The translations under genes were made by a program, and so were the position numbers. The notes under the pieces were generated by a model, which was not told the DNA's origin, searched no databases, and was given only the letters and a program-made list of their open reading frames with translations. From the NCBI GenBank assembly GCA_019638185.1, contig JAHBUH010000007.1, positions 141,287 to 205,286 on the forward strand: a DNA stretch of 64,000 nucleotides, read 5' to 3'. This document shows, one piece after another, positions 1 to 64,000 of the stretch (positions are counted from its first letter, which is position 1; each line of letters begins with the position of its first letter). This stretch comes from Leadbetterella sp. (lineage in GTDB: Bacteria; Bacteroidota; Bacteroidia; Cytophagales; Spirosomataceae).

Positions 1-1278
1 CCGCGCGTTCATCTGCTTATTGCCCAGGCTGATCCATTCGTTACCCTCCGAGATCATCTCGTACACGGTTTTAGCCGGATCCAGGCGGTCGTGCTCCTGG
101 TCCACATAGGCCAGCTTCACGGTATCTCCCACCTCAAACGAGCCCTCCAGGGGCTGCAGCTGGCCGGTGATGAGCTTAAAGAGCGTGGTTTTACCGGCGC
201 CGTTCGGCCCGATGATCCCCACTATCCCCGCCGGTGGCAGGCTGAAGCTCAGATCCCCGTACAGGAGGCGGTCATCAAAGCCCATCTTAATGTTTTTGGC
301 TTCGATCACCTTATTGCCCAGGCGCGGCCCCGGCGGGATATACAGCTCCAGCTTTTCTTCCCGCTCCCGGGTATCCTGGTTCAGCAGGTTATCGTAGGCA
401 TTCAGACGGGCCTTGGACTTGGCGGTACGGCCTTTGGGCGACATACGCACCCATTCCAGCTCTCTTTCCAGGGTTTTCTGGCGCTTGGACTGGCTTTTCT
501 CTTCCCGGGCCAGGCGGTTTTGCTTCTGCTCCAGCCAGGAAGAGTAGTTTCCCTTCCAGGGGATACCCTCGCCGCGGTCCAGTTCCAGGATCCACCCGGC
601 CACATTGTCCAGGAAATAGCGGTCGTGGGTCACGGCGATCACCGTGCCCTTGTATTGGTTCAGGTGCTGTTCCAGCCACAAGACCGACTCGGCATCCAGG
701 TGGTTAGTGGGTTCATCCAGCAGCAGCACGTCAGGCTGCTGAAGCAGCAGGCGGCAAAGCGCCACGCGGCGTTTTTCTCCTCCGGACAGCGCAGCTACCC
801 GGGCCTCCCCGGGCGGGCACCGCAGGGCATCCATGGCCCGCTCCAGCCGGGAATCCAGCTCCCAGGCGTCCAGGGCATCCAGCTTTTCCTGCACATCGCC
901 CTGCCGTTCCATAAGCTTATCAAAATCGGCATCCGGCTCGCCGAACGCCTCGTTAATGGCATCAAATTCCTTCAGCAAAGCCACCACTTCGGCTACGCCT
1001 TCCTCCACTATTTCTTTGACGGTTTTTTCAGGATCCAGCTGGGGTTCCTGTTCCAGTAGCCCCACCGTATATCCCGGGGAGAAGACCACTTCACCGTTAA
1101 TGTTTTTATCTATGCCGGCAATCACGCGGAGGAGGGTGGATTTCCCGGAACCGTTAAGGCCCAGTACGCCGATCTTGGCCCCGTAGAAAAATGAAAGATA
1201 AATATTTTTTAGTACCTGACGATTAGGTGGAATGATTTTACTCACCCCTGCCATCGAAAAGATGACCTGCTCACTCAT
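1..1278 (-). CDS. ettA: Energy-dependent translational throttle protein EttA, ABC-F ATPase (3' end beyond window)
   Basis: ABC-F proteins bind the ribosomal E site and gate the first elongation steps according to energy state; they are cytosolic and have no membrane domain. The 426 visible codons start MSEQVIFSMAGVSKIIPP (ATG at 1278) and hold the first Walker A (GLNGSGKST), the signature LSGGEKRRVALCRLLLQ, Walker B (LLLDEPTNHLD), the charged inter-domain linker with its WVRMSPKGRTAKSKAR stretch, and the second Walker A (GPNGAGKTT). EttA is usually about 555 residues, so roughly 130 residues including the second signature lie left of base 1. The NHLD and MSPKGRTAKSKARL motifs fit EttA better than Uup or YheS. 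It is divergent from the DUF349 gene. Confidence 0.93.
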   Translation of the reverse strand, partial: MSEQVIFSMAGVSKIIPPNRQVLKNIYLSFFYGAKIGVLGLNGSGKSTLLRVIAGIDKNINGEVVFSPGYTVGLLEQEPQLDPEKTVKEIVEEGVAEVVALLKEFDAINEAFGEPDADFDKLMERQGDVQEKLDALDAWELDSRLERAMDALRCPPGEARVAALSGGEKRRVALCRLLLQQPDVLLLDEPTNHLDAESVLWLEQHLNQYKGTVIAVTHDRYFLDNVAGWILELDRGEGIPWKGNYSSWLEQKQNRLAREEKSQSKRQKTLERELEWVRMSPKGRTAKSKARLNAYDNLLNQDTREREEKLELYIPPGPRLGNKVIEAKNIKMGFDDRLLYGDLSFSLPPAGIVGIIGPNGAGKTTLFKLITGQLQPLEGSFEVGDTVKLAYVDQEHDRLDPAKTVYEMISEGNEWISLGNKQMNAR

Positions 1279-1308
1279 AAATTATTGATCAAATTGTAAT
1301 TTAATACA

Positions 1309-1341
1309 CAAATATCGCGTTCTTACTTTGTAATGTGCAAA
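1309..1341 (-). promoter_or_regulatory. Possible ettA promoter (Bacteroidota type)
   Basis: On the minus strand a -7-like GATATTTG (1309-1316) lies 21 bases from a TTTG (1338-1341). This approximates the Bacteroidota pattern TTTG/TAnnTTTG and would place transcription start about 24 bases before the ettA ATG. One base of the -7 motif differs from consensus, so the call is tentative. Confidence 0.3.
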
Positions 1342-1414
1342 AAAACTGCTTTTTTTACACCTTAAAACCAAATAAACAATAGAATTTTAAACCTAGCCAC
1401 TCCTGGTATTAATT

Positions 1415-2686
1415 ATGAAAGGCGCTACGTTAGAAAATGAATACGCTTACGTCCTTGACAGTAAGGTATTTTTGAAGGGGTATCTGGGAATGCCCGACAG
1501 ACAGATCGGAGAAGTTAAAAACACGGATGAAGAAGCATTTCAGTACTTCGAAAGAAGATATGAGATAGCGGTTTCCAAAGTGAACCAACTCGAAGAGGAG
1601 ATCTTAAACGCCCAGAACAAAGGTTCTTATCTCACCAAGCTGCTTCAGCTGAGAAAAAGGTTACTGAACTTTGATGGTATAGGAAATTTCCTGCCGCTTC
1701 TGGATAAGCTGGAAGTGATGGAGAAAGACCTGGTGAGCCTGATTGAACAGAATCAGCTCTCTAACCTCCAGATCAAGCGTCAGCTTATCGACGAGGCCAG
1801 GCCCTATGAGCACAGTCAGGAATGGAAAGACGGGGCCGATGCCCTGCAGGAAATCCGGACCCGCTGGATCCGGACCGGCCCTGTGGAGAAAAGCCTCAAT
1901 GCCGCCATTGAAGACGAGTTCAAAGCCATCCTGGACACCTTCTATCAATCCCGGAAAGCCTTCTTTGAAGAGCAAAACCGGGTGATCGATGAACGGGTGG
2001 CCAAGTACAATGACCTGATCAATAAGGCAGAAGAGCTGGTAGAGCGTACTGATTGGGATGAGGCCTTCCTGGATCTGAAAAACTATCAGACCGAATGGAA
2101 GATCATCGGGGAAATTCCGCCGAAGATCCTGAAAGCCCTGTTCAAAAACTTCAAGAAGCCTACTTCCATCTTTTATGAGAAGTACTGCAAGGCCAAAGGC
2201 ATCCAGCCGAAGAGAAAGCTGGATCCGCGGGTAGAAGCCCAGATGAACATGGTGAAGGAAGTGGAGAAACTTTCCGAAACCGATGATATGTTTGCCGCTA
2301 CCAACCGGGCCAAGTTCCTGCTCAATGAGTGGAAGACCATCCGGATACCGGCTCACCTGGCAGACCGGACCATCGCTGAACGCTTCCGCGCGGCCTGTGA
2401 TAAGATTTTTGAGCTCAGCTACCTGCATAAGGTAATAGCCCGGAAGTATCCTACTTTCAATTTCCTTTCCGATAAGCAGAAAGATCTGACAAAATACCGG
2501 GAAATGGATAATATTGTGAGAAGGGCACGTACGGATCTGGATGAGCTGATCCGCTCTTACGACGGGCAGCGGATGGATGAAGAAATGGAAAAGATGATCC
2601 AGAGCAACCTGAAGACCCAGCGGAGGAAACTGCTTATGAAAGAAGTGATCCTGGAAGAGCTGAGACAGAAGGCGGCAAGCTTGTAA
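1415..2686 (+). CDS. DUF349 domain-containing protein
   Basis: A 423-residue cytosolic protein with no signal peptide or membrane segment. It is highly charged and helical, with recurring units of the form EW(K/R).I....P....(L/F)...F......F, seen near residues 130-190, 205-265 and 280-340, which is the DUF349 pattern of tandem three-helix units. Its function is not established; the family is widespread in Bacteroidota, and helical bundle or coiled-coil architecture is all the sequence shows. It is transcribed alone, divergent from ettA, and ends at a strong stem-loop. The ATG at 1415 is the first in the frame; no good Shine-Dalgarno is visible, as is common in this phylum. Confidence 0.85.
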   Translation: MKGATLENEYAYVLDSKVFLKGYLGMPDRQIGEVKNTDEEAFQYFERRYEIAVSKVNQLEEEILNAQNKGSYLTKLLQLRKRLLNFDGIGNFLPLLDKLEVMEKDLVSLIEQNQLSNLQIKRQLIDEARPYEHSQEWKDGADALQEIRTRWIRTGPVEKSLNAAIEDEFKAILDTFYQSRKAFFEEQNRVIDERVAKYNDLINKAEELVERTDWDEAFLDLKNYQTEWKIIGEIPPKILKALFKNFKKPTSIFYEKYCKAKGIQPKRKLDPRVEAQMNMVKEVEKLSETDDMFAATNRAKFLLNEWKTIRIPAHLADRTIAERFRAACDKIFELSYLHKVIARKYPTFNFLSDKQKDLTKYREMDNIVRRARTDLDELIRSYDGQRMDEEMEKMIQSNLKTQRRKLLMKEVILEELRQKAASL

Positions 2687-2707
2687 CAGATAAAAAGTCT
2701 GGTTTCT

Positions 2708-2763
2708 GGCTACGTAAACTGAGCATAAGTGCGTTCAGTTTGCGTAGCCTGGAACTGGTTTTT
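2708..2763 (+). terminator. Stem-loop terminator after the DUF349 gene
   Basis: GGCTACG-T-AAACTGA pairs with TCAGTTT-G-CGTAGCC around a 12-base loop (stem 2708-2749), and a run of five T follows at about 2759-2763. It separates the DUF349 gene from the WbqC gene, which starts at 2786. Confidence 0.7.
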
Positions 2764-2785
2764 GGATACTTATCATTAAAAATCC

Positions 2786-3523
2786 TTGGAACTTACTCCT
2801 AAAAAGGTAGCAGTAATGCAACCCTACTTTTTGCCGTATATCGGTTATTTTCAGCTCATTCGTGCCGTGGATGAGTTTATTGTTTACGACAATATCCAAT
2901 TTTCAAAAAAAGGATGGTTTCACCGTAACCGTATGCTTCAGAACGGTAGGGATGAATATTTCAGCCTCACCCTGAAGAAAGATTCTGATTTCCTGGATGT
3001 GCGTGACCGCCGCTTAAGTGATACCTGGCCGGCCGACCGCGAGAAGATTCTCCGGAAAATAAAAGAAAACTACCGTAAAGCACCCTATTTCGAAGCGGTT
3101 TATCCCCTGACAGAGCGGATCTTTCATTACCCGGATGATCACCTTTTTAATTTCCTTTTATTTTCCCTGCAAACCGTCTGCAGCTACCTGGAGATCTCTA
3201 CGCCGCTGACGGTTTCCTCCAGCCTGGCCATTGATCATTCTCTGAAAAGCCAGGACAAGGTGATAGCCCTGGTCAAAGCCGCGGGCGGTGATATTTATCT
3301 CAATCCCATCGGCGGATTTGAGCTGTATGATCCTGCGGCTTTTCAAGCGCAGGGCTTAACTTTGCAGTTTCATAAGGCCCGGTCTTTTTCCTACCCGCAG
3401 TTCGGGGGGGAATTTGTGCCCTGGCTGTCGGTTTTAGACCTCATGATGTTCAATTCCCCGGAGCAGATCAACGGGTGGCTGGACCATTTCGACATTATTT
3501 TAAAAGATGAACAGGAAAACTAA
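2786..3523 (+). CDS. WbqC family protein
   Basis: A 245-residue protein matching the WbqC family from end to end: the hallmark N-terminus KVAVMQPYFLPYIGYFQLI, then DEFIVYDNIQFSKKGWFHRN and a C-terminal region with FSYPQFGGEFVPWLSVLDLM. WbqC-like proteins occur in O-antigen and glycan loci and are thought to act in amino-sugar acyl or aminoacyl modification, but the reaction is unproven. No ATG precedes the conserved core; TTG at 2786 gives the natural length, whereas ATG at 2817 would begin at MQPYF and cut off the first conserved residues. The 3' end overlaps the next gene by 17 bases, so the two are translationally coupled and probably act together. Confidence 0.87.
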   Translation: MELTPKKVAVMQPYFLPYIGYFQLIRAVDEFIVYDNIQFSKKGWFHRNRMLQNGRDEYFSLTLKKDSDFLDVRDRRLSDTWPADREKILRKIKENYRKAPYFEAVYPLTERIFHYPDDHLFNFLLFSLQTVCSYLEISTPLTVSSSLAIDHSLKSQDKVIALVKAAGGDIYLNPIGGFELYDPAAFQAQGLTLQFHKARSFSYPQFGGEFVPWLSVLDLMMFNSPEQINGWLDHFDIILKDEQEN

Positions 3524-4796
3524 TGTACTTGTATTTCCATGTGGCGCCGAGAGCGCCATGGAGATTCATTTAGCCCTGAAAGATGTGATGAATATCCGGG
3601 TGGTGGGCGCCTCTAAAAGGGAAGATCACGGCCGGATGCTTTATGCCAATTACTACGGCGATTTCCCCAATATAGCGGAAGAAAATTTCCTGGAGGAATT
3701 AAATAAACTCATTGAAAAAGAGTCTATTGATCTCATTCTTCCCACCCATGACACCATCCTGGTGTATATGGCCCGTAACCTGGATAAGATCCGTACGCGG
3801 GTGGCCGTGCCCGGCCTGTGGCAGGCAGAAATCTGCCGCAGTAAGAAGAAGATCTACCACCTGTTCCGGGAACATGCGTTTAACCCTAAAGTTTTCAATA
3901 CCCCGGATGACATCGCCGTTTACCCGGTGTATGCCAAGCTGGACGAAGGGCAGGGCAGCAAAGGGGCTTTTGTGGTGCATAACCGGCAGCAGCTGGAAGA
4001 ACTCCCTGACCCGGATAATTATGTGATCATGGAACTCCTGCCCGGGGAGGAGCTGACCATCGACTGCTTCACCAACCGCCACGGCGAGGTGCTGTTCATG
4101 GGGCCCAGGAACCGGAAAAGGGTATTTGACGGGGTTTCCGTAAACAGCTCATCGGTAGAGCTTACCCCTGAAATAGAGGCTATCGGGAAGATCGTTTCCG
4201 ACACCATCGGTATCCGCGGGGCCTGGTATTTCCAGCTGAAAAAAGACGTGGAAGGCCGGTTTAAACTCCTGGAAGCCTCGGTAAAGGTGGCCGGGAATAT
4301 GAATGTTTTCCGCGGCATCGGGGTGAATTTCCCGCTGCTGATGGTCTATGATTACCTGGATTATGACGTGGAGGTGATCCCGAATAACTACCGGATAGAG
4401 GTAGACCGGGCGCTGTTCAGCCGGTATAACGTAGACCTGGAGTACGACACCGTTTATATTGATTTTGACGATACCATCACGAAAGAAGGTCGCGTGAACC
4501 AGAACGTGATGATGTTCCTGTATCACCAGAAAAACAAGGGCCGTACCCTGAAACTCATTACCAAACACGCAGGTAACCTGGACGAAACCCTGGAAAGCCT
4601 GGCCATTCACAATGGGCTCTTCGATACCATCATCCATATCCCCATGGAAGAGGAGAAGTACAAATACATCACCGAAAAAGAGAAGGTCATTTTCATAGAC
4701 AATGCCTACGGCGAACGCCTGAAGATAAAGCGGATGCTGAACCTGCCGGTTTTTGATGTGGATGCATTGAGTACGCTGATCGACTGGCGGGAGTAA
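3507..4796 (+). CDS. ATP-grasp protein with C-terminal HAD-like domain
   Basis: A 429-residue cytosolic fusion. Residues about 1-300 resemble the CarB/PylC-type ATP-grasp fold: an N-terminal Rossmann-like part (VLVFPCGAESAMEIHLAL), then YAKLDEGQGSKGAFVV and YVIMELLPGEELTIDCF as nucleotide-binding strands, and a metal-site-like FKLLEASVKVAGNMNV. Residues about 315-429 have a HAD phosphatase signature: VYIDFDDTI (DxDxT-like nucleophile motif), LKLITKH (motif II) and KVIFIDNAYGE (motif IV acid). ATP-grasp enzymes ligate an acid to an amine or thiol. Overlap with the WbqC gene suggests a two-protein route that activates and attaches a small molecule to a sugar. The substrate is unknown. Confidence 0.82.
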   Translation: MNRKTNVLVFPCGAESAMEIHLALKDVMNIRVVGASKREDHGRMLYANYYGDFPNIAEENFLEELNKLIEKESIDLILPTHDTILVYMARNLDKIRTRVAVPGLWQAEICRSKKKIYHLFREHAFNPKVFNTPDDIAVYPVYAKLDEGQGSKGAFVVHNRQQLEELPDPDNYVIMELLPGEELTIDCFTNRHGEVLFMGPRNRKRVFDGVSVNSSSVELTPEIEAIGKIVSDTIGIRGAWYFQLKKDVEGRFKLLEASVKVAGNMNVFRGIGVNFPLLMVYDYLDYDVEVIPNNYRIEVDRALFSRYNVDLEYDTVYIDFDDTITKEGRVNQNVMMFLYHQKNKGRTLKLITKHAGNLDETLESLAIHNGLFDTIIHIPMEEEKYKYITEKEKVIFIDNAYGERLKIKRMLNLPVFDVDALSTLIDWRE

Positions 4797-4813
4797 TCAT
4801 TCCTGTATATGCC

Positions 4814-4861
4814 TGTGCCCGGTAAGACAGGGAAAATTCATCTGCGGTCTGACCGGGCACA
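4814..4861. terminator. Bidirectional stem-loop between convergent genes
   Basis: TGTGCCCGGT (4814-4823) pairs perfectly with ACCGGGCACA (4852-4861), with a second inner stem AGAC/GTCT. It lies between the converging ATP-grasp and YceI genes and probably ends both transcripts. Confidence 0.6.
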
Positions 4862-4881
4862 AGTGGTTCTGAATACTTCTC

Positions 4882-5439
4882 TTATTTCGAGAACTCGCCT
4901 GAGATTCTTAGCGTCACTTCATCATCTACGGAAGGGCCGGAAGTACCTACTCCAAAATCGATCCGGTTCAGGGTGCCTGTGGCTTTGATACCCACTACTT
5001 TCTTACCGCCACGGCCTTCGATAGGTCCTCTGAACACCGCATCCAGGGTGAGGGGTTTGGTTACTCCTTTCATGGTGAGGTTACCGGTGATCTTGTAGTT
5101 ATTTCCGGATACTTTCTTCACGGATGTGCTTTTGAAAGTAAGGGTTGGAAATTTCTCGACCGAGAAGAAGTCGTCACTTTTCAGGTGTCCGTCTCTTCTT
5201 TCATTTCCTGTGGTGATGGAGGCCACTTCGGCACTGAAGTCGATCACGGCATCAGAAAAGTCGTCCTTGGAAGAAGTAATTTTGGCATCAAATTTCCCGA
5301 AACTTCCGTCTACATCTGAGATTTTCAGGTGGACAATGGAGAAGCCCACATTGGAATGTGACTTATCCAGGGCCCAATCCTGGGCAAATGTTACGGTAGA
5401 GATCAGCGCTACGGCCAGTGTCAAAATGATTTTTTTCAT
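4882..5439 (-). CDS. YceI family periplasmic protein
   Basis: A 185-residue protein with a clear signal peptide (MKKIILTLAVALISTVTFAQ, cleavage after about residue 19). The mature part begins with the YceI hallmark WALDKSHSNVGFSIVHLKIS and continues with DAKITSS, ATGTLNRIDFGVGTSGPSV and VTLRISGEF, all typical of the lipocalin-like barrel that binds isoprenoid-like lipids. YceI proteins are periplasmic; their physiological ligand is mostly unknown, and polyisoprenoid transport or stress roles have been proposed. Length and motifs are complete. It is a single-gene unit, divergent from the sugar-isomerase gene. A perfect 10-bp palindrome, TGTATATACA, sits near 5467 in the leader. Confidence 0.9.
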   Translation of the reverse strand: MKKIILTLAVALISTVTFAQDWALDKSHSNVGFSIVHLKISDVDGSFGKFDAKITSSKDDFSDAVIDFSAEVASITTGNERRDGHLKSDDFFSVEKFPTLTFKSTSVKKVSGNNYKITGNLTMKGVTKPLTLDAVFRGPIEGRGGKKVVGIKATGTLNRIDFGVGTSGPSVDDEVTLRISGEFSK

Positions 5440-5564
5440 GTTTCGGTTTGGTAAAATTTTAATTCATGTATATACACGATGCTAAATTAAAAATATTCTA
5501 ATTTAATTGAAAAATATTTCTCCGTTTAATTCATTAAATTGCACTAATAATCAATCTTAAACGC

Positions 5565-6509
5565 ATGAAAGACAATCACTTTTCCCGCCGGAATCTCCTG
5601 AAGACCATGGCTGTAGGTGGAGCGGCCGCCTTAATTCCACCGCCGGTATTAGCGCATGAACAGCCGGCAGCTAATCCCTCACCTATCCGGTTTGCGGTAT
5701 CCACGTATTCGTACTGGCATTTTGAAAAGGTGAAATACCCTATTGAAAAGGTGATAGAAAATGCCTCCCGGCTGGGTTTTGACGGGGTGGAGATCCTTCA
5801 TCGCCAGATGGAAAGTGAAGAGAAGGCTTACATGCACAAGCTGAAGAAACTGGCTTTTGATGCCGGGCTGGCCCTGCCCATGCTTTCCATTCACCAGAGT
5901 TTTGTGAAGCCGGATGCTGAAGCGCGGGCTAAGGACATCGCCCATACCATAAAGTGCATTCAGCTGGCGGTGCAGCTGGGCATCCCGTGCATCCGGATGA
6001 ACACCGGCAGCTGGGGAACAGGCCGCTCCGCCCCTGATTATTACAAAACCGGTAAAGAAACGCCCCTGCCCGGCTATACGGATCAGGATGCCATTAACTG
6101 GTGCATTGAGGGCATGAAAGAATGCCTGAAGTATGCGGAACAGGAAGGGGTGATCCTGGCCATAGAGAACCACTGGGGGCTCTCATCGAATATTGATTAC
6201 CTGGAAAAGATTTATATGGCGCTGAAAGACTCGCCTGCCATGGGCCTGAACCTGGATACCGGTAATTACGTGGGTGATCCTTATCCGCAGTTTGAGCGGC
6301 TGATCGGCTACGCTAACATCATCCAGGCCAAAACCTATTACGGCGGCGGTCACTATTATGACCTGGACCTGGATTACGACCGGCTGGCGAAGATAGCCCG
6401 GAAACATGGGTTCAAAGGTTATGTTTCATTGGAAATGGAGGGTAAAGAAAGTGCCGAAACGGCCGTACCCAAGAGCCTGACCCTGCTGCGGAAGGCTTTT
6501 AACGGGTGA
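5565..6509 (+). CDS. Tat-exported sugar phosphate isomerase/epimerase-like TIM-barrel protein
   Basis: A 314-residue protein. The N-terminus carries a twin-arginine signal ([17 protein letters not shown]) with a likely cleavage at VLAHEQ near residue 30. The rest is an AP-endonuclease-2/xylose-isomerase-like barrel: [33 protein letters not shown] (metal-site Glu), GLNLDTGNY and YVSLEMEG near the C-terminus. Enzymes of this fold isomerise or epimerise keto-sugars and hydroxypyruvate using a divalent metal. Tat export implies folding and cofactor loading in the cytoplasm and action in the periplasm. The Gfo/Idh/MocA gene starts 73 bases downstream on the same strand, suggesting an operon that oxidises and isomerises sugars. 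The substrate is not predictable. Confidence 0.85.
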
Positions 6510-6525
6510 TACGGGTAAAATAAAA

Positions 6526-6548
6526 GCCGGCCACCCAACGTAGCCGGC
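6526..6548 (+). terminator. Intra-operon stem-loop (possible attenuator)
   Basis: GCCGGC (6526-6531) and GCCGGC (6543-6548) form a six-pair GC stem with an 11-base loop between the two Tat-enzyme genes. There is no proper T-run, so partial termination or mRNA stabilisation is more likely than full termination. Confidence 0.3.
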
Positions 6549-6582
6549 CTTACGATACAGGGCAGTAAAAACATTTTAAGCG

Positions 6583-7959
6583 ATGAACAGATCACGACGG
6601 GATTTTTTGTATTCCCTTAGCATGCTGGCGGCCGGCACTGCCGTGTCCAGCCCCCTCCACGGCTTCGGCGCTGACCGCCGCCTGAAAGTAGTACTGGTGG
6701 GTACCGGGGTGCGGGGCAGCTCCTTCTGGGGGAAACGCCTGGTGGACCAGTACCCCGAAAAGCTCACGTTTGTGGGCCTGTGCGACATTAACCCCGGCCG
6801 GGTGAAGTTTGCCCGGGAATATATGGGTGTAAGCTGCCCCATCTTTACGGATTTCGACCTCATGCTCCGCGAAACCCGGCCCGACCTGGTCATTGTCTGC
6901 ACCAAAGATTCCACCCACCATGAGTTCATCGTTAAAGGGCTGGAGTTCGGAGCCGATGTGCTGACCGAAAAACCCCTGACCACGGATGAGGACCGCTGCC
7001 GGCAGATTGTAGCGGCGGAACGCAAATCGAAAAGAAACCTCATCGTGGGCTTCAATTACCGCTGGAGCCCTTATATGACCAAAATCAAGGAGCTTCTGCA
7101 GAACCAAAGTGTGGGACAGATCACCTCGGTAGATTTTCACTGGTATCTGAACACCCATCACGGAGCGTCTTATTTCCGCCGCTGGCACGGCCTTATGAAT
7201 GGGGGTGGCTCGCTGTGGGTGCACAAGGCCACGCACCATTTCGACCTGCTGAACTGGTGGCTGGACGATACGCCCGAAGAGGTGTTTGCCTACGGTGCCC
7301 TGGAGCATTACGGCAAAAACGGCCCTTTCCGGGGGGAAAGCTGCCGGAAATGCACCCATAAAACGGAATGCCGGTATTACTGGGACATCACCAAAAGCCC
7401 CCAGGATATGAAGCTGTATGTGGAAAATGAAAAGTACGACGGGTATATCCGGGACAACTGCCTTTTCCGGGAGGAAATTGATATTTACGATAAGATGTCG
7501 GCCCAGATCCTATACCGGAGTGGCGTGGTTACTAATTATTCGCTGACCACTTATTCACCTTTTGAAGGCTGGCATATCGCCTTTAACGGACAAAAGGGAA
7601 GAATAGAAGCCTGGCTGGACATTCCCTGGATGAAGAGTGAGCATATTGACCAGGAAGGGCTGCATGCCGTGGAAATGACCCAGGGATCAAAAGGGGAGCA
7701 AATAGTGGAGCCCCTGATCCTGTTCCGCAACTGGGAAAATTACGAAACCGTGAACGTGGTCTCGGAAAAGGCCGGGCACGGTGGTGGCGACGGACGGCTG
7801 CAGGATAAGATCTTCCTGAACCCGGAGGCACCGGATCCCTACCGACATGCGGCAGGCCTGCGTGACGGCGTGATGTCGGTCATGATCGGTATAGCAGCCC
7901 GGAAAAGTATCCAATCGGGCCGGGCTGTGAAGATCAGCAGCCTGACGGATGTGGAGTAA
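6583..7959 (+). CDS. Tat-exported Gfo/Idh/MocA family oxidoreductase
   Basis: A 458-residue protein with a twin-arginine signal (RSRRDFLYSLSMLAAG). The NAD(P) Rossmann fold opens with LKVVLVGTGVRGSSF (GxGxxG-like), followed by VIVCTKDSTHHEF and the family motif TEKPLTTDEDRCRQIV with its catalytic Lys. The C-terminal domain has HKATHHFDLLNWWLDD, with the His and Asp of the active site. Family enzymes oxidise or reduce sugar hydroxyls; exported members keep NADP(H) tightly bound, as in glucose-fructose oxidoreductase. A cysteine cluster, CRKCTHKTEC (residues about 255-264) plus DNC further on, may hold a metal. It lies downstream of the isomerase-like gene and converges on argD. Confidence 0.88.
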   Translation: MNRSRRDFLYSLSMLAAGTAVSSPLHGFGADRRLKVVLVGTGVRGSSFWGKRLVDQYPEKLTFVGLCDINPGRVKFAREYMGVSCPIFTDFDLMLRETRPDLVIVCTKDSTHHEFIVKGLEFGADVLTEKPLTTDEDRCRQIVAAERKSKRNLIVGFNYRWSPYMTKIKELLQNQSVGQITSVDFHWYLNTHHGASYFRRWHGLMNGGGSLWVHKATHHFDLLNWWLDDTPEEVFAYGALEHYGKNGPFRGESCRKCTHKTECRYYWDITKSPQDMKLYVENEKYDGYIRDNCLFREEIDIYDKMSAQILYRSGVVTNYSLTTYSPFEGWHIAFNGQKGRIEAWLDIPWMKSEHIDQEGLHAVEMTQGSKGEQIVEPLILFRNWENYETVNVVSEKAGHGGGDGRLQDKIFLNPEAPDPYRHAAGLRDGVMSVMIGIAARKSIQSGRAVKISSLTDVE

Positions 7960-7962
7960 GAA

Positions 7963-7995
7963 CCCGGAAAGTGTCACTTCAGACCACATTCCGGG
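7963..7995. terminator. Stem-loop between Gfo/Idh and argD
   Basis: CCCGGAA (7963-7969) pairs with TTCCGGG (7989-7995), extended by an inner GTG/CAC pairing. It separates the two convergent genes and could serve either strand. Neither side has a strong T-run. Confidence 0.45.
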
Positions 7996-8003
7996 CCACA
8001 AAA

Positions 8004-9125
8004 TCAGCTCACGTATTTCTGCAGGCATTCCAAAAAGCGCGCTGCCTGTGCTTTTTCCAGCGACAGCGCCGGCAGCAGCCGGATGATGTTACTACCCGCC
8101 ACGCCGGTAAATATCTTATCGTCTTCCAGCAGTTTTTTCCGGATAGTACCCACGGGCCCGTCCAGCTCTATGCCGATCATGAGTCCCCGGCCCCGTACTT
8201 CGCGAATGCCCGAAAAGCCTTTGAGCTCATGGATGAGGTAAGCCCCCACCTGTGCGGCATTTTCTGTCAGGCGCTCTTCCTTCATGACATCCAGCACGGC
8301 GATACCCGCGGCACAGGCCAGGTGATTCCCACCGAAAGTGGTACCTAAAAGGCCGTGTTTAGCCTGGAATTTAGGGGCAATGAGGATGCCGCCAATGGGA
8401 AAGCCGTTACCCATGCCTTTGGCCATGGAAATGATATCGGGCCGGATGCCGTAGTGCTGAAACGAAAAGAACTCCCCGCTGCGGCCGTACCCACACTGCA
8501 CGGAGTCATGGATCATCACGGCCCCGCTGGCATCACAGGCCTCCCGGATGGCTTTCAGGAAGGCCTCAGTGGCCACCTGGATCCCGCCTACGCCCTGGAT
8601 ACCTTCCACAATCACCGCGCAGGTTTCCTCATCTACAGCGGCCTTCAGCGCCTCCACATCGTTAAACGGTACAAATTCCACATGGCCTGCAAAGTTCAGC
8701 GGCGCTTTAATAGCCGGGTTATCGGTGACGGCCACGGCCGCGGATGTACGCCCGTGAAAGGCTTTGGTAAAGGCTACTATTTTGGTGCGACCGGTATGGA
8801 AAGAAGCCAGTTTCAGGGCGTTTTCATTGGCCTCGGCGCCAGAGTTCACCAGGAAAAGGCTGTACTCATCCAGGCCGGAGAGTGCACCCAGCTTAGCCGC
8901 CAGCTCCTGCTGGAGGGGTATCTCCACGGAGTTAGAGTAGAAAGCCAGCTTAGCCAGCTGATCGCTGATTTTCTGCACATAATGCGGATGCGAGTGGCCT
9001 ATGGAGATCACGGCATGGCCGCCGTAGAGGTCCAGGTATTCGGTACCCTGGCTGTCCCAGATTTTACTTCCCAGCGCCTTTACCGGTTCGATGGCATTGA
9101 TGGGATATACGTCAAATAGTTTCAT
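8004..9125 (-). CDS. argD: Acetylornithine-type aminotransferase (class III PLP)
   Basis: A 373-residue class III aminotransferase. It transfers the amino group between glutamate and the N-acyl-glutamate semialdehyde in ornithine/arginine synthesis. Visible features: FLVNSGAEANENALKLA, AFTKAFHGRTSAAVAVT, the PLP-lysine motif SMAKGMGNGFPIGG and LGTTFGGNHLACAAGIAVL. The usual DEVQ before the lysine reads HDSVQCGYGRSG here, so the second acid is Ser. The ATG at 9125 lies only 2 bases after the argC stop, so the genes are co-transcribed. Some Bacteroidota use N-succinyl rather than N-acetyl intermediates; which acyl group is used cannot be told from this sequence. Confidence 0.9.
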   Translation of the reverse strand: MKLFDVYPINAIEPVKALGSKIWDSQGTEYLDLYGGHAVISIGHSHPHYVQKISDQLAKLAFYSNSVEIPLQQELAAKLGALSGLDEYSLFLVNSGAEANENALKLASFHTGRTKIVAFTKAFHGRTSAAVAVTDNPAIKAPLNFAGHVEFVPFNDVEALKAAVDEETCAVIVEGIQGVGGIQVATEAFLKAIREACDASGAVMIHDSVQCGYGRSGEFFSFQHYGIRPDIISMAKGMGNGFPIGGILIAPKFQAKHGLLGTTFGGNHLACAAGIAVLDVMKEERLTENAAQVGAYLIHELKGFSGIREVRGRGLMIGIELDGPVGTIRKKLLEDDKIFTGVAGSNIIRLLPALSLEKAQAARFLECLQKYVS

Positions 9126-9127
9126 TG

Positions 9128-10093
9128 TCAGAAGGAAATGGTTTTAAGATGAAGACCTGTTATTTCGTCCAGCCCGAACATGAGGTTCATGTTCTGCACG
9201 GCCTGTCCCGATGCCCCTTTCAGCAGGTTATCGGTAATAGAGGTGATGAGCAGCTTTTTGCCCTGTTTTTGCAATTCCAGGATACATTTATTGGAATTGA
9301 CCACCTGTTTCACATCAATGGGCCGTCGGGAAATATGGGTGAACGGGTGAGCGGCATAGTACGTTTCAAAAAGCGTCAGGGCTTCTTCCAGGCTGCCTTC
9401 AAAGTTCAGGTACACGTTAGCCATAATGCCCCGGGGGAAATTACCCCGGTACGGCAGGAAATTGATATCTTCCGAAAAGCCGTTCTGCAGCTGGTTCAGG
9501 CTTTGCCGGATCTCGGCCAGGTGCTGGTGAGTGAAGGCTTTGTAAATGGACACGTTGTTATTACGCCACGAGAAATGGGTGGAAGGGCTGAGGGCCTGCC
9601 CGGCGCCGGTAGAGCCGGTGATGGCTGACACGTGCACTTCCTCCAGCAGACCGGCCTGGGCCAGGGGCAGCAGAGCCAGCTGTATAGTGGTGGCAAAACA
9701 CCCGGGGTTCGCTATTTTATCTGCCGACCGGATCTTTTCGCGGTTCAGCTCGGGCAGGCCATAAATAAACCCGCCGGACTCATCGCGGTAGTCGGTGCTG
9801 AGGTCAATGATCTTCAGGGAAGCCGGTACGGGGTTTTGTTCCAGGAATTTCCGGGACTGCCCGTGACCGGAGCACAGGAAGATGACGTCTGCCTTCTCAA
9901 AGGGCAGCTCGGAGGTAAAGACCAGGTCGGTGTCGCCCAGAAGGTCCGTATGGGTCTCGTACACGGGCTTACCCGCCTGGCTTTGGGAGTTGGCAAAAAC
10001 AATTTCCACCCCGGGATGATGAATAAGAATCCGCAGAAGCTCGCCACCGGTGTACCCGGCCGCTCCTATGATTCCAACTTTTATGGAACTCAT
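9128..10093 (-). CDS. argC: N-acetyl-gamma-glutamyl-phosphate reductase
   Basis: A 321-residue NADP-dependent reductase that makes N-acyl-glutamate semialdehyde, the step before ArgD. It opens with the dinucleotide site IKVGIIGAAGYTGGELLRIL and carries the catalytic-cysteine motif ANPGCFATTIQLALLPL plus GSTGAGQALSPSTHFSWRNN. The frame stays open upstream to 10210, but those 39 residues look unrelated to the family, so the ATG at 10093, five codons before the GxxGxxG site, is chosen. It is the first gene of the argC-argD unit and divergent from lgt. The other arginine genes are not in this window. Confidence 0.92.
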   Translation of the reverse strand: MSSIKVGIIGAAGYTGGELLRILIHHPGVEIVFANSQSQAGKPVYETHTDLLGDTDLVFTSELPFEKADVIFLCSGHGQSRKFLEQNPVPASLKIIDLSTDYRDESGGFIYGLPELNREKIRSADKIANPGCFATTIQLALLPLAQAGLLEEVHVSAITGSTGAGQALSPSTHFSWRNNNVSIYKAFTHQHLAEIRQSLNQLQNGFSEDINFLPYRGNFPRGIMANVYLNFEGSLEEALTLFETYYAAHPFTHISRRPIDVKQVVNSNKCILELQKQGKKLLITSITDNLLKGASGQAVQNMNLMFGLDEITGLHLKTISF

Positions 10094-10209
10094 GAAATAT
10101 AAATTAACAGATGAAACAAAAGAGAGACGTGCAGGGCCTATCGTCGGTGCCCGGCTCGGGGAGTTCGTATGTAGCTGATAAGGCTCAAATTCTGAACAGA
10201 AGTTTGACA

Positions 10210-10217
10210 CAAATGTA
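10210..10217 (-). promoter_or_regulatory. argC promoter -7 element
   Basis: The minus strand reads TACATTTG here, a perfect TAnnTTTG. Transcription from it would leave an mRNA leader of about 110 bases before argC. No clear TTTG is seen at -33 (ATTTC is nearest), so the call rests on the -7 motif. Confidence 0.4.
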
Positions 10218-10260
10218 GGAATTAAAATCAGAAATTATACGGCCCACCGAATTTTATTTT

Positions 10261-10291
10261 GGGGCGGTTCCGATAAAATAAAGCCGCCCCT
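10261..10291 (+). other. Stem-loop upstream of lgt
   Basis: GGGGCGG (10261-10267) pairs with CCGCCCC. The flanking TTTTATTTT and AAAATAAA could pair instead, giving two mutually exclusive folds. It may terminate read-through or act as a leader switch; nothing in the sequence decides between these. Confidence 0.3.
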
Positions 10292-10347
10292 TTCCGCTAC
10301 TTCATCATTTTCCTTGTATTTTTACGGGTCTATAAATCGGAATAAAT

Positions 10348-11166
10348 ATGACTTTAGCCCAGATAGTGTGGGACGTTTCGCCCACTATCATTAAAATCGG
10401 AAGTTTTGAGATCCGCTGGTATGGTTTGCTTTTTGCCCTGGGATTTGTGATCGGTTACCAGATCATAGCCTGGGCGTTTAAGATTGAGAAGAAAGACAGC
10501 AAAGACCTGGATGCCCTGCTGCTGACCATGATCCTGTCTATTGTACTGGGAGCGCGGATAGGGCATTACGTATTTTATGAAGGCAATCATTTTTTTGACC
10601 ACCCGGGTGCTTTCATCTACGATATGCTGATGCCGCCGTATGCCGGCCTGGCCAGCCACGGTGCGGCTTTCGGGGTGCTGATCGGCCTGTTTCTTTTCCG
10701 GCGTAAGCACCCGCAGTACAGCTATCTCTGGCTGACCGACCGGCTGGTGATCGTATCGGCGCTGGGCGGGGCGTTTATCCGTTTCGGTAATTTCATGAAT
10801 TCAGAGATCGTAGGAAAGCCTACTGACGGCCCTTTCGGCGTGATCTTTAAGCAGAATTTTGAGTTCACCCAGGTGCCCCGGCATCCTTCCCAGCTGTATG
10901 AGTCCATCTCCTGCCTGGTGATTTTTATTATCCTGATCCTGCTGTATAACCGCTGGCGGGATAAAACGCCTCAGGGCTCACTCACCGGGATATTTTTTAT
11001 CTGGATTTTCGGGCTGCGGTTCTTTTATGAGTTTACGAAAGAGAACCAGGTGGCTTTTGAAGAGACCATGAAGCTGAATATGGGACAGATCCTGAGCATC
11101 CCGGCCGTGCTGATCGGGCTGTATTTCCTGGTGCGGTCGTTCCGGAATGCGCCTAAACCGGAATAA
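10348..11166 (+). CDS. lgt: Prolipoprotein diacylglyceryl transferase
   Basis: A 272-residue inner-membrane enzyme that moves diacylglycerol from phosphatidylglycerol to the lipobox cysteine of prolipoproteins. About seven hydrophobic segments are visible. Conserved motifs are present: FEIRWYGLLFALGFVIG, VLGARIGHYVFYE, ASHGAAFGVLIG, the Lgt signature GGAFIRFGNFMNSEIVG, and RHPSQLYES. The C-terminal segment ends in a short charged tail. Length is normal. The aldo/keto reductase gene begins 17 bases downstream, followed by proA, so the three may form one transcript although their functions are unrelated. Substrates in this window include the DUF1553 and DUF1080 lipoproteins. Confidence 0.95.
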   Translation: MTLAQIVWDVSPTIIKIGSFEIRWYGLLFALGFVIGYQIIAWAFKIEKKDSKDLDALLLTMILSIVLGARIGHYVFYEGNHFFDHPGAFIYDMLMPPYAGLASHGAAFGVLIGLFLFRRKHPQYSYLWLTDRLVIVSALGGAFIRFGNFMNSEIVGKPTDGPFGVIFKQNFEFTQVPRHPSQLYESISCLVIFIILILLYNRWRDKTPQGSLTGIFFIWIFGLRFFYEFTKENQVAFEETMKLNMGQILSIPAVLIGLYFLVRSFRNAPKPE

Positions 11167-11183
11167 CAGGCCATGTTTCTGAC

Positions 11184-12140
11184 ATGACACAAAAGATAAA
11201 ACTGGGTTTCGGGGCATGGCAGTTGGGTGGAGAGTGCACTTTCGGCGGCCGGCAGACCGGCTGGGGAAAGCTGGATGAAGCCGAAGCCCGGCAGACCCTC
11301 CTGGAAGCCCTGGAACGGGGCATCACTTTTTTTGATACCGCGCCGGGTTACGGAAAAGGCCGGTCAGAGCTGCTGCTCGGAAGCGTATTCTCAGCCGTGA
11401 AGCCTCCCGGCCTGCAGGTGTGCACCAAGTACGGAAGCTACGAAAATGCCGCCGGAGAAGCCTATCTCGATTTTTCAGCCGACACCCTGCGGCGTTCGGT
11501 AGAAGAAAGCCTGGGACGGCTGCGGCTGGACCGGCTGGACACCCTGCTAATGCACGGCCCGGCAGATGATTTTGATTACGGCGTATTAGACATCGCTCCT
11601 TTTGAAAACCTGAAAAGCCAGGGGGTGATCCGCCATTATGGCGTGAGTGTAAGAAGCCTGAAAGGGGCGGAAAATGTCCTGAATGTAGGCTTTGGTGATA
11701 CTATAGAAGCCATTTTCAATGTACTGGACCGGCGGGCGGAAGAACGGGTTTTTACTCATCCGGCTTTTTCGCGTTATCGGTTTATTGGCCGGGTTCCGCT
11801 GGCATCGGGCTTCCTTTCGGAAAGATTCCTGGAAAACCCCGGGCTGCGCTTCGGCGAAACGGATATCCGTTCAGCGGTGAGCCCTGCTGACCGGAGCTGG
11901 TATGAAACGGCGGTGCAGAAGCTCTGTTTCCTGGAGGAGCTGCCCGGCGGGATCAGCACTTCGGCCCTTCGGTATGTGCTGCATCACCCGGCCACGGATT
12001 TTGTGATCCCGGGCATGCGAAACCGGGCTCAGCTGAGAAACAATCTCATGGCCCTGGAGCTCGGGCCCCTGAGTGAAGAGCTTCAAACACGGATAAAGGA
12101 GGCGCTGCCTCTTACTAATCCCAACTGGATAAAACATTAA
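11184..12140 (+). CDS. Aldo/keto reductase
   Basis: A 318-residue cytosolic (alpha/beta)8-barrel oxidoreductase of the AKR superfamily. The sequence opens IKLGFGAWQLGG, then GITFFDTAPGYGKGRSE (catalytic Asp and Tyr), VCTKYGS (catalytic Lys) and DTLLMHGP (His). The C-terminal FVIPGMRNRAQLRNN is the usual NADP-binding segment. The substrate is not predictable; closest in style are the general AKRs that reduce aldehydes or ketoses. It lies between lgt and proA with gaps of 17 and 7 bases, so it is likely co-transcribed with both. A link with proline or glutamate semialdehyde chemistry is possible but unsupported. Confidence 0.87.
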   Translation: MTQKIKLGFGAWQLGGECTFGGRQTGWGKLDEAEARQTLLEALERGITFFDTAPGYGKGRSELLLGSVFSAVKPPGLQVCTKYGSYENAAGEAYLDFSADTLRRSVEESLGRLRLDRLDTLLMHGPADDFDYGVLDIAPFENLKSQGVIRHYGVSVRSLKGAENVLNVGFGDTIEAIFNVLDRRAEERVFTHPAFSRYRFIGRVPLASGFLSERFLENPGLRFGETDIRSAVSPADRSWYETAVQKLCFLEELPGGISTSALRYVLHHPATDFVIPGMRNRAQLRNNLMALELGPLSEELQTRIKEALPLTNPNWIKH

Positions 12141-12147
12141 ACCTCTT

Positions 12148-13395
12148 ATGGAAAGCATACTTCCCGAATTACAGAAAACCAGCAGGGAGGCGGCTAAGCT
12201 CCGGCGGGCGCCCCATTCCCAGAGAGCCGGGGTGCTGACCCACCTGGCAGGCCTGCTTACGGAAAACGTGGCCCTTATCCTGGCGGAAAACCGGAAAGAC
12301 CTGGAGCGGATGGACCGGGAAGATCCCAAATACGACCGCCTGCTGCTCAATGAAGCCCGGATCCATGCGCTGGCGGACTCGCTGCGGGAAGTCAGCCGGC
12401 TGGAAGACCCGGCCGGGAAGGTGCTGCTGGAAAAAACCCTGCCTAACGGCCTCCTCCTGAAAAAGGTGACTACACCTATGGGGGTGGTGGGGACTATTTT
12501 TGAGTCGCGCCCAAACGTGACCATCGATGTGGCGGCCCTCTGCCTTCTCTCTGGAAATGCCGCCGTGCTGAAGGGCGGAAAGGAAGCCGACTATTCTAAC
12601 CGGGCCTTCGTGCAACTGATCCACCGGGCCCTCCGGGAAAACGGGCTGCCGGAAGAGGTGGTGCTGCTTCTGCCTACCGACCGGAAATTTATGACCGAGC
12701 TGCTGCAGGCCGACCGATACGTAGACCTCATCATTCCGAGGGGCTCCCAGGGCCTGATCAGCTTTGTTCGGGAAAATTCCCGGATACCCACCATCGAAAC
12801 CGGCGCCGGGGTATGTCATGTGTATGTAGAAAAGACGGCAGACCTGGCTATGGCGGCGGAGATCATCGTGAATGCCAAGGCTTCGCGGCCGTCGGTGTGT
12901 AATTCCCTGGACTGCGTGATCCTGGATGCCGCCGTGGCTCCGGAGCTGATCCCCGGGCTGAAAGCCGGCTTTGAAAAATATGCCATTGAGGTTTTTGCCG
13001 ATGAGGCCTCCCTCCCCTACTTCCGGGAGGCGGATTTCCGGGTGCAGCCGGCACGCGCCGAGGATTTTGGCAAGGAATGGCTGGACTTTAAGTTATCCGT
13101 AAAAACGGTAAACAGCCCGGATGAAGCCCTGGATCATATCCGCGAATACTCCTCCCGGCACTCCGAGGCCATCGTTACCCGTGATCCGGAACTGGCTCAG
13201 CGTTTCCTGGAGGAAGTGGATGCTGCCGCCGTATATCACAATGCCTCCACCCGTTTTACCGATGGCGGGGAGTTTGGCCTGGGTGCTGAGATCGGCATTT
13301 CCACCCAGAAGCTGCATGCCCGTGGGCCCTTTGCCCTGGAAAAGCTGGTGACGGAGAAGTGGGTGGTCACAGGTGACGGACAGGTACGGTGGTGA
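12148..13395 (+). CDS. proA: Glutamate-5-semialdehyde dehydrogenase (gamma-glutamyl phosphate reductase)
   Basis: A 415-residue enzyme of the aldehyde-dehydrogenase superfamily that reduces gamma-glutamyl phosphate with NADPH, the second step of proline synthesis. Diagnostic motifs: GVVGTIFESRPNVTIDVAAL, NAAVLKGGKEADYSN, LIIPRGSQGLISFV, ETGAGVCHVYV, the catalytic cysteine in ASRPSVCNSLDCV, and the C-terminal FTDGGEFGLGAEIGISTQKL. Complete length. proB is not in the window. The gene follows the aldo/keto reductase by 7 bases and converges tightly (8 bases) on the first T9SS protein gene. It faces argC-argD across the region, so glutamate-derived pathways flank lgt. Confidence 0.95.
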   Translation: MESILPELQKTSREAAKLRRAPHSQRAGVLTHLAGLLTENVALILAENRKDLERMDREDPKYDRLLLNEARIHALADSLREVSRLEDPAGKVLLEKTLPNGLLLKKVTTPMGVVGTIFESRPNVTIDVAALCLLSGNAAVLKGGKEADYSNRAFVQLIHRALRENGLPEEVVLLLPTDRKFMTELLQADRYVDLIIPRGSQGLISFVRENSRIPTIETGAGVCHVYVEKTADLAMAAEIIVNAKASRPSVCNSLDCVILDAAVAPELIPGLKAGFEKYAIEVFADEASLPYFREADFRVQPARAEDFGKEWLDFKLSVKTVNSPDEALDHIREYSSRHSEAIVTRDPELAQRFLEEVDAAAVYHNASTRFTDGGEFGLGAEIGISTQKLHARGPFALEKLVTEKWVVTGDGQVRW

Positions 13396-13403
13396 GGGGC
13401 GTT

Positions 13404-16400
13404 TTAACTTTTCACTACCCTAAACGTCCTGCTTGCCCCCTCCGTCCGCACATTAATCAGGTAAATTCCACTCTTCAGGCCCGACAGGTCCAGTTTTTGC
13501 GGCAGCGCTGATTCTTTTTCCGAAAGTATTTTCCCATCTGTGCTGAAGACAGTGATTTTATATTTTGCCGGGCTTTCCGCTGTGCTGCTGATGTTCAGAT
13601 GATCCTGCACGGGATTGGGGTAAAAACTGAAGTTCAGTGGGAGGTTTTCGGCGGGAAGGAGGATTTCTTCCGGAGTTTTATTGGTCAACCGGTATAACTG
13701 GGTGATATCCTTTTCATCTTTTGCCCAAAAGTAGAGGTTGTTTTTGAATTCAAAAAAGTTTCTTTCCGGCTGCGTAGGGTACAAAGGAGCTACTTTTAAA
13801 CGGGTTTCCAGCGTCATTAAAGTTCCTTCCGGGTCACTTTTCCAGATCCCTTCCTCAGTACCTATAAATAATTTCTCATCAAAAATCCGGAAATATTCCC
13901 CTTCTCCAAACAGCACGTTAACCTGCTTTGACCGGGCATTTACGCTGATGATGTGCCTTATGTCACTTCCTAAAGCTGCAAAATACCCCACGTCTTTGGT
14001 TTCACCCAGGTACCTGAATTCCCAATAATTCTTCAGTACGGCGGAATCCGGCTTGATTACCTTGTCTTCGGCCGGCCACCACAGTTGCCAGGAATGATCT
14101 GAATTATGGAAGATGGCAGGTTCAGAAAAAGAATCCCTGCTATGGAATACGCGTTCATCCAGCCCGAACCTCATCCGTACATCCTTTCCGTCAAATTCCC
14201 ATACTTCGGTTTCTCTGCTTATCTCATCATAACGGGTCAGGTAAACTTTACCGTTTCTGGTGCCGGAACGCAACAGGAAGCGCTCGGTGGCAATTTTATA
14301 AAAACTCCCCGTGTTAAAATCTACCCGGACCAGCTCGCCGTCTGATAACATGGCGAAGTGACGGTCATTCAATTTAAACACCCTCACCAGAGACCAGGAG
14401 TTAGCCTTCATTTTGTGTCTTACGATATTTCCGGAAGCCAGTTCTATTTTTCCGAATTCCCGAAAGGTAAAGAACACCGCTTCATCGTCCCCTATTTTTT
14501 CGGCCCGGAGTGAGGCGTCCGGCCCGATTATCGTTTCCGAATTACCATTTTCATCTATTTTTATCAGGGTACCTGCTGCCAGCGTATAGAAACTGTCCGG
14601 GCCATAAAAGTTTCCGCCGTAAGTTTCCACCCCCGTATTTTTCAGGGTGCCACTGCCCGGATGGAAATGATAGACCCGGGCTCCACTTCCTTTTAAGAGG
14701 AAGGTCTTGTTCGCAAAATTGCAGATCAGTTCCATTCCGGAGGTGATGCCGGGAAGGGTCAGATCAAAATAATCTTCAAAGTCAGTGATCACATATTTTC
14801 CTTCGTTCAGATCGATGAGCACAAACTCGCCTGTAGAAGCTTTGGCAGCAAAGGCCCATATAAGATAAGGAGAATTAAAAGAGAAGACTTTTAACGTTTG
14901 GTCCGTAGAACTGTCAAAAGTATAATAATCCCCGCCGGTGGTTCCGTCAAGCCGTAACCCGTGCGCATAAATGAGGTGTTTATTATGAACCCCGATGCCG
15001 GTCCAGGAAACCGAGGCTAATCGGAGGTAGCTGTTTCGTATAGGATCCGGCACGGCACGAAGTTCTTCTCCGTCATAGGTATACGTTTTGAAATGGAAGC
15101 CGTCCGGGATAATTAACTTGCCCGGCGTAGCAAAGTAGCTTCTAAGGGCATCTACCTCATAAAATACGGAGTCACGGATCACCTGCATGAGGGGGTGGTT
15201 ATGATCTTCCTTAATTATCTTCTGCGGGTACGAGAAATTCAGGTGTAAGGTGTCATTTACAGTCACCACCCGCTTTTGCAATGTGTTTTTCCCCTTCTCA
15301 GGCGCGAGTTTAAAATCGCGCGGATCACAGGAAATACTCAGGTAGTCTTCCGTGTCCGTGACCGCCACTACCTTCTCCCCGGAAGCTATTAATTGCAAAC
15401 CATAGGGAGGGTAGTAAAACTGAAGCGCTTTAACGGCTTCTTCCGGGAGGGATAGAGTGGTCACCTGGCGTGTCCCGGGGTTTACCGCCACCAGCTTCAT
15501 GCTGACCTGCGTACTGGTGAACTTTGAATCCCCTACCCAGAAATAAATGTGTTTATTGAAATAAAGTATATTGGAATAAGGGATGGCCGTGCCGGGGCCA
15601 TTCAGACTTCCACCGCTGACGTAGTAGTTGTAATCTCTTAATTCGATATCCATCACAGGATCTTTATTCCCCTCTTCCGATACCCGGTACAGTTTATAAA
15701 GCACGCCCGGTTGCCCGGAAAAATCCCGCGCAAAACTCTCCAGCAAATACATTTCCCCCAATTCCCCTTCAAAAAACCGGAGAAAGGCCAGGGCCCGGTC
15801 AGAACTTATACTTATTTCCTTACCGCTGGGTTTATGGTACAAAAAAGCCTTTTCGAAACCCGAATGGCGGTAAAAAACATAATAATCGGCGAACTCCTGG
15901 CCTGACAGCCCCACCTCGATATTTTTAGTGAAGTAAAAATTATTCCGGTCATCCCAAAAGCCTTTTACCGTTCCTCCCGCCTTGTTTTTCATTTGAATAA
16001 TCCTGTTTCTCAATGAGCCGCCGCTATCTGCAGGATCATATTTCGCGATTTCTTCCGTATAAATCCCCGATTCATCAAAGGAGATCCTGACCCAGAGATT
16101 ATCCCTGACGATGTAGTAGACGTCATTGATTTTGCTTAACTGAGAACTGTTTGGAAAAGAGAAGCGGTTAATGATTTCTCCGGTCTGTGTATCTACTTCG
16201 TTTATAATGACTTCGGGAAAATCTAAAAAAGCGTAAAACAGCCTCCCGTGTGAGATCAGGGAAACATAGTTTATATTTTTATCCAGGGAGCTTACCAGCC
16301 GGGTGGTTTCAAAAGTCTCCAGGTTTAGCCGGGTCAGGAAATGTGTATTCAGATAGAAAAACTCCGCCCCTATCCTGCCTACCGGCTCCAGGTAAGCGGT

Positions 16401-16487
16401 CTCAGCAGCCCTGCCGGAAATGTCAGTGATTTTTTTCTGACCGGCCGCCGTCGTGGAAATGAAAAGCAGAAGAAGGAGCTTTCTCAT
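13404..16487 (-). CDS. Large secreted protein with T9SS type A sorting domain (paralogue 1)
   Basis: About 1027 residues from ATG 16487, where a signal peptide begins (MRKLLLLLFISTTAAGQ); the upstream extension of the frame is not used. The body is beta-rich, with many aromatic strand motifs (FYLNTHFLTRL, NNFYFTKNIEVG, GKVYLTRYDE, NNLYFWAKDE) that look like propeller or ELP-type beta repeats, but no enzyme motif is seen. The last 80 residues form a T9SS type A domain: FSFYPNPVQDHLNIS, YKITVFSTDGK and GIYLINVRT. The product should be exported through T9SS to the cell surface or medium. It lies 4 bases downstream of its paralogue, so the two share an operon. Function unknown. Confidence 0.82.
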   Translation of the reverse strand: MRKLLLLLFISTTAAGQKKITDISGRAAETAYLEPVGRIGAEFFYLNTHFLTRLNLETFETTRLVSSLDKNINYVSLISHGRLFYAFLDFPEVIINEVDTQTGEIINRFSFPNSSQLSKINDVYYIVRDNLWVRISFDESGIYTEEIAKYDPADSGGSLRNRIIQMKNKAGGTVKGFWDDRNNFYFTKNIEVGLSGQEFADYYVFYRHSGFEKAFLYHKPSGKEISISSDRALAFLRFFEGELGEMYLLESFARDFSGQPGVLYKLYRVSEEGNKDPVMDIELRDYNYYVSGGSLNGPGTAIPYSNILYFNKHIYFWVGDSKFTSTQVSMKLVAVNPGTRQVTTLSLPEEAVKALQFYYPPYGLQLIASGEKVVAVTDTEDYLSISCDPRDFKLAPEKGKNTLQKRVVTVNDTLHLNFSYPQKIIKEDHNHPLMQVIRDSVFYEVDALRSYFATPGKLIIPDGFHFKTYTYDGEELRAVPDPIRNSYLRLASVSWTGIGVHNKHLIYAHGLRLDGTTGGDYYTFDSSTDQTLKVFSFNSPYLIWAFAAKASTGEFVLIDLNEGKYVITDFEDYFDLTLPGITSGMELICNFANKTFLLKGSGARVYHFHPGSGTLKNTGVETYGGNFYGPDSFYTLAAGTLIKIDENGNSETIIGPDASLRAEKIGDDEAVFFTFREFGKIELASGNIVRHKMKANSWSLVRVFKLNDRHFAMLSDGELVRVDFNTGSFYKIATERFLLRSGTRNGKVYLTRYDEISRETEVWEFDGKDVRMRFGLDERVFHSRDSFSEPAIFHNSDHSWQLWWPAEDKVIKPDSAVLKNYWEFRYLGETKDVGYFAALGSDIRHIISVNARSKQVNVLFGEGEYFRIFDEKLFIGTEEGIWKSDPEGTLMTLETRLKVAPLYPTQPERNFFEFKNNLYFWAKDEKDITQLYRLTNKTPEEILLPAENLPLNFSFYPNPVQDHLNISSTAESPAKYKITVFSTDGKILSEKESALPQKLDLSGLKSGIYLINVRTEGASRTFRVVKS

Positions 16488-16491
16488 TCCC

Positions 16492-19400
16492 TCAGTTTTT
16501 AAATACCCTAAACGTTTTCTGCACCTGGCCTGACCGCACATTCAGCAGGTAAATGCCACTTTCCAGGCCCGACAGATCCAGCTTTTGCGGCAACACGGAT
16601 TCTTTTTCCGAAAGCATTTTCCCATCGGTGCTGAAGACGGTGATTTTATATTTTTCCGGGCTTTTTGTGGTGCTGCTGATGTTCAGGTAGTCAGCCGTGG
16701 GGTTAGGGTAGAAACTGAAGTGCAGGGGGAGGTTTTCGGAGGGGAGGAGAACGTTTTCCGGCTCCCGAACGCTATGGGCTAGATGCCACAGCTGGAGGCC
16801 GCTTTGGGACGTATGGGCAAAAACATATAGGTTATTTTTCAGAATAAAGGGTTTTCCGGGGGATGAGCCGTTGGGTCCTTTGTTAATATCATACGCCATC
16901 CGGGTTCCTTCTGAAGAGCCGTCGCTTTCCCAGATCTCGCTCCCTAAATCCTTATCTTTAGCGCTGAAATACCACAGATCGTTAAACCAGGTTCCATTCT
17001 GAATGGCCCCGTACGCGTCAGGAAGCCTTTCTACCCGGTTAGTTTTTTTATCAAAAGAGATCATTGAAATATCATCCCGGAAAAGAACCCTGTTTTCCAC
17101 GTCATGGATAACCGTGGTCAAGCGGGCATTTACCGGTGCTCCGTCCGGAATTCCGGGCAATGTGTAAAGCGTATTTTTTTCCGGATCAAAATAATGTATT
17201 TTCCCGGGATCGGAAACACCTTGAAAAACCGGGTTGTAATTATCCGATACAAAGAGCTCCTTCAGCTGGCCGGCTTCTGCCTGCATCCATCTTCTCCGGG
17301 TATGATCCAGGTTATCCACAAAGTATAAAAACTCCCCGTTTTTACTTTTTAAAAAATCCCCGCTTATATTTTTAAGACTGACTTTTAAGGAGTTACCATC
17401 CAGCACCCAAAGCTCCCTATTGGTAAGAGCCGTTAAATATACAAGTCCCCGATACGTTACTCCCCGGTCAAAATCCCGGTCACCCGAAAGCTTCACTGAC
17501 CTTCCGGTTAGCAGGTCTACATACAGATAATGGGTCCCGGAAAGCCGGTATAAAACTTCCCTGCCGGAAAGATCAGTGGTACGCTGGTAACCCTCTTCTG
17601 AGACCCGCGCCAGTTCTGTATTTCCGGATAAAAGCCTGATTGTTTTATTATCGGAATAAACGGCCTGATTAAATGCCGCTTTAATGATAAAGCCGTCAGA
17701 AGTGAGGGTTTCTATTTTTTTATACGGGTAGTCTGAATAGTAAACTTTCCGGCCTTCGGTAAACAGTATTCTCCCGCTTGTCAAAATATGGCTGAGTCTG
17801 AAATTACAGGACCCGCTAAATTCTGATACTTCCAGGGTCTCTTTATCCAGTATGTAAAAAGTACCGCATTCTTTGGCCAGGTAGATCTTATTTCCGGATA
17901 GCGCCTTCACCAGAGAAGTATCGCGGAGGTTGATCTCTCCCGGGCTGAATTTATCCGGGAATGCCAGCCTGCCCGTATGAATGTCCAGTAAGTAATACCA
18001 CCTCTCGCCGTTACCCTGCATAGCCTTCATGGAAATAATCACAGTGCCATGAACCGTTTGTGAGGTATAGGTGATGCTCTGATTCCGGGTGTGGGGTATT
18101 CCCGCAGGTAAGCCGATATGCCTGAGTTTTTCACCATCAAAAAGTGCAAATTCCGTTTCATTCACAAAAAACACACATTCCCTGTAAATCTGTGCCTGCA
18201 GGATGGCAGAACCTTCCCTGCTAAAGTTTTTCCGGATGGATTTGCTCTTATTCAGTACCCGGTTATATATCTTCAGGGAATCAGTGGTTTCTGCTATTAA
18301 AGTAGTGTGGTTTAACCGGGTGAACCTCCATTTATAATTCTCCACAAACAGGCTGTCGCCAAAAGTGCCGCTACGGGTATCGTAGAAAGTTACCTCCTTA
18401 CTGTTAGAGACCGGGAAAATGAAAATAGTATCGTGCTGTATTTCAAATGAATACCGGCCACTTCCTGAAAACGCCTCTTTAAAACGGTCGGGGAAGCTCC
18501 GGTGGCTGATCTCTTTCGTGACACCGTCCAGGCAGGAAAGCCGGATATCCCTGTTTTGAGAGTTGCCTTTTGTGGATATAAAGTAGAATTTATCCTTCAA
18601 TTCCAGGTAATCCGAATAATGTTCGAAAGACTGGGAAAGGGTTTTTTGGACAAGACCTCCCACAGAGCCGCTGAAGATCAGCGTACTTTCGTTATTTACC
18701 TGTTTAGTCACACGGATACTATCACTTTCTGCTGATGCCAGATAGAAAAAACGGGTAGCGTAAGAGGTAGAGTCATTGACGATATGGACTTTTCCGGAAG
18801 GTGTCTTACCGTTCATTCTTATCTTCCCGGTCTTAAGATTCCAGAGGTAGCTCCCTCCAGCTCCATTTAGCATCAGTATATCCTTGTCTTTCAAAGTGAT
18901 ATATAGAATTTCCCGCGTATTAATGCGGGTCTGAAATTCGTCGTCGTGTTCATCTACAAGAACCAGGCGGGAATCAGCCCCTGAAGGCCCTAAATGCTGA
19001 ATCAGCAGAGACCTGTCTACCCCTTTTTCAATATAATAGTGGGATTCTGCAAGCGTATCTGTTTTTGAATGGTCCTCCAGGTTGTATTTCAGCAAAGGGC
19101 TGGTGTCCGGCAGGGATATAACATGCATTACATAATGACATGCATACAGGTTTCCGCCATAGAACTCAAAAAGATTGAATTTTTCAGGGAAATCAAGCGT
19201 TTTTTCCAGCACTTTGGTCCGGCCGTTTAATTCCCACAAGGATCCGTTATTAATGAAGTAGACATTCCCCCGGTGAATATGGATTTTGGTATTGATATTA
19301 ATGGTCGGATCCGTCATCAGGCTGTCAAAAACAGCATGATCGTAAGACCACAAGGTGTTTTTATCGGACAGGGAATAGATTTTTCCGCCTGATTCCCCGA

Positions 19401-19518
19401 TGACACGGTAAAACCGGTTTTCAGTCTGCCCGGTGTGGGTGAAACGGGTCACCTGCTGCTGCGCCAATCCTGCCACAGAGATTAAAAGAGCTATGCAGAT
19501 AAATATTCCCTTCTTCAT
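16492..19518 (-). CDS. Large secreted protein with T9SS type A sorting domain (paralogue 2)
   Basis: About 1008 residues from ATG 19518, chosen because a signal peptide follows (MKKGIFICIALLISVAGLAQ). The mid-part is a series of beta-rich repeats with motifs such as GKIYSLSDKNTLWSYD, NKIYLAKECGTFYILD, GLVYLTALTNRELWVLD and NNLYVFAHTSQSGLQLWHL, resembling beta-propeller blades of the ELP (hyalin/YVTN-like) kind; a segment near residue 880 (GSEIWESDGSSEGTRMAYDI) is the ELWVSDGT-type repeat common in T9SS cargo. The C-terminal sorting domain (FSFYPNPTADYLNIS) is almost the same as in the downstream paralogue. First gene of the two-gene operon. Role unknown; surface adhesion or sensing is a guess. 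Confidence 0.82.
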   Translation of the reverse strand: MKKGIFICIALLISVAGLAQQQVTRFTHTGQTENRFYRVIGESGGKIYSLSDKNTLWSYDHAVFDSLMTDPTININTKIHIHRGNVYFINNGSLWELNGRTKVLEKTLDFPEKFNLFEFYGGNLYACHYVMHVISLPDTSPLLKYNLEDHSKTDTLAESHYYIEKGVDRSLLIQHLGPSGADSRLVLVDEHDDEFQTRINTREILYITLKDKDILMLNGAGGSYLWNLKTGKIRMNGKTPSGKVHIVNDSTSYATRFFYLASAESDSIRVTKQVNNESTLIFSGSVGGLVQKTLSQSFEHYSDYLELKDKFYFISTKGNSQNRDIRLSCLDGVTKEISHRSFPDRFKEAFSGSGRYSFEIQHDTIFIFPVSNSKEVTFYDTRSGTFGDSLFVENYKWRFTRLNHTTLIAETTDSLKIYNRVLNKSKSIRKNFSREGSAILQAQIYRECVFFVNETEFALFDGEKLRHIGLPAGIPHTRNQSITYTSQTVHGTVIISMKAMQGNGERWYYLLDIHTGRLAFPDKFSPGEINLRDTSLVKALSGNKIYLAKECGTFYILDKETLEVSEFSGSCNFRLSHILTSGRILFTEGRKVYYSDYPYKKIETLTSDGFIIKAAFNQAVYSDNKTIRLLSGNTELARVSEEGYQRTTDLSGREVLYRLSGTHYLYVDLLTGRSVKLSGDRDFDRGVTYRGLVYLTALTNRELWVLDGNSLKVSLKNISGDFLKSKNGEFLYFVDNLDHTRRRWMQAEAGQLKELFVSDNYNPVFQGVSDPGKIHYFDPEKNTLYTLPGIPDGAPVNARLTTVIHDVENRVLFRDDISMISFDKKTNRVERLPDAYGAIQNGTWFNDLWYFSAKDKDLGSEIWESDGSSEGTRMAYDINKGPNGSSPGKPFILKNNLYVFAHTSQSGLQLWHLAHSVREPENVLLPSENLPLHFSFYPNPTADYLNISSTTKSPEKYKITVFSTDGKMLSEKESVLPQKLDLSGLESGIYLLNVRSGQVQKTFRVFKN

Positions 19519-19696
19519 TACGTCAATATCAATATGCAAATTTAGCTCCCCCCGCCCTACTTTCCGCACCGTAAATTAGTTAACGGTTATAATTCTTAAT
19601 ACTCCCGTAATATTCAGTTAATACTGTTCATGCAATTTTGTGCAGGAGATCAAACAGCATTTATCTTCATACATATTGGTAATAATCTTCAAAGAC

Positions 19697-19719
19697 CCCC
19701 GGCCATGCCGGGGATTTTT
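19697..19719 (+). terminator. Rho-independent terminator with no visible upstream gene
   Basis: CCCCGGC (19697-19703), loop CAT, GCCGGGG (19707-19713), then ATTTTTG. A textbook plus-strand terminator, but bases 19570-19696 on that strand hold no recognisable gene, so a small RNA may end here. Confidence 0.65.
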
Positions 19720-19731
19720 GTTGGTGTATAC

Positions 19732-19762
19732 TTTCAAATTAGCACAAGTTTTCCGACATTTG
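19732..19762 (+). promoter_or_regulatory. Possible tRNA-Arg promoter
   Basis: A TTTC at 19732-19735 is followed after 19 bases by GACATTTG (19755-19762), one base off TAnnTTTG. This would start transcription a few bases before the tRNA. Confidence 0.3.
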
Positions 19763-19776
19763 CAGTCCGAAAAGGA

Positions 19777-19848
19777 GGTCTCATAGTTCAACGGATAGAA
19801 TAGAAGTTTCCTAAACTTTAGATGTGGGTTCGATTCCCGCTGAGACCA
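19777..19848 (+). tRNA. tRNA-Arg (anticodon CCU)
   Basis: A 72-base cloverleaf can be folded by hand. Acceptor GGTCTCA pairs with TGAGACC and discriminator A is at 19848. The D stem is GTTC/GAAT, the anticodon stem GAAGT/ACTTT with loop TTCCTAA (anticodon CCT), and the T stem GTGGG/CCCGC with loop TTCGATT. It reads AGG codons. The 3' CCA is not encoded (CT follows). A terminator hairpin follows directly. Confidence 0.95.
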
Positions 19849-19852
19849 CTAC

Positions 19853-19875
19853 AAAGCCCGGCTGCGCCGGGCTTT
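19853..19875. terminator. Terminator after tRNA-Arg, shared with the convergent gene
   Basis: AAAGCCCGGC, loop TGC, GCCGGGCTTT: a perfect 10-pair stem 5 bases after the tRNA. By symmetry it can also end the minus-strand gene that stops at 19894. Confidence 0.75.
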
Positions 19876-19893
19876 CCTGTTTATATACTCAAG

Positions 19894-20424
19894 TTAAACC
19901 CCCAATATCCACCTCACATCAAACGCATCGGTGATTTCCACCAGCTTCTGGTCATGGTAATTCTCCGTATTCTTACTTCCCAGCTTTTTCACCAGTGCCT
20001 TGCGGTCAGCACGGCTTTTACAATGCAGGAAAACAGCCATGTAATTTCCGAGGATCCGGCCTTCGCTGTGGGTCAGGTCTGAACCATAAATAACGATGCT
20101 GTCGGAGACCAATGAGCCGCTGATCACCGGTTTTTCCGGGTAGCCCGGCAGTTCTAACGTTTCAAAGTGAAGAGTACCGCCAAAGCAGGTTTGGTAGTGG
20201 GTGAGCGCTCTCCGGCAGTTACCGGAAAAGGTAATAAAGATAGCACTCACCCGTTTAGCCGCGGAGGGGCGGGCCTCAGCCATGTGCCCGGATTTTACCG
20301 CCATATACGTAAGAAACGGCCAGGATTCTACATATTTCACAAAGTTATCCAGTATGGCCTGCCATCCCTGTTTCTGGTATTGGGGAGCATTCACGGTAGC
20401 TTCCACTTTAATTCTTGTTGCCAT
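19894..20424 (-). CDS. Chimeric ORF: deleted SRPBCC (AHSA1-like) remnant fused to VOC/PhnB-like domain
   Basis: A 176-residue frame in three parts. Residues 1-14 (MATRIKVEATVNAP) are the usual start of an AHSA1/SRPBCC protein, and residues 17-34 (QKQGWQAILDNFVKYVES) are the usual end of the same family; the roughly 100 residues between are missing. A non-conserved stretch (35-58) leads into a VOC domain of the PhnB type from about residue 59: SAIFITFSGNCRRALTHYQT, CFGGTLHFETLELPGYPEKP, DSIVIYGSDL. GTG at 20250 would be a natural start for a VOC-only protein. It is most simply a gene pair fused by an internal deletion. It is divergent from a frameshifted GlxA-type regulator, so the locus is decaying. 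Confidence 0.72.
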   Translation of the reverse strand: MATRIKVEATVNAPQYQKQGWQAILDNFVKYVESWPFLTYMAVKSGHMAEARPSAAKRVSAIFITFSGNCRRALTHYQTCFGGTLHFETLELPGYPEKPVISGSLVSDSIVIYGSDLTHSEGRILGNYMAVFLHCKSRADRKALVKKLGSKNTENYHDQKLVEITDAFDVRWILGV

Positions 20425-20555
20425 AATTAACGGGTTTGTTTTTTATATCACAAAATTACAGGGGAGTGGACGAACCGGGCTGTAGTGAAAACGACAACTT
20501 CAGGGGTGGATTATGACAAAGTATTTTTACCATGCGGTATAACCCGTTTTGTACT

Positions 20556-21532
20556 ATGCAGATTTCTGTCTTTGTACCCGAATATGGTGTAATTGAAGCC
20601 ATTACACCGCCTTTCCGGATTTTCATACGGCCAATGAGTTTTTAACCGCCTTTGGCAAAAAGCCGGTTTTCCAGGTGGAGTATGTGGGCCTGAACGAGTA
20701 CTTACCCGCCAATAACGGCGAATATATGGTAAAAACCCACCGGCTTCTCAGGGATGTGGCCGAAACCGACCTACTGATCATTCCGCCCCCCTTCGGCGAT
20801 ACCGAAAAAGGGATCCGGGCCAATGCCGAAGCGATACCCTATTTTAAGCAACTGTACGAGAAAGGCTCGGGCCTGGCCAGCTTATGCATAGGTGCCTTTC
20901 TGCTGGCGGAAACCGGCCTGCTCAGCGGTAAAAAATGCTCTACCCACCGGGCCCACGTAAGCGAGTTCAGAGAGCGGTACCCTGACGTGGAAGTTGAAGA
21001 CGGAGCGGTCATCACCGAACACAATAACATTTACAGCAGTGGCGGGGCAAACAGCCTGTGGAACCTGGTGCTTTACCTGGTGGAAAAGTTTTCCGACCGG
21101 GAAACGGCCATTATGATCTCCAAGTATTTTGCTTTGGATATCGGGCGCGACAGCCAATCGCAGTTTGCCATCTTCAAAGGCCAGCGGAATCACGGCGATA
21201 AGGATATTCAAAAAGTCCAGGATTATATTGAAGCCCATTACCCGGATAAATTATCCATAGAAATGTTAGCCGGCATAATTCATACCGGCCGCAGAACATT
21301 TGAAAGAAGATTTAAGGAGGCTACGAATAACACTCCCATCGAGTACATTCAACGGGTGAAGATAGAAGCAGCCAAAAGTTCCTTTGAAGCCTCCCGGAAA
21401 AACGTAACGGAGATCATGTGGGATGTGGGCTACACAGACACCAAGGCCTTCCGCGATATTTTTAAAAAGATCACAGGGCTGACGCCCGTGGAATACCGGA
21501 ATAAGTTTGCGAAGTTGAGCTGCGAAGCCTGA
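20556..21532 (+). pseudogene. GlxA-family transcriptional regulator (DJ-1/PfpI-like + AraC HTH), frameshifted
   Basis: Translation from ATG 20556 reads MQISVFVPEYGVIEAITPPF-RIF, the normal start of a GlxA regulator, then meets a stop. One base is missing from the T run at 20620-20623; restoring it joins RIF to HTANEFLTAFGKKPVFQVEY and on through the rest of the protein. The remainder is intact: GATase1-like domain with SLCIGAFLLAETGLLSGKK, then an AraC HTH from about 21200 to 21520 (SIEMLAGIIHTGRRTFERRF, ITGLTPVEYRNKF). A start inside the gene (ATG 20675) could give a shortened 285-residue protein. Either a real pseudogene or an assembly error. The likely target was the divergent SRPBCC/VOC gene pair. 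Confidence 0.78.
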
Positions 21533-21544
21533 TTGAAACGGCTT

Positions 21545-23626
21545 TCAGTTAAAAACCACTTCATCCACAAACACCCATGCCGGAGTGCCCTTGCCCGGGT
21601 GCCAGGCCGGCAGAGGGTTCACGTTTTTTACCCGGATCCGGATCTCCCGGTATTTCTGCGGCGGCAGCGGTACATCAAAATAGGTGGTTTTCCGCGGGCG
21701 CCCGGCAGTAGGCTGAACGGGTGAAATTTTCCCGAGGAGCTGCTCCGGCCCGGAGACGGGCTTACCCCAGACTTCTATGCTTTGGGGCGGCAGGATGTAG
21801 GAATCAATTTTTTCCAGCATACTGACCGTCATATTTTTCAGCTCCCGGGGTGTGGAAAAGAAAAAGACAGCTTCCAGGGGCTTCTCCCGGTACCCCAGCC
21901 AGGTCTTATCCAGGAAATTATCGGGATCGCCTTTGAGGCGGTCGTACAGGCTTTTGGCGCCTTTGGCTCCGTATTGGGCCGCCGGTGAAGACATGAGGGC
22001 TGCGGAATCAGGCTCGGGGCCGTTTACCAGGTAATCCAGCTCCAGCACGGTGCTGCCCAGCCAGCCCTCTTTAAATGCCCGGGCCCGGATGCGGGTGCGC
22101 CCCTGAACCGTGAGCGGGCGGGAGTACACCTCTCCGTGGGTGCTGTCAGGCAGGGTGCCGTCCAGCGTATACCGGATCTGCACACCGGGTAAGGCATGGC
22201 GCAGCGTTAAGGGCGTGCCCTGCTTCAAGAAGGCTTTTTTCTCCGAACTTTCGGGCGGATTAATGGCTATCCGCTCATTTTCCCGCTGGCCGGTATCCAG
22301 CTGTATAGCCGGGTTCAGCTTTTTAAGGCGGTTCCTATCTTCTGCCGTGAACCCGCTTTCCCATAGGTAAACCGTATTCAGCCGGGCCAGTGCCTTCAGA
22401 TCCGGCTGATGGAGGCGGGTATTGGCCAGGGAAACCGACTTCAGGTGGCGCAGGCCTTTCAGGTAGCTCAGGAAACTGCCCGTGACTTCCGTGCTGCTGA
22501 GGTTCAGGTGGCGTAGGTTCTTAAATTCGGCCAGCACCTTCAGGTCGGCGTCATTTACCGGCATTTTGCTGAGATTCAGTTCGGTCAGTTGGTCTTTAAC
22601 ACGCAGCAGCTTTTCCAGTTGCGCGGGATCAAACTTCGCCCGGACAAAAAAAGAGGCGCTCAGGGCCGGGCTGTTCACCGCTACAGGCGTTACCCGGCAA
22701 AAGGGTGTGTTCACTTCCACGATGGTTTCCGGGCTGGCGGCGGGAAAGGTAAAGGCCTCCTCCGCTTCTGTCTGCCGGTACTTTCTCAGGGGAGAATCCG
22801 GCTTTAACTGCGCGAAGCTCATTTTGGCCGGGGCGCCCTCGTTGATCCAGGCTGTCAGAATTTCTATTTCCGGTTCGGTGAGCTGGGTCTTCTTCCGGGG
22901 CGGCATGTGTTCTTTATGTTCCAGGGGCAGGAAAATACGCTTCATGAGGTGGCTTTCCAAGGCATTGCCTGCCACCAGGGCGGGCCCATTCTCGCCTCCT
23001 TTGAGCATCAGCGCTACTGACCCCAGGTTCAGGCCGCCTTTGGTCTTGCCGGTTTTATGGCAGGAACTGCACTTTTCCTCCAGGATAGGCGCTATCAGGG
23101 TAGCATAGACGTCATCTTCCTGAACGGGAGACTCGGCAGGCCTGAACCGCAGGAAGTCTTCGCCGTGCGTCAGCTCACCGCCCCGGTGACCCGTTAGGAT
23201 AACCAGCCCACTGACCAGCACCAGCACGGCAGGCATAGCCCGGTCAGGAATCCGGTCAAAGAAGATCACGGCCAGCCAGAACAGACCGCTGAGCGCCACA
23301 CCGGTGTATTTATGGCCGGTGATTTGCGAAGCATCATAATCTACCCCCAGGGCCAGGAGCATTCCGGCCAGCGCTGTCACTGCCGTAAAAACTGCGGTGA
23401 TCTGCATGAAGGTCAGAAGCAGGGCGCGATAGCCCGGAACCCGGTGCCGCAGCAGATAAAGAATGATCACCGCGGCCCACAGCCCAATGGGCAGGTGGAG
23501 CAGAACCGGGTGCAGCCGGCCGGCGGGAATCAGCCATTCCGGCAACTGCAGCCGGTTTTCAAAGACCACCAGCACGGCCAGCAGGCCATTAAAAAATATC
23601 AGGAGGTATTCCGGGACTCGCCGCAT
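21545..23626 (-). CDS. Membrane-anchored c-type cytochrome with LRR and chitobiase-like domains
   Basis: A 693-residue, four-part protein. Residues 1-150 carry five hydrophobic segments resembling DUF2231-type membrane domains (HPVLLHLPIGLWAAVIILYL). Residues about 175-265 form a planctomycete-type cytochrome c domain with the haem motif CSSCH, GGLNLGSVALMLKGGENGPA and a probable axial Met in HMPPRKK. Residues about 325-430 are leucine-rich (LTELNLSKMPVNDADLKVL). Residues about 450-520 match the Fn3-associated/chitobiase C-terminal fold (IRYTLDGTLPDSTHGEVYSR), and the C-terminus looks like a galactose-binding-type beta domain. Last gene of a three-gene operon, 4 bases after DUF1501. Probably a membrane electron acceptor for the partner enzymes. 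Confidence 0.82.
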   Translation of the reverse strand: MRRVPEYLLIFFNGLLAVLVVFENRLQLPEWLIPAGRLHPVLLHLPIGLWAAVIILYLLRHRVPGYRALLLTFMQITAVFTAVTALAGMLLALGVDYDASQITGHKYTGVALSGLFWLAVIFFDRIPDRAMPAVLVLVSGLVILTGHRGGELTHGEDFLRFRPAESPVQEDDVYATLIAPILEEKCSSCHKTGKTKGGLNLGSVALMLKGGENGPALVAGNALESHLMKRIFLPLEHKEHMPPRKKTQLTEPEIEILTAWINEGAPAKMSFAQLKPDSPLRKYRQTEAEEAFTFPAASPETIVEVNTPFCRVTPVAVNSPALSASFFVRAKFDPAQLEKLLRVKDQLTELNLSKMPVNDADLKVLAEFKNLRHLNLSSTEVTGSFLSYLKGLRHLKSVSLANTRLHQPDLKALARLNTVYLWESGFTAEDRNRLKKLNPAIQLDTGQRENERIAINPPESSEKKAFLKQGTPLTLRHALPGVQIRYTLDGTLPDSTHGEVYSRPLTVQGRTRIRARAFKEGWLGSTVLELDYLVNGPEPDSAALMSSPAAQYGAKGAKSLYDRLKGDPDNFLDKTWLGYREKPLEAVFFFSTPRELKNMTVSMLEKIDSYILPPQSIEVWGKPVSGPEQLLGKISPVQPTAGRPRKTTYFDVPLPPQKYREIRIRVKNVNPLPAWHPGKGTPAWVFVDEVVFN

Positions 23627-23630
23627 AGGT

Positions 23631-25064
23631 TCAGGTAATAATTCCCGGGACTACTTTTCCGGCCACATCGGTGAGACGGTAGCGCCGGCCCAAGTGCTTG
23701 TACACCAGTTTTTCGTGGTCCAGCCCACAGAGCTGAAGCACGGTGGCGTGAAAATCATTGATGTGAACGGGATCTTTCACGATGTTATAGCCCAGCTCAT
23801 CCGTCTCGCCATACACCACGCCGGGTTTGATTCCGCCTCCGGCCATCCAGATACTGTAGGCCCGGGGGTGATGGTCGCGGCCGTAGTTATCTTTGGTGAA
23901 ATTACCCTGGCAGTAGTTGGTCCGGCCGAACTCCCCGCCCCAGATCACCAGGGTTTCGTCCAGCAGGCCGCGCTGCTTCAGGTCTTTGATGAGGGCGGCT
24001 GAAGCCCGGTCCACGTCGCGCGCCTGCCCTACCATTTCACCGGGAAGGTTATCGTGCTGATCCCAGCCCTGGTGATAGAGCTGTACAAAGCGCACCCCCG
24101 ACTCGGAGAGCTTACGGGCCAGCAGGGCATTGGCGGCATAAGTGCCTGGCACCAGGCATTCGGGTCCGTACATTTTGATGATGTGATCGGGCTCCCGGCT
24201 GAGGTCGGTCAGCTCGGGCACGGCCGTCTGCATGCGGTACGCCATTTCGTACTGGGCTATTTTAGCGGTGATCTCCGGATCGCCTGATTCCTCAAAACCC
24301 AGGTGGTTCAGTTCGGAAAGTTTATCGAGCATGGCGCGGCGATCCACGCCGTCACGATCATTCAGGTAAAGGATGGGGTTATCGCCGCTGCTGAAGAGCA
24401 CGCCCTGGTGGGTGGCATCCAGGAAGCCGTTACTCCAGAGCTTGGAGTATACGCCCTGGCCGTTTCCTTTCCCGCGCGAAAGCAGCACGCAGAAGGCCGG
24501 CAGGTTCTGGTTTTCGCTCCCCAGTCCGTAGCTGAGCCAGGCCCCCATGCTGGGCCGGTTTCCCTGCTGGGCGCCGGTTTGCATGAAGGTAAGCGCAGGG
24601 TCATGGTTAATGGCCTCGGTATGCATGGAGCGCACTATGCAGATGTCATCGGCGATAGACGCAATGTGCGGAAACAGCTCCGAGATCCACGCTCCGGAGG
24701 AGCCATATTGCTGAAAGGCGAATTTGGATCCCACCAGCGGGAAGGACTTCTGGCCACTGGTCATGCCGGTCAGCCGCTGCCCGCCCCGGATACTCTCCGG
24801 CAGATCCTGCCCGGCCATTTGGATCAGGGCCGGTTTGTAATCAAACGACTCCAGCTGGCTGGGGGCACCGTTCTGAAAGAGGTATATGATGCGTTTGGCT
24901 TTGGGGGCAAAGTGCGGCAGGCCCACGGGCACCTCGCCGGCTTTCCCCGAAAAGAGGTCGGGTACCAGCAGCGAGCCCAGCGCCAGGCTGCCTATGCCCA
25001 CGGCGGCTTTCCCCAGGAAATGCCTGCGGTTTATGTTTAGCCGGTTTTCTATGAGTTCTTTCAT
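23631..25064 (-). CDS. DUF1501 domain-containing protein (Tat signal)
   Basis: A 477-residue protein with a twin-arginine signal (NRRHFLGKAAVGIGSLALGS) and the DUF1501 body: KRIIYLFQNGAPSQLESFDY, VRSMHTEAINHDPALTFMQT, GVRFVQLYHQGWDQHDNLPG, LDETLVIWGGEFGRTNYCQG, DHHPRAYSIWMAGGGIKPG. The fold is related to alkaline phosphatase/sulfatase, and the conserved acids and histidines (WDQHD, GGEFGRT, DHH) suggest a metal site. Function is not established. DUF1501 genes almost always accompany DUF1549/DUF1553 cytochrome genes, as here: middle gene of the operon, 9 bases after DUF1553 and 4 before the cytochrome gene. Periplasmic. Confidence 0.88.
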   Translation of the reverse strand: MKELIENRLNINRRHFLGKAAVGIGSLALGSLLVPDLFSGKAGEVPVGLPHFAPKAKRIIYLFQNGAPSQLESFDYKPALIQMAGQDLPESIRGGQRLTGMTSGQKSFPLVGSKFAFQQYGSSGAWISELFPHIASIADDICIVRSMHTEAINHDPALTFMQTGAQQGNRPSMGAWLSYGLGSENQNLPAFCVLLSRGKGNGQGVYSKLWSNGFLDATHQGVLFSSGDNPILYLNDRDGVDRRAMLDKLSELNHLGFEESGDPEITAKIAQYEMAYRMQTAVPELTDLSREPDHIIKMYGPECLVPGTYAANALLARKLSESGVRFVQLYHQGWDQHDNLPGEMVGQARDVDRASAALIKDLKQRGLLDETLVIWGGEFGRTNYCQGNFTKDNYGRDHHPRAYSIWMAGGGIKPGVVYGETDELGYNIVKDPVHINDFHATVLQLCGLDHEKLVYKHLGRRYRLTDVAGKVVPGIIT

Positions 25065-25073
25065 GCGTTTAAT

Positions 25074-27356
25074 TCATATCCGTACTATCGCCTCTTCCAT
25101 ATTGTATATCATCTGGATGGTGTACATCAGTGCTACCGTTTTTTCATAATCTTTCACCGGGAGATCGCGGTACTCCCCTACTTTCAGGAGACCCGGTTTT
25201 TTCAGCTTCCGGAGTCGGGCGGTTTCCTGATCCCAATAGCCGGCCAGCACTTTCAGCTCCCGGCTGTCCGGTTCACGGCAAATGATCTTCCGGAATACCT
25301 CCCTGAGCACCTGGTCTGCGGGCCGGGAAGCCATTTCCTGGGCCAGCACGCGGGAGGCCTCCTGGATCACGGGATCGTTCAGCATCACCAGGGCCTGGAG
25401 GGGCGTGTTAGTAGCCAGGCGGGTCACTTCACACTGGTCGCGGTTACTGGCATCAAAGATCAGCATATTGGGCGGCGGTACCGTGCGCTTGATAAAGACG
25501 TACATCCCCCGCCGGTAAAGGTCAGTGCCGTCATCCTGCACGTAACGGGCCAGGCTGCCGCGGCCGGAAGTAGATTTCTCCCAGATGCCATCGGGCTGGT
25601 AGGGCTTAATGCTGGGTCCGCCGATCTCCGGGTTCAGCAGGCCGGAAGAAGACAGGGCCAGGTCACGCACCAGCTCGGCTTTCAGGCGGGTACGACTGCT
25701 ACGGGCCAGGTAGCGGTTTTGCGGGTCTTTGTCCAGGTGCTTCCGGGTCACTTTTGAGTCCTGGCGGTAGGTGGCCGAGGTCACCATCTTCCTGACCAGC
25801 CGTTTGATGTCCCAGTTATGTTCTCTAAAGTCCACGGCCAGCCAGTCCAGCAGCTCGGGATGCGAGGGCAGATCTCCCTGCATGCCGAAGTCACCCGTGG
25901 TGGCCACAATTCCCCGTCCGAAGAAATGCTCCCAAAGCCGGTTCACAAAAACCCGGGCGGTCAGGGGATTTTCCGGTGCAAACATCCATTTCACCAGGCC
26001 TTCGCGGTTACCGCCGTAGCGTGCTGCGCTAAAAGGCAGCACGGCCGCCGGCAGGCCTGCGGTAACTTCCGGGCCGGGGGCGTCGTAATTTCCCCGTTCC
26101 AGGAGGTAGGTTTTGCGCAGCCCTACCGAGTCTTTCATGACCATCACGTATACGTCAGCCGTATCTTTCTTATGGATAAAATTCAGGATGCCCCTGACCT
26201 CTTCCTGGCCGATTTTCAGGTTAGGCGGATCGGCAAACGAGGCATCAATGGTACCGAAAAGCCCCTTTTCCGGTACTTGGTTAAAGAAGGCGTAGGTGCT
26301 GAAATAGTCTTTCTGGCTGATGGGGTCAAACTTGTGGTCGTGGCATTTGGCGCACTCAAACGTCAGTGAGAGAAAGGCTTTTCCGAAGGTATTGGTCCGG
26401 TCTGTGACGTATTCGGAGCGGTACTCTTCGTCGATCACCCCGCCCTCCTGGGTGATTTTATGGTTCCGGTTAAAGCCGGTGGCCAGCAGGCTTTCGGTAT
26501 TCCGGTCTTTGATCAGGTCGCCGGCCAACTGGTAGGTCACAAATTTCCGGTAGGAATAATTCTGATTGAAGGCGTGGATCACCCAATCGCGCCAGGGCCA
26601 CATGGTCCGCAGGCCGTCGTCCTGGTAGCCATGCGAGTCCGCATAGCGGGCCACATCCATCCAGTCCAGGGCCATTCGCTCCCCGTAATGCTTACTTTTC
26701 AGCAACTCATCCACTATTTTTTCGAAGGCGTCAGTGCTCTTATCTTCCAGGAAACGGTCCTGCATTTCCACCGACGGCGGCAGGCCGGTCAGGTCCAGGC
26801 TCACCCGTTTCAGCAGGGCTTCCCGGCCGGCTTCTTCGGAGGGTTTTAAGCCGGCAGCCTGCATTTTGGGGTAAGTAAAATAGTCAATCTCGTTACGCAC
26901 CCAGTCTTCATCCGCCTCCGGAAGCGCCGTTTTCTGAGGCGGGATAAACGCCCAGTGCGGCTTATATTTGCCGCCCTGTTCTATCCATTTTTTGATGAGG
27001 CCTATTTCTTCTTCCGTGAGAGTGAGGTTAGCCTCCGCCGGCGGCATCCTTTGGGAGATATCTTTGGCGGTGATCCTCAAATAGATTTCTGATGTGGCCG
27101 GGCTGCCGGGTACGAGGGCGCGGGCATGGGGATTATCTTTTAAGGCGGCGTAGGCACCTTCCGGCGTGTCCAGTCGCAAGCCGGCTTCGCGCGTGTTAGC
27201 GTCCGGACCATGGCATTTGAAGCATTTATCCGAAAGTATGGGACGAATGTGGTAATTATAGTCTACTTCCGCGGAGCTGTCGGCCCGGTGGTTTCCCCGC
27301 TGGCAGCCCCATGCTGCCCAGCCGGTTAAGAGGAGTAAGAAGTACCTGATCCGCAT
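25074..27356 (-). CDS. DUF1549/DUF1553 lipoprotein with planctomycete cytochrome c domain
   Basis: A 760-residue protein with a lipoprotein signal (LLLLTGWAAWGC, lipid Cys at about residue 18). Residues about 33-125 form a PSCyt1 domain with the haem c motif CFKCH and a probable axial Met in SQRMPPAEANL. DUF1549 follows (about 150-360: RVSLDLTGLPPS, MDVARYADSHGYQDD, FECAKCHDHKFDPIS with a second CxxCH) and DUF1553 (about 450-700: PLTARVFVNRLWEHFFGRGI, DFGMQGDLPSHPELLDWLA). The catalytic role is unproven; the family is linked to polysaccharide-degrading or oxidising loci. First gene of the operon. The region upstream holds a palindromic repeat. Confidence 0.9.
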   Translation of the reverse strand: MRIRYFLLLLTGWAAWGCQRGNHRADSSAEVDYNYHIRPILSDKCFKCHGPDANTREAGLRLDTPEGAYAALKDNPHARALVPGSPATSEIYLRITAKDISQRMPPAEANLTLTEEEIGLIKKWIEQGGKYKPHWAFIPPQKTALPEADEDWVRNEIDYFTYPKMQAAGLKPSEEAGREALLKRVSLDLTGLPPSVEMQDRFLEDKSTDAFEKIVDELLKSKHYGERMALDWMDVARYADSHGYQDDGLRTMWPWRDWVIHAFNQNYSYRKFVTYQLAGDLIKDRNTESLLATGFNRNHKITQEGGVIDEEYRSEYVTDRTNTFGKAFLSLTFECAKCHDHKFDPISQKDYFSTYAFFNQVPEKGLFGTIDASFADPPNLKIGQEEVRGILNFIHKKDTADVYVMVMKDSVGLRKTYLLERGNYDAPGPEVTAGLPAAVLPFSAARYGGNREGLVKWMFAPENPLTARVFVNRLWEHFFGRGIVATTGDFGMQGDLPSHPELLDWLAVDFREHNWDIKRLVRKMVTSATYRQDSKVTRKHLDKDPQNRYLARSSRTRLKAELVRDLALSSSGLLNPEIGGPSIKPYQPDGIWEKSTSGRGSLARYVQDDGTDLYRRGMYVFIKRTVPPPNMLIFDASNRDQCEVTRLATNTPLQALVMLNDPVIQEASRVLAQEMASRPADQVLREVFRKIICREPDSRELKVLAGYWDQETARLRKLKKPGLLKVGEYRDLPVKDYEKTVALMYTIQMIYNMEEAIVRI

Positions 27357-27731
27357 GAAGTGAAAATGCCAGGCGATGAAGGTAGGAAAATATTTTTATA
27401 AATACACTGAATATTAATAAAAAATCTTTGTAAAAGGCAATTTGTCTTTCAGACGGACCTACTTTTCCGCATCGGCGGACCGTTTGTAAAAAAGTAGGCG
27501 GCAGCGGCCAACCGTAAAAAAACATTCACAAAGCGGTTTGCCGCCCGATAATGTCCTGACTAGCAGTCTGCCCTGAAAAATTTGATTACCAATATTTTAT
27601 AAACTTTCTCACTCTTTTGCCTATCAAATTATTCAAACGGACTATTTTGTGATATAAGGTACATTCTTATTTATTTCTCTCGGAATATGGTAATTTTCTG
27701 ATAGTTTTACCCTTGAAAAAACCTTTTTAGT
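27357..27731. other. 375-base divergent intergenic region
   Basis: It separates the DUF1553 operon from the DUF1080 gene. About 210 of its bases are one copy of the palindromic repeat (27455-27663). The remaining AT-rich flanks carry near-promoter motifs (for example TAATTTTC at about 27690) but none that matches consensus. No gene is seen; a short minus-strand frame over the repeat encodes no family. Confidence 0.7.
27455..27663. repeat. Nested-palindrome intergenic repeat, copy A
   Basis: Shares ordered blocks with copy B at 34999-35143: GGACCTACTTTT, AAAAAAGTAGGC, AAACATTCACAAA, ATAATGTCCT, CTGAAAA-TTTGATT, TTTTGCC, ATCAAATT, ACGGACTATTTTGTGA and ATAAGGTACA. CTGAAAAATTTGAT pairs imperfectly with ATCAAATTATTCAA, giving a long stem. 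This copy carries extra small palindromes (GCGGTTTGCCGC, GACTAGCAGTC) and a longer loop in the first hairpin. No coding potential. Confidence 0.78.
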
Positions 27732-28502
27732 ATGCGGTTATCCGGTTTGGTGACACTTATGCTGGTAGTGTGTTCGTGCAGTGCCACTAAAGAAAAAACG
27801 ATTTTTAATGGTAAGAACCTGGAGGGGTGGACGCCGAAGATTTATCATCATGTATATGGTGATAATTATGCGAATACGTTCCGGGTGGAGGATGGGCTCA
27901 TTAAGGTGCGGTATGATGGCTACGACCAGTTCAGGGAGCGCTACGGTCACTTGTTTTATAAGACGCCCTATTCGCATTTTCACCTGACGCTGGAGTATCG
28001 GTTTAGTGGTATCTGGCGGAAGGATGCCCCCTCATATACGCACCTGAATTCCGGGGTGATGTTTCATTCCCAGGACCCGGCTACTATCCTGAAGGAGCAG
28101 GACTGGCCCATTTCGGTGGAGATGCAGTTCCTGGCTGAAGAAAAGCCGGGCGTGCCCCGCCCTACCGGCAATATGTGCTCACCGGGTACCGACGTGGTTT
28201 ACCAGGGGCAGAAGTCGCCCAAACACTGTATCGATTCCCGTTCAAAAACCTATAAACCGGATGAATGGGTCAAAGCCGAGTTGATCGTTTACGGAGATTC
28301 CCTGGTGCAGCACCTCATTAACGGGGAAGTGGTGTTGGAATATACGAAACCCACTATAGGCGGTGGCGTGGTGAACGGCGCTGATCCGAAGATTTTTATC
28401 CCGGGAAAACCGCTGACCTCGGGTTATATCGGGCTGCAGAGCGAAGGCCAGGAAATTGATTTCCGGAATATCCGGATCCGGGATCTGAGTAAAAAGAAAT
28501 GA
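27732..28502 (+). CDS. DUF1080 lipoprotein (3-keto-disaccharide hydrolase-like)
   Basis: A 256-residue protein with a lipoprotein signal (LVTLMLVVCSC, lipid Cys at residue 15 or 17). The mature part is a single DUF1080 domain, a jelly-roll related to concanavalin-like lectins: TIFNGKNLEGWTPKIYHHVY, FHLTLEYRFSG, HLNSGVMFHSQDP, WPISVEMQFLAEE, VYGDSLVQHLINGEVVLEY and GYIGLQSEGQEIDFRNIRI. DUF1080 members include 3-keto-glycoside hydrolases that cleave C3-oxidised glycosides, the product of Gfo/Idh/MocA-type oxidation; that role here is inference. It is divergent from the DUF1553 operon, convergent with the NTF2-like gene, and outer-membrane or periplasm-facing. Confidence 0.87.
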   Translation: MRLSGLVTLMLVVCSCSATKEKTIFNGKNLEGWTPKIYHHVYGDNYANTFRVEDGLIKVRYDGYDQFRERYGHLFYKTPYSHFHLTLEYRFSGIWRKDAPSYTHLNSGVMFHSQDPATILKEQDWPISVEMQFLAEEKPGVPRPTGNMCSPGTDVVYQGQKSPKHCIDSRSKTYKPDEWVKAELIVYGDSLVQHLINGEVVLEYTKPTIGGGVVNGADPKIFIPGKPLTSGYIGLQSEGQEIDFRNIRIRDLSKKK

Positions 28503-28503
28503 C

Positions 28504-28558
28504 GGTGCCCGGAAAGGGACAGTTTATGGCAGTGGCGAACCGTCTCTTTCCAGGCACC
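28504..28558. terminator. Long stem-loop between convergent genes
   Basis: GGTGCC-C-GGAAAG-GGAC pairs with GTC-T-CTTTCC-A-GGCACC in one 17-step interrupted stem starting two bases after the DUF1080 stop. A second weaker hairpin (AAACCG...CGGTTT) lies at about 28571-28608. Probably bidirectional. Confidence 0.55.
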
Positions 28559-28628
28559 ATCGGTATTTCCAAACCGTGGGGCCTCTTTAGACAGCCCCTG
28601 CCGGTTTAACAACACCTTTTCAGATCAC

Positions 28629-29576
28629 CTACTTCTTCATCAGCATGCTCTCGCTGTAATACGCCGATTCGGAAATGATCTTTCCATTCTCGTCAAAACC
28701 CATGCTCAGGTGCATCGGCAGCATGATGGCCTTCTTATCTGACTTCCGCACCAGGTTTATTTTCCACCAGGAGAGCACTTCGCGGCCATTGTCCATCTCG
28801 TATTCCAGGTAATCCGGGTAACCTATCATATCGATGCTTTTAATCTCAAAAAGGGTTCGAAATTGCTCAATATTGGCCTTTTCTTCCGCTTTATTGCGTG
28901 TTTTCCCCCATTCCGTGTTAATGTCATAAAACTCGGCATTGTCGCCGTAGTAGCTCATGTACTGATCAATATCCCCTTTTTCCCAGGCGTACATGGCCTT
29001 GCGGGCGGTATTGACATTGGCATGGTGGTTATAGATGGTGCCGTTAGTGCGGTTAGAGAAGCTGGCAAAAATCTCATCCAGCACTTTCCCGTTAGCGTAA
29101 CTGATGATCCGTTTGATCTTACCTTCTTTGGTGACATAATAAATGCGGAAACCCGCCGCATCCAGCTTCACGCCTGTGGTCTTGTGCACCCCTTTCAGGA
29201 GTACCCAGTTTTGTACCACCACATCGCCGTTTTTGTTGTCTTTTTTGTATTCCAGGGCGTCAGGATAGGAACCGGGAATGGCCTCTATGGCAAAGTAGTC
29301 CAGCTGCCGGCTGTAATTCAGCAAAGTGCGCACATAGGTCAGCCTGTCTGATGACGGGAGCGCCGGGTCACTGGTGGTGCCGTTATACGCCTTAAAATCA
29401 TCGGTTAAAAGACCGGACATTTTTGCGGAATCGCCTTCTACCGTGGCTTTCTCAAAAGCGGTCACCACTTTAAGGGCGGGATGGTCTATGTAAACGGTGC
29501 CGTTCTCATTTTTCTGGGCTGAAACGGTCAATATCCCGGGAAGGACCAGGGCTAAAAAACATACTACTCTTTTCAT
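28629..29576 (-). CDS. Exported protein with two NTF2-like (SnoaL-type) domains
   Basis: A 315-residue protein with a signal peptide (MKRVVCFLALVLPGILTVSA). Two SnoaL/NTF2-like units follow in tandem: about residues 30-165 (VVTAFEKATVEGDSAKMSGL, LTDDFKAYNG) and about 185-310 (ARKAMYAWEKGDIDQYMSYY, GDNAEFYDINTEWGKTRNKA, MHLSMGFDENGKIISESAYY). Each has the helix-helix-sheet rhythm of a cone-shaped fold that binds small ligands or acts as a scaffold. No catalytic residue can be assigned. The product is expected in the periplasm. It is divergent from the hybrid sensor gene with 208 bases between, so the sensor may control it. Confidence 0.75.
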   Translation of the reverse strand: MKRVVCFLALVLPGILTVSAQKNENGTVYIDHPALKVVTAFEKATVEGDSAKMSGLLTDDFKAYNGTTSDPALPSSDRLTYVRTLLNYSRQLDYFAIEAIPGSYPDALEYKKDNKNGDVVVQNWVLLKGVHKTTGVKLDAAGFRIYYVTKEGKIKRIISYANGKVLDEIFASFSNRTNGTIYNHHANVNTARKAMYAWEKGDIDQYMSYYGDNAEFYDINTEWGKTRNKAEEKANIEQFRTLFEIKSIDMIGYPDYLEYEMDNGREVLSWWKINLVRKSDKKAIMLPMHLSMGFDENGKIISESAYYSESMLMKK

Positions 29577-29686
29577 AACAATGGTTTTTAATAGTTAAAA
29601 ATTATTACTCCCCAAAGGTCATATCCGACAAGCTCGTTTTGTGAGGAGATTCCCCGCTTCTGATGCTACATTCCGGTCTTTTTTAC

Positions 29687-29715
29687 CCGGACAAACCGCC
29701 CATGATCCGGACAAA
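29687..29715 (+). promoter_or_regulatory. Paired direct repeats upstream of the hybrid sensor gene
   Basis: CCGGACAAA occurs at 29687-29695 and 29707-29715, exactly 20 bases apart and so on the same helix face, 70-98 bases before the sensor ATG. Such paired sites suit an AraC-type DNA-binding dimer. Confidence 0.45.
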
Positions 29716-29784
29716 TCCGTCTTTTTACATGCGAAGCCCGAAAAAGTGTACCGGGTTATGTTATAAGCGGTTATCTTTACTGAT

Positions 29785-32700
29785 ATGATCAAGGGCCCCT
29801 ATATTCATTTCCTGTTCTTCATTTTCATCTGCGGAAATGTGGCTTTTGCACAGCCGGGTACGGGCTTTGAAGTCATCTCCACAGCACAGGGGCTTTCGCA
29901 GGGACTGATCAATGACATGATCCAGGACCGGGAGGGCTTCATCTGGATAGCTACCAAAGGCGGACTGAACCGCTACGACGGCTATAGCTTCAAGATCTTC
30001 ACGAACGATCCCCAGGATGCCCTCTCTATCAGCAGTAATTCCATCAGCACCCTGCTGGAAGACCGGATGGGGAGATTATGGATAGGTACCTACGATGGCG
30101 GCGTTAATGTTTATGATAAAAAGACCGGGCATTTTCTCCGGATCGGGCAAGGGTCCGGCCTCTCCAGTAACCGCATTGAATCTGACATGGCAGAACTGCC
30201 TGACGGACGCATCCTGGTCAGCCCGCAGGGAGGCCGCATCAATATTATTTCACTATCCGATGCCGGCAAGCCCCTTATCTCGTCATTAGATATTCCCGGA
30301 AACCGCAGCGCCCAATGGGTTTTAAAGGATGAAAAGGGCCTGATCTGGATCAAGTGCCCCGATCATACTATTTATACTTTTAACCCTGCCACTTCGGGGT
30401 TCGGGCTTTTATTTGACGGGCACCGTTTTACAGCACTCATCGAAAAAACCGGCCGGTTTGTTTCTGCAAAATTCAGCCAGTCGGTTAACACAAAGGTCAT
30501 TCCGGATATCCGGTCGGGGTTTATTGATTCCACCGGTAACCTGGTGGCCTCTTTCCTTACCGGAAAAGGAGGAAAGCTGCTGATGGATCATCGCTTTCCG
30601 CTGGAAACGGGTACTCTGGGCTGTAATATCTTCGATTTCAGTTCAATAAAAGCCGGAGACGATATGAATCCCGTTTATGCCCGTAACCTGAAAACGGAGG
30701 TCAGAGATCAAAATATCAAGTGTCTCCTGCTGGACCGGTCAGGGGTGCTGTGGGTAGGCACCATGGGGCATGGTATCTATAAATACCGGATCCGAAGCGA
30801 CCGTTTCTTCCCCCTGCTGCCCCATATGAGCATCCAGCGGCTAAGTACCTGGGATAAAGACAAGGTCTATGTACAGGGGTGGAGAACGGCGAAACTGCTC
30901 AATGCGCAGGGAGAAGAACTCCGAAGCCCGGTAGAAGCGGCGGTGAGCAATGCCCCGGCCTACATGAAAGTGCTGAAGGCCGCGAACGGCGACTACTGGA
31001 TGTACTGGAACGGGGTAAAAAAAATGGTCCGGTATACAGCAGACATGAAATTAGCCGCTACTTACCCGGAACCCGTAGATCCGACCATCACAGAACAGCT
31101 GCAACCCCTGATAGAAGACCGCCGGGGCCGGATATGGGTGTGCGGTGCCAATGGCTCCCTGGCCCAGGTAAATCCGGCTACCGGCAGGCTTTCAAAGTTT
31201 GTGATTAACACCGCACAATATACCGGCACCACTGCCCTTACCCAAACCAATGCCTTCTACGAAGACGGGCAGGGCATTTTCTGGCTGGGTACGGAACACG
31301 GTTTTGCCCGGCTGGAATTTCAGGATGATCAGACCATGCCCCACATAAAATGGTTTAAAAATATTCCCGGCGATCCCCGTTCTCTCAGCTATAATTATGT
31401 TTCCTGGTTTACCGATGACCCCCGGAATCCCGATTACCTATGGGTCTGCACTAAAGGCGGCGGCCTTAACCGTATCCAAAAATCTACCGGGGAATTTATT
31501 CATTACACAACGAAAAACGGGCTGCCTAACGACGTGGTATACGGCGTGCTGGCCGACAAAGCCGGCAACCTGTGGGGCAGTACCAATAAAGGGTTATTTT
31601 GCCTGCCGGCAGGGAACAAAAAAGAAATACGGGTCTTCACCACCAGCGATGGCCTGCAGGCCGACGAATTTAACACCAATGCTTTTACCGCCCTTCCGGA
31701 CGGCCACCTGGTGTTCGGCGGGGTAAACGGCCTCAATATTTTCAACCCTCAAAAAGTGCTGGCCTCCGGCTTTACCCCCGGGGTGTTTATCACCGGTATC
31801 CAGATAGGCAATAAAAACGTACTGCCTGGCGATGAAACCGGCGTACTGACCCAAACTATTGAGCAAACCTCCTCCATTACACTTCACTATTTGCAGGATG
31901 TACTGACCCTGGAATTCTCCTCCCTCGATTTTACGGCGCCCCTGCAGAATAAATACCGCTACCGCCTGATAGGTATCGATAAAGAATGGGTAGAGAGCGG
32001 CACCCGTCGTACGGCCACCTATGTTCACCTGCCCTCCGGCAACTACATTTTCAAGGTCCAGGGAAGCAACAGCCAGGGCATCTGGAGCGATCAGGTTGCC
32101 GAATTAAAAATAAAGGTATTGCCGCCCTGGTGGTTAAGCTGGTGGGCCTACGGGGTCTATGCCTTACTGGCCGCAGGGCTGATCCGGGCCTATCTCCGGT
32201 TTAATGTTAACAAAGCCCGGCTGCAGTCGCAACTGAACTACGAGCAGATCGAGGCCAAACGGGTAAAAGAGCTGGACACCATTAAAACCCAACTGTATAC
32301 CAATATCACCCACGAGTTCCGCACCCCGCTTACGGTGATCCTGGGCATGGCGCAGCAGGTGATGGACAAGCCCTCCGAACAGTTTGAAACCCGGATGGAG
32401 ATGATCGTGCGGAACGGCCGCAACCTGCTGAACCTGGTGAATCAGCTACTGGATCTTTCCAAGCTGGAAACCGGCAAAATGCAACTAAACGTATCAGGCG
32501 GGGACGTTATCGGGTTTCTGCGTTACGTGGTGGAGTCGTTCCAGTCGCTGGCCGAAAGCCAGCAGAAGCAACTGCATTTTTTAACGGACCTGGATGCGCT
32601 GTATATGAAGTATGACCGGGAAAAACTGCGGCAGATAGTAACTAACCTGCTCTCGAATGCCATAAAGTTCACCCCCGAGAAAGGCAATATCTATATCGGG

Positions 32701-33927
32701 GTATTGGAGAACCCGGATCCTGACGACAGCACCACCCTCCTTATCAAAGTAAAAGATACCGGCATAGGAATCCCCCCCGAAGAACTGCCCTATGTGTTTG
32801 ACCGTTTCTACCGGGCCGATAACAGTCACACCCGCAAAACCGAAGGTACGGGTATCGGCCTGGCCCTGACCAAGGAGCTGGTCAAGTTAATGGACGGCAC
32901 CATTACGGTAAAGAGCCCGCCGGCCGGGGCCCATAAAGGCAGCGAGTTTACGGTAGCGCTTGCCTTAAAAAGGGTGGAGCCCGGTGACCTGAAAAAAGGG
33001 ATAATTCCCGCGCCACAGACGCGCGTGAACTCCCCTGTAGCTGAAAAGGGGGCAGAGGCCACAGGCGAGTTGAATGAGAAGAAAAAAGAGGTGATTCCCC
33101 AGGTGCCACAGGCAGCCGCGAACCCTCCCCTGCCGGAACGGAAAGACGCCACACTCCCGCTGATCCTGCTGGTGGAAGATAACGCCGATGTGGTGGCATA
33201 CACGGCCTCCTGCCTGCCCGATTACCGGCTGGCCGTAGGTAAAGACGGCCGGGAGGGCCTGGAAATCGCCACCGACATTATTCCCGACCTGATCATCAGC
33301 GATGTCATGATGCCTTACATGGATGGTTTTGAGCTGGTGCACCGGCTGCGCCAGGATGAAAGTACCAGCCACGTCCCGGTGATCCTGCTCACCGCCAAAA
33401 CAGACATCGCCAGCAAGATAGAGGGCATACAGCAGGGCGCTGACGCCTACCTGGAGAAACCCTTTCACAAGGAAGAGCTGCAGGCGCGGATCAGGAAGCT
33501 GCTGGAAATGCGCCAAAATCTACAGCAGTATTACCTTAAAAAGGCCGGTTTGAGCAGTGATCCGGCCGTACCCGCCGGCACCGTTCCTGACCCCACCCTG
33601 GACCCGGAAAACAGCTTCGTGAAACGGGTACGCGAAGCCATAGAGCAGAATTTTACCGATGTAAATTTCACCGTGGAAAAACTGTGCAAGCTGGTTTTCA
33701 TGAGCCACTCCCAGCTGCACCGGAAGTTAGATGCCCTCACAGGCTGCTCCCCGAACCGCTTCATCCGGCTGATCCGCCTGAACAAAGCCAAAACGCTGCT
33801 GCTGAACCCGGAAAACAGCATCGCCGCAGCAGCCCTGGAGTGCGGCTACCAGGATCCGGGGTATTTTGCACGGGTGTTTAAGCAGGAGTTCGGGGTGACG
33901 CCGCAGGAGTGGAGAACCGGGAGATAG
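29785..33927 (+). CDS. Hybrid two-component system (sensor kinase, receiver, AraC output)
   Basis: A 1380-residue one-protein signalling system. After a signal peptide (about 1-22) come Reg_prop propeller repeats (SQGLINDMIQDREGFIWIAT, KGGLNRYDGYSF, GVLWVGTMGHGIYKY) to about residue 690, a Y_Y_Y domain (KYRYRLIGIDKEWVES), one membrane helix (about 782-803), HisKA with the phospho-His in NITHEFRTPLTVILG (about 843), HATPase (KLRQIVTNLLSNAIKFTPEK, DTGIGIPPEELPYVFDRFY), a proline-rich linker, a receiver with Asp in PDLIISDVMMPYMDGF (about 1173) and an AraC HTH (about 1276-1379). Periplasmic ligand, cytoplasmic DNA output. In Bacteroidota these often regulate glycan loci; targets here could be itself and the divergent NTF2-like gene. 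Confidence 0.95.
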   Translation: MIKGPYIHFLFFIFICGNVAFAQPGTGFEVISTAQGLSQGLINDMIQDREGFIWIATKGGLNRYDGYSFKIFTNDPQDALSISSNSISTLLEDRMGRLWIGTYDGGVNVYDKKTGHFLRIGQGSGLSSNRIESDMAELPDGRILVSPQGGRINIISLSDAGKPLISSLDIPGNRSAQWVLKDEKGLIWIKCPDHTIYTFNPATSGFGLLFDGHRFTALIEKTGRFVSAKFSQSVNTKVIPDIRSGFIDSTGNLVASFLTGKGGKLLMDHRFPLETGTLGCNIFDFSSIKAGDDMNPVYARNLKTEVRDQNIKCLLLDRSGVLWVGTMGHGIYKYRIRSDRFFPLLPHMSIQRLSTWDKDKVYVQGWRTAKLLNAQGEELRSPVEAAVSNAPAYMKVLKAANGDYWMYWNGVKKMVRYTADMKLAATYPEPVDPTITEQLQPLIEDRRGRIWVCGANGSLAQVNPATGRLSKFVINTAQYTGTTALTQTNAFYEDGQGIFWLGTEHGFARLEFQDDQTMPHIKWFKNIPGDPRSLSYNYVSWFTDDPRNPDYLWVCTKGGGLNRIQKSTGEFIHYTTKNGLPNDVVYGVLADKAGNLWGSTNKGLFCLPAGNKKEIRVFTTSDGLQADEFNTNAFTALPDGHLVFGGVNGLNIFNPQKVLASGFTPGVFITGIQIGNKNVLPGDETGVLTQTIEQTSSITLHYLQDVLTLEFSSLDFTAPLQNKYRYRLIGIDKEWVESGTRRTATYVHLPSGNYIFKVQGSNSQGIWSDQVAELKIKVLPPWWLSWWAYGVYALLAAGLIRAYLRFNVNKARLQSQLNYEQIEAKRVKELDTIKTQLYTNITHEFRTPLTVILGMAQQVMDKPSEQFETRMEMIVRNGRNLLNLVNQLLDLSKLETGKMQLNVSGGDVIGFLRYVVESFQSLAESQQKQLHFLTDLDALYMKYDREKLRQIVTNLLSNAIKFTPEKGNIYIGVLENPDPDDSTTLLIKVKDTGIGIPPEELPYVFDRFYRADNSHTRKTEGTGIGLALTKELVKLMDGTITVKSPPAGAHKGSEFTVALALKRVEPGDLKKGIIPAPQTRVNSPVAEKGAEATGELNEKKKEVIPQVPQAAANPPLPERKDATLPLILLVEDNADVVAYTASCLPDYRLAVGKDGREGLEIATDIIPDLIISDVMMPYMDGFELVHRLRQDESTSHVPVILLTAKTDIASKIEGIQQGADAYLEKPFHKEELQARIRKLLEMRQNLQQYYLKKAGLSSDPAVPAGTVPDPTLDPENSFVKRVREAIEQNFTDVNFTVEKLCKLVFMSHSQLHRKLDALTGCSPNRFIRLIRLNKAKTLLLNPENSIAAAALECGYQDPGYFARVFKQEFGVTPQEWRTGR

Positions 33928-33934
33928 TCTTCTA

Positions 33935-34015
33935 TTACTCTGACCAAACAGCCAGCTCGTAGCCGTCCGGGTCGGTAAATTGAAAACGTTTACCTCCGGG
34001 GAAACTATTTGTACA
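33935..34015 (-). pseudogene. VOC (glyoxalase-like) gene fossil, C-terminal end only
   Basis: Directly after the hemB stop, and in the same frame, the minus strand reads NSFPGGKRFQFTDPDGYELA followed by VWSE and TAA. The F.DPDG.E...W pattern is the classic C-terminus of VOC proteins. About 25 codons remain; the rest of the gene and any start are gone. It cannot make a functional protein. Confidence 0.7.
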
Positions 34016-34993
34016 TTACGCCCGATTCAGCAGCGCCGCCGCCTCCTTCGCAAAGTAGCTAAGGATAATGTCCGCGCCGGCCCGTTTCATGCTGATGAGC
34101 ATTTCCATCATGGCCTTGTCGCCGTCTATCCAACCGTTTTGGGCGGCGGCTTTGATCATGGCGTATTCGCCGGACACGTTGTAGGCGGATATGGGCAGGT
34201 CAAAATTATCCTTCAGGGTTTTGATCACGTCCAGGTAGGAAAACGCCGGTTTCACCATCAGGATATCGGCGCCTTCCGCATAGTCCAGTTCGGCCTCCAC
34301 CAGGGCTTCTTTTACATTGGCCGGGTTCATCTGGTAGGTTTTTTTATCGCCGAATTTAGGGGCAGATTCCAGGGCATCGCGGAAGGGTCCGTAAAACGCC
34401 GAGGCATATTTAGCCGTGTAGGCCATGATGCCTGTGCCGGTAAAGCCTTCTGCGTCCAGGGCGCGGCGTATGGCCACTACCCGGCCGTCCATCATGTCTG
34501 ACGGCCCGATGATGTCGGCACCGGCCCGGGCCTGGGCTACGGCCATTTTGACCAGCACTTCCACGGATTCGTCGTTCAGGATCTTCCCGTCTTTCACGAT
34601 GCCGTCATGGCCGTCAGAGCTGTAAGGATCCAGCGCCACATCCGTCATCACCACCAGTTCCGGGAATTTGTTTTTGATTTCGGAAAGGGCACGGAGGTAC
34701 AGGGTACCTTCTTTGATGCTTTCCGAGCCTACGGAATCTTTTTTGCTGTCCGGGTAATTGGGGAAAAGGCATATAGACCGGATGCCGTGCGCCACCACGT
34801 CTTCTATCTCCGTCAGCAGGGTATCCAATGAATACCGGAAAATGCCGGGCATGGAGCGGATGGCCACTTTTTCACCGCTTCCTTCCTGCACAAACATCGG
34901 GAAGATGAAATCGTTGACGGAAAGGGTGTTTTCAGCCACCATTTCGCGGAGGCCGGCGGATATACGGTTACGTCTGGGTCTTCTGGTTAACAT
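34016..34993 (-). CDS. hemB: Delta-aminolevulinic acid dehydratase (porphobilinogen synthase)
   Basis: A 325-residue cytosolic enzyme that condenses two 5-aminolevulinates into porphobilinogen in haem synthesis. It starts MLTRRPRRNRISAGLREMV and has DFIFPMFVQEG, the metal-loop region DVALDPYSSDGHDGIV, and both active-site lysines, in AYTAKYASAFYGPFR (about 200) and MVKPAFSYLD (about 252). The metal loop has Asp/Ser in place of the three zinc cysteines, which marks the Mg-dependent, zinc-independent class. The length is normal without the VOC fossil that follows in frame. The ATG lies 5 bases from the palindromic repeat, so its transcription signal must lie inside or beyond that element. Confidence 0.96.
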   Translation of the reverse strand: MLTRRPRRNRISAGLREMVAENTLSVNDFIFPMFVQEGSGEKVAIRSMPGIFRYSLDTLLTEIEDVVAHGIRSICLFPNYPDSKKDSVGSESIKEGTLYLRALSEIKNKFPELVVMTDVALDPYSSDGHDGIVKDGKILNDESVEVLVKMAVAQARAGADIIGPSDMMDGRVVAIRRALDAEGFTGTGIMAYTAKYASAFYGPFRDALESAPKFGDKKTYQMNPANVKEALVEAELDYAEGADILMVKPAFSYLDVIKTLKDNFDLPISAYNVSGEYAMIKAAAQNGWIDGDKAMMEMLISMKRAGADIILSYFAKEAAALLNRA

Positions 34994-34998
34994 ATTTT

Positions 34999-35143
34999 GG
35001 ACCTACTTTTTTCGAAAAAAGTAGGCAAAAAACATTCACAAAATAATGTCCTCCTGAAAATTTGATTTCCAAAGATTTATATATTTCCTTCCTTTTTGCC
35101 GATCAAATTTTTCAGACGGACTATTTTGTGAGGATAAGGTACA
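34999..35143. repeat. Nested-palindrome intergenic repeat, copy B
   Basis: A first hairpin, CCTACTTTTTTCGAAAAAAGTAGG (24 bases, 35002-35025, perfectly symmetric), is followed by a long stem: CACAAAATA (35037-35045) with TATTTTGTG (35122-35130), GTCC with GGAC, and CTGAAAA-TTTGAT with ATCAAATTTTTCAG. A 30-base AT-rich loop closes it. Copy A lies at 27455-27663. It has the look of a small mobile palindromic element. Confidence 0.78.
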
Positions 35144-35177
35144 ATTAGTATTTATGCTAAAGCTTCTTTACGGGGCT

Positions 35178-36026
35178 TTAGTCTTTTTTGAATAATCTGA
35201 ACTCCAGGGCCACGCGGGTGGTGTCGGGTTCGGCATTCACGGCCAGGCCATGGATCAGGTGACCGGAGAAGAAAAGTACTTCACCGTAGTCTACTTTGGC
35301 TCTTTCCAGCTGGCTGCTTCCGCCCCATTCTTTGATCATGCGTACGCGGTACCTGTTGCCCTCCACCACAGCGCCGTTATGCGTTCTGAGCACCTTGTTT
35401 TCGGTGAACTTGTGGCTTCCCGGGGCTATGGGCAGCGAGGAGTTTTCGGTCACGCCCGCTATGGGAATCCAGAGGTTAACAAACGGCGGGATGTAGTCGG
35501 CCTCATCTACCCGCTCGTACACGTCTTTGTGCGGCGGGTTATAGTCGTTAGAGCCGGGGCGGTTTATCCGTACTATAATGTGCAGCTCTTTACCGTCTTC
35601 GGGGTTAATATCGGTCAGGGCAAAGCCCAGGATCTTCTCGAATTTCGGCAAAATCTGTTTCACGGGGAAGTTAAAATCTTCCGCAAAAAGGTCACGGGTC
35701 TTACCCACTACCTTAAAATGGTCTTCCCGGCTGGTTACCACGTCATGGTAGCGCTCCAGGCTGAAATCTGCTGGCACTTCTATGCCCAGCTCGTTCCGGA
35801 TAATTTTAGCTACACTCTGGGTCAGACCCTGCTTTAAAGATGCAAATTCCTCCTCGCTCAGGAATTTTGCCGAGGTATGGCCTTCATCGTACCAGGGCTG
35901 GCTATAAACGATGTCGGTGTCTTCTCTTGACAGTCTCACTTCCTTGCCGTAATCAAACGGCGGGCAGTCTTTTACGGAGACTTCGTACTTTTTATCACCA
36001 ATCGTGTAGGACAGTATATCTTCCAT
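35178..36026 (-). CDS. Phytanoyl-CoA dioxygenase-like Fe(II)/2-oxoglutarate enzyme
   Basis: A 282-residue cytosolic protein. The C-terminal half is a double-stranded beta-helix: HIIVRINRPGSNDYNPPHKD gives the metal HxD (HKD), IPPFVNLWIPIAGVTENSSL and PIAPGSHKF are typical PhyH strands, and FFSGHLIHGLAVN gives the distal His, with Arg in TRVALEFRLF as the likely 2-oxoglutarate ligand. The N-terminal 100 residues are charged and not recognised. Substrate unknown; relatives hydroxylate small molecules. A strong Bacteroidota promoter overlapped by a Fur-like palindrome lies directly upstream, which suits an iron-dependent enzyme. It is downstream of the S9A gene on the same strand, with 94 bases between. 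Confidence 0.8.
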   Translation of the reverse strand: MEDILSYTIGDKKYEVSVKDCPPFDYGKEVRLSREDTDIVYSQPWYDEGHTSAKFLSEEEFASLKQGLTQSVAKIIRNELGIEVPADFSLERYHDVVTSREDHFKVVGKTRDLFAEDFNFPVKQILPKFEKILGFALTDINPEDGKELHIIVRINRPGSNDYNPPHKDVYERVDEADYIPPFVNLWIPIAGVTENSSLPIAPGSHKFTENKVLRTHNGAVVEGNRYRVRMIKEWGGSSQLERAKVDYGEVLFFSGHLIHGLAVNAEPDTTRVALEFRLFKKD

Positions 36027-36049
36027 AAATCTTTTAAAATGTTAGGGTA

Positions 36050-36080
36050 CAAAAGTACCTCAAAAAACAAACGCACAAAA
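36050..36080 (-). promoter_or_regulatory. Promoter of the Fe(II)/2OG dioxygenase gene
   Basis: On the minus strand a perfect -7 TACTTTTG (36050-36057) is 18 bases from TTTTG (36076-36080). The predicted start point is about 17 bases before the ATG at 36026. This is one of the best promoter matches in the window. Confidence 0.6.
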
Positions 36081-36096
36081 TGATAATAATCATTTT
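36077..36096. promoter_or_regulatory. Fur-like palindrome overlapping the -33 box
   Basis: AAAATGAT-AATA-ATCATTTT is a perfect 8-bp inverted repeat with a 4-base spacer. It resembles the AT-rich GATAATGATAATCATTATC Fur box and covers the TTTTG of the promoter, where a bound repressor would block transcription. A terminator stem for the upstream S9A gene is the alternative, but no T-run follows. Confidence 0.45.
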
Positions 36097-36120
36097 TTAG
36101 CTAATCGTCTCCACCCCTTC

Positions 36121-38226
36121 TTATTTTAAGGCTTTCACACCCATATTCCACAGGATAAACCCATAAATATCGGCTGTCTGCTCTATGGCTTTCCGGGTAT
36201 TGCTGGCGCCGTGGCCGGAATTGGTATCGATCCGGATCAGCAGGGGGTTCTCAGAGCTGCTTCCGGCTTTTGCCTGGAGCTCAGCGGCGTATTTAAAGGA
36301 GTGCGCCGGCACCACGCGGTCATCGTGATCTGCCGTGGTGATCAGGGTGGCCGGGTAATTCACGCCTGATTTGATGTTATGGAGCGGCGAGTAGGCATAG
36401 AGCGCCTTAAATTCTTCAGCATTGTCAGAAGAGCCGTAGTCTGCAATCCAGTTCCAGCCAATGGTGAACTTCTGGAAACGCAGCATATCCATCACTCCTA
36501 CCTGTGGAATAGCCACTTTAGCCAGGTCAGGCCGCTGGTTAATCACGGCGCCTACGAGGAGACCGCCGTTAGAGCCGCCCCGCAGCGCCAGGTGCTCTGA
36601 ATCACAGTATTTATGGGCTATCAGGTATTCGCCTGCGGCAATGAAGTCGTCAAACACGTTCTGCTTTTTCAGCTTCATGCCCTGCTCATGCCAGGCTTCG
36701 CCATATTCCGCCCCGCCCCTGAGGTTAGCCTGGGCGTACACGCCGCCTTGCTCCAGGAAAGGGATCAGCAGCGGGCTGAAGCCCGGGTTCAGGCTCACGT
36801 TAAACCCGCCGTAACCGTAGAGTAGCGTAGGATTAGCCGAATTCAACTCCAGGCCTTTCTTATAGGTGATAAACATGGGGATGCGGGTACCGTCTTTGGA
36901 ATTGTAAAATACCTGGCGGGTTTCAAAATCGTCCGGGTTAAAATCCACCTCCGGCCTGCGGAACAGCTCCGACCGGCCCGTAGCGATATCATACCGGTAA
37001 ATGGTAGACGGGAAGGTAAAAGACGTAAAGGAGTAAAAGACAGATTTGTCTTTGGCTTTTCCGCCGAATCCGCCGGCCGTTCCCACACCCGGCAGCCTGA
37101 CCTCACTTTCCCGCTTCCCGTTCAGGTCGTAAACGTACACCCGGGTAGCCACATCTTTCATGTAGCTTGCAAAGAGCTTTCCGCCCGCTGCGTTCACACT
37201 CTGCAGGGGTTCCGGCTGACCGGGGATCAGCTCCGTCCATTGCTTGGAAGCGGTGGCATAAGTCATCACCTTGTAATTAGGCGCCTGGTCATTGGTGCTG
37301 ACATAAAATTTATCTCCCACGTTATGAAATATGCTGTAGGAAGAATTTCCGATCTCTGCCACCACCGGCGTAAATTCCTTTTCTCCTTTCTTTTTGTAGT
37401 AAATGGCGTTTCCGTCCAGCCCCTTTCCGCGGTCGCTGATGACCAGGAAAGCATAATTTTCATCTTCCAGCGTGTATACGGTGTTAAAACGCTGCGGATG
37501 GGCCTTGTCTTCAAACACCAGCTTATCTTCTGCCTGGGAAGTGCCTATTTTATGGTACCACACCTGGTGGTTCTCGTTTACGGCCGCCAGCGCACTTCCT
37601 TCCGGTTTCGGGTAGCGGCTGTAGTAGAAGCCGTTACCCTGCCAGGCTATGCCTGATACCTTCACCCATTCCAGCTTATCAGTCAGTGTTTTTTTGGTGT
37701 TCATATCCATCAAAAAGATGTCCATCCAGTCGGACCCGCCTTTAGACAGTGCGTAGGCAGCAAATTTCCCGTCTTTGGATAAGCTGAACTGCTTCAGGCC
37801 CGTGGTACCGTCTGCCGAGAGCCCGTTCGGATCCAGAACCACCTCGGCCTGGCCGTTTATTTCTTTCTGACGGTAGAGCACCGACTGGTTCTGAAGCCCG
37901 TCATTTTTATAGAAATAATACCACCCGCCACTCTCAAAAGGCGCCGAGTATCTGGGATAATTATATACCTGCTCCAGCCGTTCTACCAGCTGTCCGCGGT
38001 ACGGAATGGTGGCCAGGTAGGCATTCGTGACCTCGTTCTGGCGCTTTACCCACTGGCCGGTCTCTTCGGAGCGGTCGTCTTCCAGCCAGCGGTAAGGATC
38101 CGCCACGCTAAGCCCGTGATAAGTGTCCTGATGATCGGATTTCCGGGTTTCCGGATACCGGATTTGTGCGTGTGCTGACGCAGATAATACTAAGCCCACA
38201 ATAACAGCGTTAAATTTTGTATTCAT
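36121..38226 (-). CDS. Prolyl oligopeptidase family serine peptidase (S9A)
   Basis: A 701-residue protein with a signal peptide (NAVIVGLVLSASAHAQ). The N-terminus RYPETRKSDHQDTYHGLSVA and DPYRWLEDD are typical S9A, followed by a seven-bladed propeller (about 75-420) and an alpha/beta-hydrolase domain. The nucleophile motif is GGSNGGLL (Ser at about 546), the acid lies in TADHDDRVVP and the His in SGHGAS. It cleaves after proline in short peptides, here in the periplasm. Full length. Single gene, divergent from the TonB-C/TPR gene; the dioxygenase gene follows on the same strand but has its own promoter. Confidence 0.94.
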   Translation of the reverse strand: MNTKFNAVIVGLVLSASAHAQIRYPETRKSDHQDTYHGLSVADPYRWLEDDRSEETGQWVKRQNEVTNAYLATIPYRGQLVERLEQVYNYPRYSAPFESGGWYYFYKNDGLQNQSVLYRQKEINGQAEVVLDPNGLSADGTTGLKQFSLSKDGKFAAYALSKGGSDWMDIFLMDMNTKKTLTDKLEWVKVSGIAWQGNGFYYSRYPKPEGSALAAVNENHQVWYHKIGTSQAEDKLVFEDKAHPQRFNTVYTLEDENYAFLVISDRGKGLDGNAIYYKKKGEKEFTPVVAEIGNSSYSIFHNVGDKFYVSTNDQAPNYKVMTYATASKQWTELIPGQPEPLQSVNAAGGKLFASYMKDVATRVYVYDLNGKRESEVRLPGVGTAGGFGGKAKDKSVFYSFTSFTFPSTIYRYDIATGRSELFRRPEVDFNPDDFETRQVFYNSKDGTRIPMFITYKKGLELNSANPTLLYGYGGFNVSLNPGFSPLLIPFLEQGGVYAQANLRGGAEYGEAWHEQGMKLKKQNVFDDFIAAGEYLIAHKYCDSEHLALRGGSNGGLLVGAVINQRPDLAKVAIPQVGVMDMLRFQKFTIGWNWIADYGSSDNAEEFKALYAYSPLHNIKSGVNYPATLITTADHDDRVVPAHSFKYAAELQAKAGSSSENPLLIRIDTNSGHGASNTRKAIEQTADIYGFILWNMGVKALK

Positions 38227-38322
38227 GTTTTTTTAAGTAATAGATTATTCCCCGACAAAAATAAAATAAAATTTGAAGGGAGACTCAACCTTTACCTTTG
38301 AAAATCATCTAAATAAAAAACC

Positions 38323-38352
38323 TTTTGTAATGACGGGACGTTATTACATTTG
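38323..38352 (+). promoter_or_regulatory. Promoter of the TonB-C/TPR gene
   Basis: TTTTG (38323-38327), 17 bases, then a perfect TACATTTG (38345-38352), 25 bases before the ATG at 38378. The region also has the inverted repeats GTAAT/ATTAC and TTACATTTGTAA, the latter covering the -7 box. Confidence 0.55.
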
Positions 38353-38377
38353 TAAAAGATTACATAAACCTTAAGAA

Positions 38378-39376
38378 ATGCGTACTTTTCTTTTTGCGAT
38401 ATTTCCTTTATTCCTAACCTTTTCAAGCTTTGGTCAAGCTCCGCTAAAAAAACAACTGATCAAAAACTGGAAAAAGACAGATATTACGGCTATTGACGGC
38501 AGTCCGTATTATGATGACGAGACCCTTAATCTGGATTTCGACCTTAATTTCTTTTCGGCTGACTCTCTCTACCTGTTCAATAACAGCCGGCTGACCCCGT
38601 TGCGCTACCGGCTGACGGCTGACAGCATGCTGGTCCTTTCCGGGCTGCGGCTCAAAATCGTGGAGATCTCTGACATCAAGCTGGTGCTGGAGTCGCTGGA
38701 GAGCGAAGGCTTTGATTTCCGGATCACCTACATGCCCAAAAATCTTTTTGACCTCACCTACACCCCGGAGGTTTACCGTGCTAAAAACGGGGAAGTGGTG
38801 TTTAAGACCATCCAGGGTAAGCTGGAGCCCCAGTTCCTGCATAAAAATATGAGCCCGGTAGATTATATTTTCGAGAAATTCGGTTTCCCGGAATACCGTA
38901 AGGGCGGGTTTGTAGTGCGGTTTATTGTGACCGCCACCGGCGATGTCACCGGCGTACGGGTGGTTGCCTCCTCTAACGACCGGTATAACGATAACCTGGT
39001 AAAAGCCGTTCAGAAGACCAAAGGCCTGTGGAAACCGGCCGAATTTAAAGGAGAAAAGGTAACCACGGAGGTGGAGTACGATTATAACCTGGGCTACGAA
39101 GACCGTACCCTTACCTCCAATGTGGATTCCATGGAGTACAGCAAAATGTACCTGGATTATGGCCTGCAGTTTATTTCCACAGGTGCTTACCGGAACGCCA
39201 TCTCCTACCTCAAGAAGGCCATTGATTTTAACCCGCTGAATGTGGACGCCTACTTTAAGCACGCAGAGGTCTCCTTTGCGCTACGGCGGAAAGAGGAAGG
39301 CTGCGAGAGCCTGTCTTACCTGCTGCTGCTGGAGCAAAAGAAGGCAGAACCGCTGTATGAGAAGTATTGTAAGTAA
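38378..39376 (+). CDS. Exported protein with TonB C-terminal-like and TPR domains
   Basis: A 332-residue protein with a signal peptide (TFLFAIFPLFLTFSSFGQ). Residues about 20-130 form an unassigned beta-rich domain (lipocalin-like pattern, SADSLYLFNN). Residues about 150-235 match the TonB C-terminal fold (VDYIFEKFGFPEYRKGGFVV, RFIVTATGDVTGVRVVASS). Residues about 250-325 are two TPR-like helical hairpins (YLDYGLQFISTGAYRNAISY). There is no N-terminal membrane anchor, so it is a free periplasmic protein rather than a classical TonB. It may bind the TonB box of receptors or act as a scaffold. It has its own promoter and converges on the receptor operon. Confidence 0.75.
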   Translation: MRTFLFAIFPLFLTFSSFGQAPLKKQLIKNWKKTDITAIDGSPYYDDETLNLDFDLNFFSADSLYLFNNSRLTPLRYRLTADSMLVLSGLRLKIVEISDIKLVLESLESEGFDFRITYMPKNLFDLTYTPEVYRAKNGEVVFKTIQGKLEPQFLHKNMSPVDYIFEKFGFPEYRKGGFVVRFIVTATGDVTGVRVVASSNDRYNDNLVKAVQKTKGLWKPAEFKGEKVTTEVEYDYNLGYEDRTLTSNVDSMEYSKMYLDYGLQFISTGAYRNAISYLKKAIDFNPLNVDAYFKHAEVSFALRRKEEGCESLSYLLLLEQKKAEPLYEKYCK

Positions 39377-39377
39377 G

Positions 39378-39414
39378 GGATTTCATCAGAGCCCCGAAAG
39401 ACCCTGATGAATCC
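39378..39414. terminator. Stem-loop between convergent genes
   Basis: GGATTTCATCAG pairs with CTGATGAATCC directly after the TonB-C/TPR stop codon, and TGCTTTTTATC follows on the plus strand. A good terminator for the plus gene, and perhaps for the gene ending at 39424 as well. Confidence 0.65.
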
Positions 39415-39423
39415 TGCTTTTTA

Positions 39424-40053
39424 TCACTGCCCCAGAAAATATTCTGCTTCTATTTTGCCCCAGGTGGGCGAGTAGCTGTTCGGGGATTTGAAGGTTTCAA
39501 ATTTCTTTAAGGTACTTTCAAAATAAGGTTTTGCCTTGTCTTTGCCGCCACCGAAGGACTCGGGGGTGTGAAAGAGGTTAACTGCCCGGAGGTAATCGAT
39601 GCGCGGGTTTTGCGGATCCAGTTTGGCGGCTTCTCCCAGGTGCTGCTCAAACAGCGCGCCGTATTGCTGCCAGCGGGCCATGGGGTCTACGATCAGACGG
39701 GCCGAACTGAAATTGGCCTTCAGCACTTCGATCTCGGCATTTTTCGGGGAAATAGCCTCCGCTTTTTTAATGAATTGTTCGGCTTTGTCCAGTAAGATAT
39801 CTTTTTCGGCGGTGTTAGTAGTGGTGTACGACTCCTTGATCAGGCCGTAAGCCACCCAATACTGCGGTAACCACTCTTTGGCCTCTGCATTGGCCACCCG
39901 CTCCATTTTATTGATCTCGGGCATAATGGATTTTTCATATTCACTCTGAAGCACGCCGGCCAGTTCGGTCATGGTGGCTTCATACTTTTCCTTCTGGGCG
40001 TTCACTACCAGCGAGCTACCCGCCAGGAACATCACTAAAAGCATTTTTTTCAT
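39424..40053 (-). CDS. Small exported helical (TPR-like) protein, receptor partner
   Basis: A 209-residue protein with a signal peptide (KKMLLVMFLAGSSLVVNAQ). The rest is helical, with TPR-like spacing (AKEWLPQYWVAYGLIKES, LDKAEQFIKKAEAISPKNAE, RIDYLRAVNLFHTPESFGGG) and no catalytic motif. It lies 21 bases downstream of a TonB-dependent receptor gene on the same strand, so it is a co-transcribed periplasmic partner. Its role is unknown; homologues next to receptors in Bacteroidota are annotated only as hypothetical. The C-terminus (TWGKIEAEYFLGQ) resembles the TPR ends of related proteins. Confidence 0.72.
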   Translation of the reverse strand: MKKMLLVMFLAGSSLVVNAQKEKYEATMTELAGVLQSEYEKSIMPEINKMERVANAEAKEWLPQYWVAYGLIKESYTTTNTAEKDILLDKAEQFIKKAEAISPKNAEIEVLKANFSSARLIVDPMARWQQYGALFEQHLGEAAKLDPQNPRIDYLRAVNLFHTPESFGGGKDKAKPYFESTLKKFETFKSPNSYSPTWGKIEAEYFLGQ

Positions 40054-40074
40054 TACGGTATCTGTTTAAATTGT

Positions 40075-42237
40075 TTAAAAGTTAAGATCGGCTTCTTTTG
40101 ACCGGCCATTCAGCTTCCCGAAGGTCCAGGCCAGTCCGAAAAATACGGAGGTTTTCATGGGCGATTTCACGGCGTAGCGCTCCTTGCCATCAGCAGAATA
40201 GCGGTATCCGAAGATATTGTCCCGGCCCAGCAGGTTATCTACCAGGAAGTAAAAGACCAGGAAGCTGTTTCGGGTTTGCTTCACCTTGCTGGCCATCAGG
40301 CTGACCGAGTGAAACGGCTTGGTTAGCTCCCGGGTCTTAAAATCATCGGCCAGGGCATACACCGGCCTGCCCGATGCAAAAGAGTAGGTCAGGCCTATGT
40401 TTGTGCTGATCTTCGTGAAGAATTTCTTGGTGACCACGCTCATATTGTGTTTGGCCGCAAAAGTGGGTGTAAGCTGTTTCGGGTAGTTTTTAAACTCCCT
40501 TTCGGTGTCCAGAAAAGAGTAGGTTACCCAAAGATCCCCGTTTTTAATGGCCTTTTCATCCCGGAAAAACACATCGAATCCGCGGGCATAGCCACTTCCG
40601 GTATTGGTGGTTTTACCGGTAGGAAACCGGTAGGGATTGGGATCAAAATAGGCCGTTTCTTCTTTCACCAGCCGGGCATATTTTTTATAAAACATCTCGG
40701 TGCGGAACGTCCGCTTGTTTTTGATCACCTGGTAATTCAGGATCAGGTGGTCTGCCCGCTCAAAGCTAAGGTCAGGATTCACATACAGGTATTCTTTTTC
40801 AGGATTCTGATAAAACCGGCCGCCGGCAAACGAAAACTGGGAATATTGCCCTACCTTATACGCCAGCGACAGCCGCGGCGCCAGGTTACTTTCTCCCAGC
40901 ACAGACGTATACTCGTAACGGAGGCCGGGCCTCACCGCCAGCTTTGGGGTGAAGTACATTTCGGTTTCCGCAAAGAGCGCCGAGTAGCTGTCATTGAAAC
41001 CAAACTTATAGTCGTAATACCGGTTACCCACCGAAATATAGTGACTTTCCGCTCCAAAGTTAAACGAGTTGGCGTTCGAATTTCCAAACAGCCTGGTAAA
41101 GACCACCCGCGCCTGGGTGCGCTCGTCTGTCCGGTCGGAATTAAAATCCTGGATATCCAGGTTATCCTTATTATTGGAGTAAGACAGGCCGCTGTTCATG
41201 ACCCAGCTCTCATCTTTAAAAACGTATTTATAAGAGGCGTTGGTAAACAGGTTTTTGTTACGGTTAGAAAAACGGTAGGTCCCCTCTTCGGTATCGTAGG
41301 AGGGCAGGTTCATGGCCGAGGTATTATCAGACCAGGTACCGTACAGCTTAAAATGGCTGTTGCGCGGGAGGCTTTTATTGATACTCAGGCTGGTGCCTAT
41401 GCCCTGGGGCACGGTTTCAAAATCGAAGCGGTTCTTCACCAGCGCCAGCAGCGGCGCGATATTGGTATAGTACACCGAGCCGGTGATCCAGCCTTTATGG
41501 GTATGGGAGACGCCGGCTCCGGCCAGGTTCAGGCTGGCGGTGGTGGAGGTGTTGGTGCCCAGCTGGTCCTGGGTAGACAGTAGCAGTACGGATGACAACG
41601 CCTGCCCGTACTGGGCCGAATACCCGCCGGTACTGAAGGCCGTACCCTTGAACATGAAGGGCTCGAAACGGCCGCGCTGGGGCACATCCGGCGTGCTGCT
41701 GAAGAAAGGATTCTGAACAATCATCCCGTCTATCACCGTCTTGGTTTCCTGGGCAGAGCCGCCCCGTACAAAAAGCCCTTCCTGCTCCCCTACCCGCGTG
41801 GAGCCGGGGAGAAGCTGCATCACGGAGGTGATATCGGCATTGCCGCCCGCCGTGGTCACAATGTCCATGGGCTTCAGCATAACCATACGCTTGCTGTCAG
41901 AGGCCTCGAAGACCCCGGCGGAGACCACCACCGCATTCAGCTGGTTAATGGTCTCTTTCAGCTCCAGATTTACGGTAAGGTCAGCCCCGGCCAGGGTGAT
42001 CTCTTTCACCAGTGTGTGGTAGCCTATGATGGAGGCCTGCAGTTTGAAGTTCCCTTTTTCATCGGTTTTAAAGCTGTATGAGCCGTCTTCAGCGGTGGTA
42101 GCCCCGTCATAAGTGTCCAGTAGCGACACATTGGCAAAGGCCAGGGGTTCGCCCCCGTTACCGGTGACTTTCCCGCTGATCCGGATCTGGGCCTGCGTTA
42201 AAAGGGGGAGTAATAAAAGGAGTAATAGCTTTTTCAT
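40075..42237 (-). CDS. TonB-dependent receptor with carboxypeptidase-regulatory-like N-domain
   Basis: A 720-residue outer-membrane protein. Signal peptide (KKLLLLLLLPLLTQAQ), then a carboxypeptidase-like beta-sandwich (about 20-105: RISGKVTGNGGEPLAFANVS, GFKLQASIIGYH-like), a plug (about 115-230: VTSVMQLLPGSTRVGEQEGL-like, FVRGGSAQETKTVIDGM) and a 22-strand-type barrel ending in FGLAWTFGKLNGRSKEADLNF. It is smaller than SusC receptors and has no SusD partner nearby. It probably imports a ligand through TonB. The co-transcribed helical protein (39424-40053) may be an accessory. Phased direct repeats lie upstream. The substrate cannot be named. Confidence 0.88.
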   Translation of the reverse strand: MKKLLLLLLLPLLTQAQIRISGKVTGNGGEPLAFANVSLLDTYDGATTAEDGSYSFKTDEKGNFKLQASIIGYHTLVKEITLAGADLTVNLELKETINQLNAVVVSAGVFEASDSKRMVMLKPMDIVTTAGGNADITSVMQLLPGSTRVGEQEGLFVRGGSAQETKTVIDGMIVQNPFFSSTPDVPQRGRFEPFMFKGTAFSTGGYSAQYGQALSSVLLLSTQDQLGTNTSTTASLNLAGAGVSHTHKGWITGSVYYTNIAPLLALVKNRFDFETVPQGIGTSLSINKSLPRNSHFKLYGTWSDNTSAMNLPSYDTEEGTYRFSNRNKNLFTNASYKYVFKDESWVMNSGLSYSNNKDNLDIQDFNSDRTDERTQARVVFTRLFGNSNANSFNFGAESHYISVGNRYYDYKFGFNDSYSALFAETEMYFTPKLAVRPGLRYEYTSVLGESNLAPRLSLAYKVGQYSQFSFAGGRFYQNPEKEYLYVNPDLSFERADHLILNYQVIKNKRTFRTEMFYKKYARLVKEETAYFDPNPYRFPTGKTTNTGSGYARGFDVFFRDEKAIKNGDLWVTYSFLDTEREFKNYPKQLTPTFAAKHNMSVVTKKFFTKISTNIGLTYSFASGRPVYALADDFKTRELTKPFHSVSLMASKVKQTRNSFLVFYFLVDNLLGRDNIFGYRYSADGKERYAVKSPMKTSVFFGLAWTFGKLNGRSKEADLNF

Positions 42238-42535
42238 TTTGTATAAGTATTCCGGGGTGCCGGGTTTCAGGGGTTTAGCTCAGGGCTAATTCCTGCTTCA
42301 AAATTAGAGACCCGGTGCAGACGGCTGAACGGGTTTTCGATAAACACTTCAGAATTACCGATAAACGATCCTTTTTACCGATAAAATTAAGCGGCGTTTT
42401 CAGGAAGTTGACCGGATGAATCTATTTTTTTCTTACTTTTACCCGACTTACTTCAAAAAGCCGGTCTGCCCGTAAACCGAACATGCGCAGAATTATGTAC
42501 AGACCCGTCTGTTTTGTTACACCTTAACATTGATT
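42238..42535. other. 298-base divergent intergenic region
   Basis: It lies between the receptor operon and the symporter gene. It contains the three phased CGATAAA repeats (42336-42385). No gene, and no promoter matching consensus well, was found. Confidence 0.6.
42336..42385. promoter_or_regulatory. Three phased direct repeats (CGATAAA)
   Basis: TTCGATAAA (42336), ACCGATAAA (42357) and ACCGATAAA (42377) are spaced 21 and 20 bases apart, two helical turns each. The spacing suits tandem-site regulators such as LytTR or AraC proteins. They sit about 100-150 bases upstream of both the receptor (minus) and the symporter (plus). Confidence 0.5.
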
Positions 42536-43765
42536 ATGAAATTAAACGTTACCTCCAAGATTTTTATCGGAATGGCCCTGGGTATTGTCATAGGGTATAT
42601 CCTGAACAAAACCCTTCCAGAGGTCTCTATTGAAAAATGGAGCGATTATCTGAATCTTCTCAGCGTCATATTTCTCCGCATGATCAAAATGATCATCGGG
42701 CCGCTGGTTTTCTCTATACTGACGGTGGGAATAGCCAAGCTGGGCGATTTCAAGCTGGTAGGACGTATAGGTTTAAAGACTTTGGGCTATTTTTATTTTG
42801 CCACCATACTTTCCCTCATTACGGGTTTAATAGCCGTGAATATCCTGAAACCGGGTTCCGGTATGCAGGGTAAGCTTCCCGCAGCCGGGGCATCTACCGG
42901 TGTGGAGACCAAGAAAATGACCCTGGATAACTTTTTTGAACACCTGATCCCGGAAAGTATTTTCCAGGCGCTGGCCACCAATGAGATCCTCCAGATCGTG
43001 GTATTCGCTATTTTCTTTGGGATTGCCACGGCGGCTATCGGCGACAAGGGCAAAGTGATCATCAAAGGCCTGGACTCTGTGGCGGAAGTGATGTTCAAAG
43101 TGGTAGGTTATGTGATGGAGTTTGCTCCTTATGCCGTTTTCGGGGCCGTGGCCCGGGTGGTAGCGCAGAAAGGGCTGGGTATCCTGGGTGATTACCTCTA
43201 CCTCATCATTTGTTTCTTCCTGACCCTTCTCTTTTTTATATTCGCAGTTTTACCGGTCATCTGCCTGTTTGCCAAAGTACCTTACTGGAAGCTGCTTTCG
43301 TACGTCAAAAGTGCCATTTTCCTTTCTTTCGGAACCGCCAGCTCAGAGGCTTCCATGCCTATGCAGATTGAAAAACTGAAGGAATTCGGGGTGCCGGAGC
43401 GGATCGTAAGCTTTGTTTTGCCTTTGGGATATTCGTTTAACCTGGATGGCTCCATGATGTATATGACCTTTGCCACCGGCTTTATAGCCCAGGCCTACGG
43501 GATAGACCTCAGCCTTGGCCAGCAGGTGACCATGCTGCTCACCCTGCTGATCACCAGTAAGGGCATCGCCGGCGTACCGCGGGCTTCGCTGGTGGTGATA
43601 GCAGGAACCATGGCCATGTTTGACCTTCCGTCTGAAGGGTTGATCCTGCTTTTTGCGGTAGACTGGCTGCTGGATATGGGCCGCTCTGCTACTTCGGTGG
43701 CCGGAAACGCGGTGGCTACGGCAGTGGTGGCCAAATGGGAAGGCGAACTGGAGACCGCTGCTTAA
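42536..43765 (+). CDS. Dicarboxylate/amino acid:cation symporter (DAACS)
   Basis: A 409-residue inner-membrane transporter of the GltP/DctA family with eight or so transmembrane segments and re-entrant loops. Hallmarks: FLRMIKMIIGPLVFSILTVG, the serine-rich hairpin FLSFGTASSEASMPM, the Na/substrate site GYSFNLDGSMMYMTFAT (canonical NMDGT is NLDGS here), SKGIAGVPRASLVVIAG and LLDMGRSATSVAGNAVAT. It imports glutamate, aspartate or C4-dicarboxylates with Na+ or H+. ATG at 42536 is preferred to an in-frame TTG two codons earlier. The S9 peptidase gene follows after 53 bases, which suggests coupled peptide degradation and amino-acid uptake. Confidence 0.93.
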   Translation: MKLNVTSKIFIGMALGIVIGYILNKTLPEVSIEKWSDYLNLLSVIFLRMIKMIIGPLVFSILTVGIAKLGDFKLVGRIGLKTLGYFYFATILSLITGLIAVNILKPGSGMQGKLPAAGASTGVETKKMTLDNFFEHLIPESIFQALATNEILQIVVFAIFFGIATAAIGDKGKVIIKGLDSVAEVMFKVVGYVMEFAPYAVFGAVARVVAQKGLGILGDYLYLIICFFLTLLFFIFAVLPVICLFAKVPYWKLLSYVKSAIFLSFGTASSEASMPMQIEKLKEFGVPERIVSFVLPLGYSFNLDGSMMYMTFATGFIAQAYGIDLSLGQQVTMLLTLLITSKGIAGVPRASLVVIAGTMAMFDLPSEGLILLFAVDWLLDMGRSATSVAGNAVATAVVAKWEGELETAA

Positions 43766-43818
43766 TATTTAACAACCATCAGCCCGCGGATGCACTGATG
43801 GCTGAAAACCGGATACCT

Positions 43819-45954
43819 ATGAAACGCCTTATTCTTTTTCTTGCCCTGGTTCCCGTTTTTGCCATTGCGCAGTCGGAGCAGGTACAAGTCACTGATCTGA
43901 CCCGGATAAAATTGGTTTCAGATGTTACGGTGGCTAAAAACAAAATTGTGTTTACGGTTAACTCCATTGAAAAAAGTGAAGAGAGGCCCCTGGAGTTTGA
44001 CTATGTGAATAACCTCTTCCTGGTGTCGGATGACCGGAGCAGCGTTACTGCACTCACCCGTGGCAGGGAGGGCGTTTCCCAGGCGGAGCTTTCGCCTGAC
44101 GGGAAGTACGTGGCGTTTGTACGGCGGGTGAAAGAAAAACCACAGGTCTTTATTCTTCCGTTAAACGGTGGCGAACCCTGGCAGCTGACCCATTCGGTGT
44201 ACGGAGCTTCCTCGCCCCGGTTCAGCCCTGACGGTACCCGGCTCCTGTACAGCGTAAGCATTAAGCTGGAGGAACTGGCTAATGACTCCCTGCTGAACCC
44301 CGGCCGCACCCTGCCGCCTTTTTCCATGGAAAAACCGGGTTTTGCCACGGATGATTACCTGCTGAAGAACAAAAACGTAAAGGCCGATCCTAACGGCAGC
44401 CTGGAAGAGATCAGGGCTTACCTTAACAAGAATGCCGAGGACAAAAAGACCCGCGTATTCACCCGCCTGAATTTCCAGGGAGAAGCGAACCTGAACGGGG
44501 ATATCTCCTTTAATCACCTGTATGAAATAGAAGTAAGGGAAAATGCCACCGCCCGGGCGCTGACTTCGGGCTACGCCTCGTACAGTGGTGCCGGCTATGC
44601 GCCGGACGGGCAAAGCCTCTATGCCAGCACGGCCCGGAATGCGGATGAGCACCCTGACCGGGAAAATGAGAACCGGATCGTGCAGATCCGACTGGCGGAC
44701 CTGTCGCAAAAGACCATCCTGGAGCAGAAGGAAACCAGTTACCGCGGGTTCAGCGTTTCGCCTTCGGGGAAACAGGCCGCTACGGTAACGGCCACTACCG
44801 GTGGATTAAGTTACGGCCGGCTGGCGCTGGTGAACAGCGACGGCACAGGCCTGAAGCTGATCGATTTTGACCGGCAGCCGTCGGATTTCAACTGGAGTGC
44901 CGACGGGAAAACCCTTTGGTTTACGGCTCAGTCTAACGGTGGCAGCCCGGTGTACAAGCTGGATATCCCCAGCGGAAAGGTCAGCCGGATCACGGATTTT
45001 AACAGCGGCACAGCCCACCTGAGCCTACTGGAAAACGGCGAATGGGTGTACTCCAGAACAGAAGTGGCTAACCCGAATGAGCTCTACCTTTCCAATGCTT
45101 CCTTCACAAAGAATATACGCCTCACCGATCTGAACCAATCCTGGGTTAAAAATAAGAAGCTGAGCTATCCCGAGAAGAAAATTTACAAAAACTCGGCCGG
45201 GCAGGACATTGAATTCTGGGTCATGAAGCCGGTGAACGCGGAAGCCGGGAAGAAATACCCGGTGGTTTTACAGCTTCACGGCGGGCCTACCGCTATGTGG
45301 GGGCCGGGCGAAGGCTCCATGTGGCACGAATTCCAGTATTTTACCGCCCGGGGCTACGGCGTGGTGTATCCTAACCAGCGCGGTTCAGGCGGATACGGCA
45401 AGGATTTTCAATTCTCCAATTACCGTAACTGGGGCAAAGGCCCGCAGGAAGATGCCCTCGGCGCCCTGGATATGGTCTCGAAGGAAAACTGGGTGGATAC
45501 CTCCCGCCTGGTAATCACGGGCGGCTCGTACGCCGGCTACCTGACGGCCTGGATCATTGCGCATGACCACCGGTTCAAAGCGGCATTTGCCCAGAGAGGC
45601 GTTTATGACCTGACCACCTTCATGGGTGAAGGCAACGCCTGGCGGCTGACCCCTAATTATTTCGGACTCCCGTGGGAGGAAGAATCTGTTACCAAAATCC
45701 GGGAGAACTCACCTTACACGTATGTAGACCAGATCACCACGCCTTTCCTGATCAAGCACGGCGATAACGACCTTCGCACCGGCGTGATCCAGTCAGAAAT
45801 GATGTACAAAAGCCTGAAATACCTGAACCGCGACGTGGAATACGTGCGGTACCAGGGCGCCACGCATGAGCTTTCGCGCGCAGGAAACGTACGCCAGCGG
45901 ATCGACAGGATACTGAGGATACATGAGTTTTTTCAGAGGTATATCGGGGAATAG
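43819..45954 (+). CDS. S9 family peptidase (acylaminoacyl/DPP IV-like)
   Basis: A 711-residue exported serine peptidase. The frame is open from 43735, but ATG 43819 begins a clean signal peptide (MKRLILFLALVPVFAIAQ). The N-terminal propeller has WD40-like PD40 repeats (AELSPDGKYVAFVRRVKEKP, SPRFSPDGTRLLYSVSI). The C-terminal hydrolase has VVLQLHGGPTAMWG (oxyanion HGG), the nucleophile motif GGSYAGYLTAW, the acid in KHGDNDLRTG and the His in GATHELSR. It removes dipeptides or acyl-amino acids from periplasmic peptides. It follows the symporter gene and is likely in the same transcript. Its 3' end abuts a toxin gene fossil. Confidence 0.93.
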   Translation: MKRLILFLALVPVFAIAQSEQVQVTDLTRIKLVSDVTVAKNKIVFTVNSIEKSEERPLEFDYVNNLFLVSDDRSSVTALTRGREGVSQAELSPDGKYVAFVRRVKEKPQVFILPLNGGEPWQLTHSVYGASSPRFSPDGTRLLYSVSIKLEELANDSLLNPGRTLPPFSMEKPGFATDDYLLKNKNVKADPNGSLEEIRAYLNKNAEDKKTRVFTRLNFQGEANLNGDISFNHLYEIEVRENATARALTSGYASYSGAGYAPDGQSLYASTARNADEHPDRENENRIVQIRLADLSQKTILEQKETSYRGFSVSPSGKQAATVTATTGGLSYGRLALVNSDGTGLKLIDFDRQPSDFNWSADGKTLWFTAQSNGGSPVYKLDIPSGKVSRITDFNSGTAHLSLLENGEWVYSRTEVANPNELYLSNASFTKNIRLTDLNQSWVKNKKLSYPEKKIYKNSAGQDIEFWVMKPVNAEAGKKYPVVLQLHGGPTAMWGPGEGSMWHEFQYFTARGYGVVYPNQRGSGGYGKDFQFSNYRNWGKGPQEDALGALDMVSKENWVDTSRLVITGGSYAGYLTAWIIAHDHRFKAAFAQRGVYDLTTFMGEGNAWRLTPNYFGLPWEEESVTKIRENSPYTYVDQITTPFLIKHGDNDLRTGVIQSEMMYKSLKYLNRDVEYVRYQGATHELSRAGNVRQRIDRILRIHEFFQRYIGE

Positions 45955-45960
45955 TGTCCT

Positions 45961-46096
45961 GTGAAGGTAGTGGAAACCTGGACCTTTAAGATACCAGCTG
46001 ACCGGCTGATGGTCCAGGCGAATCAACCTGGAGCACCGGCTGGTGTATATCGTGGAAGATAATACCGTGGTGATGCCGGCATCATTACCGATCTAA
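45961..46096 (+). pseudogene. YoeB/Txe-type toxin gene fossil
   Basis: One frame reads KPGPLRYQLTG, a stop, then WSRRINLEHRLVYIVEDNTV. This matches the C-terminal half of YoeB toxins (GKPEPLKHNLSGFWSRRI...EHRLVY). The expected catalytic end CRHHY follows in the +1 frame at about 46074-46088. So there is at least one in-frame stop and one frameshift, and a one-base loss also breaks the GSGKP stretch. The 5' half and any YefM-type antitoxin are absent. Non-functional; it overlaps the GH43 stop codon by three bases. Confidence 0.8.
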
Positions 46097-47211
46097 GGCT
46101 TGATCCTGGAGGGTTTTACTCCCTCAAATGTCATTTTTACGGGTAGGATATTCCCGGCTTTATCGAAATACATGCGGTCTATGCAGGTGACGCGGGCATT
46201 CCTGTCGGTTTCATTCAGGGGCCGGCGGTGATAAACCATGTACCATTCGTCTTTGCGGGGGTTACGGATCACGGAATGGTGTCCGGCACCCCGGGCGATA
46301 GACGCATCCTGGTCCAGGATCCGCCCTTTTCTTTCGAAGGGCCCCAGGGGGCTGTCAGCCACGGCATAGGCCACAGCGTAGTCAGGCCCGGTCCAGCCGC
46401 CTTCTGACCACATGAAATAATATTTCCCATCTTTTTTAAACATAAACGGGCCTTCCACGTATTTTTCGGGGGTGATTTCCTTGAAAGTGGTGCCGTCACT
46501 GAAGGGAATAAACCCGGTGAAATCGTCATTCAGCCGGACCACGTTGCAATGCTTCCATCCGCCGTAAAAGAGGTAATAGTCATTACCGTCCCGGAAAACG
46601 AACTGGTCAATAGGCTGGGCACCGTTATGAAAGCGGTCTATCAGCTGCTTTCCGAGGTGGTCCCGGAACGGCCCTTCGGGCTTGTCAGACACCGCCACAC
46701 CGATGCCGCCTGTTTCCTTATCGTTCTGGATATCATTGGCTCCAAAGAACAGGTAGTATTTTCCTCCTTTTTCAATGATAGACGGTGCCCACATGGCGCG
46801 CTTTGCCCAACGCACAGCTGAAGTATCCAGGATACGGGCATGTTTGGTCCAGTGCGTCAGGTCAGGTGACGAGAAAGCATCCAGAAACACCTGTTGTTCA
46901 TAAGGCGCTGAATACGTGGGATAAATCCAGTATTGATCCTTAAAAACAATGCCCTCCGGATCCGCATACCAGCCGGCCAAAACGGGGTTGCCCGGATTAG
47001 GGTTGCCCGGATTAGAGCTACCCGATTTAGAGGCGTCCGGCTGAGAGGTACCCGACTTAAGAGCACCTGATTTAGGAGCAGCCGGCCGAGGGGCAGCCGA
47101 TTTAGGAGCGCGCGAACTGCCCCCCGGCCCCGTCTTAGCCGCTTCCTGCTTCTGTCCATAAACACTACCGGCTAACACCAGCCCGAACGTGAAAAGAATC
47201 AATTGTTTCAT
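46093..47211 (-). CDS. Glycoside hydrolase family 43 protein
   Basis: A 372-residue exported five-bladed propeller hydrolase. Signal peptide (KQLILFTFGLVLAGSVYGQ), a 45-residue low-complexity linker of five-residue repeats, then GH43: AGWYADPEGIVFKDQYWIYP (catalytic base Asp in ADPE), RAMWAPSIIEKGGKYYLFF, EKYVEGPFMFKKDGKYYFMW (catalytic acid Glu in VEGP), GAGHHSVIRNPRKDEWYMVY. GH43 enzymes act on arabinans, xylans and related pectic side chains by inversion. There is no T9SS domain, so it is probably periplasmic. It is a single gene near the giant adhesin gene. The substrate is not predictable. Confidence 0.92.
   Translation of the reverse strand: MKQLILFTFGLVLAGSVYGQKQEAAKTGPGGSSRAPKSAAPRPAAPKSGALKSGTSQPDASKSGSSNPGNPNPGNPVLAGWYADPEGIVFKDQYWIYPTYSAPYEQQVFLDAFSSPDLTHWTKHARILDTSAVRWAKRAMWAPSIIEKGGKYYLFFGANDIQNDKETGGIGVAVSDKPEGPFRDHLGKQLIDRFHNGAQPIDQFVFRDGNDYYLFYGGWKHCNVVRLNDDFTGFIPFSDGTTFKEITPEKYVEGPFMFKKDGKYYFMWSEGGWTGPDYAVAYAVADSPLGPFERKGRILDQDASIARGAGHHSVIRNPRKDEWYMVYHRRPLNETDRNARVTCIDRMYFDKAGNILPVKMTFEGVKPSRIKP
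46986..47112 (-). repeat. 15-bp tandem repeats inside the GH43 gene
   Basis: About eight to nine units of 15 bases (for example GGTTGCCCGGATTAG, identical at 46986 and 47001 on the plus strand) encode five-residue steps such as SAAPR, PAAPK, SGALK, PDASK and PGNPN. Units at the 3' side of the linker (GNPNP) are nearly identical and so recent. The repeats keep the frame, so copy-number change alters only linker length. Confidence 0.75.
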
Positions 47212-47286
47212 TCTTTTGATGATTATCCGGGCGAATATAATGAATTAGCGTCAATTTACGGTGGGCAGGCTCGACTTACTCCTCTG

Positions 47287-50200
47287 TTACCGTTCATTTT
47301 TCACTATCCTCAAAGTCACTACCTCACCGCCCGAGCTCACCCTCAACACATACAGCCCCGGCTCCAGCTTCTCCGTCTGCATCTCCAGCGTGGCCGTCCT
47401 GCCGCCGTAACTCTGCTGCCTGAGCACATTGCCCATCAGGTCCACCAGCATCACCTGCCCCCCTTCCGTCTCACCCGCTACCTCTACCCGCATCTGCACC
47501 CGAACCGGGTTCGGCCAGATCCGTACCCACAGGGCTTTGCCTTGCGCCACACTGTCGGCCGTTATGGGTTGCTGTTCCTCTGCCCTGCGCCGCTCGCCCT
47601 TCTCCAGCTTCTGTAATACCTGGTCTTCTCCCCCCCTGCACATTACTCCGCCGCCCGACCATTCCGTATTCCGGCCCCCCCGGATCCTGTCCCCCGCAAA
47701 GAAGCCCTCCAGGTATTTCTCCTTCCGCCCCGTGGTCTTCACACTCCCCCGGCTATGCACATAACCCTTCACCTCCGAACCGCTCCTGATCTTCACCTGT
47801 CCCCCGCTATACACCCGCACCTGCTCTCCCGCCCCGTTAAACTCCGTCTCTTTGCCCAGTTTCACATAGTCTCTGACCAGCAGTGCCGTAGCGCCTCCAA
47901 AGCTCACCTGTCCTCCCTTGCCCAGCTTCAGGCTCCTAATCTGCACATCGCCACCGCTGAAGATGAGTTTAGCCCCTTTCTTTGCCTTGATACGCCCGTA
48001 GCTGCCCGCCGTGAAGGTCTGTGTCGCGTTCTTCTTTACCCGCTCCGTCTTCTTCTCCTTCTTGTCATTGCTGCGGAAGCCCTCCGGCTCCGGTGCCCGC
48101 CCCCGCATGTAAACCGACGACTCACTCTCGTTATCAAACCGCGTCCGCTCCGATTTCACAAACGTCCCCTCTGCATCCACCAGCGTGTTTCTCAGCTTCA
48201 CCATCCCCTTGGAGCCGCTGACACCGATCCCGCCTGCATGCACCCGGTTACTCCTCAGCACTACCTTGTTCTGCGCCAGTATCCCGTAGGAACACGGACA
48301 TACTCCCTCCGGATCCCGGATCAGGATCTCCGCCCGTATGCTGCCCGTATTGCCGCTGCCGTCTCTGACCGTCAGCGTGATCAGCCGCTTGCCCAGGTCA
48401 CTGCAACTGAAACTGCTCTGCGATATCTCCATGGTTTCTATCGCGCAGTTGTCATAGCTGCCGTCATTGATCTCTCCTGCTGTCAGGGCGGCTTTGCCGC
48501 TACCGTCCAGCTCCACGATCAGATCCTGGGCCTGCGCTACCGGGGCCGTGGTATCTTTTACCGTTACCCGGATTTCTGCCGTACTCTCGTTCCCGGATTT
48601 ATCTTTCACCCGGTACTGGATGGTATGGATGCCCCTTTCATTACAGCTAAAGCCCGTCTTTTGCAGTTCCCGGCTTTCTATGCCGCAGTTATCTGTGCTG
48701 CCCCCGTCTACGGCGTCAGGGCTCAGGCTGGCTCTGCCCGTGTCATCCAGGTAAAGCGTTACGTCTCTGGCCACAATGACCGGCCGGATGGTATCGGCCA
48801 CCGTGATGGTGATCATCAGCCCGCTTTCGTTACCGCTCTTGTCCCAGCCTTTGAGCTGGATCTCATTTTCGCCTATGTCATCACAGCTGAATTCCGTGCG
48901 GCTCAGCGCCAGGCTGTCCAGCCCGCAGTTATCCGTGCTGGCCGCCCCTACCTGCTCTGCCTTCACGCCCCCCTTCCCCGTCTTATCCAGGTAGAGCGTT
49001 ATGGCCTGTGCCTGCAGCACCGGGGGCGTGTTATCTACTACCGTCACCGTTACTTCTGCTTCCGTGGCTCCGCCCCCCACGTCTTCTACCCGAAGGGTGA
49101 CTTTGTTTTCTCCCACATCATTACAGTCAAAGTTCAGTTTGGAGGCCGTTACGTTCCAGATCGAGCAGTTGTCCCACATGCTGCCCGCCAGGTCTTCCGG
49201 CTTCAGGCTGGCCCGTCCGTTCTGATCCAGTGTGAGCCGTACCGCTTTAGTGGTCACTACCGGTGGCAGGTTATCTACCACCTGGATGAAGGCCACTGCG
49301 GTGCCTTCGTTCCCCGAGGCGTCGGTCCCTTTCAGGATGACCTGCCGGCGCTGCCCCAGGTCCCGGCAGTCGAAGTCCCGCCGGTCTATGCTCAGGCTCA
49401 GCCCCCCGCAGCCGTCGTAGGAGCCGGCGTCCACATCCGCCGGGGTGATGGAGGCTCTGCCTTCCGTATTCAGGCTTACGGTGATACTGCGCGCCTGGAT
49501 AACCGGTGCCGTATGGTCTACTACGTGTACCGTACTCTGGCACGAGGTAGAGGCCCCTTTGATGTCTACCAGCGTCAGGGTGGCTTTGTAGCTGCCTACC
49601 CGCAGCAGGGGGTTTATATCGATGCTGCGGGTGAACCAGTCGTTATCTTTATCGTAAGACCCTGCGTCCAGGTGTTCCACCCGCAGCAGGGCCTGGCAGT
49701 CGCTTCCTGCCACCAGCACCACTACCGGCTTACAGACGGCCATGGGCGGTACGTTACATTCCTTGCGGCTCACGGTGATCTGGGATTCGCTGATGCAGCC
49801 CTGCCCGGATTTCACTTTTACTTTGTACACGCCCGGCGTGGAGGCCCAGATGCTGCGGCCCCCCGCCCCGGTGCTCCATTCGTAGCTGGCGCCCGCCGGT
49901 GCGGTCAGCTGTACCTGCTCTCCTTCGCAGAGTTCCAGAGGCCCCCCGGCCGTGATGGCTCCCCCGGCACTTTGGGGGTTCAGCAGCTCTACCGGGCCTG
50001 CCAGCAGGTAGCTGCAGCCTCCGCTGCTGATGCTGAAAGCCGAGTATGTGGCCGCAGAAAGCCCGCTCAGCGTGAAGCCTCCGGCGCTCACCGCTACCGT
50101 GGCCGTGGTATCCTTACTGCCTTTCTTAAAGCGCAGCAGGTAGCTTTCCGCATCCAGGTTCGTAGTGAAAACGATCCGGCCGTTCAGGTCGCCGCAGCCT

Positions 50201-53200
50201 GTAGGATCGCTTTTACTCCCTACCGCAAAGCTGTAGGGGGCCGGGTCGGTCAGCGTGCGCTCGCCTGTGGCGGAGACCATTCCCTCCGTGTGCGTGATAG
50301 CAAAGCCTTTGTAAATGCCCTTGCCCAGGCCCGTGAGACTAAAGCCTCCGTTTGCTACCGTTACTGCAGCTGTGGTGTCTTTCGTACCCCGCTTGAAACT
50401 GAGCGTATAAGGGCCCGCTTCCAGGCTGGTGGTGAACCCTATCCGGCCGTCGGCCGCCCCGCAGAGCGTGGGGTTTACTGCTGCTCCCAGGGTCAGCGTC
50501 TGCTGTGCTGTGCCGCACACCGCGGTTACGGCCGCTTCCGTAGCGCAGTTCCCCAGGTTTCCGGAGATGCTGCGCGGGTTACTTCCTGATGGTAAGGCCA
50601 GGTAGGCGCAGATGTTCGGTAAATTACAGATCGATAAGACGCCGTTATCTTTAAGGCTTAAGCCGAAGAAAAAGACAAAATTCTCCAATACATCAAAATC
50701 AAGATAATACGTATTGGTGATAGACCCTGGTGGAATATTGGCAATGCCCTGAATGGAGTTTAGGGAGGGGTTCCTCTCTATGGAAAGTGCCCCGGAAAAA
50801 TCACTAAGCCCGGTCAGAGCATCCAGGTCTTTCAGGCCAGCATTGTCATTAATAATGAGTCCTCCCCCTATCTTAGTCAGGGAAGAAAGGCCCCCGAGGT
50901 TTTGCAGCTGGGGGCTATTCTTTATGACAAACCGGTCACCTACGTTTTGTAAGGAGCCAAGTCCGCTAATATTCTGAAGGGCCGGGTTATCCTGTATGAT
51001 CAGGTACAATTGTACGCTATGCAGCCCTGACAGGCCGTTTAGGTTCTTCAAAGAAGAATTGCCACTAATATTAAGGCCTCCATTAGGGTTTCCGGCAATA
51101 TTATCCACAGATATCAATCCGTCCACGTTTTCCAGCAAGGGATTATTCAGGATAAATACCCCTCCGGCAAATTTTGCCTGTTTCAGGCCATCTATATTTT
51201 TTAAGCCGTTGTTATTGGTGATATACAGCGCGTCACCGTAGTGGCTCCTCATAACCGTCCCCCTGAGATTAGACAATCCGTCAAGATTTTGCAGCAGCGG
51301 ATTGCCGGTAACTGAAATGGCTCCGTCATTAATGGTATGCAAAGAAGACAGTCCGTTGAGGTTTTGAAGCTTAGGATTATTACTTATGAACACATTGGCT
51401 CCGTAGGTGTCTGTATTATTCCCAATCACCTCCACATGGGCCAGGCCGTTAATGTGTACCAGTTCGGGGTTATTGCTTATTCCCAGCCCGTAGGAATCCT
51501 TTGCACCTATCTTTTTCAGGGAGGAGAATCCACTGACGTCCTGCAGCAATGCATTACTGCCGATCATAAGATTCCCCTCTATTTCCTGCAGGCCGCCCAG
51601 GCCGTTGATATTCAGCAGCGCCTTATTATTGGAAACATTAAAACTGCCGCCCACGGTTTCCAATACCGGCAGGGAATTGATGCTTTGCAAAGCGTCATTA
51701 TTGCTGACGGAAAAAGACCCGCCCACGTGTTTTAGCCCATTCAGGCCGTCCAGACTTTGTAGCTTTATATTCAGGTGAATGCTCACCAGCCCCCCTATGC
51801 TCTCGAGGTTATGCAGTCCCTGCAAACTGGTCATGTTACTGGTGGCCAGCAATCCGGGGCCCCCTATGACCAGGTTACCGCCGATTTGCCGGATAAATGA
51901 AAGAAGGCTGAGATCCGTTATCCCTGTGCCCTGGATATAAACACTTCCCGGGAGGGTGGAACAATGTGAATATCTCTGTTCAAAGCTTGTGATCTGGCTC
52001 TGTGTATTGAAAACGATATTGCCGGTGGGGCATGATTCATAGGAACATCCAAAATCTGCAGCGGTACTGCAGCCCGCCAGGTTACCGGAGATATTGCGCG
52101 GGCGGCCTGCCGCCAGGTAAGCACACAGATTGGCCAGGCCACAGACCGAAAGCGAGCCGTTATTCGTCACCGTCAGGAAAGTAATGGTCAGCGGATCTAT
52201 ATTTTTCAGGCCGTCTATAGTGTTCAGCCGGGTATTATCAGCTACCCCCAGCTGGCCTTTTATTCGCTGAATGCCGGCCAGGCCGTCCATATTTTCCAAC
52301 AGGGGATTAGACGAGACCAGCAGGTTACCATTGACTGTTTGAAGGTCTGACAGCCCGGCCAGGTTAGTAATATCCGGCCCGCTGATCATCAGGCTGCCCG
52401 GCAAAGCGGAGCATCCGGGGTAATTGGTTTTAAAACTATTGATCTGGGCCTGTGAAGTAATATTCAGGAGCGGCCCCTTAGGGCAGGTGCCGGAACAGTC
52501 GTTAAGCGCAGCCAGCTCATCGGCACAGTCGCCGTTATTTCCCTGGATATCTCTTGGCTTATCGGAAACCAGGTAGTTACAAATGCGGGATACGGCACAT
52601 GAGGCCAGGCCGGCGTTATCCCGGATAACCAGGCGGGAAATGGCCGACAGGTCAATATTGCTGATCCCGCTGATGTTCTGCAAAGTAGTGTTATTGTAGA
52701 TGAGCAGATCTCCGCCCACATGCTGGATCGGCGACAGGCCGTTCAGGTTTTTCAGGTTAGTGTTATAATTGATACTCAGGTTTTTCCCTACGCTGTTTAG
52801 TGCCGATAAGCCGTCCAGGCTTTCTAACTGTCCAAAAGAAATGACAAGATCTTCCCCCACGCTTTGTAAAGCGGATAAGCCGGTGAGGTCATTGAATCCA
52901 TTGGACTGAATGGTGAGGCTGCCGCCTACTGTTTTCAGGGCAGAAAGGCCACCCAGGCTCTGCAGTGACGGGTTTCCACCGATATACATCTTACGGCCTA
53001 CGCTCTTCACGCCGGACAGGCCGTTAATATTGGTTAAAGCACTCATCCCGCCGCTTCCTGATACGGTCAGGTCACCGCCCACCTCCTGGATTCCCCCCAG
53101 GCCATCCAGGTTTAGTAAGCCCGGGTTATTCACGGAAATATAGAGATCACCGCCAATATGCTGTAAAAAAGATAAGCTGCTCAGGTTAGTAGCTCCTGAA

Positions 53201-55125
53201 ATCCTGAGGTTACCGGAAATGGTATTGCAGCCCGAATAGGCCGCAGCAAAGTCTGTTACCTCCTGCTGGCTGTTAAGGGTCACATGAACGGGGCAGCTGG
53301 GAGAGCAGAGGGCAGAAACCACCTGGGCATTAGCGCAATCGCCTGTATTCCCGGTAATGGAACGGGGCCCGGTTCCGGAAAGATAGCTACAGATGTTAGG
53401 CAGGTTACAAAGGGAAAGAGCCCCGTTATTCTGAATATAGAGCCCTGATTTACCCGAACCAAAGGTAATGCTGGCCGGGTTAATATTCGCCAGGCCCTGT
53501 ATGGAGTTTAAAAGCGGGTTATCTGCAATATACAGGTAGCCCCCAATGGCCGGAAGCCGCTGCAGCCCGTTCAGGTTCCGGAGCTGATCATTGGAAGAAA
53601 CATTCAGGTATCCGGCCAGGCTCTGTAAAGCCGAAAGGCCGTCCAGGTTTTGAATCAAAGGGTTTTTCTCCATCAGCAGGTTACCCCCTATACTTTTCAA
53701 AGCGCCCAGGCCCGAGAGGTTTTGCAGGTGCGGATTATGCGTTATTTCCACGTGGCTGGCTATGGATTGGAGGGCGGATAACCCGTTAACGTTCTGAAGG
53801 GCATCGTTCCTCCGGATATACAGGTTATTATCCAGGGCAGAGAGGTGCGATAAGCCGTCCAGGTTTTGCAGCACCACGTTAGAATCAATTTCCATACTTG
53901 CCAGCCGCTGCAAGCCGGATAAGCCGTTTATGTTTTCCAGCGCGGGGTTTAAGCGCAGGGCGACTCCCCCGGTCAGAGTTCCGGACAGGCTGGATAAGCC
54001 GTCAATATTTTTAAGCTTATTGTTCTTGATGATGGTCACCGCGGCGGCACTCTGTACTCCGCTCAGGGCGTTAATGTTTTCCAGGAGGGCGTTATCATAG
54101 ACCAGTAATCCCCCGCCTACGGTCTTGAGATTAGCCAGGCCGCTGATATCCTGCAGCATGGGATTAGGGTTACCTTCGGCCCCGATCTGGAGGCCCCCAC
54201 CGATGTGCTGTATCCCCGCCAGCCCGTTCAGGTTAACGATATTCGCTCCAAAAACGCCCACATTACCGGTAATGGTAGCGCAGTGGGGATAGGTGGTTCC
54301 AAAAGCATCTACTTCGGCCTGGCTGAAGAAGGTTAAGGTGGCGGGGCATCCCGTACCGGAGCAGGCCTGTGATACGGCCAGTGCCGTGGCGCAGGTTCCG
54401 AGGTTACCGGAGATGGTACGGGGTTTGCCCTGCGCCAGGTAGGTGCAGATATTGGGCAGATTACAGACGGACAGCGCCCCGTTATTTTCAATACGCAAAC
54501 CTTCCGTAATGGTCCCCTGGTTAATATTCCTTAACCCTTCTATGGAGCTTAGCTGGGGGTTATTGTATACCTGCAGGGCGCCGTCTATTTTTTCCACGCC
54601 GGCCAGGCCATTGAGGTTTTGTAATACGGGCATGTCGTAAACCATGAGATAGCCTGAAGGCGGATTATCAAACCAGCCCACCTCGCGGTAGCCCACGCTT
54701 TTCAGGTTTGAAAGCCCGTCTACATTTTGTAAATAATTCATGGCCGAGAGCGTCAGGTGGCCCTTTACCTCTTTGAGGCCGGAAAGGCCGTTAAGATGAG
54801 TGAGCTCTGTACCGTAAATGGATAAGCTTCTGCCTACGGATAAGATTCCCGCCAGGCCGTCGATATTCTTAAGCTTCGAGGCATCTATCCTGAGATCCAG
54901 GGTGATCCCCGTTAAAAAAAACAGGCTGTCGAGGTTAGTAATATCATCCCCTTGTATTTCCAGGCTATAAGGAAGTACACTGCAATCCGGGTGGGCCAGG
55001 TGGAAGGCATCTACCTGGGCTTGCGTAGTCAGGTTAACGTTATTTACGGTACACTGGCCCTCTGCCCGCAGGCTATAAAACAGGCCAAAGAATACAAAAA
55101 GGGAAAGGTAAAATAGAGTTTTCAT
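47287..55125 (-). CDS. 2612-residue surface protein: L-domain repeats, Ig-like/HYR repeats, T9SS domain
   Basis: Signal peptide (about 1-24), then five receptor-L-like leucine-rich modules (starting near residues 25, 262, 614, 879, 1034). Each opens with a QAQVDAF...YP.C header and closes with a CNLPNICAYLA..PR.ISGN cap. Next come SprB-like units (about 1539-1790), six HYR-like units of about 77 residues (to about 2270; VTVVDNTPPVLQAQAITLYL), a bactofilin-like beta-helix segment (about 2280-2500) and a T9SS type A domain (IWPNPVRVQMRVEVAG). Exported and cell-surface attached; binding proteins, glycans or cells is likely. It is divergent from a two-component pair. Function inferred only from architecture. 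Confidence 0.85.
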   Translation of the reverse strand: MKTLFYLSLFVFFGLFYSLRAEGQCTVNNVNLTTQAQVDAFHLAHPDCSVLPYSLEIQGDDITNLDSLFFLTGITLDLRIDASKLKNIDGLAGILSVGRSLSIYGTELTHLNGLSGLKEVKGHLTLSAMNYLQNVDGLSNLKSVGYREVGWFDNPPSGYLMVYDMPVLQNLNGLAGVEKIDGALQVYNNPQLSSIEGLRNINQGTITEGLRIENNGALSVCNLPNICTYLAQGKPRTISGNLGTCATALAVSQACSGTGCPATLTFFSQAEVDAFGTTYPHCATITGNVGVFGANIVNLNGLAGIQHIGGGLQIGAEGNPNPMLQDISGLANLKTVGGGLLVYDNALLENINALSGVQSAAAVTIIKNNKLKNIDGLSSLSGTLTGGVALRLNPALENINGLSGLQRLASMEIDSNVVLQNLDGLSHLSALDNNLYIRRNDALQNVNGLSALQSIASHVEITHNPHLQNLSGLGALKSIGGNLLMEKNPLIQNLDGLSALQSLAGYLNVSSNDQLRNLNGLQRLPAIGGYLYIADNPLLNSIQGLANINPASITFGSGKSGLYIQNNGALSLCNLPNICSYLSGTGPRSITGNTGDCANAQVVSALCSPSCPVHVTLNSQQEVTDFAAAYSGCNTISGNLRISGATNLSSLSFLQHIGGDLYISVNNPGLLNLDGLGGIQEVGGDLTVSGSGGMSALTNINGLSGVKSVGRKMYIGGNPSLQSLGGLSALKTVGGSLTIQSNGFNDLTGLSALQSVGEDLVISFGQLESLDGLSALNSVGKNLSINYNTNLKNLNGLSPIQHVGGDLLIYNNTTLQNISGISNIDLSAISRLVIRDNAGLASCAVSRICNYLVSDKPRDIQGNNGDCADELAALNDCSGTCPKGPLLNITSQAQINSFKTNYPGCSALPGSLMISGPDITNLAGLSDLQTVNGNLLVSSNPLLENMDGLAGIQRIKGQLGVADNTRLNTIDGLKNIDPLTITFLTVTNNGSLSVCGLANLCAYLAAGRPRNISGNLAGCSTAADFGCSYESCPTGNIVFNTQSQITSFEQRYSHCSTLPGSVYIQGTGITDLSLLSFIRQIGGNLVIGGPGLLATSNMTSLQGLHNLESIGGLVSIHLNIKLQSLDGLNGLKHVGGSFSVSNNDALQSINSLPVLETVGGSFNVSNNKALLNINGLGGLQEIEGNLMIGSNALLQDVSGFSSLKKIGAKDSYGLGISNNPELVHINGLAHVEVIGNNTDTYGANVFISNNPKLQNLNGLSSLHTINDGAISVTGNPLLQNLDGLSNLRGTVMRSHYGDALYITNNNGLKNIDGLKQAKFAGGVFILNNPLLENVDGLISVDNIAGNPNGGLNISGNSSLKNLNGLSGLHSVQLYLIIQDNPALQNISGLGSLQNVGDRFVIKNSPQLQNLGGLSSLTKIGGGLIINDNAGLKDLDALTGLSDFSGALSIERNPSLNSIQGIANIPPGSITNTYYLDFDVLENFVFFFGLSLKDNGVLSICNLPNICAYLALPSGSNPRSISGNLGNCATEAAVTAVCGTAQQTLTLGAAVNPTLCGAADGRIGFTTSLEAGPYTLSFKRGTKDTTAAVTVANGGFSLTGLGKGIYKGFAITHTEGMVSATGERTLTDPAPYSFAVGSKSDPTGCGDLNGRIVFTTNLDAESYLLRFKKGSKDTTATVAVSAGGFTLSGLSAATYSAFSISSGGCSYLLAGPVELLNPQSAGGAITAGGPLELCEGEQVQLTAPAGASYEWSTGAGGRSIWASTPGVYKVKVKSGQGCISESQITVSRKECNVPPMAVCKPVVVLVAGSDCQALLRVEHLDAGSYDKDNDWFTRSIDINPLLRVGSYKATLTLVDIKGASTSCQSTVHVVDHTAPVIQARSITVSLNTEGRASITPADVDAGSYDGCGGLSLSIDRRDFDCRDLGQRRQVILKGTDASGNEGTAVAFIQVVDNLPPVVTTKAVRLTLDQNGRASLKPEDLAGSMWDNCSIWNVTASKLNFDCNDVGENKVTLRVEDVGGGATEAEVTVTVVDNTPPVLQAQAITLYLDKTGKGGVKAEQVGAASTDNCGLDSLALSRTEFSCDDIGENEIQLKGWDKSGNESGLMITITVADTIRPVIVARDVTLYLDDTGRASLSPDAVDGGSTDNCGIESRELQKTGFSCNERGIHTIQYRVKDKSGNESTAEIRVTVKDTTAPVAQAQDLIVELDGSGKAALTAGEINDGSYDNCAIETMEISQSSFSCSDLGKRLITLTVRDGSGNTGSIRAEILIRDPEGVCPCSYGILAQNKVVLRSNRVHAGGIGVSGSKGMVKLRNTLVDAEGTFVKSERTRFDNESESSVYMRGRAPEPEGFRSNDKKEKKTERVKKNATQTFTAGSYGRIKAKKGAKLIFSGGDVQIRSLKLGKGGQVSFGGATALLVRDYVKLGKETEFNGAGEQVRVYSGGQVKIRSGSEVKGYVHSRGSVKTTGRKEKYLEGFFAGDRIRGGRNTEWSGGGVMCRGGEDQVLQKLEKGERRRAEEQQPITADSVAQGKALWVRIWPNPVRVQMRVEVAGETEGGQVMLVDLMGNVLRQQSYGGRTATLEMQTEKLEPGLYVLRVSSGGEVVTLRIVKNER

Positions 55126-55246
55126 AGTAATCTTCAGCTGAATTATGATTCAAAGTTCCCATTCTGATGTGCTGTAGTCAATAATCCATTTGGATAGTTC
55201 TTTTGAAAAAACCGGCCCCGTGAGACGGATAAGAATAGCAGGCGTT

Positions 55247-55254
55247 TATCTTTG
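55247..55254 (+). promoter_or_regulatory. Histidine kinase gene promoter -7 element
   Basis: TATCTTTG, a perfect TAnnTTTG, lies 22 bases before the kinase ATG. No TTTG is found at the usual distance upstream, so an activator may be needed. Confidence 0.35.
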
Positions 55255-55276
55255 GTAACAGAATCTCAGCCATAAG

Positions 55277-57232
55277 ATGTTTAGAATCACCTTCCTTGTT
55301 GTTTTTTTAGGGCTTTCGGTCTCCGGGTTCTGCCAGACAGGCCGGCTGAATTCGTTTAAACAGCGGCTGAACCAGCTGCCGGAAGGTGCCGAAATGCAAA
55401 GGCTGAAAATTCTGCTGACCATCTGCCATGAAAGGTATTCCCTGAGCGGTGACACGCTATGTTTTTATTCCCGGCAGGCCATGCAATCAGCGCAGAAGCT
55501 GAAGGATATAAAAGCTTATTACGATGCCTGCAATACGTACGCCTGGGGATTATCCATGAAAGGCGACCTGGACAGCTGCGAAAGGTATACCCAGCATTTC
55601 ATTGACCTGCTGGCCGGTCAGCCGGAGTATAAAAACCAGTATACCCGCTTCAGGATAACCGCTGCCAATAATCATTACAAGAACAGCAAAGCCAAGATCA
55701 GCCTGAAAAGTATGTACGAGCTCCTGCAGGAGGTAAAGGACCCCGCTTTCCGGATCGATATCCTGAACGAGATAGCGGTAGCGTATGGCGGTATGGAGCA
55801 TTTTGAGAAGGATCTTGAATGGATCAACCAGTCGATGGCCCTGAACCGGAACCCGAAAACGGTGGAAGAAAAGTACGCTTATGTGCGGTCTATATCCAAT
55901 AAGTCCATAGCGTATATTCATCTGTTTGAACGTACCCATAACAAAGCGTATGCCGACTCTACTTTTAAGTATGCGGATATGACCCAGAAGTTTTCCGAGG
56001 AAAACGAGATCCTGTTTTTTTACTGCCAGGGCATAATACTGAAAGGCTATTATTACAGTTATATCGGCGATCACGAGGAAGCGGAAAGGTGCTTAAAAAA
56101 GGGACTGGAGGTTCGGAAAATGACCAATGAACCCATTTTTATCGTCTCCGATATGACGGTTCTGGGTACATTTTATGCCAAAACCGGTCAGCCCGTCAAA
56201 GGGATAGCCACGTGCCGGGAGGCCCTGGCTATATGCGAAGAAAAGAAGCTGGGCCTGATGGCCAAAACGCTGGCTTACAAGGCCCTGTGTCAAAATTATG
56301 AGGCAGCCGGCATGCACGGGGAGCTCTCCGGCACCCTGAAGGTCCTCTTAAACCTGAAAGATTCCCTCTACCTGAAAAACCTGGACGGCGAGATCGAAAA
56401 GCTGGACGCGGTGTATAACCTCCAGAAACAGGAGATAGAGCTGGCCCATAAGGAAGCGGATCTGAACAAGAAGAATTTCCAGTTTTATTTTATCCTGGCC
56501 TCGGTGGTGTTCCTGGCCATTTCTGCCGGTATCTGGTTTAAGGGCTATAAGAAAAACCAGAAGCTACAGCTCCATTATGTGCAGGAGGAGGAGAAACGAA
56601 AAGCGGAGCAGGCGGTGAAGGAGGCCGAGGAGAATGAACGGAAACGACTGGCCGCCGACCTGCACGACCATCTGGGTGTCCAGGCCAATGTGATCCTGCA
56701 CACGGTAGAGCAGCTTCGCTCAGGCCGGCAGGTGCCCGCCCCCCTGGTAGGCCACCTGAACGATTCCGCCAAAGACATGCTCTTTTTCCTGAGGGAAACT
56801 CTGTGGGCTTTAAAATCCACCGACGTGTCCGCGGAGAATATCTGGCTTCGTATCCTCAATTTTATTACCCGCATGAAGAGAACGTATACGGCCATCCGTT
56901 TTGAGGTGAACGGCACCCCCCCGGCGGATCTTTCCCTCCCCTCCGCCAAGGGGCTGAATATCCTGATGATCATCCAGGAGGCCGTGAATAATGCCGCCCG
57001 CCACAGCAAGGGGACCGAAATCGTGATCAGCACGGAATTAACCCGCGAGTTCTGGGTGCTGGCCGTATGGGATAACGGGAACGGGTTTTCTCCCGGCCAG
57101 GCGGAGGAAGAGAGCTACGGGCTGTCTAATATGAAACGCCGGGCGGAGACTTCGGGATTTGGTTTCCGGATCGTGCAGCAGAGCGGCACAGGCGTGCTGA
57201 TTGAAATAAAAAGTATCCAAAAGGAGTATTGA
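55277..57232 (+). CDS. Sensor histidine kinase with periplasmic TPR domain
   Basis: A 651-residue protein. Signal peptide (RITFLVVFLGLSVSGFCQ), about 370 residues of TPR-like helices (HEEAERCLKKGLEVRK, KGIATCREALAICEEKKLGL), one membrane helix (about 404-425, FILASVVFLAISAGIWF), a coiled-coil rich in Lys and Glu, HisKA_3 with the phospho-His in ADLHDHLGVQANVILHTVEQ (about 462), and HATPase (ILMIIQEAVNNAARHSKGTE, AVWDNGNGFSPGQ). It belongs to the NarX/DegS-type kinases that phosphorylate LuxR-type regulators. Its partner regulator follows 35 bases downstream. It lies between two giant surface-protein genes, so those are candidate targets. Confidence 0.92.
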   Translation: MFRITFLVVFLGLSVSGFCQTGRLNSFKQRLNQLPEGAEMQRLKILLTICHERYSLSGDTLCFYSRQAMQSAQKLKDIKAYYDACNTYAWGLSMKGDLDSCERYTQHFIDLLAGQPEYKNQYTRFRITAANNHYKNSKAKISLKSMYELLQEVKDPAFRIDILNEIAVAYGGMEHFEKDLEWINQSMALNRNPKTVEEKYAYVRSISNKSIAYIHLFERTHNKAYADSTFKYADMTQKFSEENEILFFYCQGIILKGYYYSYIGDHEEAERCLKKGLEVRKMTNEPIFIVSDMTVLGTFYAKTGQPVKGIATCREALAICEEKKLGLMAKTLAYKALCQNYEAAGMHGELSGTLKVLLNLKDSLYLKNLDGEIEKLDAVYNLQKQEIELAHKEADLNKKNFQFYFILASVVFLAISAGIWFKGYKKNQKLQLHYVQEEEKRKAEQAVKEAEENERKRLAADLHDHLGVQANVILHTVEQLRSGRQVPAPLVGHLNDSAKDMLFFLRETLWALKSTDVSAENIWLRILNFITRMKRTYTAIRFEVNGTPPADLSLPSAKGLNILMIIQEAVNNAARHSKGTEIVISTELTREFWVLAVWDNGNGFSPGQAEEESYGLSNMKRRAETSGFGFRIVQQSGTGVLIEIKSIQKEY

Positions 57233-57267
57233 CAAATCAGGGAAGAGTAGTCAATTTTATCGTCAAA

Positions 57268-57942
57268 ATGAAAGGTATGATACGTATAGCCATCGTGGAT
57301 GATAAATTACGCAACCGGCGGATCGTAGCCGAGAAGCTTTCCGTCAGCAATCGCTTCCAGGTTATTTTTGAAGCCGGCGACGGCAATGAGTTCCTGGATA
57401 AGATAAGAACGCTGGAAAGCAGCCACCTCCCTGACATCATCCTGATGGATCTGGAAATGCCGGAGATTAACGGCATAGCGGCCATAGCCATCGCTTCCTC
57501 GCTTTACCCGGCCATTAAGTTTGTGGTGCTGACGGTTTTTGATGACGACGATAAGATTTTCAGCGCCATTAAAGCCGGAGCCAGCGGGTACCTGCTGAAA
57601 GAAGAAAGTGGCGGCGTGATTGTGGATATGCTTTTAAACCTGTGGGAAAGCGGTGCAGGGCCCATTTCACCCAGTATAGCCTATAAAATTCTCCAGATGC
57701 TGAAAACTCGCGAGACCCCTAATGCCGGCGGCAGTGAACAGCCCGATATTTTCCAGCTGAGCCAGCGCGAAAAGGAGATCCTGGAGCTGCTGGCGGAGGG
57801 GTTTGAGTACAAAGAGATCGGTGACCGCCTGTTTATCAGCCCTAACACGGTGAAGAAGCACTGCATCAGTATTTACCAGAAGCTGCATGTCAATAACCGG
57901 GCGCAGGCCCTGAAGATCGCGTACATGAAGGGGCTTATTTAG
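57268..57942 (+). CDS. LuxR/NarL-family response regulator
   Basis: A 224-residue regulator. Receiver residues about 5-125: IRIAIVDDKLRNRRIV (acid pair), phospho-Asp in LPDIILMDLEMPEINGIAAI, KFVVLTVFDDDD (Thr) and GYLLKEE (Lys). The C-terminal LuxR HTH is LSQREKEILELLAEGF...EYKEIGDRLFISPNTVKKH. ATG 57268 (or 57277) is preferred over the TTG at 57229 because it sits at the natural start of the receiver fold. Cognate of the upstream kinase. It ends just before a strong terminator, so the pair is a closed two-gene operon. Target genes are probably nearby, but no binding site can be named. Confidence 0.93.
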   Translation: MKGMIRIAIVDDKLRNRRIVAEKLSVSNRFQVIFEAGDGNEFLDKIRTLESSHLPDIILMDLEMPEINGIAAIAIASSLYPAIKFVVLTVFDDDDKIFSAIKAGASGYLLKEESGGVIVDMLLNLWESGAGPISPSIAYKILQMLKTRETPNAGGSEQPDIFQLSQREKEILELLAEGFEYKEIGDRLFISPNTVKKHCISIYQKLHVNNRAQALKIAYMKGLI

Positions 57943-58001
57943 GGCGGTGCAGCGGGCCCGTATTCCCGGGGCGTTCAGAACCCGGCCCCTCTGACTCATA
58001 A

Positions 58002-58035
58002 AAAAACACCGGAAGCAAGCGCCTCCGGTGTTTTT
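58002..58035. terminator. Bidirectional rho-independent terminator
   Basis: AAAAACACCGGA (58002-58013) pairs perfectly with TCCGGTGTTTTT (58024-58035), with A and T runs on the two sides. It ends both the regulator transcript (plus) and the giant DUF11 transcript (minus). Confidence 0.85.
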
Positions 58036-58066
58036 ATTTTAGTACATATATTTTGAAAGATAGGAA

Positions 58067-61000
58067 TTACTTTTTGACTTTGGCCTTGGCGGTCAGACAT
58101 TTCTGATCCGCACATACGGTGATAGGCTCGATGTCATGGTCATCCTCATCGCCTCCTTTCTTACCATTTTCATTGATCTCGTCGTTTTTCACGATACCAT
58201 CATTATCCTTGATATCATCCGGCGTAGAGTCAATGTCCTCCAGGTTCTTATCGTTCTTAGCGCCGCTGATCTCTGCGGTGTTAATGATCACACCTTTTGC
58301 GTCATTGTTCAGGGTAAAGGTGATCTCTACCTTAGCCTGCGCTCCTGCTGCCAGGCTCGCTATGGCTTTACTCCATTTTGCTTTGCTGCCATCCAGGGTC
58401 CAGTTCGCATCGTTCAGTGTCAGGCCGGCAGGGATGTAGTCTACCAGGTCAATGTCTGTAGCATCCACGTTACCCTGGTTAAATACGGTGATCTCGAAGG
58501 TCACGTTGTCTCCCGGCTTGAAGATGGTCTTCTGACCTGCTTTCAGCGTTTTCCTCAGTGCCAGGTCAAAGACAGGCTTGGTTTCCACGGTGATCTCTTC
58601 GATATCGTGGTCATCTTCATCACCGCCTTTCTTACCGTCTTGATTGATCTCGTCGTCTTTCGGTGTGCCGTCATTGTCCTTATTATCATCCGGGGTAGAG
58701 TCGATATCGTCTCCGCCATCCGCTTTGCTGATCTCTGCGGTGTTCACTGCCTTACCGGTAAAGTCGGCATTCACAGTGAAGGTGATCTCTCTCTTCACGG
58801 ATGCTCCCGGTGCCAGGCTGGCTATCAGCGTATTCAGTGTAGCTTTACTACCTGCTGCTGTCCAGTTGGCATCGTTCAGTGTCAGGCCGGTAGGGATATA
58901 ATCCGTTACCTGGATGTTACTGGCTGTCACGTTACCCTGGTTAAATACTTCGATCTCAAACGTGATGCTGGCTCCCGGATACACTACCGGGTCCTTGCCG
59001 CCGCCTTTGATGGTTTTTCTCAGTGCCAGGTCAAAGATCTGGTCTTTTACTTTTACGGTTATCTCTGAGGGTTTCTTACAGTTTTCCACCTCACAGGCCG
59101 CATAGTATTTCGTGGTGGTTTCAGGTGTCACTACTACCGAAGCTCCCGTAGCCAGTACCTGAGTCAGGCCTGCATCTTTGTACCATACCAGCGTACCGGT
59201 TTCACAGGTACCTGACAGCGTGCTGCTCTGGCCCTTGATCACTTCTTCCGGCGTAGCTTTAAGTACCGGTGCTGGGAAGTCAGGCGTTACCGTTACCACG
59301 GACTGGGTAGGTTCGCTTACGCAATCCTGGGTAGCACATACCGCATAGTAGGTGTGTGTTTGCTGTGCCGCAAAGGTCAGCACGGTCACTTCCTGGGTCA
59401 ATGCTGCATCGCTGTACCATTTCGCGGTACCGCTGGCGCATGTGGCGGTCAGTGTGATCTGCTCGCCGTAACATACTTTATGCGGTCCGGAGGTAGGAGG
59501 ACCCGGCTTATCCTGCTTGGTCACTTTACCTTCGTCTGTTGCTATACAGCCGTTAGGGGCCGTTACGATGACCTTGTAAGTACCCGTCTTCGTAACGGTG
59601 ATCTCTTTAGTGGTAGCGGTGAAGCCGTCCGGACCTGTCCAGCTGTAGGTTACGCCCGCAGTACCTTCTGCAGTCAGCGTCACCTGGGTTTCTCCACAAG
59701 CCATCACTTTATCATTCACGGTTACTGTAGGTACGTCCTTATTCTGGGTCACCGTGGCTGTGGCTTTGGCTTTACAGCCGTTAGGCGCGGTTACGGTTAC
59801 TTCATAACTACCGGCTACGGTCACGTCCACTTCTTTGCTGGTAGCGGTGAAGCCACCTGGGCCAGTCCAGCTGTAAGTTACACCGGATGGTGAGCCGTTA
59901 GCAGTCAGCTTAACTGTACCGGCTGTACAGGTCAGCTGGCCATTATTTACCGTTACTATTGGCATATTGGTATCCGAAGTCACAGTAGCAGTAGCTTTCT
60001 CTTTACAGCCGTTTGGTGCTGTTACCGTTACTTCATAGCTGCCCGCTACGGTTACGTCCACTTCTTTGCTGGTAGCGGTGAAGCCACCCGGGCCGGTCCA
60101 GCTGTAAGTTACACCGGATGGTGAGCCGTTAGCGGTCAGCTTCACTGTAGTAGTTGTACAAGTCAACTGCCCGTTATTCACGGTTACTGTTGGTTTCTGA
60201 ACATCTGAAGTCACAGTAGCAGTAGCTTTCTCTTTACAGCCGTTGGGTGCTGTTACCGTTACTTCATAGCTGCCCGCTACGGTTATGGTTACTTCTTTGC
60301 TGGTAGCGGTGAAGCCACCCGGACCGGTCCAGCTATAGGTTACACCGGATGGTGAGCCGTTAGCGGTCAGCTTAACTGTAGTAGATGTACAAGTCAACTG
60401 GCCGTTATTCACGGTCACTGTTGGTTTCTGAACATCTGAAGTCACAGTAGCGCTCTTCGAATCCGATTCACAACCGGTCGTATTGTTTTTCACTTTAACA
60501 CTATAAGTACCGGCTACTGTAGCATTGAAACTGGCTACGTTACCTGGATTAGCAGCACCTGAAGGTACTGTCCAGGTATATGTAACACCGGTATTGGGTG
60601 TGGCAGTTGCCGTTACGTTTACGCTGGTGGTGGTACAGGTCAGCTCGCCACCGGTTACGGTGACAGTTGGCTTGGTTTTATTCTCTGTTACTGTGGTGCT
60701 GGCTTCAGAAGATTCACAACCCGCCGTATTTTTCACTTTAACTTTATAGGTACCGGCTACAGTGGCTGTAAATGAGGCCATATTACCCGGGTTAGTAGCA
60801 CCAGAAGGCACCGTCCAGGTATAAGTGATACCGGATGAAGGGGTAGCTGTAGCCGTAATCAGCGATCCTGCCGTACAGGTGATCTGCCCGTTATTGGTTA
60901 CGGACACCGTGGGGCTAGCCGCCTTGGTCAGCGTGGCGGTGGTGGTTCCTTTACAGTTATTGGATGTAGTGTAACGGTCTTCTACCTCTATGGTATAGGT

Positions 61001-62503
61001 ACCCTCATCCAGGCTGGCGAATTCATAGCTGGTGCCGCTGTTTTGCCAGCCTCCAAAACTTCCGCTACCTTTCTTGATCCGGTATTTAAACTCGCCGCTG
61101 CCACCATTGACGGTTACTTTTATTTTCCCTTCCTGATTCAGACAGTTAGGTTCTGTCTTTGCATTACTTACGGTAACATTGGGAAAGCATATTAACAGGT
61201 TCGGGTTCTTGAATTTTAACGCATTCCCTTTCGAATGGCCTACCACTCTTATTTTAGTGGTTCCGGCCGGAATAGTACCGGAAATGGTTTTGGTTACAAA
61301 ATCAGGGTAGTTGGTATTGATCGACTCTTTATTGGAGGCCGTCCAGCTGGAACCGTTATAAAATTCCAGGTACATTTCAGCAATTCTTCCGTTAGTGGAG
61401 GTAGTTTGCCCATGGGAGGTCAGTTCTACTGTATATTTAAAGGGTCTGCCCGGCTGGATAAGAGAAGCCGGAAGAATTTCCTGGCGAACGTAATAGTCTG
61501 AGTTAACATCGCCTGTATTCAGTACATAGTAGCTTCCGTCATTCTGGAAGGGTGATCCTGAATCCGGTATCCACTTATTATATGTCCAATCTACCAGGTT
61601 TGTAGATTCACAATTGGTACAGCTATAACAGATATCTTTCCCCACCGTTGTGGTATTTGACGCTTTACAGCTGGATGAAGTAGTGTTTTTATCTTCTACT
61701 TCTACGGTATAGCTGTCATCTGCAAGGTTAGAGAAGGTGTATTCATTAGTGGCTGTCTGCCAGCTTCCAAAAGAGCCGCTGCCTTTCTTGATCCGATACT
61801 GGAATTGTCCGCTACCTCCGGTAACCGTTGCTTTAACGGTACCGGTACTTCCCGTGCAGGAAGTATTGGTAGGAGTTAATGCTAAATTAATGGCATTGTA
61901 ACATACGATAAGATTTACCACCTTAAATTTTAAGGCGTTTCCTTTGGAGTGCCCTACTATTCGGATTTTAGTAGTTCCGCTGGGTATGGTCTGACCACTT
62001 CCACCAATGGTGTAGGTCTGGAAATTCGGATAGTTATTATTGGTAGAAACTTTACTGGAAGTGCTGATTACCCCTCCTGAGCTGTTTAAAAACTGGATAT
62101 ACATTTCAGCTGTGCCTCCGGTAGCGTGCGAGGTCATCTGAACCGTAAATGTATAGGGTCTGCCCTGAACTACGCTTTCAATAGGGATTTCCTGTTTTAC
62201 ATAGTAGTCGGCACTATGATCCCTGTAGTTTAAGACACCATACTTAATCGACCCGTTATCATTTACCGGAGACTGGGTGGAATGGCGCCAGGCGGCCTGC
62301 CCTGAATAGGAGCCTCCCGAGTAGTTAGCCGGCTCGGGTGTCCAGGAATTAATATCGCTGGCTACCTGCAACTCACTACCGGATGTAACCAGGTTACCCG
62401 ATTGGCAACCGGTACAGGTTTGGGCGTTGGCATGCATTGCCGAAAGGAAAATAAAGCAAATAGCTCCACTTATCCATTTAAAGAATTTGGGGAAATTTAG
62501 CAT
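58067..62503 (-). CDS. 1478-residue surface protein: duplicated lectin-like/SprB modules, Ig-like repeats, DUF11 domains
   Basis: ATG 62503 starts a signal peptide (FFKWISGAICFIFLSAMHANA). Two similar modules of about 270 residues follow, each an unassigned beta domain (GCQSGNLV..., NCESTNLV...) plus a SprB-like unit (VTGGSGQFQYRIKKGSGSFG). Next are Ig/PKD-like repeats of about 77 residues; three of them are nearly identical in DNA (231-bp period). Two DUF11 domains end the protein (about 1154 and 1310: ITFEIEVFNQGNV, DYIPTGLTLNDANWT), each followed by an Asp-rich stretch (DSTPDDNKDNDGT). There is no T9SS type A motif; the end is VCADQKCLTAKAKVKK. An adhesin-like extracellular protein, possibly calcium-binding. 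Own terminator downstream. Confidence 0.82.
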   Translation of the reverse strand: MLNFPKFFKWISGAICFIFLSAMHANAQTCTGCQSGNLVTSGSELQVASDINSWTPEPANYSGGSYSGQAAWRHSTQSPVNDNGSIKYGVLNYRDHSADYYVKQEIPIESVVQGRPYTFTVQMTSHATGGTAEMYIQFLNSSGGVISTSSKVSTNNNYPNFQTYTIGGSGQTIPSGTTKIRIVGHSKGNALKFKVVNLIVCYNAINLALTPTNTSCTGSTGTVKATVTGGSGQFQYRIKKGSGSFGSWQTATNEYTFSNLADDSYTVEVEDKNTTSSSCKASNTTTVGKDICYSCTNCESTNLVDWTYNKWIPDSGSPFQNDGSYYVLNTGDVNSDYYVRQEILPASLIQPGRPFKYTVELTSHGQTTSTNGRIAEMYLEFYNGSSWTASNKESINTNYPDFVTKTISGTIPAGTTKIRVVGHSKGNALKFKNPNLLICFPNVTVSNAKTEPNCLNQEGKIKVTVNGGSGEFKYRIKKGSGSFGGWQNSGTSYEFASLDEGTYTIEVEDRYTTSNNCKGTTTATLTKAASPTVSVTNNGQITCTAGSLITATATPSSGITYTWTVPSGATNPGNMASFTATVAGTYKVKVKNTAGCESSEASTTVTENKTKPTVTVTGGELTCTTTSVNVTATATPNTGVTYTWTVPSGAANPGNVASFNATVAGTYSVKVKNNTTGCESDSKSATVTSDVQKPTVTVNNGQLTCTSTTVKLTANGSPSGVTYSWTGPGGFTATSKEVTITVAGSYEVTVTAPNGCKEKATATVTSDVQKPTVTVNNGQLTCTTTTVKLTANGSPSGVTYSWTGPGGFTATSKEVDVTVAGSYEVTVTAPNGCKEKATATVTSDTNMPIVTVNNGQLTCTAGTVKLTANGSPSGVTYSWTGPGGFTATSKEVDVTVAGSYEVTVTAPNGCKAKATATVTQNKDVPTVTVNDKVMACGETQVTLTAEGTAGVTYSWTGPDGFTATTKEITVTKTGTYKVIVTAPNGCIATDEGKVTKQDKPGPPTSGPHKVCYGEQITLTATCASGTAKWYSDAALTQEVTVLTFAAQQTHTYYAVCATQDCVSEPTQSVVTVTPDFPAPVLKATPEEVIKGQSSTLSGTCETGTLVWYKDAGLTQVLATGASVVVTPETTTKYYAACEVENCKKPSEITVKVKDQIFDLALRKTIKGGGKDPVVYPGASITFEIEVFNQGNVTASNIQVTDYIPTGLTLNDANWTAAGSKATLNTLIASLAPGASVKREITFTVNADFTGKAVNTAEISKADGGDDIDSTPDDNKDNDGTPKDDEINQDGKKGGDEDDHDIEEITVETKPVFDLALRKTLKAGQKTIFKPGDNVTFEITVFNQGNVDATDIDLVDYIPAGLTLNDANWTLDGSKAKWSKAIASLAAGAQAKVEITFTLNNDAKGVIINTAEISGAKNDKNLEDIDSTPDDIKDNDGIVKNDEINENGKKGGDEDDHDIEPITVCADQKCLTAKAKVKK
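59745..60437 (-). repeat. Three 231-bp tandem repeats within the DUF11-protein gene
   Basis: Units of exactly 231 bases (77 codons) begin at 59745, 59976 and 60207. The last two differ at only a few bases. Each encodes one Ig/PKD-like domain with YSWTGPGGFTATSKEV and GSYEVTVTAPNGC. A diverged fourth lies at about 59515-59744. The frame is kept throughout. Confidence 0.85.
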
Positions 62504-62747
62504 TATGGTAAACGTTTTTAACAATAATCAGCTCTTTTACAGATAATTAACTAATTCCAACCCGCCCATTTCCACTTTTGATGGCTGCATGAGCTATGAA
62601 TTGGCATGAATAGTATTTGACGTACAAAGTTTTAGAGCAAATTACGTGCCACAAGTAATGAATTACGGGAAAGCCAAGCGGGAATTGTTAATGGTCAATA
62701 ATGTATGGTGAATTATCCGGGCTGCAGAAAGATCACTTCCACAGGTC

Positions 62748-62780
62748 AAAAAAATGGCCCGGGGGTTAGCCGGGCCATTA
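62748..62780 (-). terminator. Rho-independent terminator of the right-edge DUF11 gene
   Basis: On the minus strand AATGGCCCGG pairs with CCGGGCCATT around a short loop and a run of seven T follows. It lies 23 bases after the stop of the gene at 62803-64000, and it isolates that gene from the giant DUF11 gene downstream. Confidence 0.85.
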
Positions 62781-62802
62781 AACAGGGTCAGAAGTGATCC
62801 TT

Positions 62803-64000
62803 TTATTTGTTCGCTCTGTTCACTTTCACTTTCGCGGTCAGACATTTTTGATCCGGGCACACGTTGATCGGTTCGATGTCGTGATCATCTTCATCTCCTC
62901 CTTTCTTGCCGTTTTCATTGATCTCATCGTTCTTCGCTGTGCCGTCGTTGTCCTTGTTGTCGTCCGGTGTAGAGTCGATATCCGCCACACCTTTCTTATT
63001 CTTGGCACCGCTGATCTCCGCTATGTTCGTAATCACAGGGCCTATCGCATCATTGTTCAGGGTGAAGGTAATTTCTACCGTCGCCTGCGCTCCCACGGTC
63101 AGGCTGGCTATCGCTCCATTCCACCTGGCCTTGTTGCCGCTCAGTGTCCAGTTCGCATCGCTCAGCGTCAGTCCGGTAGGAATATAGTCTACCAGGTCTA
63201 TATCTGTAGCATCGATGTTCCCCTGGTTAAACACGGTGATCTCAAATGTTACCTTGTCGCCCGGTTTGAAGACGGTCAACTGTCCCGGTTTCGTCGTTTT
63301 CCTTAAGGCCAGGTCAAATATCTGTCCCAGTTCAACGGTCTCGTCATCGTCATCAGACACGTCTTTTCCTTTCGGATCTTTACCTGTGGCACGGGCAGTG
63401 TTATCTACCTGGCCGGCATTGATGTCAGATTGGAGGATGATATACGTCGCTGTAAACGTGGTATTATCCACTGCGCCCGGAGCTAAACTTGCGATCGGTC
63501 CACCTATCACTGTCACCTTAGGGTCAGTAACTGTAACATTCGTTAGCGTTACGTTACCCTTATTGGTTACTGTAAAGGTATAATTGATCTTGTCGCCCGG
63601 ATTGACCTTACCGTTTCCGTCAGCATCCTCATAGACACCGCTCTTGATGAGCTCAATTCCCGGAGTCGAATCAAATGGAACGTCTTCTTCGTCGTCATCC
63701 TCAATGTCATCTCCCGTAGGCGGTGTACCTTTAGCCGTGGCTGTATTGTGTACCTTACCGTTATTCACATCGGACTGCGTTACCGTATAGCTGGCCGTGA
63801 AGGTTGTCTCTGCACCCGGTGCCAAGACCGCTACGGAAGCTGGAGTGATTGCTCTCAGGCCTGATAGTGGGTCAGTCACCGTAACATTCGTCAGCGTCAC
63901 ATTACCCGTGTTCTTCACTTTAAAGCTATAAGTGATCACTTCCTACACTGTGAGGGCCTGCCGAAGCGGTCTTGGTCAGATCGATCTTCGGAGACTGGTG
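62803..64000 (-). pseudogene. DUF11 repeat surface protein, frameshifted; 5' part beyond window
   Basis: The C-terminal 378 codons are one frame: DUF11 units (VKNTGNVTLTNVTVTDP, FTVTNKGNVTLTNVTVTDP, DLALRKTTKPGQLTVFKPG), Asp-rich linkers (DIDSTPDDNKDNDGTAKNDE) and the end CPDQKCLTAKVKVNRANK, nearly the same as the paralogue at 58067-62503. Upstream, the minus strand reads PKIDLTKTASAGPHSVG in another frame and then stops at 63926-63928. Two bases are missing near 63940-63946 (GGAGAAGTG expected, GGAAGTG seen); restoring them joins SVGEVITYSFKVKNTGN. Real mutation or sequencing error. The full gene extends to the right and is not visible. Confidence 0.75.

What the first reader, a model, noticed from the sequence alone, without database searches (positions are those of the whole stretch)
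27455..35143. Two-copy nested-palindrome intergenic element
The regions 27455-27663 and 34999-35143 share at least nine ordered blocks on the same strand, including a perfectly symmetric first hairpin and a long second stem bounded by CACAAAATA/TATTTTGTG. Loop and spacer sequences differ, and copy A contains extra small palindromes, while stems are preserved, which is selection for structure. Both copies lie directly upstream of genes (DUF1553/DUF1080, hemB). This looks like a MITE- or REP-like family that may carry transcription signals.
Basis: seen in the sequence. Interest (0 to 1): 0.7.

Follow-up and report, generated by a model that had tools for sequence, protein, structure and literature searches.

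The report
Hairpin repeat family with plug-in micro-hairpins
The two matching stretches are members of a scattered family of short, hairpin-forming DNA repeats in Lacihabitans-like bacteria, one branch of which looks like a miniature transposon, and copies differ by tiny 14-16-base hairpins that are present or absent as whole units.

Summary
In detail: copies A (about 27444-27675) and B (about 34999-35154) share 11 ordered exact blocks of 5 nt or more and belong to a real family. Copies lie at four loci of this genome, and matches occur in 10 of 10 genus genomes, 31 of 150 family genomes and 4 of 395 phylum genomes including the own. Stems covary strongly (27 of 40 pairs with double changes) without a consistent G-T preference, which points to DNA hairpins rather than RNA. 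In related species one subfamily is a MITE: 13-bp inverted repeats ACTAAAGTTTCGG and exact 5-7-bp target duplications in 8 of 15 rows (about 0.8 expected). A 1604-bp IS with an interrupted IS4-family transposase has the same ends. The window copies show no such ends. Unexpected: A's 'extra small palindromes' are 14-16-nt micro-hairpins, each with a site-specific sequence, present or absent as units between near-identical copies. Promoter or terminator function is not supported. New variant of a known kind.

The parts
27444..27675 (+). Copy A of the nested-palindrome core (module-loaded)
   Evidence: R1 match 27430-27672, 39.8 bits
27444..27458 (+). P0 hairpin of copy A: GTCT-TTC-AGAC + GGAC
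   Evidence: Sequence; equated by position with GCCT-TGCC-AGGC-GGGC of relatives, my inference
27459..27498 (+). P1 stem of copy A (CTACTTTT / AAAAAAGTAGG) with module 1 in its apex
27467..27482 (+). Micro-hairpin module 1: CCGC-ATCG-GCGG-ACCG
27499..27514 (+). Micro-hairpin module 2: CGGC-AGCG-GCCA-ACCG
   Evidence: 3 of 4 pairs
27526..27652 (+). P2 stem of copy A (TCACAAA... / ...TATTTTGTGA), 5' arm split by module 3
27533..27548 (+). Micro-hairpin module 3: GCGG-TTTG-CCGC-CCGA
   Evidence: 15 nt net
27558..27571 (+). Micro-hairpin module 4: GACTAGCAGTCTGC (14 nt)
27574..27635 (+). P3 stem (TGAAAAATTTGAT / ATCAAATTATTCA) and its variable loop
   Evidence: 92% complementary over 13 nt
34999..35154 (+). 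Copy B of the core (no modules, no P0)
   Evidence: R1 match 34977-35152, 128.4 bits
35002..35025 (+). P1 of copy B: CCTACTTTTTT-CG-AAAAAAGTAGG
35036..35131 (+). P2 of copy B: TCACAAAATA / TATTTTGTGA, enclosing GTCC/GGAC and P3

Best explanation
The two stretches are core copies of a dispersed, intergenic, AT-rich DNA-hairpin repeat family of Spirosomaceae. Shown: a conserved core (hairpins P0 and P1, nested stems P2/P3 around a variable loop) with strong covariation, in multiple copies, outside genes. Shown in related species: one subfamily is a complete MITE (13-bp TIR, 5-7-bp TSD), and an IS with an IS4-family DDE transposase (reading frame interrupted in the one copy seen) carries the same TIR. 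Inferred: that kind of transposase moves, or moved, the MITEs in trans, and core-only copies such as A and B are older copies whose ends have decayed, or members of a subtype with unrecognised ends. Shown: copies differ by 14-16-nt GC-rich micro-hairpins (stem 4, loop 3-4, stem 4, short tail, often NNCG + ACCG) at recurrent sites, each site with its own sequence; copy A has four of them, copy B none. Inferred: the stems act or are maintained at the DNA level (hairpin or cruciform, or templated correction of quasi-palindromes), and modules are mostly lost as units from a loaded ancestor and occasionally exchanged between copies.
For: Family and distribution. Covariation: 22 copies, 96.0% of 871 cells paired, 27 of 40 pairs with double changes, score 0.360 against 0.122 shuffled (0 of 500) and 0.025-0.070 when slid. 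DNA level: 2292 WC, 7 G-T, 22 A-C, 32 other cells in stems of 85 elements found with symmetric mismatch scoring; on A1 824 WC, 12 G-T, 7 A-C, 28 other. TIR in GCCT-type copies: left end (3 mismatches or fewer) in 14 of 36, all 14 at 64-66 nt from the core anchor; right in 10 of 36, five of them at 94-99 nt; both in 5. TSD: 8 of 15 rows exact at 5-7 bp, about 0.8 expected. IS: TIRs 13/13 and 12/13, 1604 bp, PF01609 E 6.6e-9, NF049925 (IS4 family) E 1.4e-52 and 8.9e-22 on two separate ORF pieces. Modules: 35 strict 16-mers in 28 of 105 elements (21,787 nt) against 14 in 800,000 nt of genome pieces; outside P3, 38 of 105 indels of 4 nt or more are 14-17 nt, inside P3 6 of 110; near-identical pairs with 4 vs 0 and 2 vs 0 modules.
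Against: The window copies have no TIR or TSD, and the own genome has no exact TIR 13-mer. Outside G009 the exact 13-mer is no commoner than its reversed control (14 against 21 over the nine other genomes; with one mismatch 12 against 44 in G003 and 27 against 34 in G001), so there only the fixed place beside cores gives it meaning. Of the 10 right-hand TIR matches, three lie at 213 nt and one at 53 nt, off the usual place. L272 copy 1, not caught by the script, has no flanking duplication. The MITEs and the IS share only the TIR; the next 40 nt are not significantly alike. One IS copy was seen, frame interrupted, on a 4.76-kb contig; its NCBIfam scores (179 and 77 bits) are under the curated cut-off of 250. 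CGCC-type cores show neither left TIR (0 of 26) nor flanking duplication. Three CGCC-type copies sit between the same neighbour families in three species, so they are old. Site comparisons at two loci gave no clean junction, and at one a P0-like relic remains, i.e. deletion. On A1 G-T cells slightly outnumber A-C cells, against the direction.
Confidence: 0.7

Rival explanations
1. A structured non-coding RNA or cis-regulatory RNA element, kept for its RNA fold.
For: Strong covariation; both strands fold well; left end towards a gene start in 67 of 86 cases; on A1 12 G-T against 7 A-C cells.
Against: G-T cells are rare (about 1%) and in the larger, symmetric count rarer than A-C on the modelled strand (7 against 22); no Rfam family; no common neighbour gene; presence differs between species at three compared sites.
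Confidence: 0.17
2. REP/BIME-like repeat spread by a Y1 (HUH) TnpA/RAYT transposase acting on hairpins with a tetranucleotide tag.
For: Small hairpins with an adjacent conserved tetranucleotide (CGTC before P0 in many CGCC-type copies; ACCG after modules); inverted pairs of copies exist.
Against: 0 Y1_Tnp matches in the own genome; none of 30 Y1_Tnp loci checked (of 53 places) carries a core (best E 0.67); P0 stems are 4-5 bp, not 8-9 as in CGTC REPs (PMC3733652 section 6); a TIR/TSD mode is seen for one subfamily.
Confidence: 0.08
3. The covariation is a mutational by-product: template-switch correction keeps quasi-palindromes perfect without selection for structure.
For: Double-sided Watson-Crick changes dominate (104 double-change cells), with no consistent G-T bias.
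Against: The conserved unpaired motifs (CTC, AAC) and the invariant T/A tract of P1 need another cause; not tested further.
Confidence: 0.3
4. The module differences come from gene conversion between loaded and unloaded copies, not from gain or loss of modules as units.
For: Modules keep a site-specific sequence across copies; the L171, L125 and L029 locus shows replacement of the inner core at one chromosomal site.
Against: In the L175 pair the copy-specific P2 arm and loop are kept while four modules differ; in L013/L115 modules on both sides of a conserved loop differ.
Confidence: 0.35

Closest known systems
Prokaryotic MITEs (review PMC10969869: section 5 and passages read)
   Same: Under 500 bp, intergenic, TIR of 13 bp, direct repeats in some copies, no gene inside, an IS with the same ends in a relative (subfamily in G009, G007, G001 and others)
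   Different: Conserved covarying nested-hairpin core found also without TIRs across a family, and modular 14-16-nt micro-hairpins; window copies lack TIR/TSD
ERIC/IRU, RUP, BOX-type intergenic palindromic repeats (recalled; only a search listing with abstract starts seen)
   Same: Imperfect palindromes of 100-200 bp between genes, with length variants (recalled)
   Different: Host group and, as far as recalled, the fixed geometry of the inserts; sequence similarity was not tested
GTAG/CGTC-tagged REPs (PMC3733652: abstract, section 6 and passages read)
   Same: Small hairpins beside a conserved tetranucleotide; CGTC precedes P0 in many copies
   Different: 20-40 bp units with 8-9-bp stems there; a 184-position core here; no RAYT association found
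Yeast mitochondrial GC clusters (PMC4478555: abstract and part of the introduction seen)
   Same: Short GC-rich palindromic units scattered in DNA, present/absent between close relatives
   Different: 16 nt here against 42 nt for GC42; bacterial; each site has its own sequence; nested inside another repeat

Membership tests
MITE (subfamily in relatives) | Short TIRs (about 4-30 bp) | tested here: met
   13 bp, perfect at both ends in several copies
MITE (window copies A and B) | Short TIRs (about 4-30 bp) | tested here: not met
   No end with 3 mismatches or fewer beside either copy; no exact 13-mer in the genome
MITE (subfamily in relatives) | Direct repeats from target duplication | tested here: met
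   8 of 15 rows exact at 5-7 bp, about 0.8 expected; none found for CGCC-type cores
MITE (subfamily in relatives) | Under 500 bp, intergenic, no transposase gene | tested here: met
   317-405 bp, leaving out the doubtful L128 (308) and L165 (278); 0 of 105 cores inside an ORF of 100 aa or more
MITE (subfamily in relatives) | Autonomous IS with the same ends that can act in trans | tested here: inconclusive
   One 1604-bp IS, IS4-family transposase in two ORF pieces, TIR 13/13 and 12/13; frame interrupted; mobilisation not testable here
REP/RAYT system | Associated Y1 transposase gene flanked by the repeats | tested here: not met
   0 in own genome; 30 of 53 genus places checked, no core
CGTC-tagged REP | CGTC tag plus 8-9-bp stem, loop 4-5, CCA-like tail | tested here: not met
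   P0 has a 4-5-bp stem and GGG(C)-like tail
Rfam structured RNA family | Match above gathering score | tested here: not met
   Only a tRNA in the window; one sub-threshold hit (E 0.28) in nine loci
ERIC/IRU | Homologous 127-bp consensus | not tested
   Named from recall and a search listing only

The most novel reading that the evidence does not exclude
The micro-hairpins are a plug-in module system: GC-rich 14-16-nt hairpins with a fixed geometry and a site-specific sequence that are gained or removed as whole units, several at once, from a bacterial intergenic element, by a mechanism acting on folded single-stranded DNA for which I know no described bacterial counterpart.
Probability: 0.25. 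Interest if true: 0.8.

Novelty: new variant of a known kind. Interest (0 to 1): 0.58.

Why it matters
It gives Spirosomaceae a structurally defined repeat family, not found described in my searches, with candidate ends, target duplications and a candidate transposase, so its movement can be tested. The multi-module presence/absence differences between near-identical copies make a specific question testable: can folded DNA lose (or gain) short hairpins precisely and together? That would be a bacterial parallel to GC-cluster turnover in yeast mitochondria.

Tried and rejected
Rfam: no family. Y1_Tnp partner: not supported. Plasmid and phage collections with one TIR-bearing element (L304): no match. 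Viral contigs were scanned once, with the DUF1553 protein, and gave nothing. Split or gene-bearing cores in held loci: of 66 left halves found by a pattern, 61 had a right half within 120 nt; in the other 5 the printed sequence shows a differently spelled right half, not a gene. Recurrent neighbour gene: the 14 largest groups shown have at most 6 members and look like ordinary gene families or orthologous loci. Idea that the 16-mers are one mobile micro-element inserted anywhere: weakened, because each site has its own sequence and counts in 880 kb of two genomes are low (2 and 4, not clearly above altered tails in the own genome). Idea of an autonomous copy at L079/L067: lone TIR-like ends; the ORF list of L079 shows nothing I take for a transposase, L067 was only looked at as sequence. 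L323 (765 nt between TIR-like ends) looks like chance. Derivation of the MITE from the IS by internal deletion: not supported beyond the TIR. Flanking duplications of 27 CGCC-type cores: none above control. Promoter/terminator scan: nothing above shuffles inside the copies.

Selections to know: A1 and model R1 use 22 copies chosen by me, mostly copies without modules (two, L005 and L015, have the P1-P2 junction module); copy B and the C1 copy are in A1, copies A and C18 are not. The 85- and 105-element sets are the better R1 matches in DNA I had fetched, some of them orthologous. skips nearest-neighbour pairs under 75% identity, places the P3 region crudely, and counts a few modules twice (elements in two pairs); one of the 38 indels is AT-rich. 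The 15 rows include two versions of one element (L294) and two doubtful ones (L128, L165); L272 copy 1 (no duplication) and L181_2577 and L257 (AAAATT on both sides) are not among them. Searches used Infernal's stricter filters and scored 17 and 6 candidates a genome, so absence there is weak evidence.
Full report
CHECK. Copies A and B are present at the stated places, on the same strand, with the stated stems and 11 ordered exact runs of 5 nt or more. A search of the whole genome with copy A gave six matches at four loci: A, B, C18 and C1. Copy B folds as single-stranded DNA far better than shuffles (z -5.9, 0 of 200), copy A less so (z -2.5, 5 of 200). Neighbouring genes by Pfam are DUF1549/DUF1553, a 3-keto-disaccharide hydrolase, ALAD (hemB) and PhyH; B begins just beside the hemB start codon.

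FAMILY. A DNA search with copy B found matches in 12 of 59 genomes: 9 of the 10 genus genomes (not G008) and, weakly (E 4.6e-6 to 5.8e-4), 3 others. A covariance model R1 of 22 copies matches 10 of 10 genus genomes at E 0.01 or better, 31 of 150 family genomes in 10 of 36 genera, and 4 of 395 phylum genomes, one of them the window's own and the other three marginal (stricter filters). A gapped pattern in named genomes gave 28 stretches: 25 in Lacihabitans, Leadbetterella or the Bacteroidetes MAG LEAD1, 3 in unrelated organisms that look like chance. Contig lengths tie G003 to L. soyangensis KCTC23259 and G006 to Lacihabitans sp. CS3-21, which are not labelled MAGs.

STRUCTURE. The core is P0 (a 4-5-bp hairpin), P1 (an A/T hairpin), an A-run, P2 and P3 nested around a variable loop, and a right end AAGGAAC. 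On A1, 96.0% of 871 cells are paired, 27 of 40 pairs have double changes, and the covariation score is 0.360 against 0.122 in shuffles (0 of 500) and 0.025-0.070 when partners are slid. The structure was drawn partly from RNAalifold on the same alignment, so the slid control leans in its favour. With mismatches scored symmetrically over 85 elements I counted 2292 Watson-Crick, 7 G-T, 22 A-C and 32 other cells; on A1 the counts are 824, 12, 7 and 28. The two disagree in direction, and G-T is about 1% or less in both. An RNA kept for its fold should show a clear G-U excess on one strand; I see none. I read the stems as DNA-level palindromes, kept by selection or by templated correction; the data do not separate the two.

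ENDS AND MOBILITY. In G009 complete elements appeared with 13-bp inverted ends ACTAAAGTTTCGG/CCGAAACTTTAGT, perfect in two of the three copies of L272 and 402-405 bp long; an equivalent of 319 bp lies in G007 and one of 400 bp in L278. Fifteen rows with both ends gave exact duplications of 5 bp (4), 6 bp (3) and 7 bp (1), with 0.57, 0.21 and 0.00 expected from re-paired flanks. In GCCT-type copies a left end with 3 mismatches or fewer occurs in 14 of 36, all at 64-66 nt from the core anchor; a right end in 10 of 36 (five at 94-99 nt, one at 87, three at 213, one at 53); both in 5. In CGCC-type copies it is left 0 of 26 and right 1 of 26; in the 43 others left 4, right 3, both 1. The exact 13-mer is enriched only in G009 (19 against 1 for its reversed control); over the other nine genomes it is 14 against 21, and the window genome has none. 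Allowing one mismatch in three genomes, one widely spaced pair of ends (1604 bp, G009:C247) encloses two ORF pieces that match an IS4-family transposase (NF049925 E 1.4e-52 and 8.9e-22, under that model's curated cut-off; PF01609 E 6.6e-9 for the longer piece), with a 5-6-bp flanking repeat AAAGA(T). Other widely spaced pairs, in G009:C23, G003:C173 and G001:C2, I took for coding sequence: two of the three had one end seen inside an ORF of 597 aa, the third was not fetched. The IS frame is interrupted, and no second copy of the coding part is in the loci held. An end in G002 resembles one IS end over 40 nt inside the TIR (0 of 500 shuffles as good), while MITE sequence inside the TIR does not clearly do so. 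So trans mobilisation is the best reading for the TIR subfamily. For window copies A and B it is inference by family membership only.

OLD OR NEW. At the L125 and L115 loci the element is present in some species and absent in others with well conserved flanks, but junctions are not clean, and at the L115 locus G006 and G009 keep a P0-like relic (by eye), so some absences are deletions. In G007 two copies, one a weak match of 50.8 bits, sit in a 951-nt gap that is about 55-160 nt in five relatives. Copies L117, L134 and L136 lie between the same neighbour families in three species.

MODULES. The 'extra small palindromes' of copy A are a general feature. In strict form (4-bp stem, NNCG loop, tail [ACT]CC[GC]) there are 35 in 28 of 105 elements (21,787 nt), against 9 in 83,753 nt of flanks, 6 of these by their sequence inside neighbouring copies, and 14 in 800,000 nt of genome pieces; of 15 altered loop/tail rules one other is high (33), which fits P0, and the rest are 0-4. 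Six sites recur: P1 apex, P1 3' arm, P1-P2 junction, P2 5' arm, beside CCTC, and P2 3' arm; each has its own sequence. The loaded G009 copies show further ones. Among nearest-neighbour pairs, 38 of 105 indels of at least 4 nt outside P3 are 14-17 nt long, peaking at 16, against 6 of 110 inside P3. The clearest cases: two tandem copies in G006 (253 of 278 aligned positions identical) with four modules against none; G009 against G002 (395 of 414) with two against none; G004 against G002 (363 of 403) with two against none (module lengths). Copy A against copy B in the window is the same phenomenon, with four modules against none. Direction, gain or loss, is not settled. Loss as units from a loaded ancestor seems simplest; conversion between copies is a serious rival.

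CONTEXT. No core of 105 lies inside an ORF of 100 aa or more. Of 86 with both neighbours within 600 nt, the left end faces a gene start in 67 (binomial P 1.9e-7; crude ORF calls, copies not all independent). Scans show no terminator in either copy and promoter-like matches near the shuffled mean, with a sigma-70 rule that does not cover Bacteroidetes promoters. The bias is unexplained.

LITERATURE. Eight searches of the open library listed no paper that I recognised as describing this family; I saw listings and abstract starts, and subscription papers and preprints are not held. Read in part: PMC3733652 (abstract, section 6, passages), PMC10969869 (section 5, passages), PMC4478555 (abstract and part of the introduction).

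VERDICT. Real, a repeat family with a MITE branch; the modular micro-hairpins are the surprising part and the least understood. On re-checking, the RNA rival was raised slightly (0.15 to 0.17) because softened the G-T argument.

Noticed in passing
L163 1895-2934 and L165 287-8770 (G008, 4,059,653-bp contig): Diverged cores repeated in head-to-tail arrays with units of roughly 280-350 bp, some with 16-nt inserts of the module type in the P1 3' arm.
   Followed up: partly
L327 890-1136 (G001:C14): A 247-nt element with nearly the same inverted ends (one mismatch each) but, by eye, without the nested core.
   Followed up: partly
L048 minus strand, position 17553 (G000:C1): A module-like 16-mer CCGC-AGCG-GCGG-ACCG beside another small inverted repeat of the own genome.
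   Followed up: no
window 35156-35182 (+): Terminator-like hairpin with T-run just right of copy B; the only terminator-like site found in the two stretches scanned.
   Followed up: no
window 25074-27356; L118, L126, L129: Proteins similar to the window's DUF1553 protein are neighbours of several cores in different genomes; it may be chance if the family is large.
   Followed up: no
L168 2434-2868, L169 3874-4293, L081 6066-6489: Pairs of cores lying close together in opposite orientation.
   Followed up: no
L070 2282, 3568, 4418 (G007): A repeated stretch contains CCGG-AACG-CCGG-ACCG three times; perhaps repeats that meet the module rule by chance.
   Followed up: no
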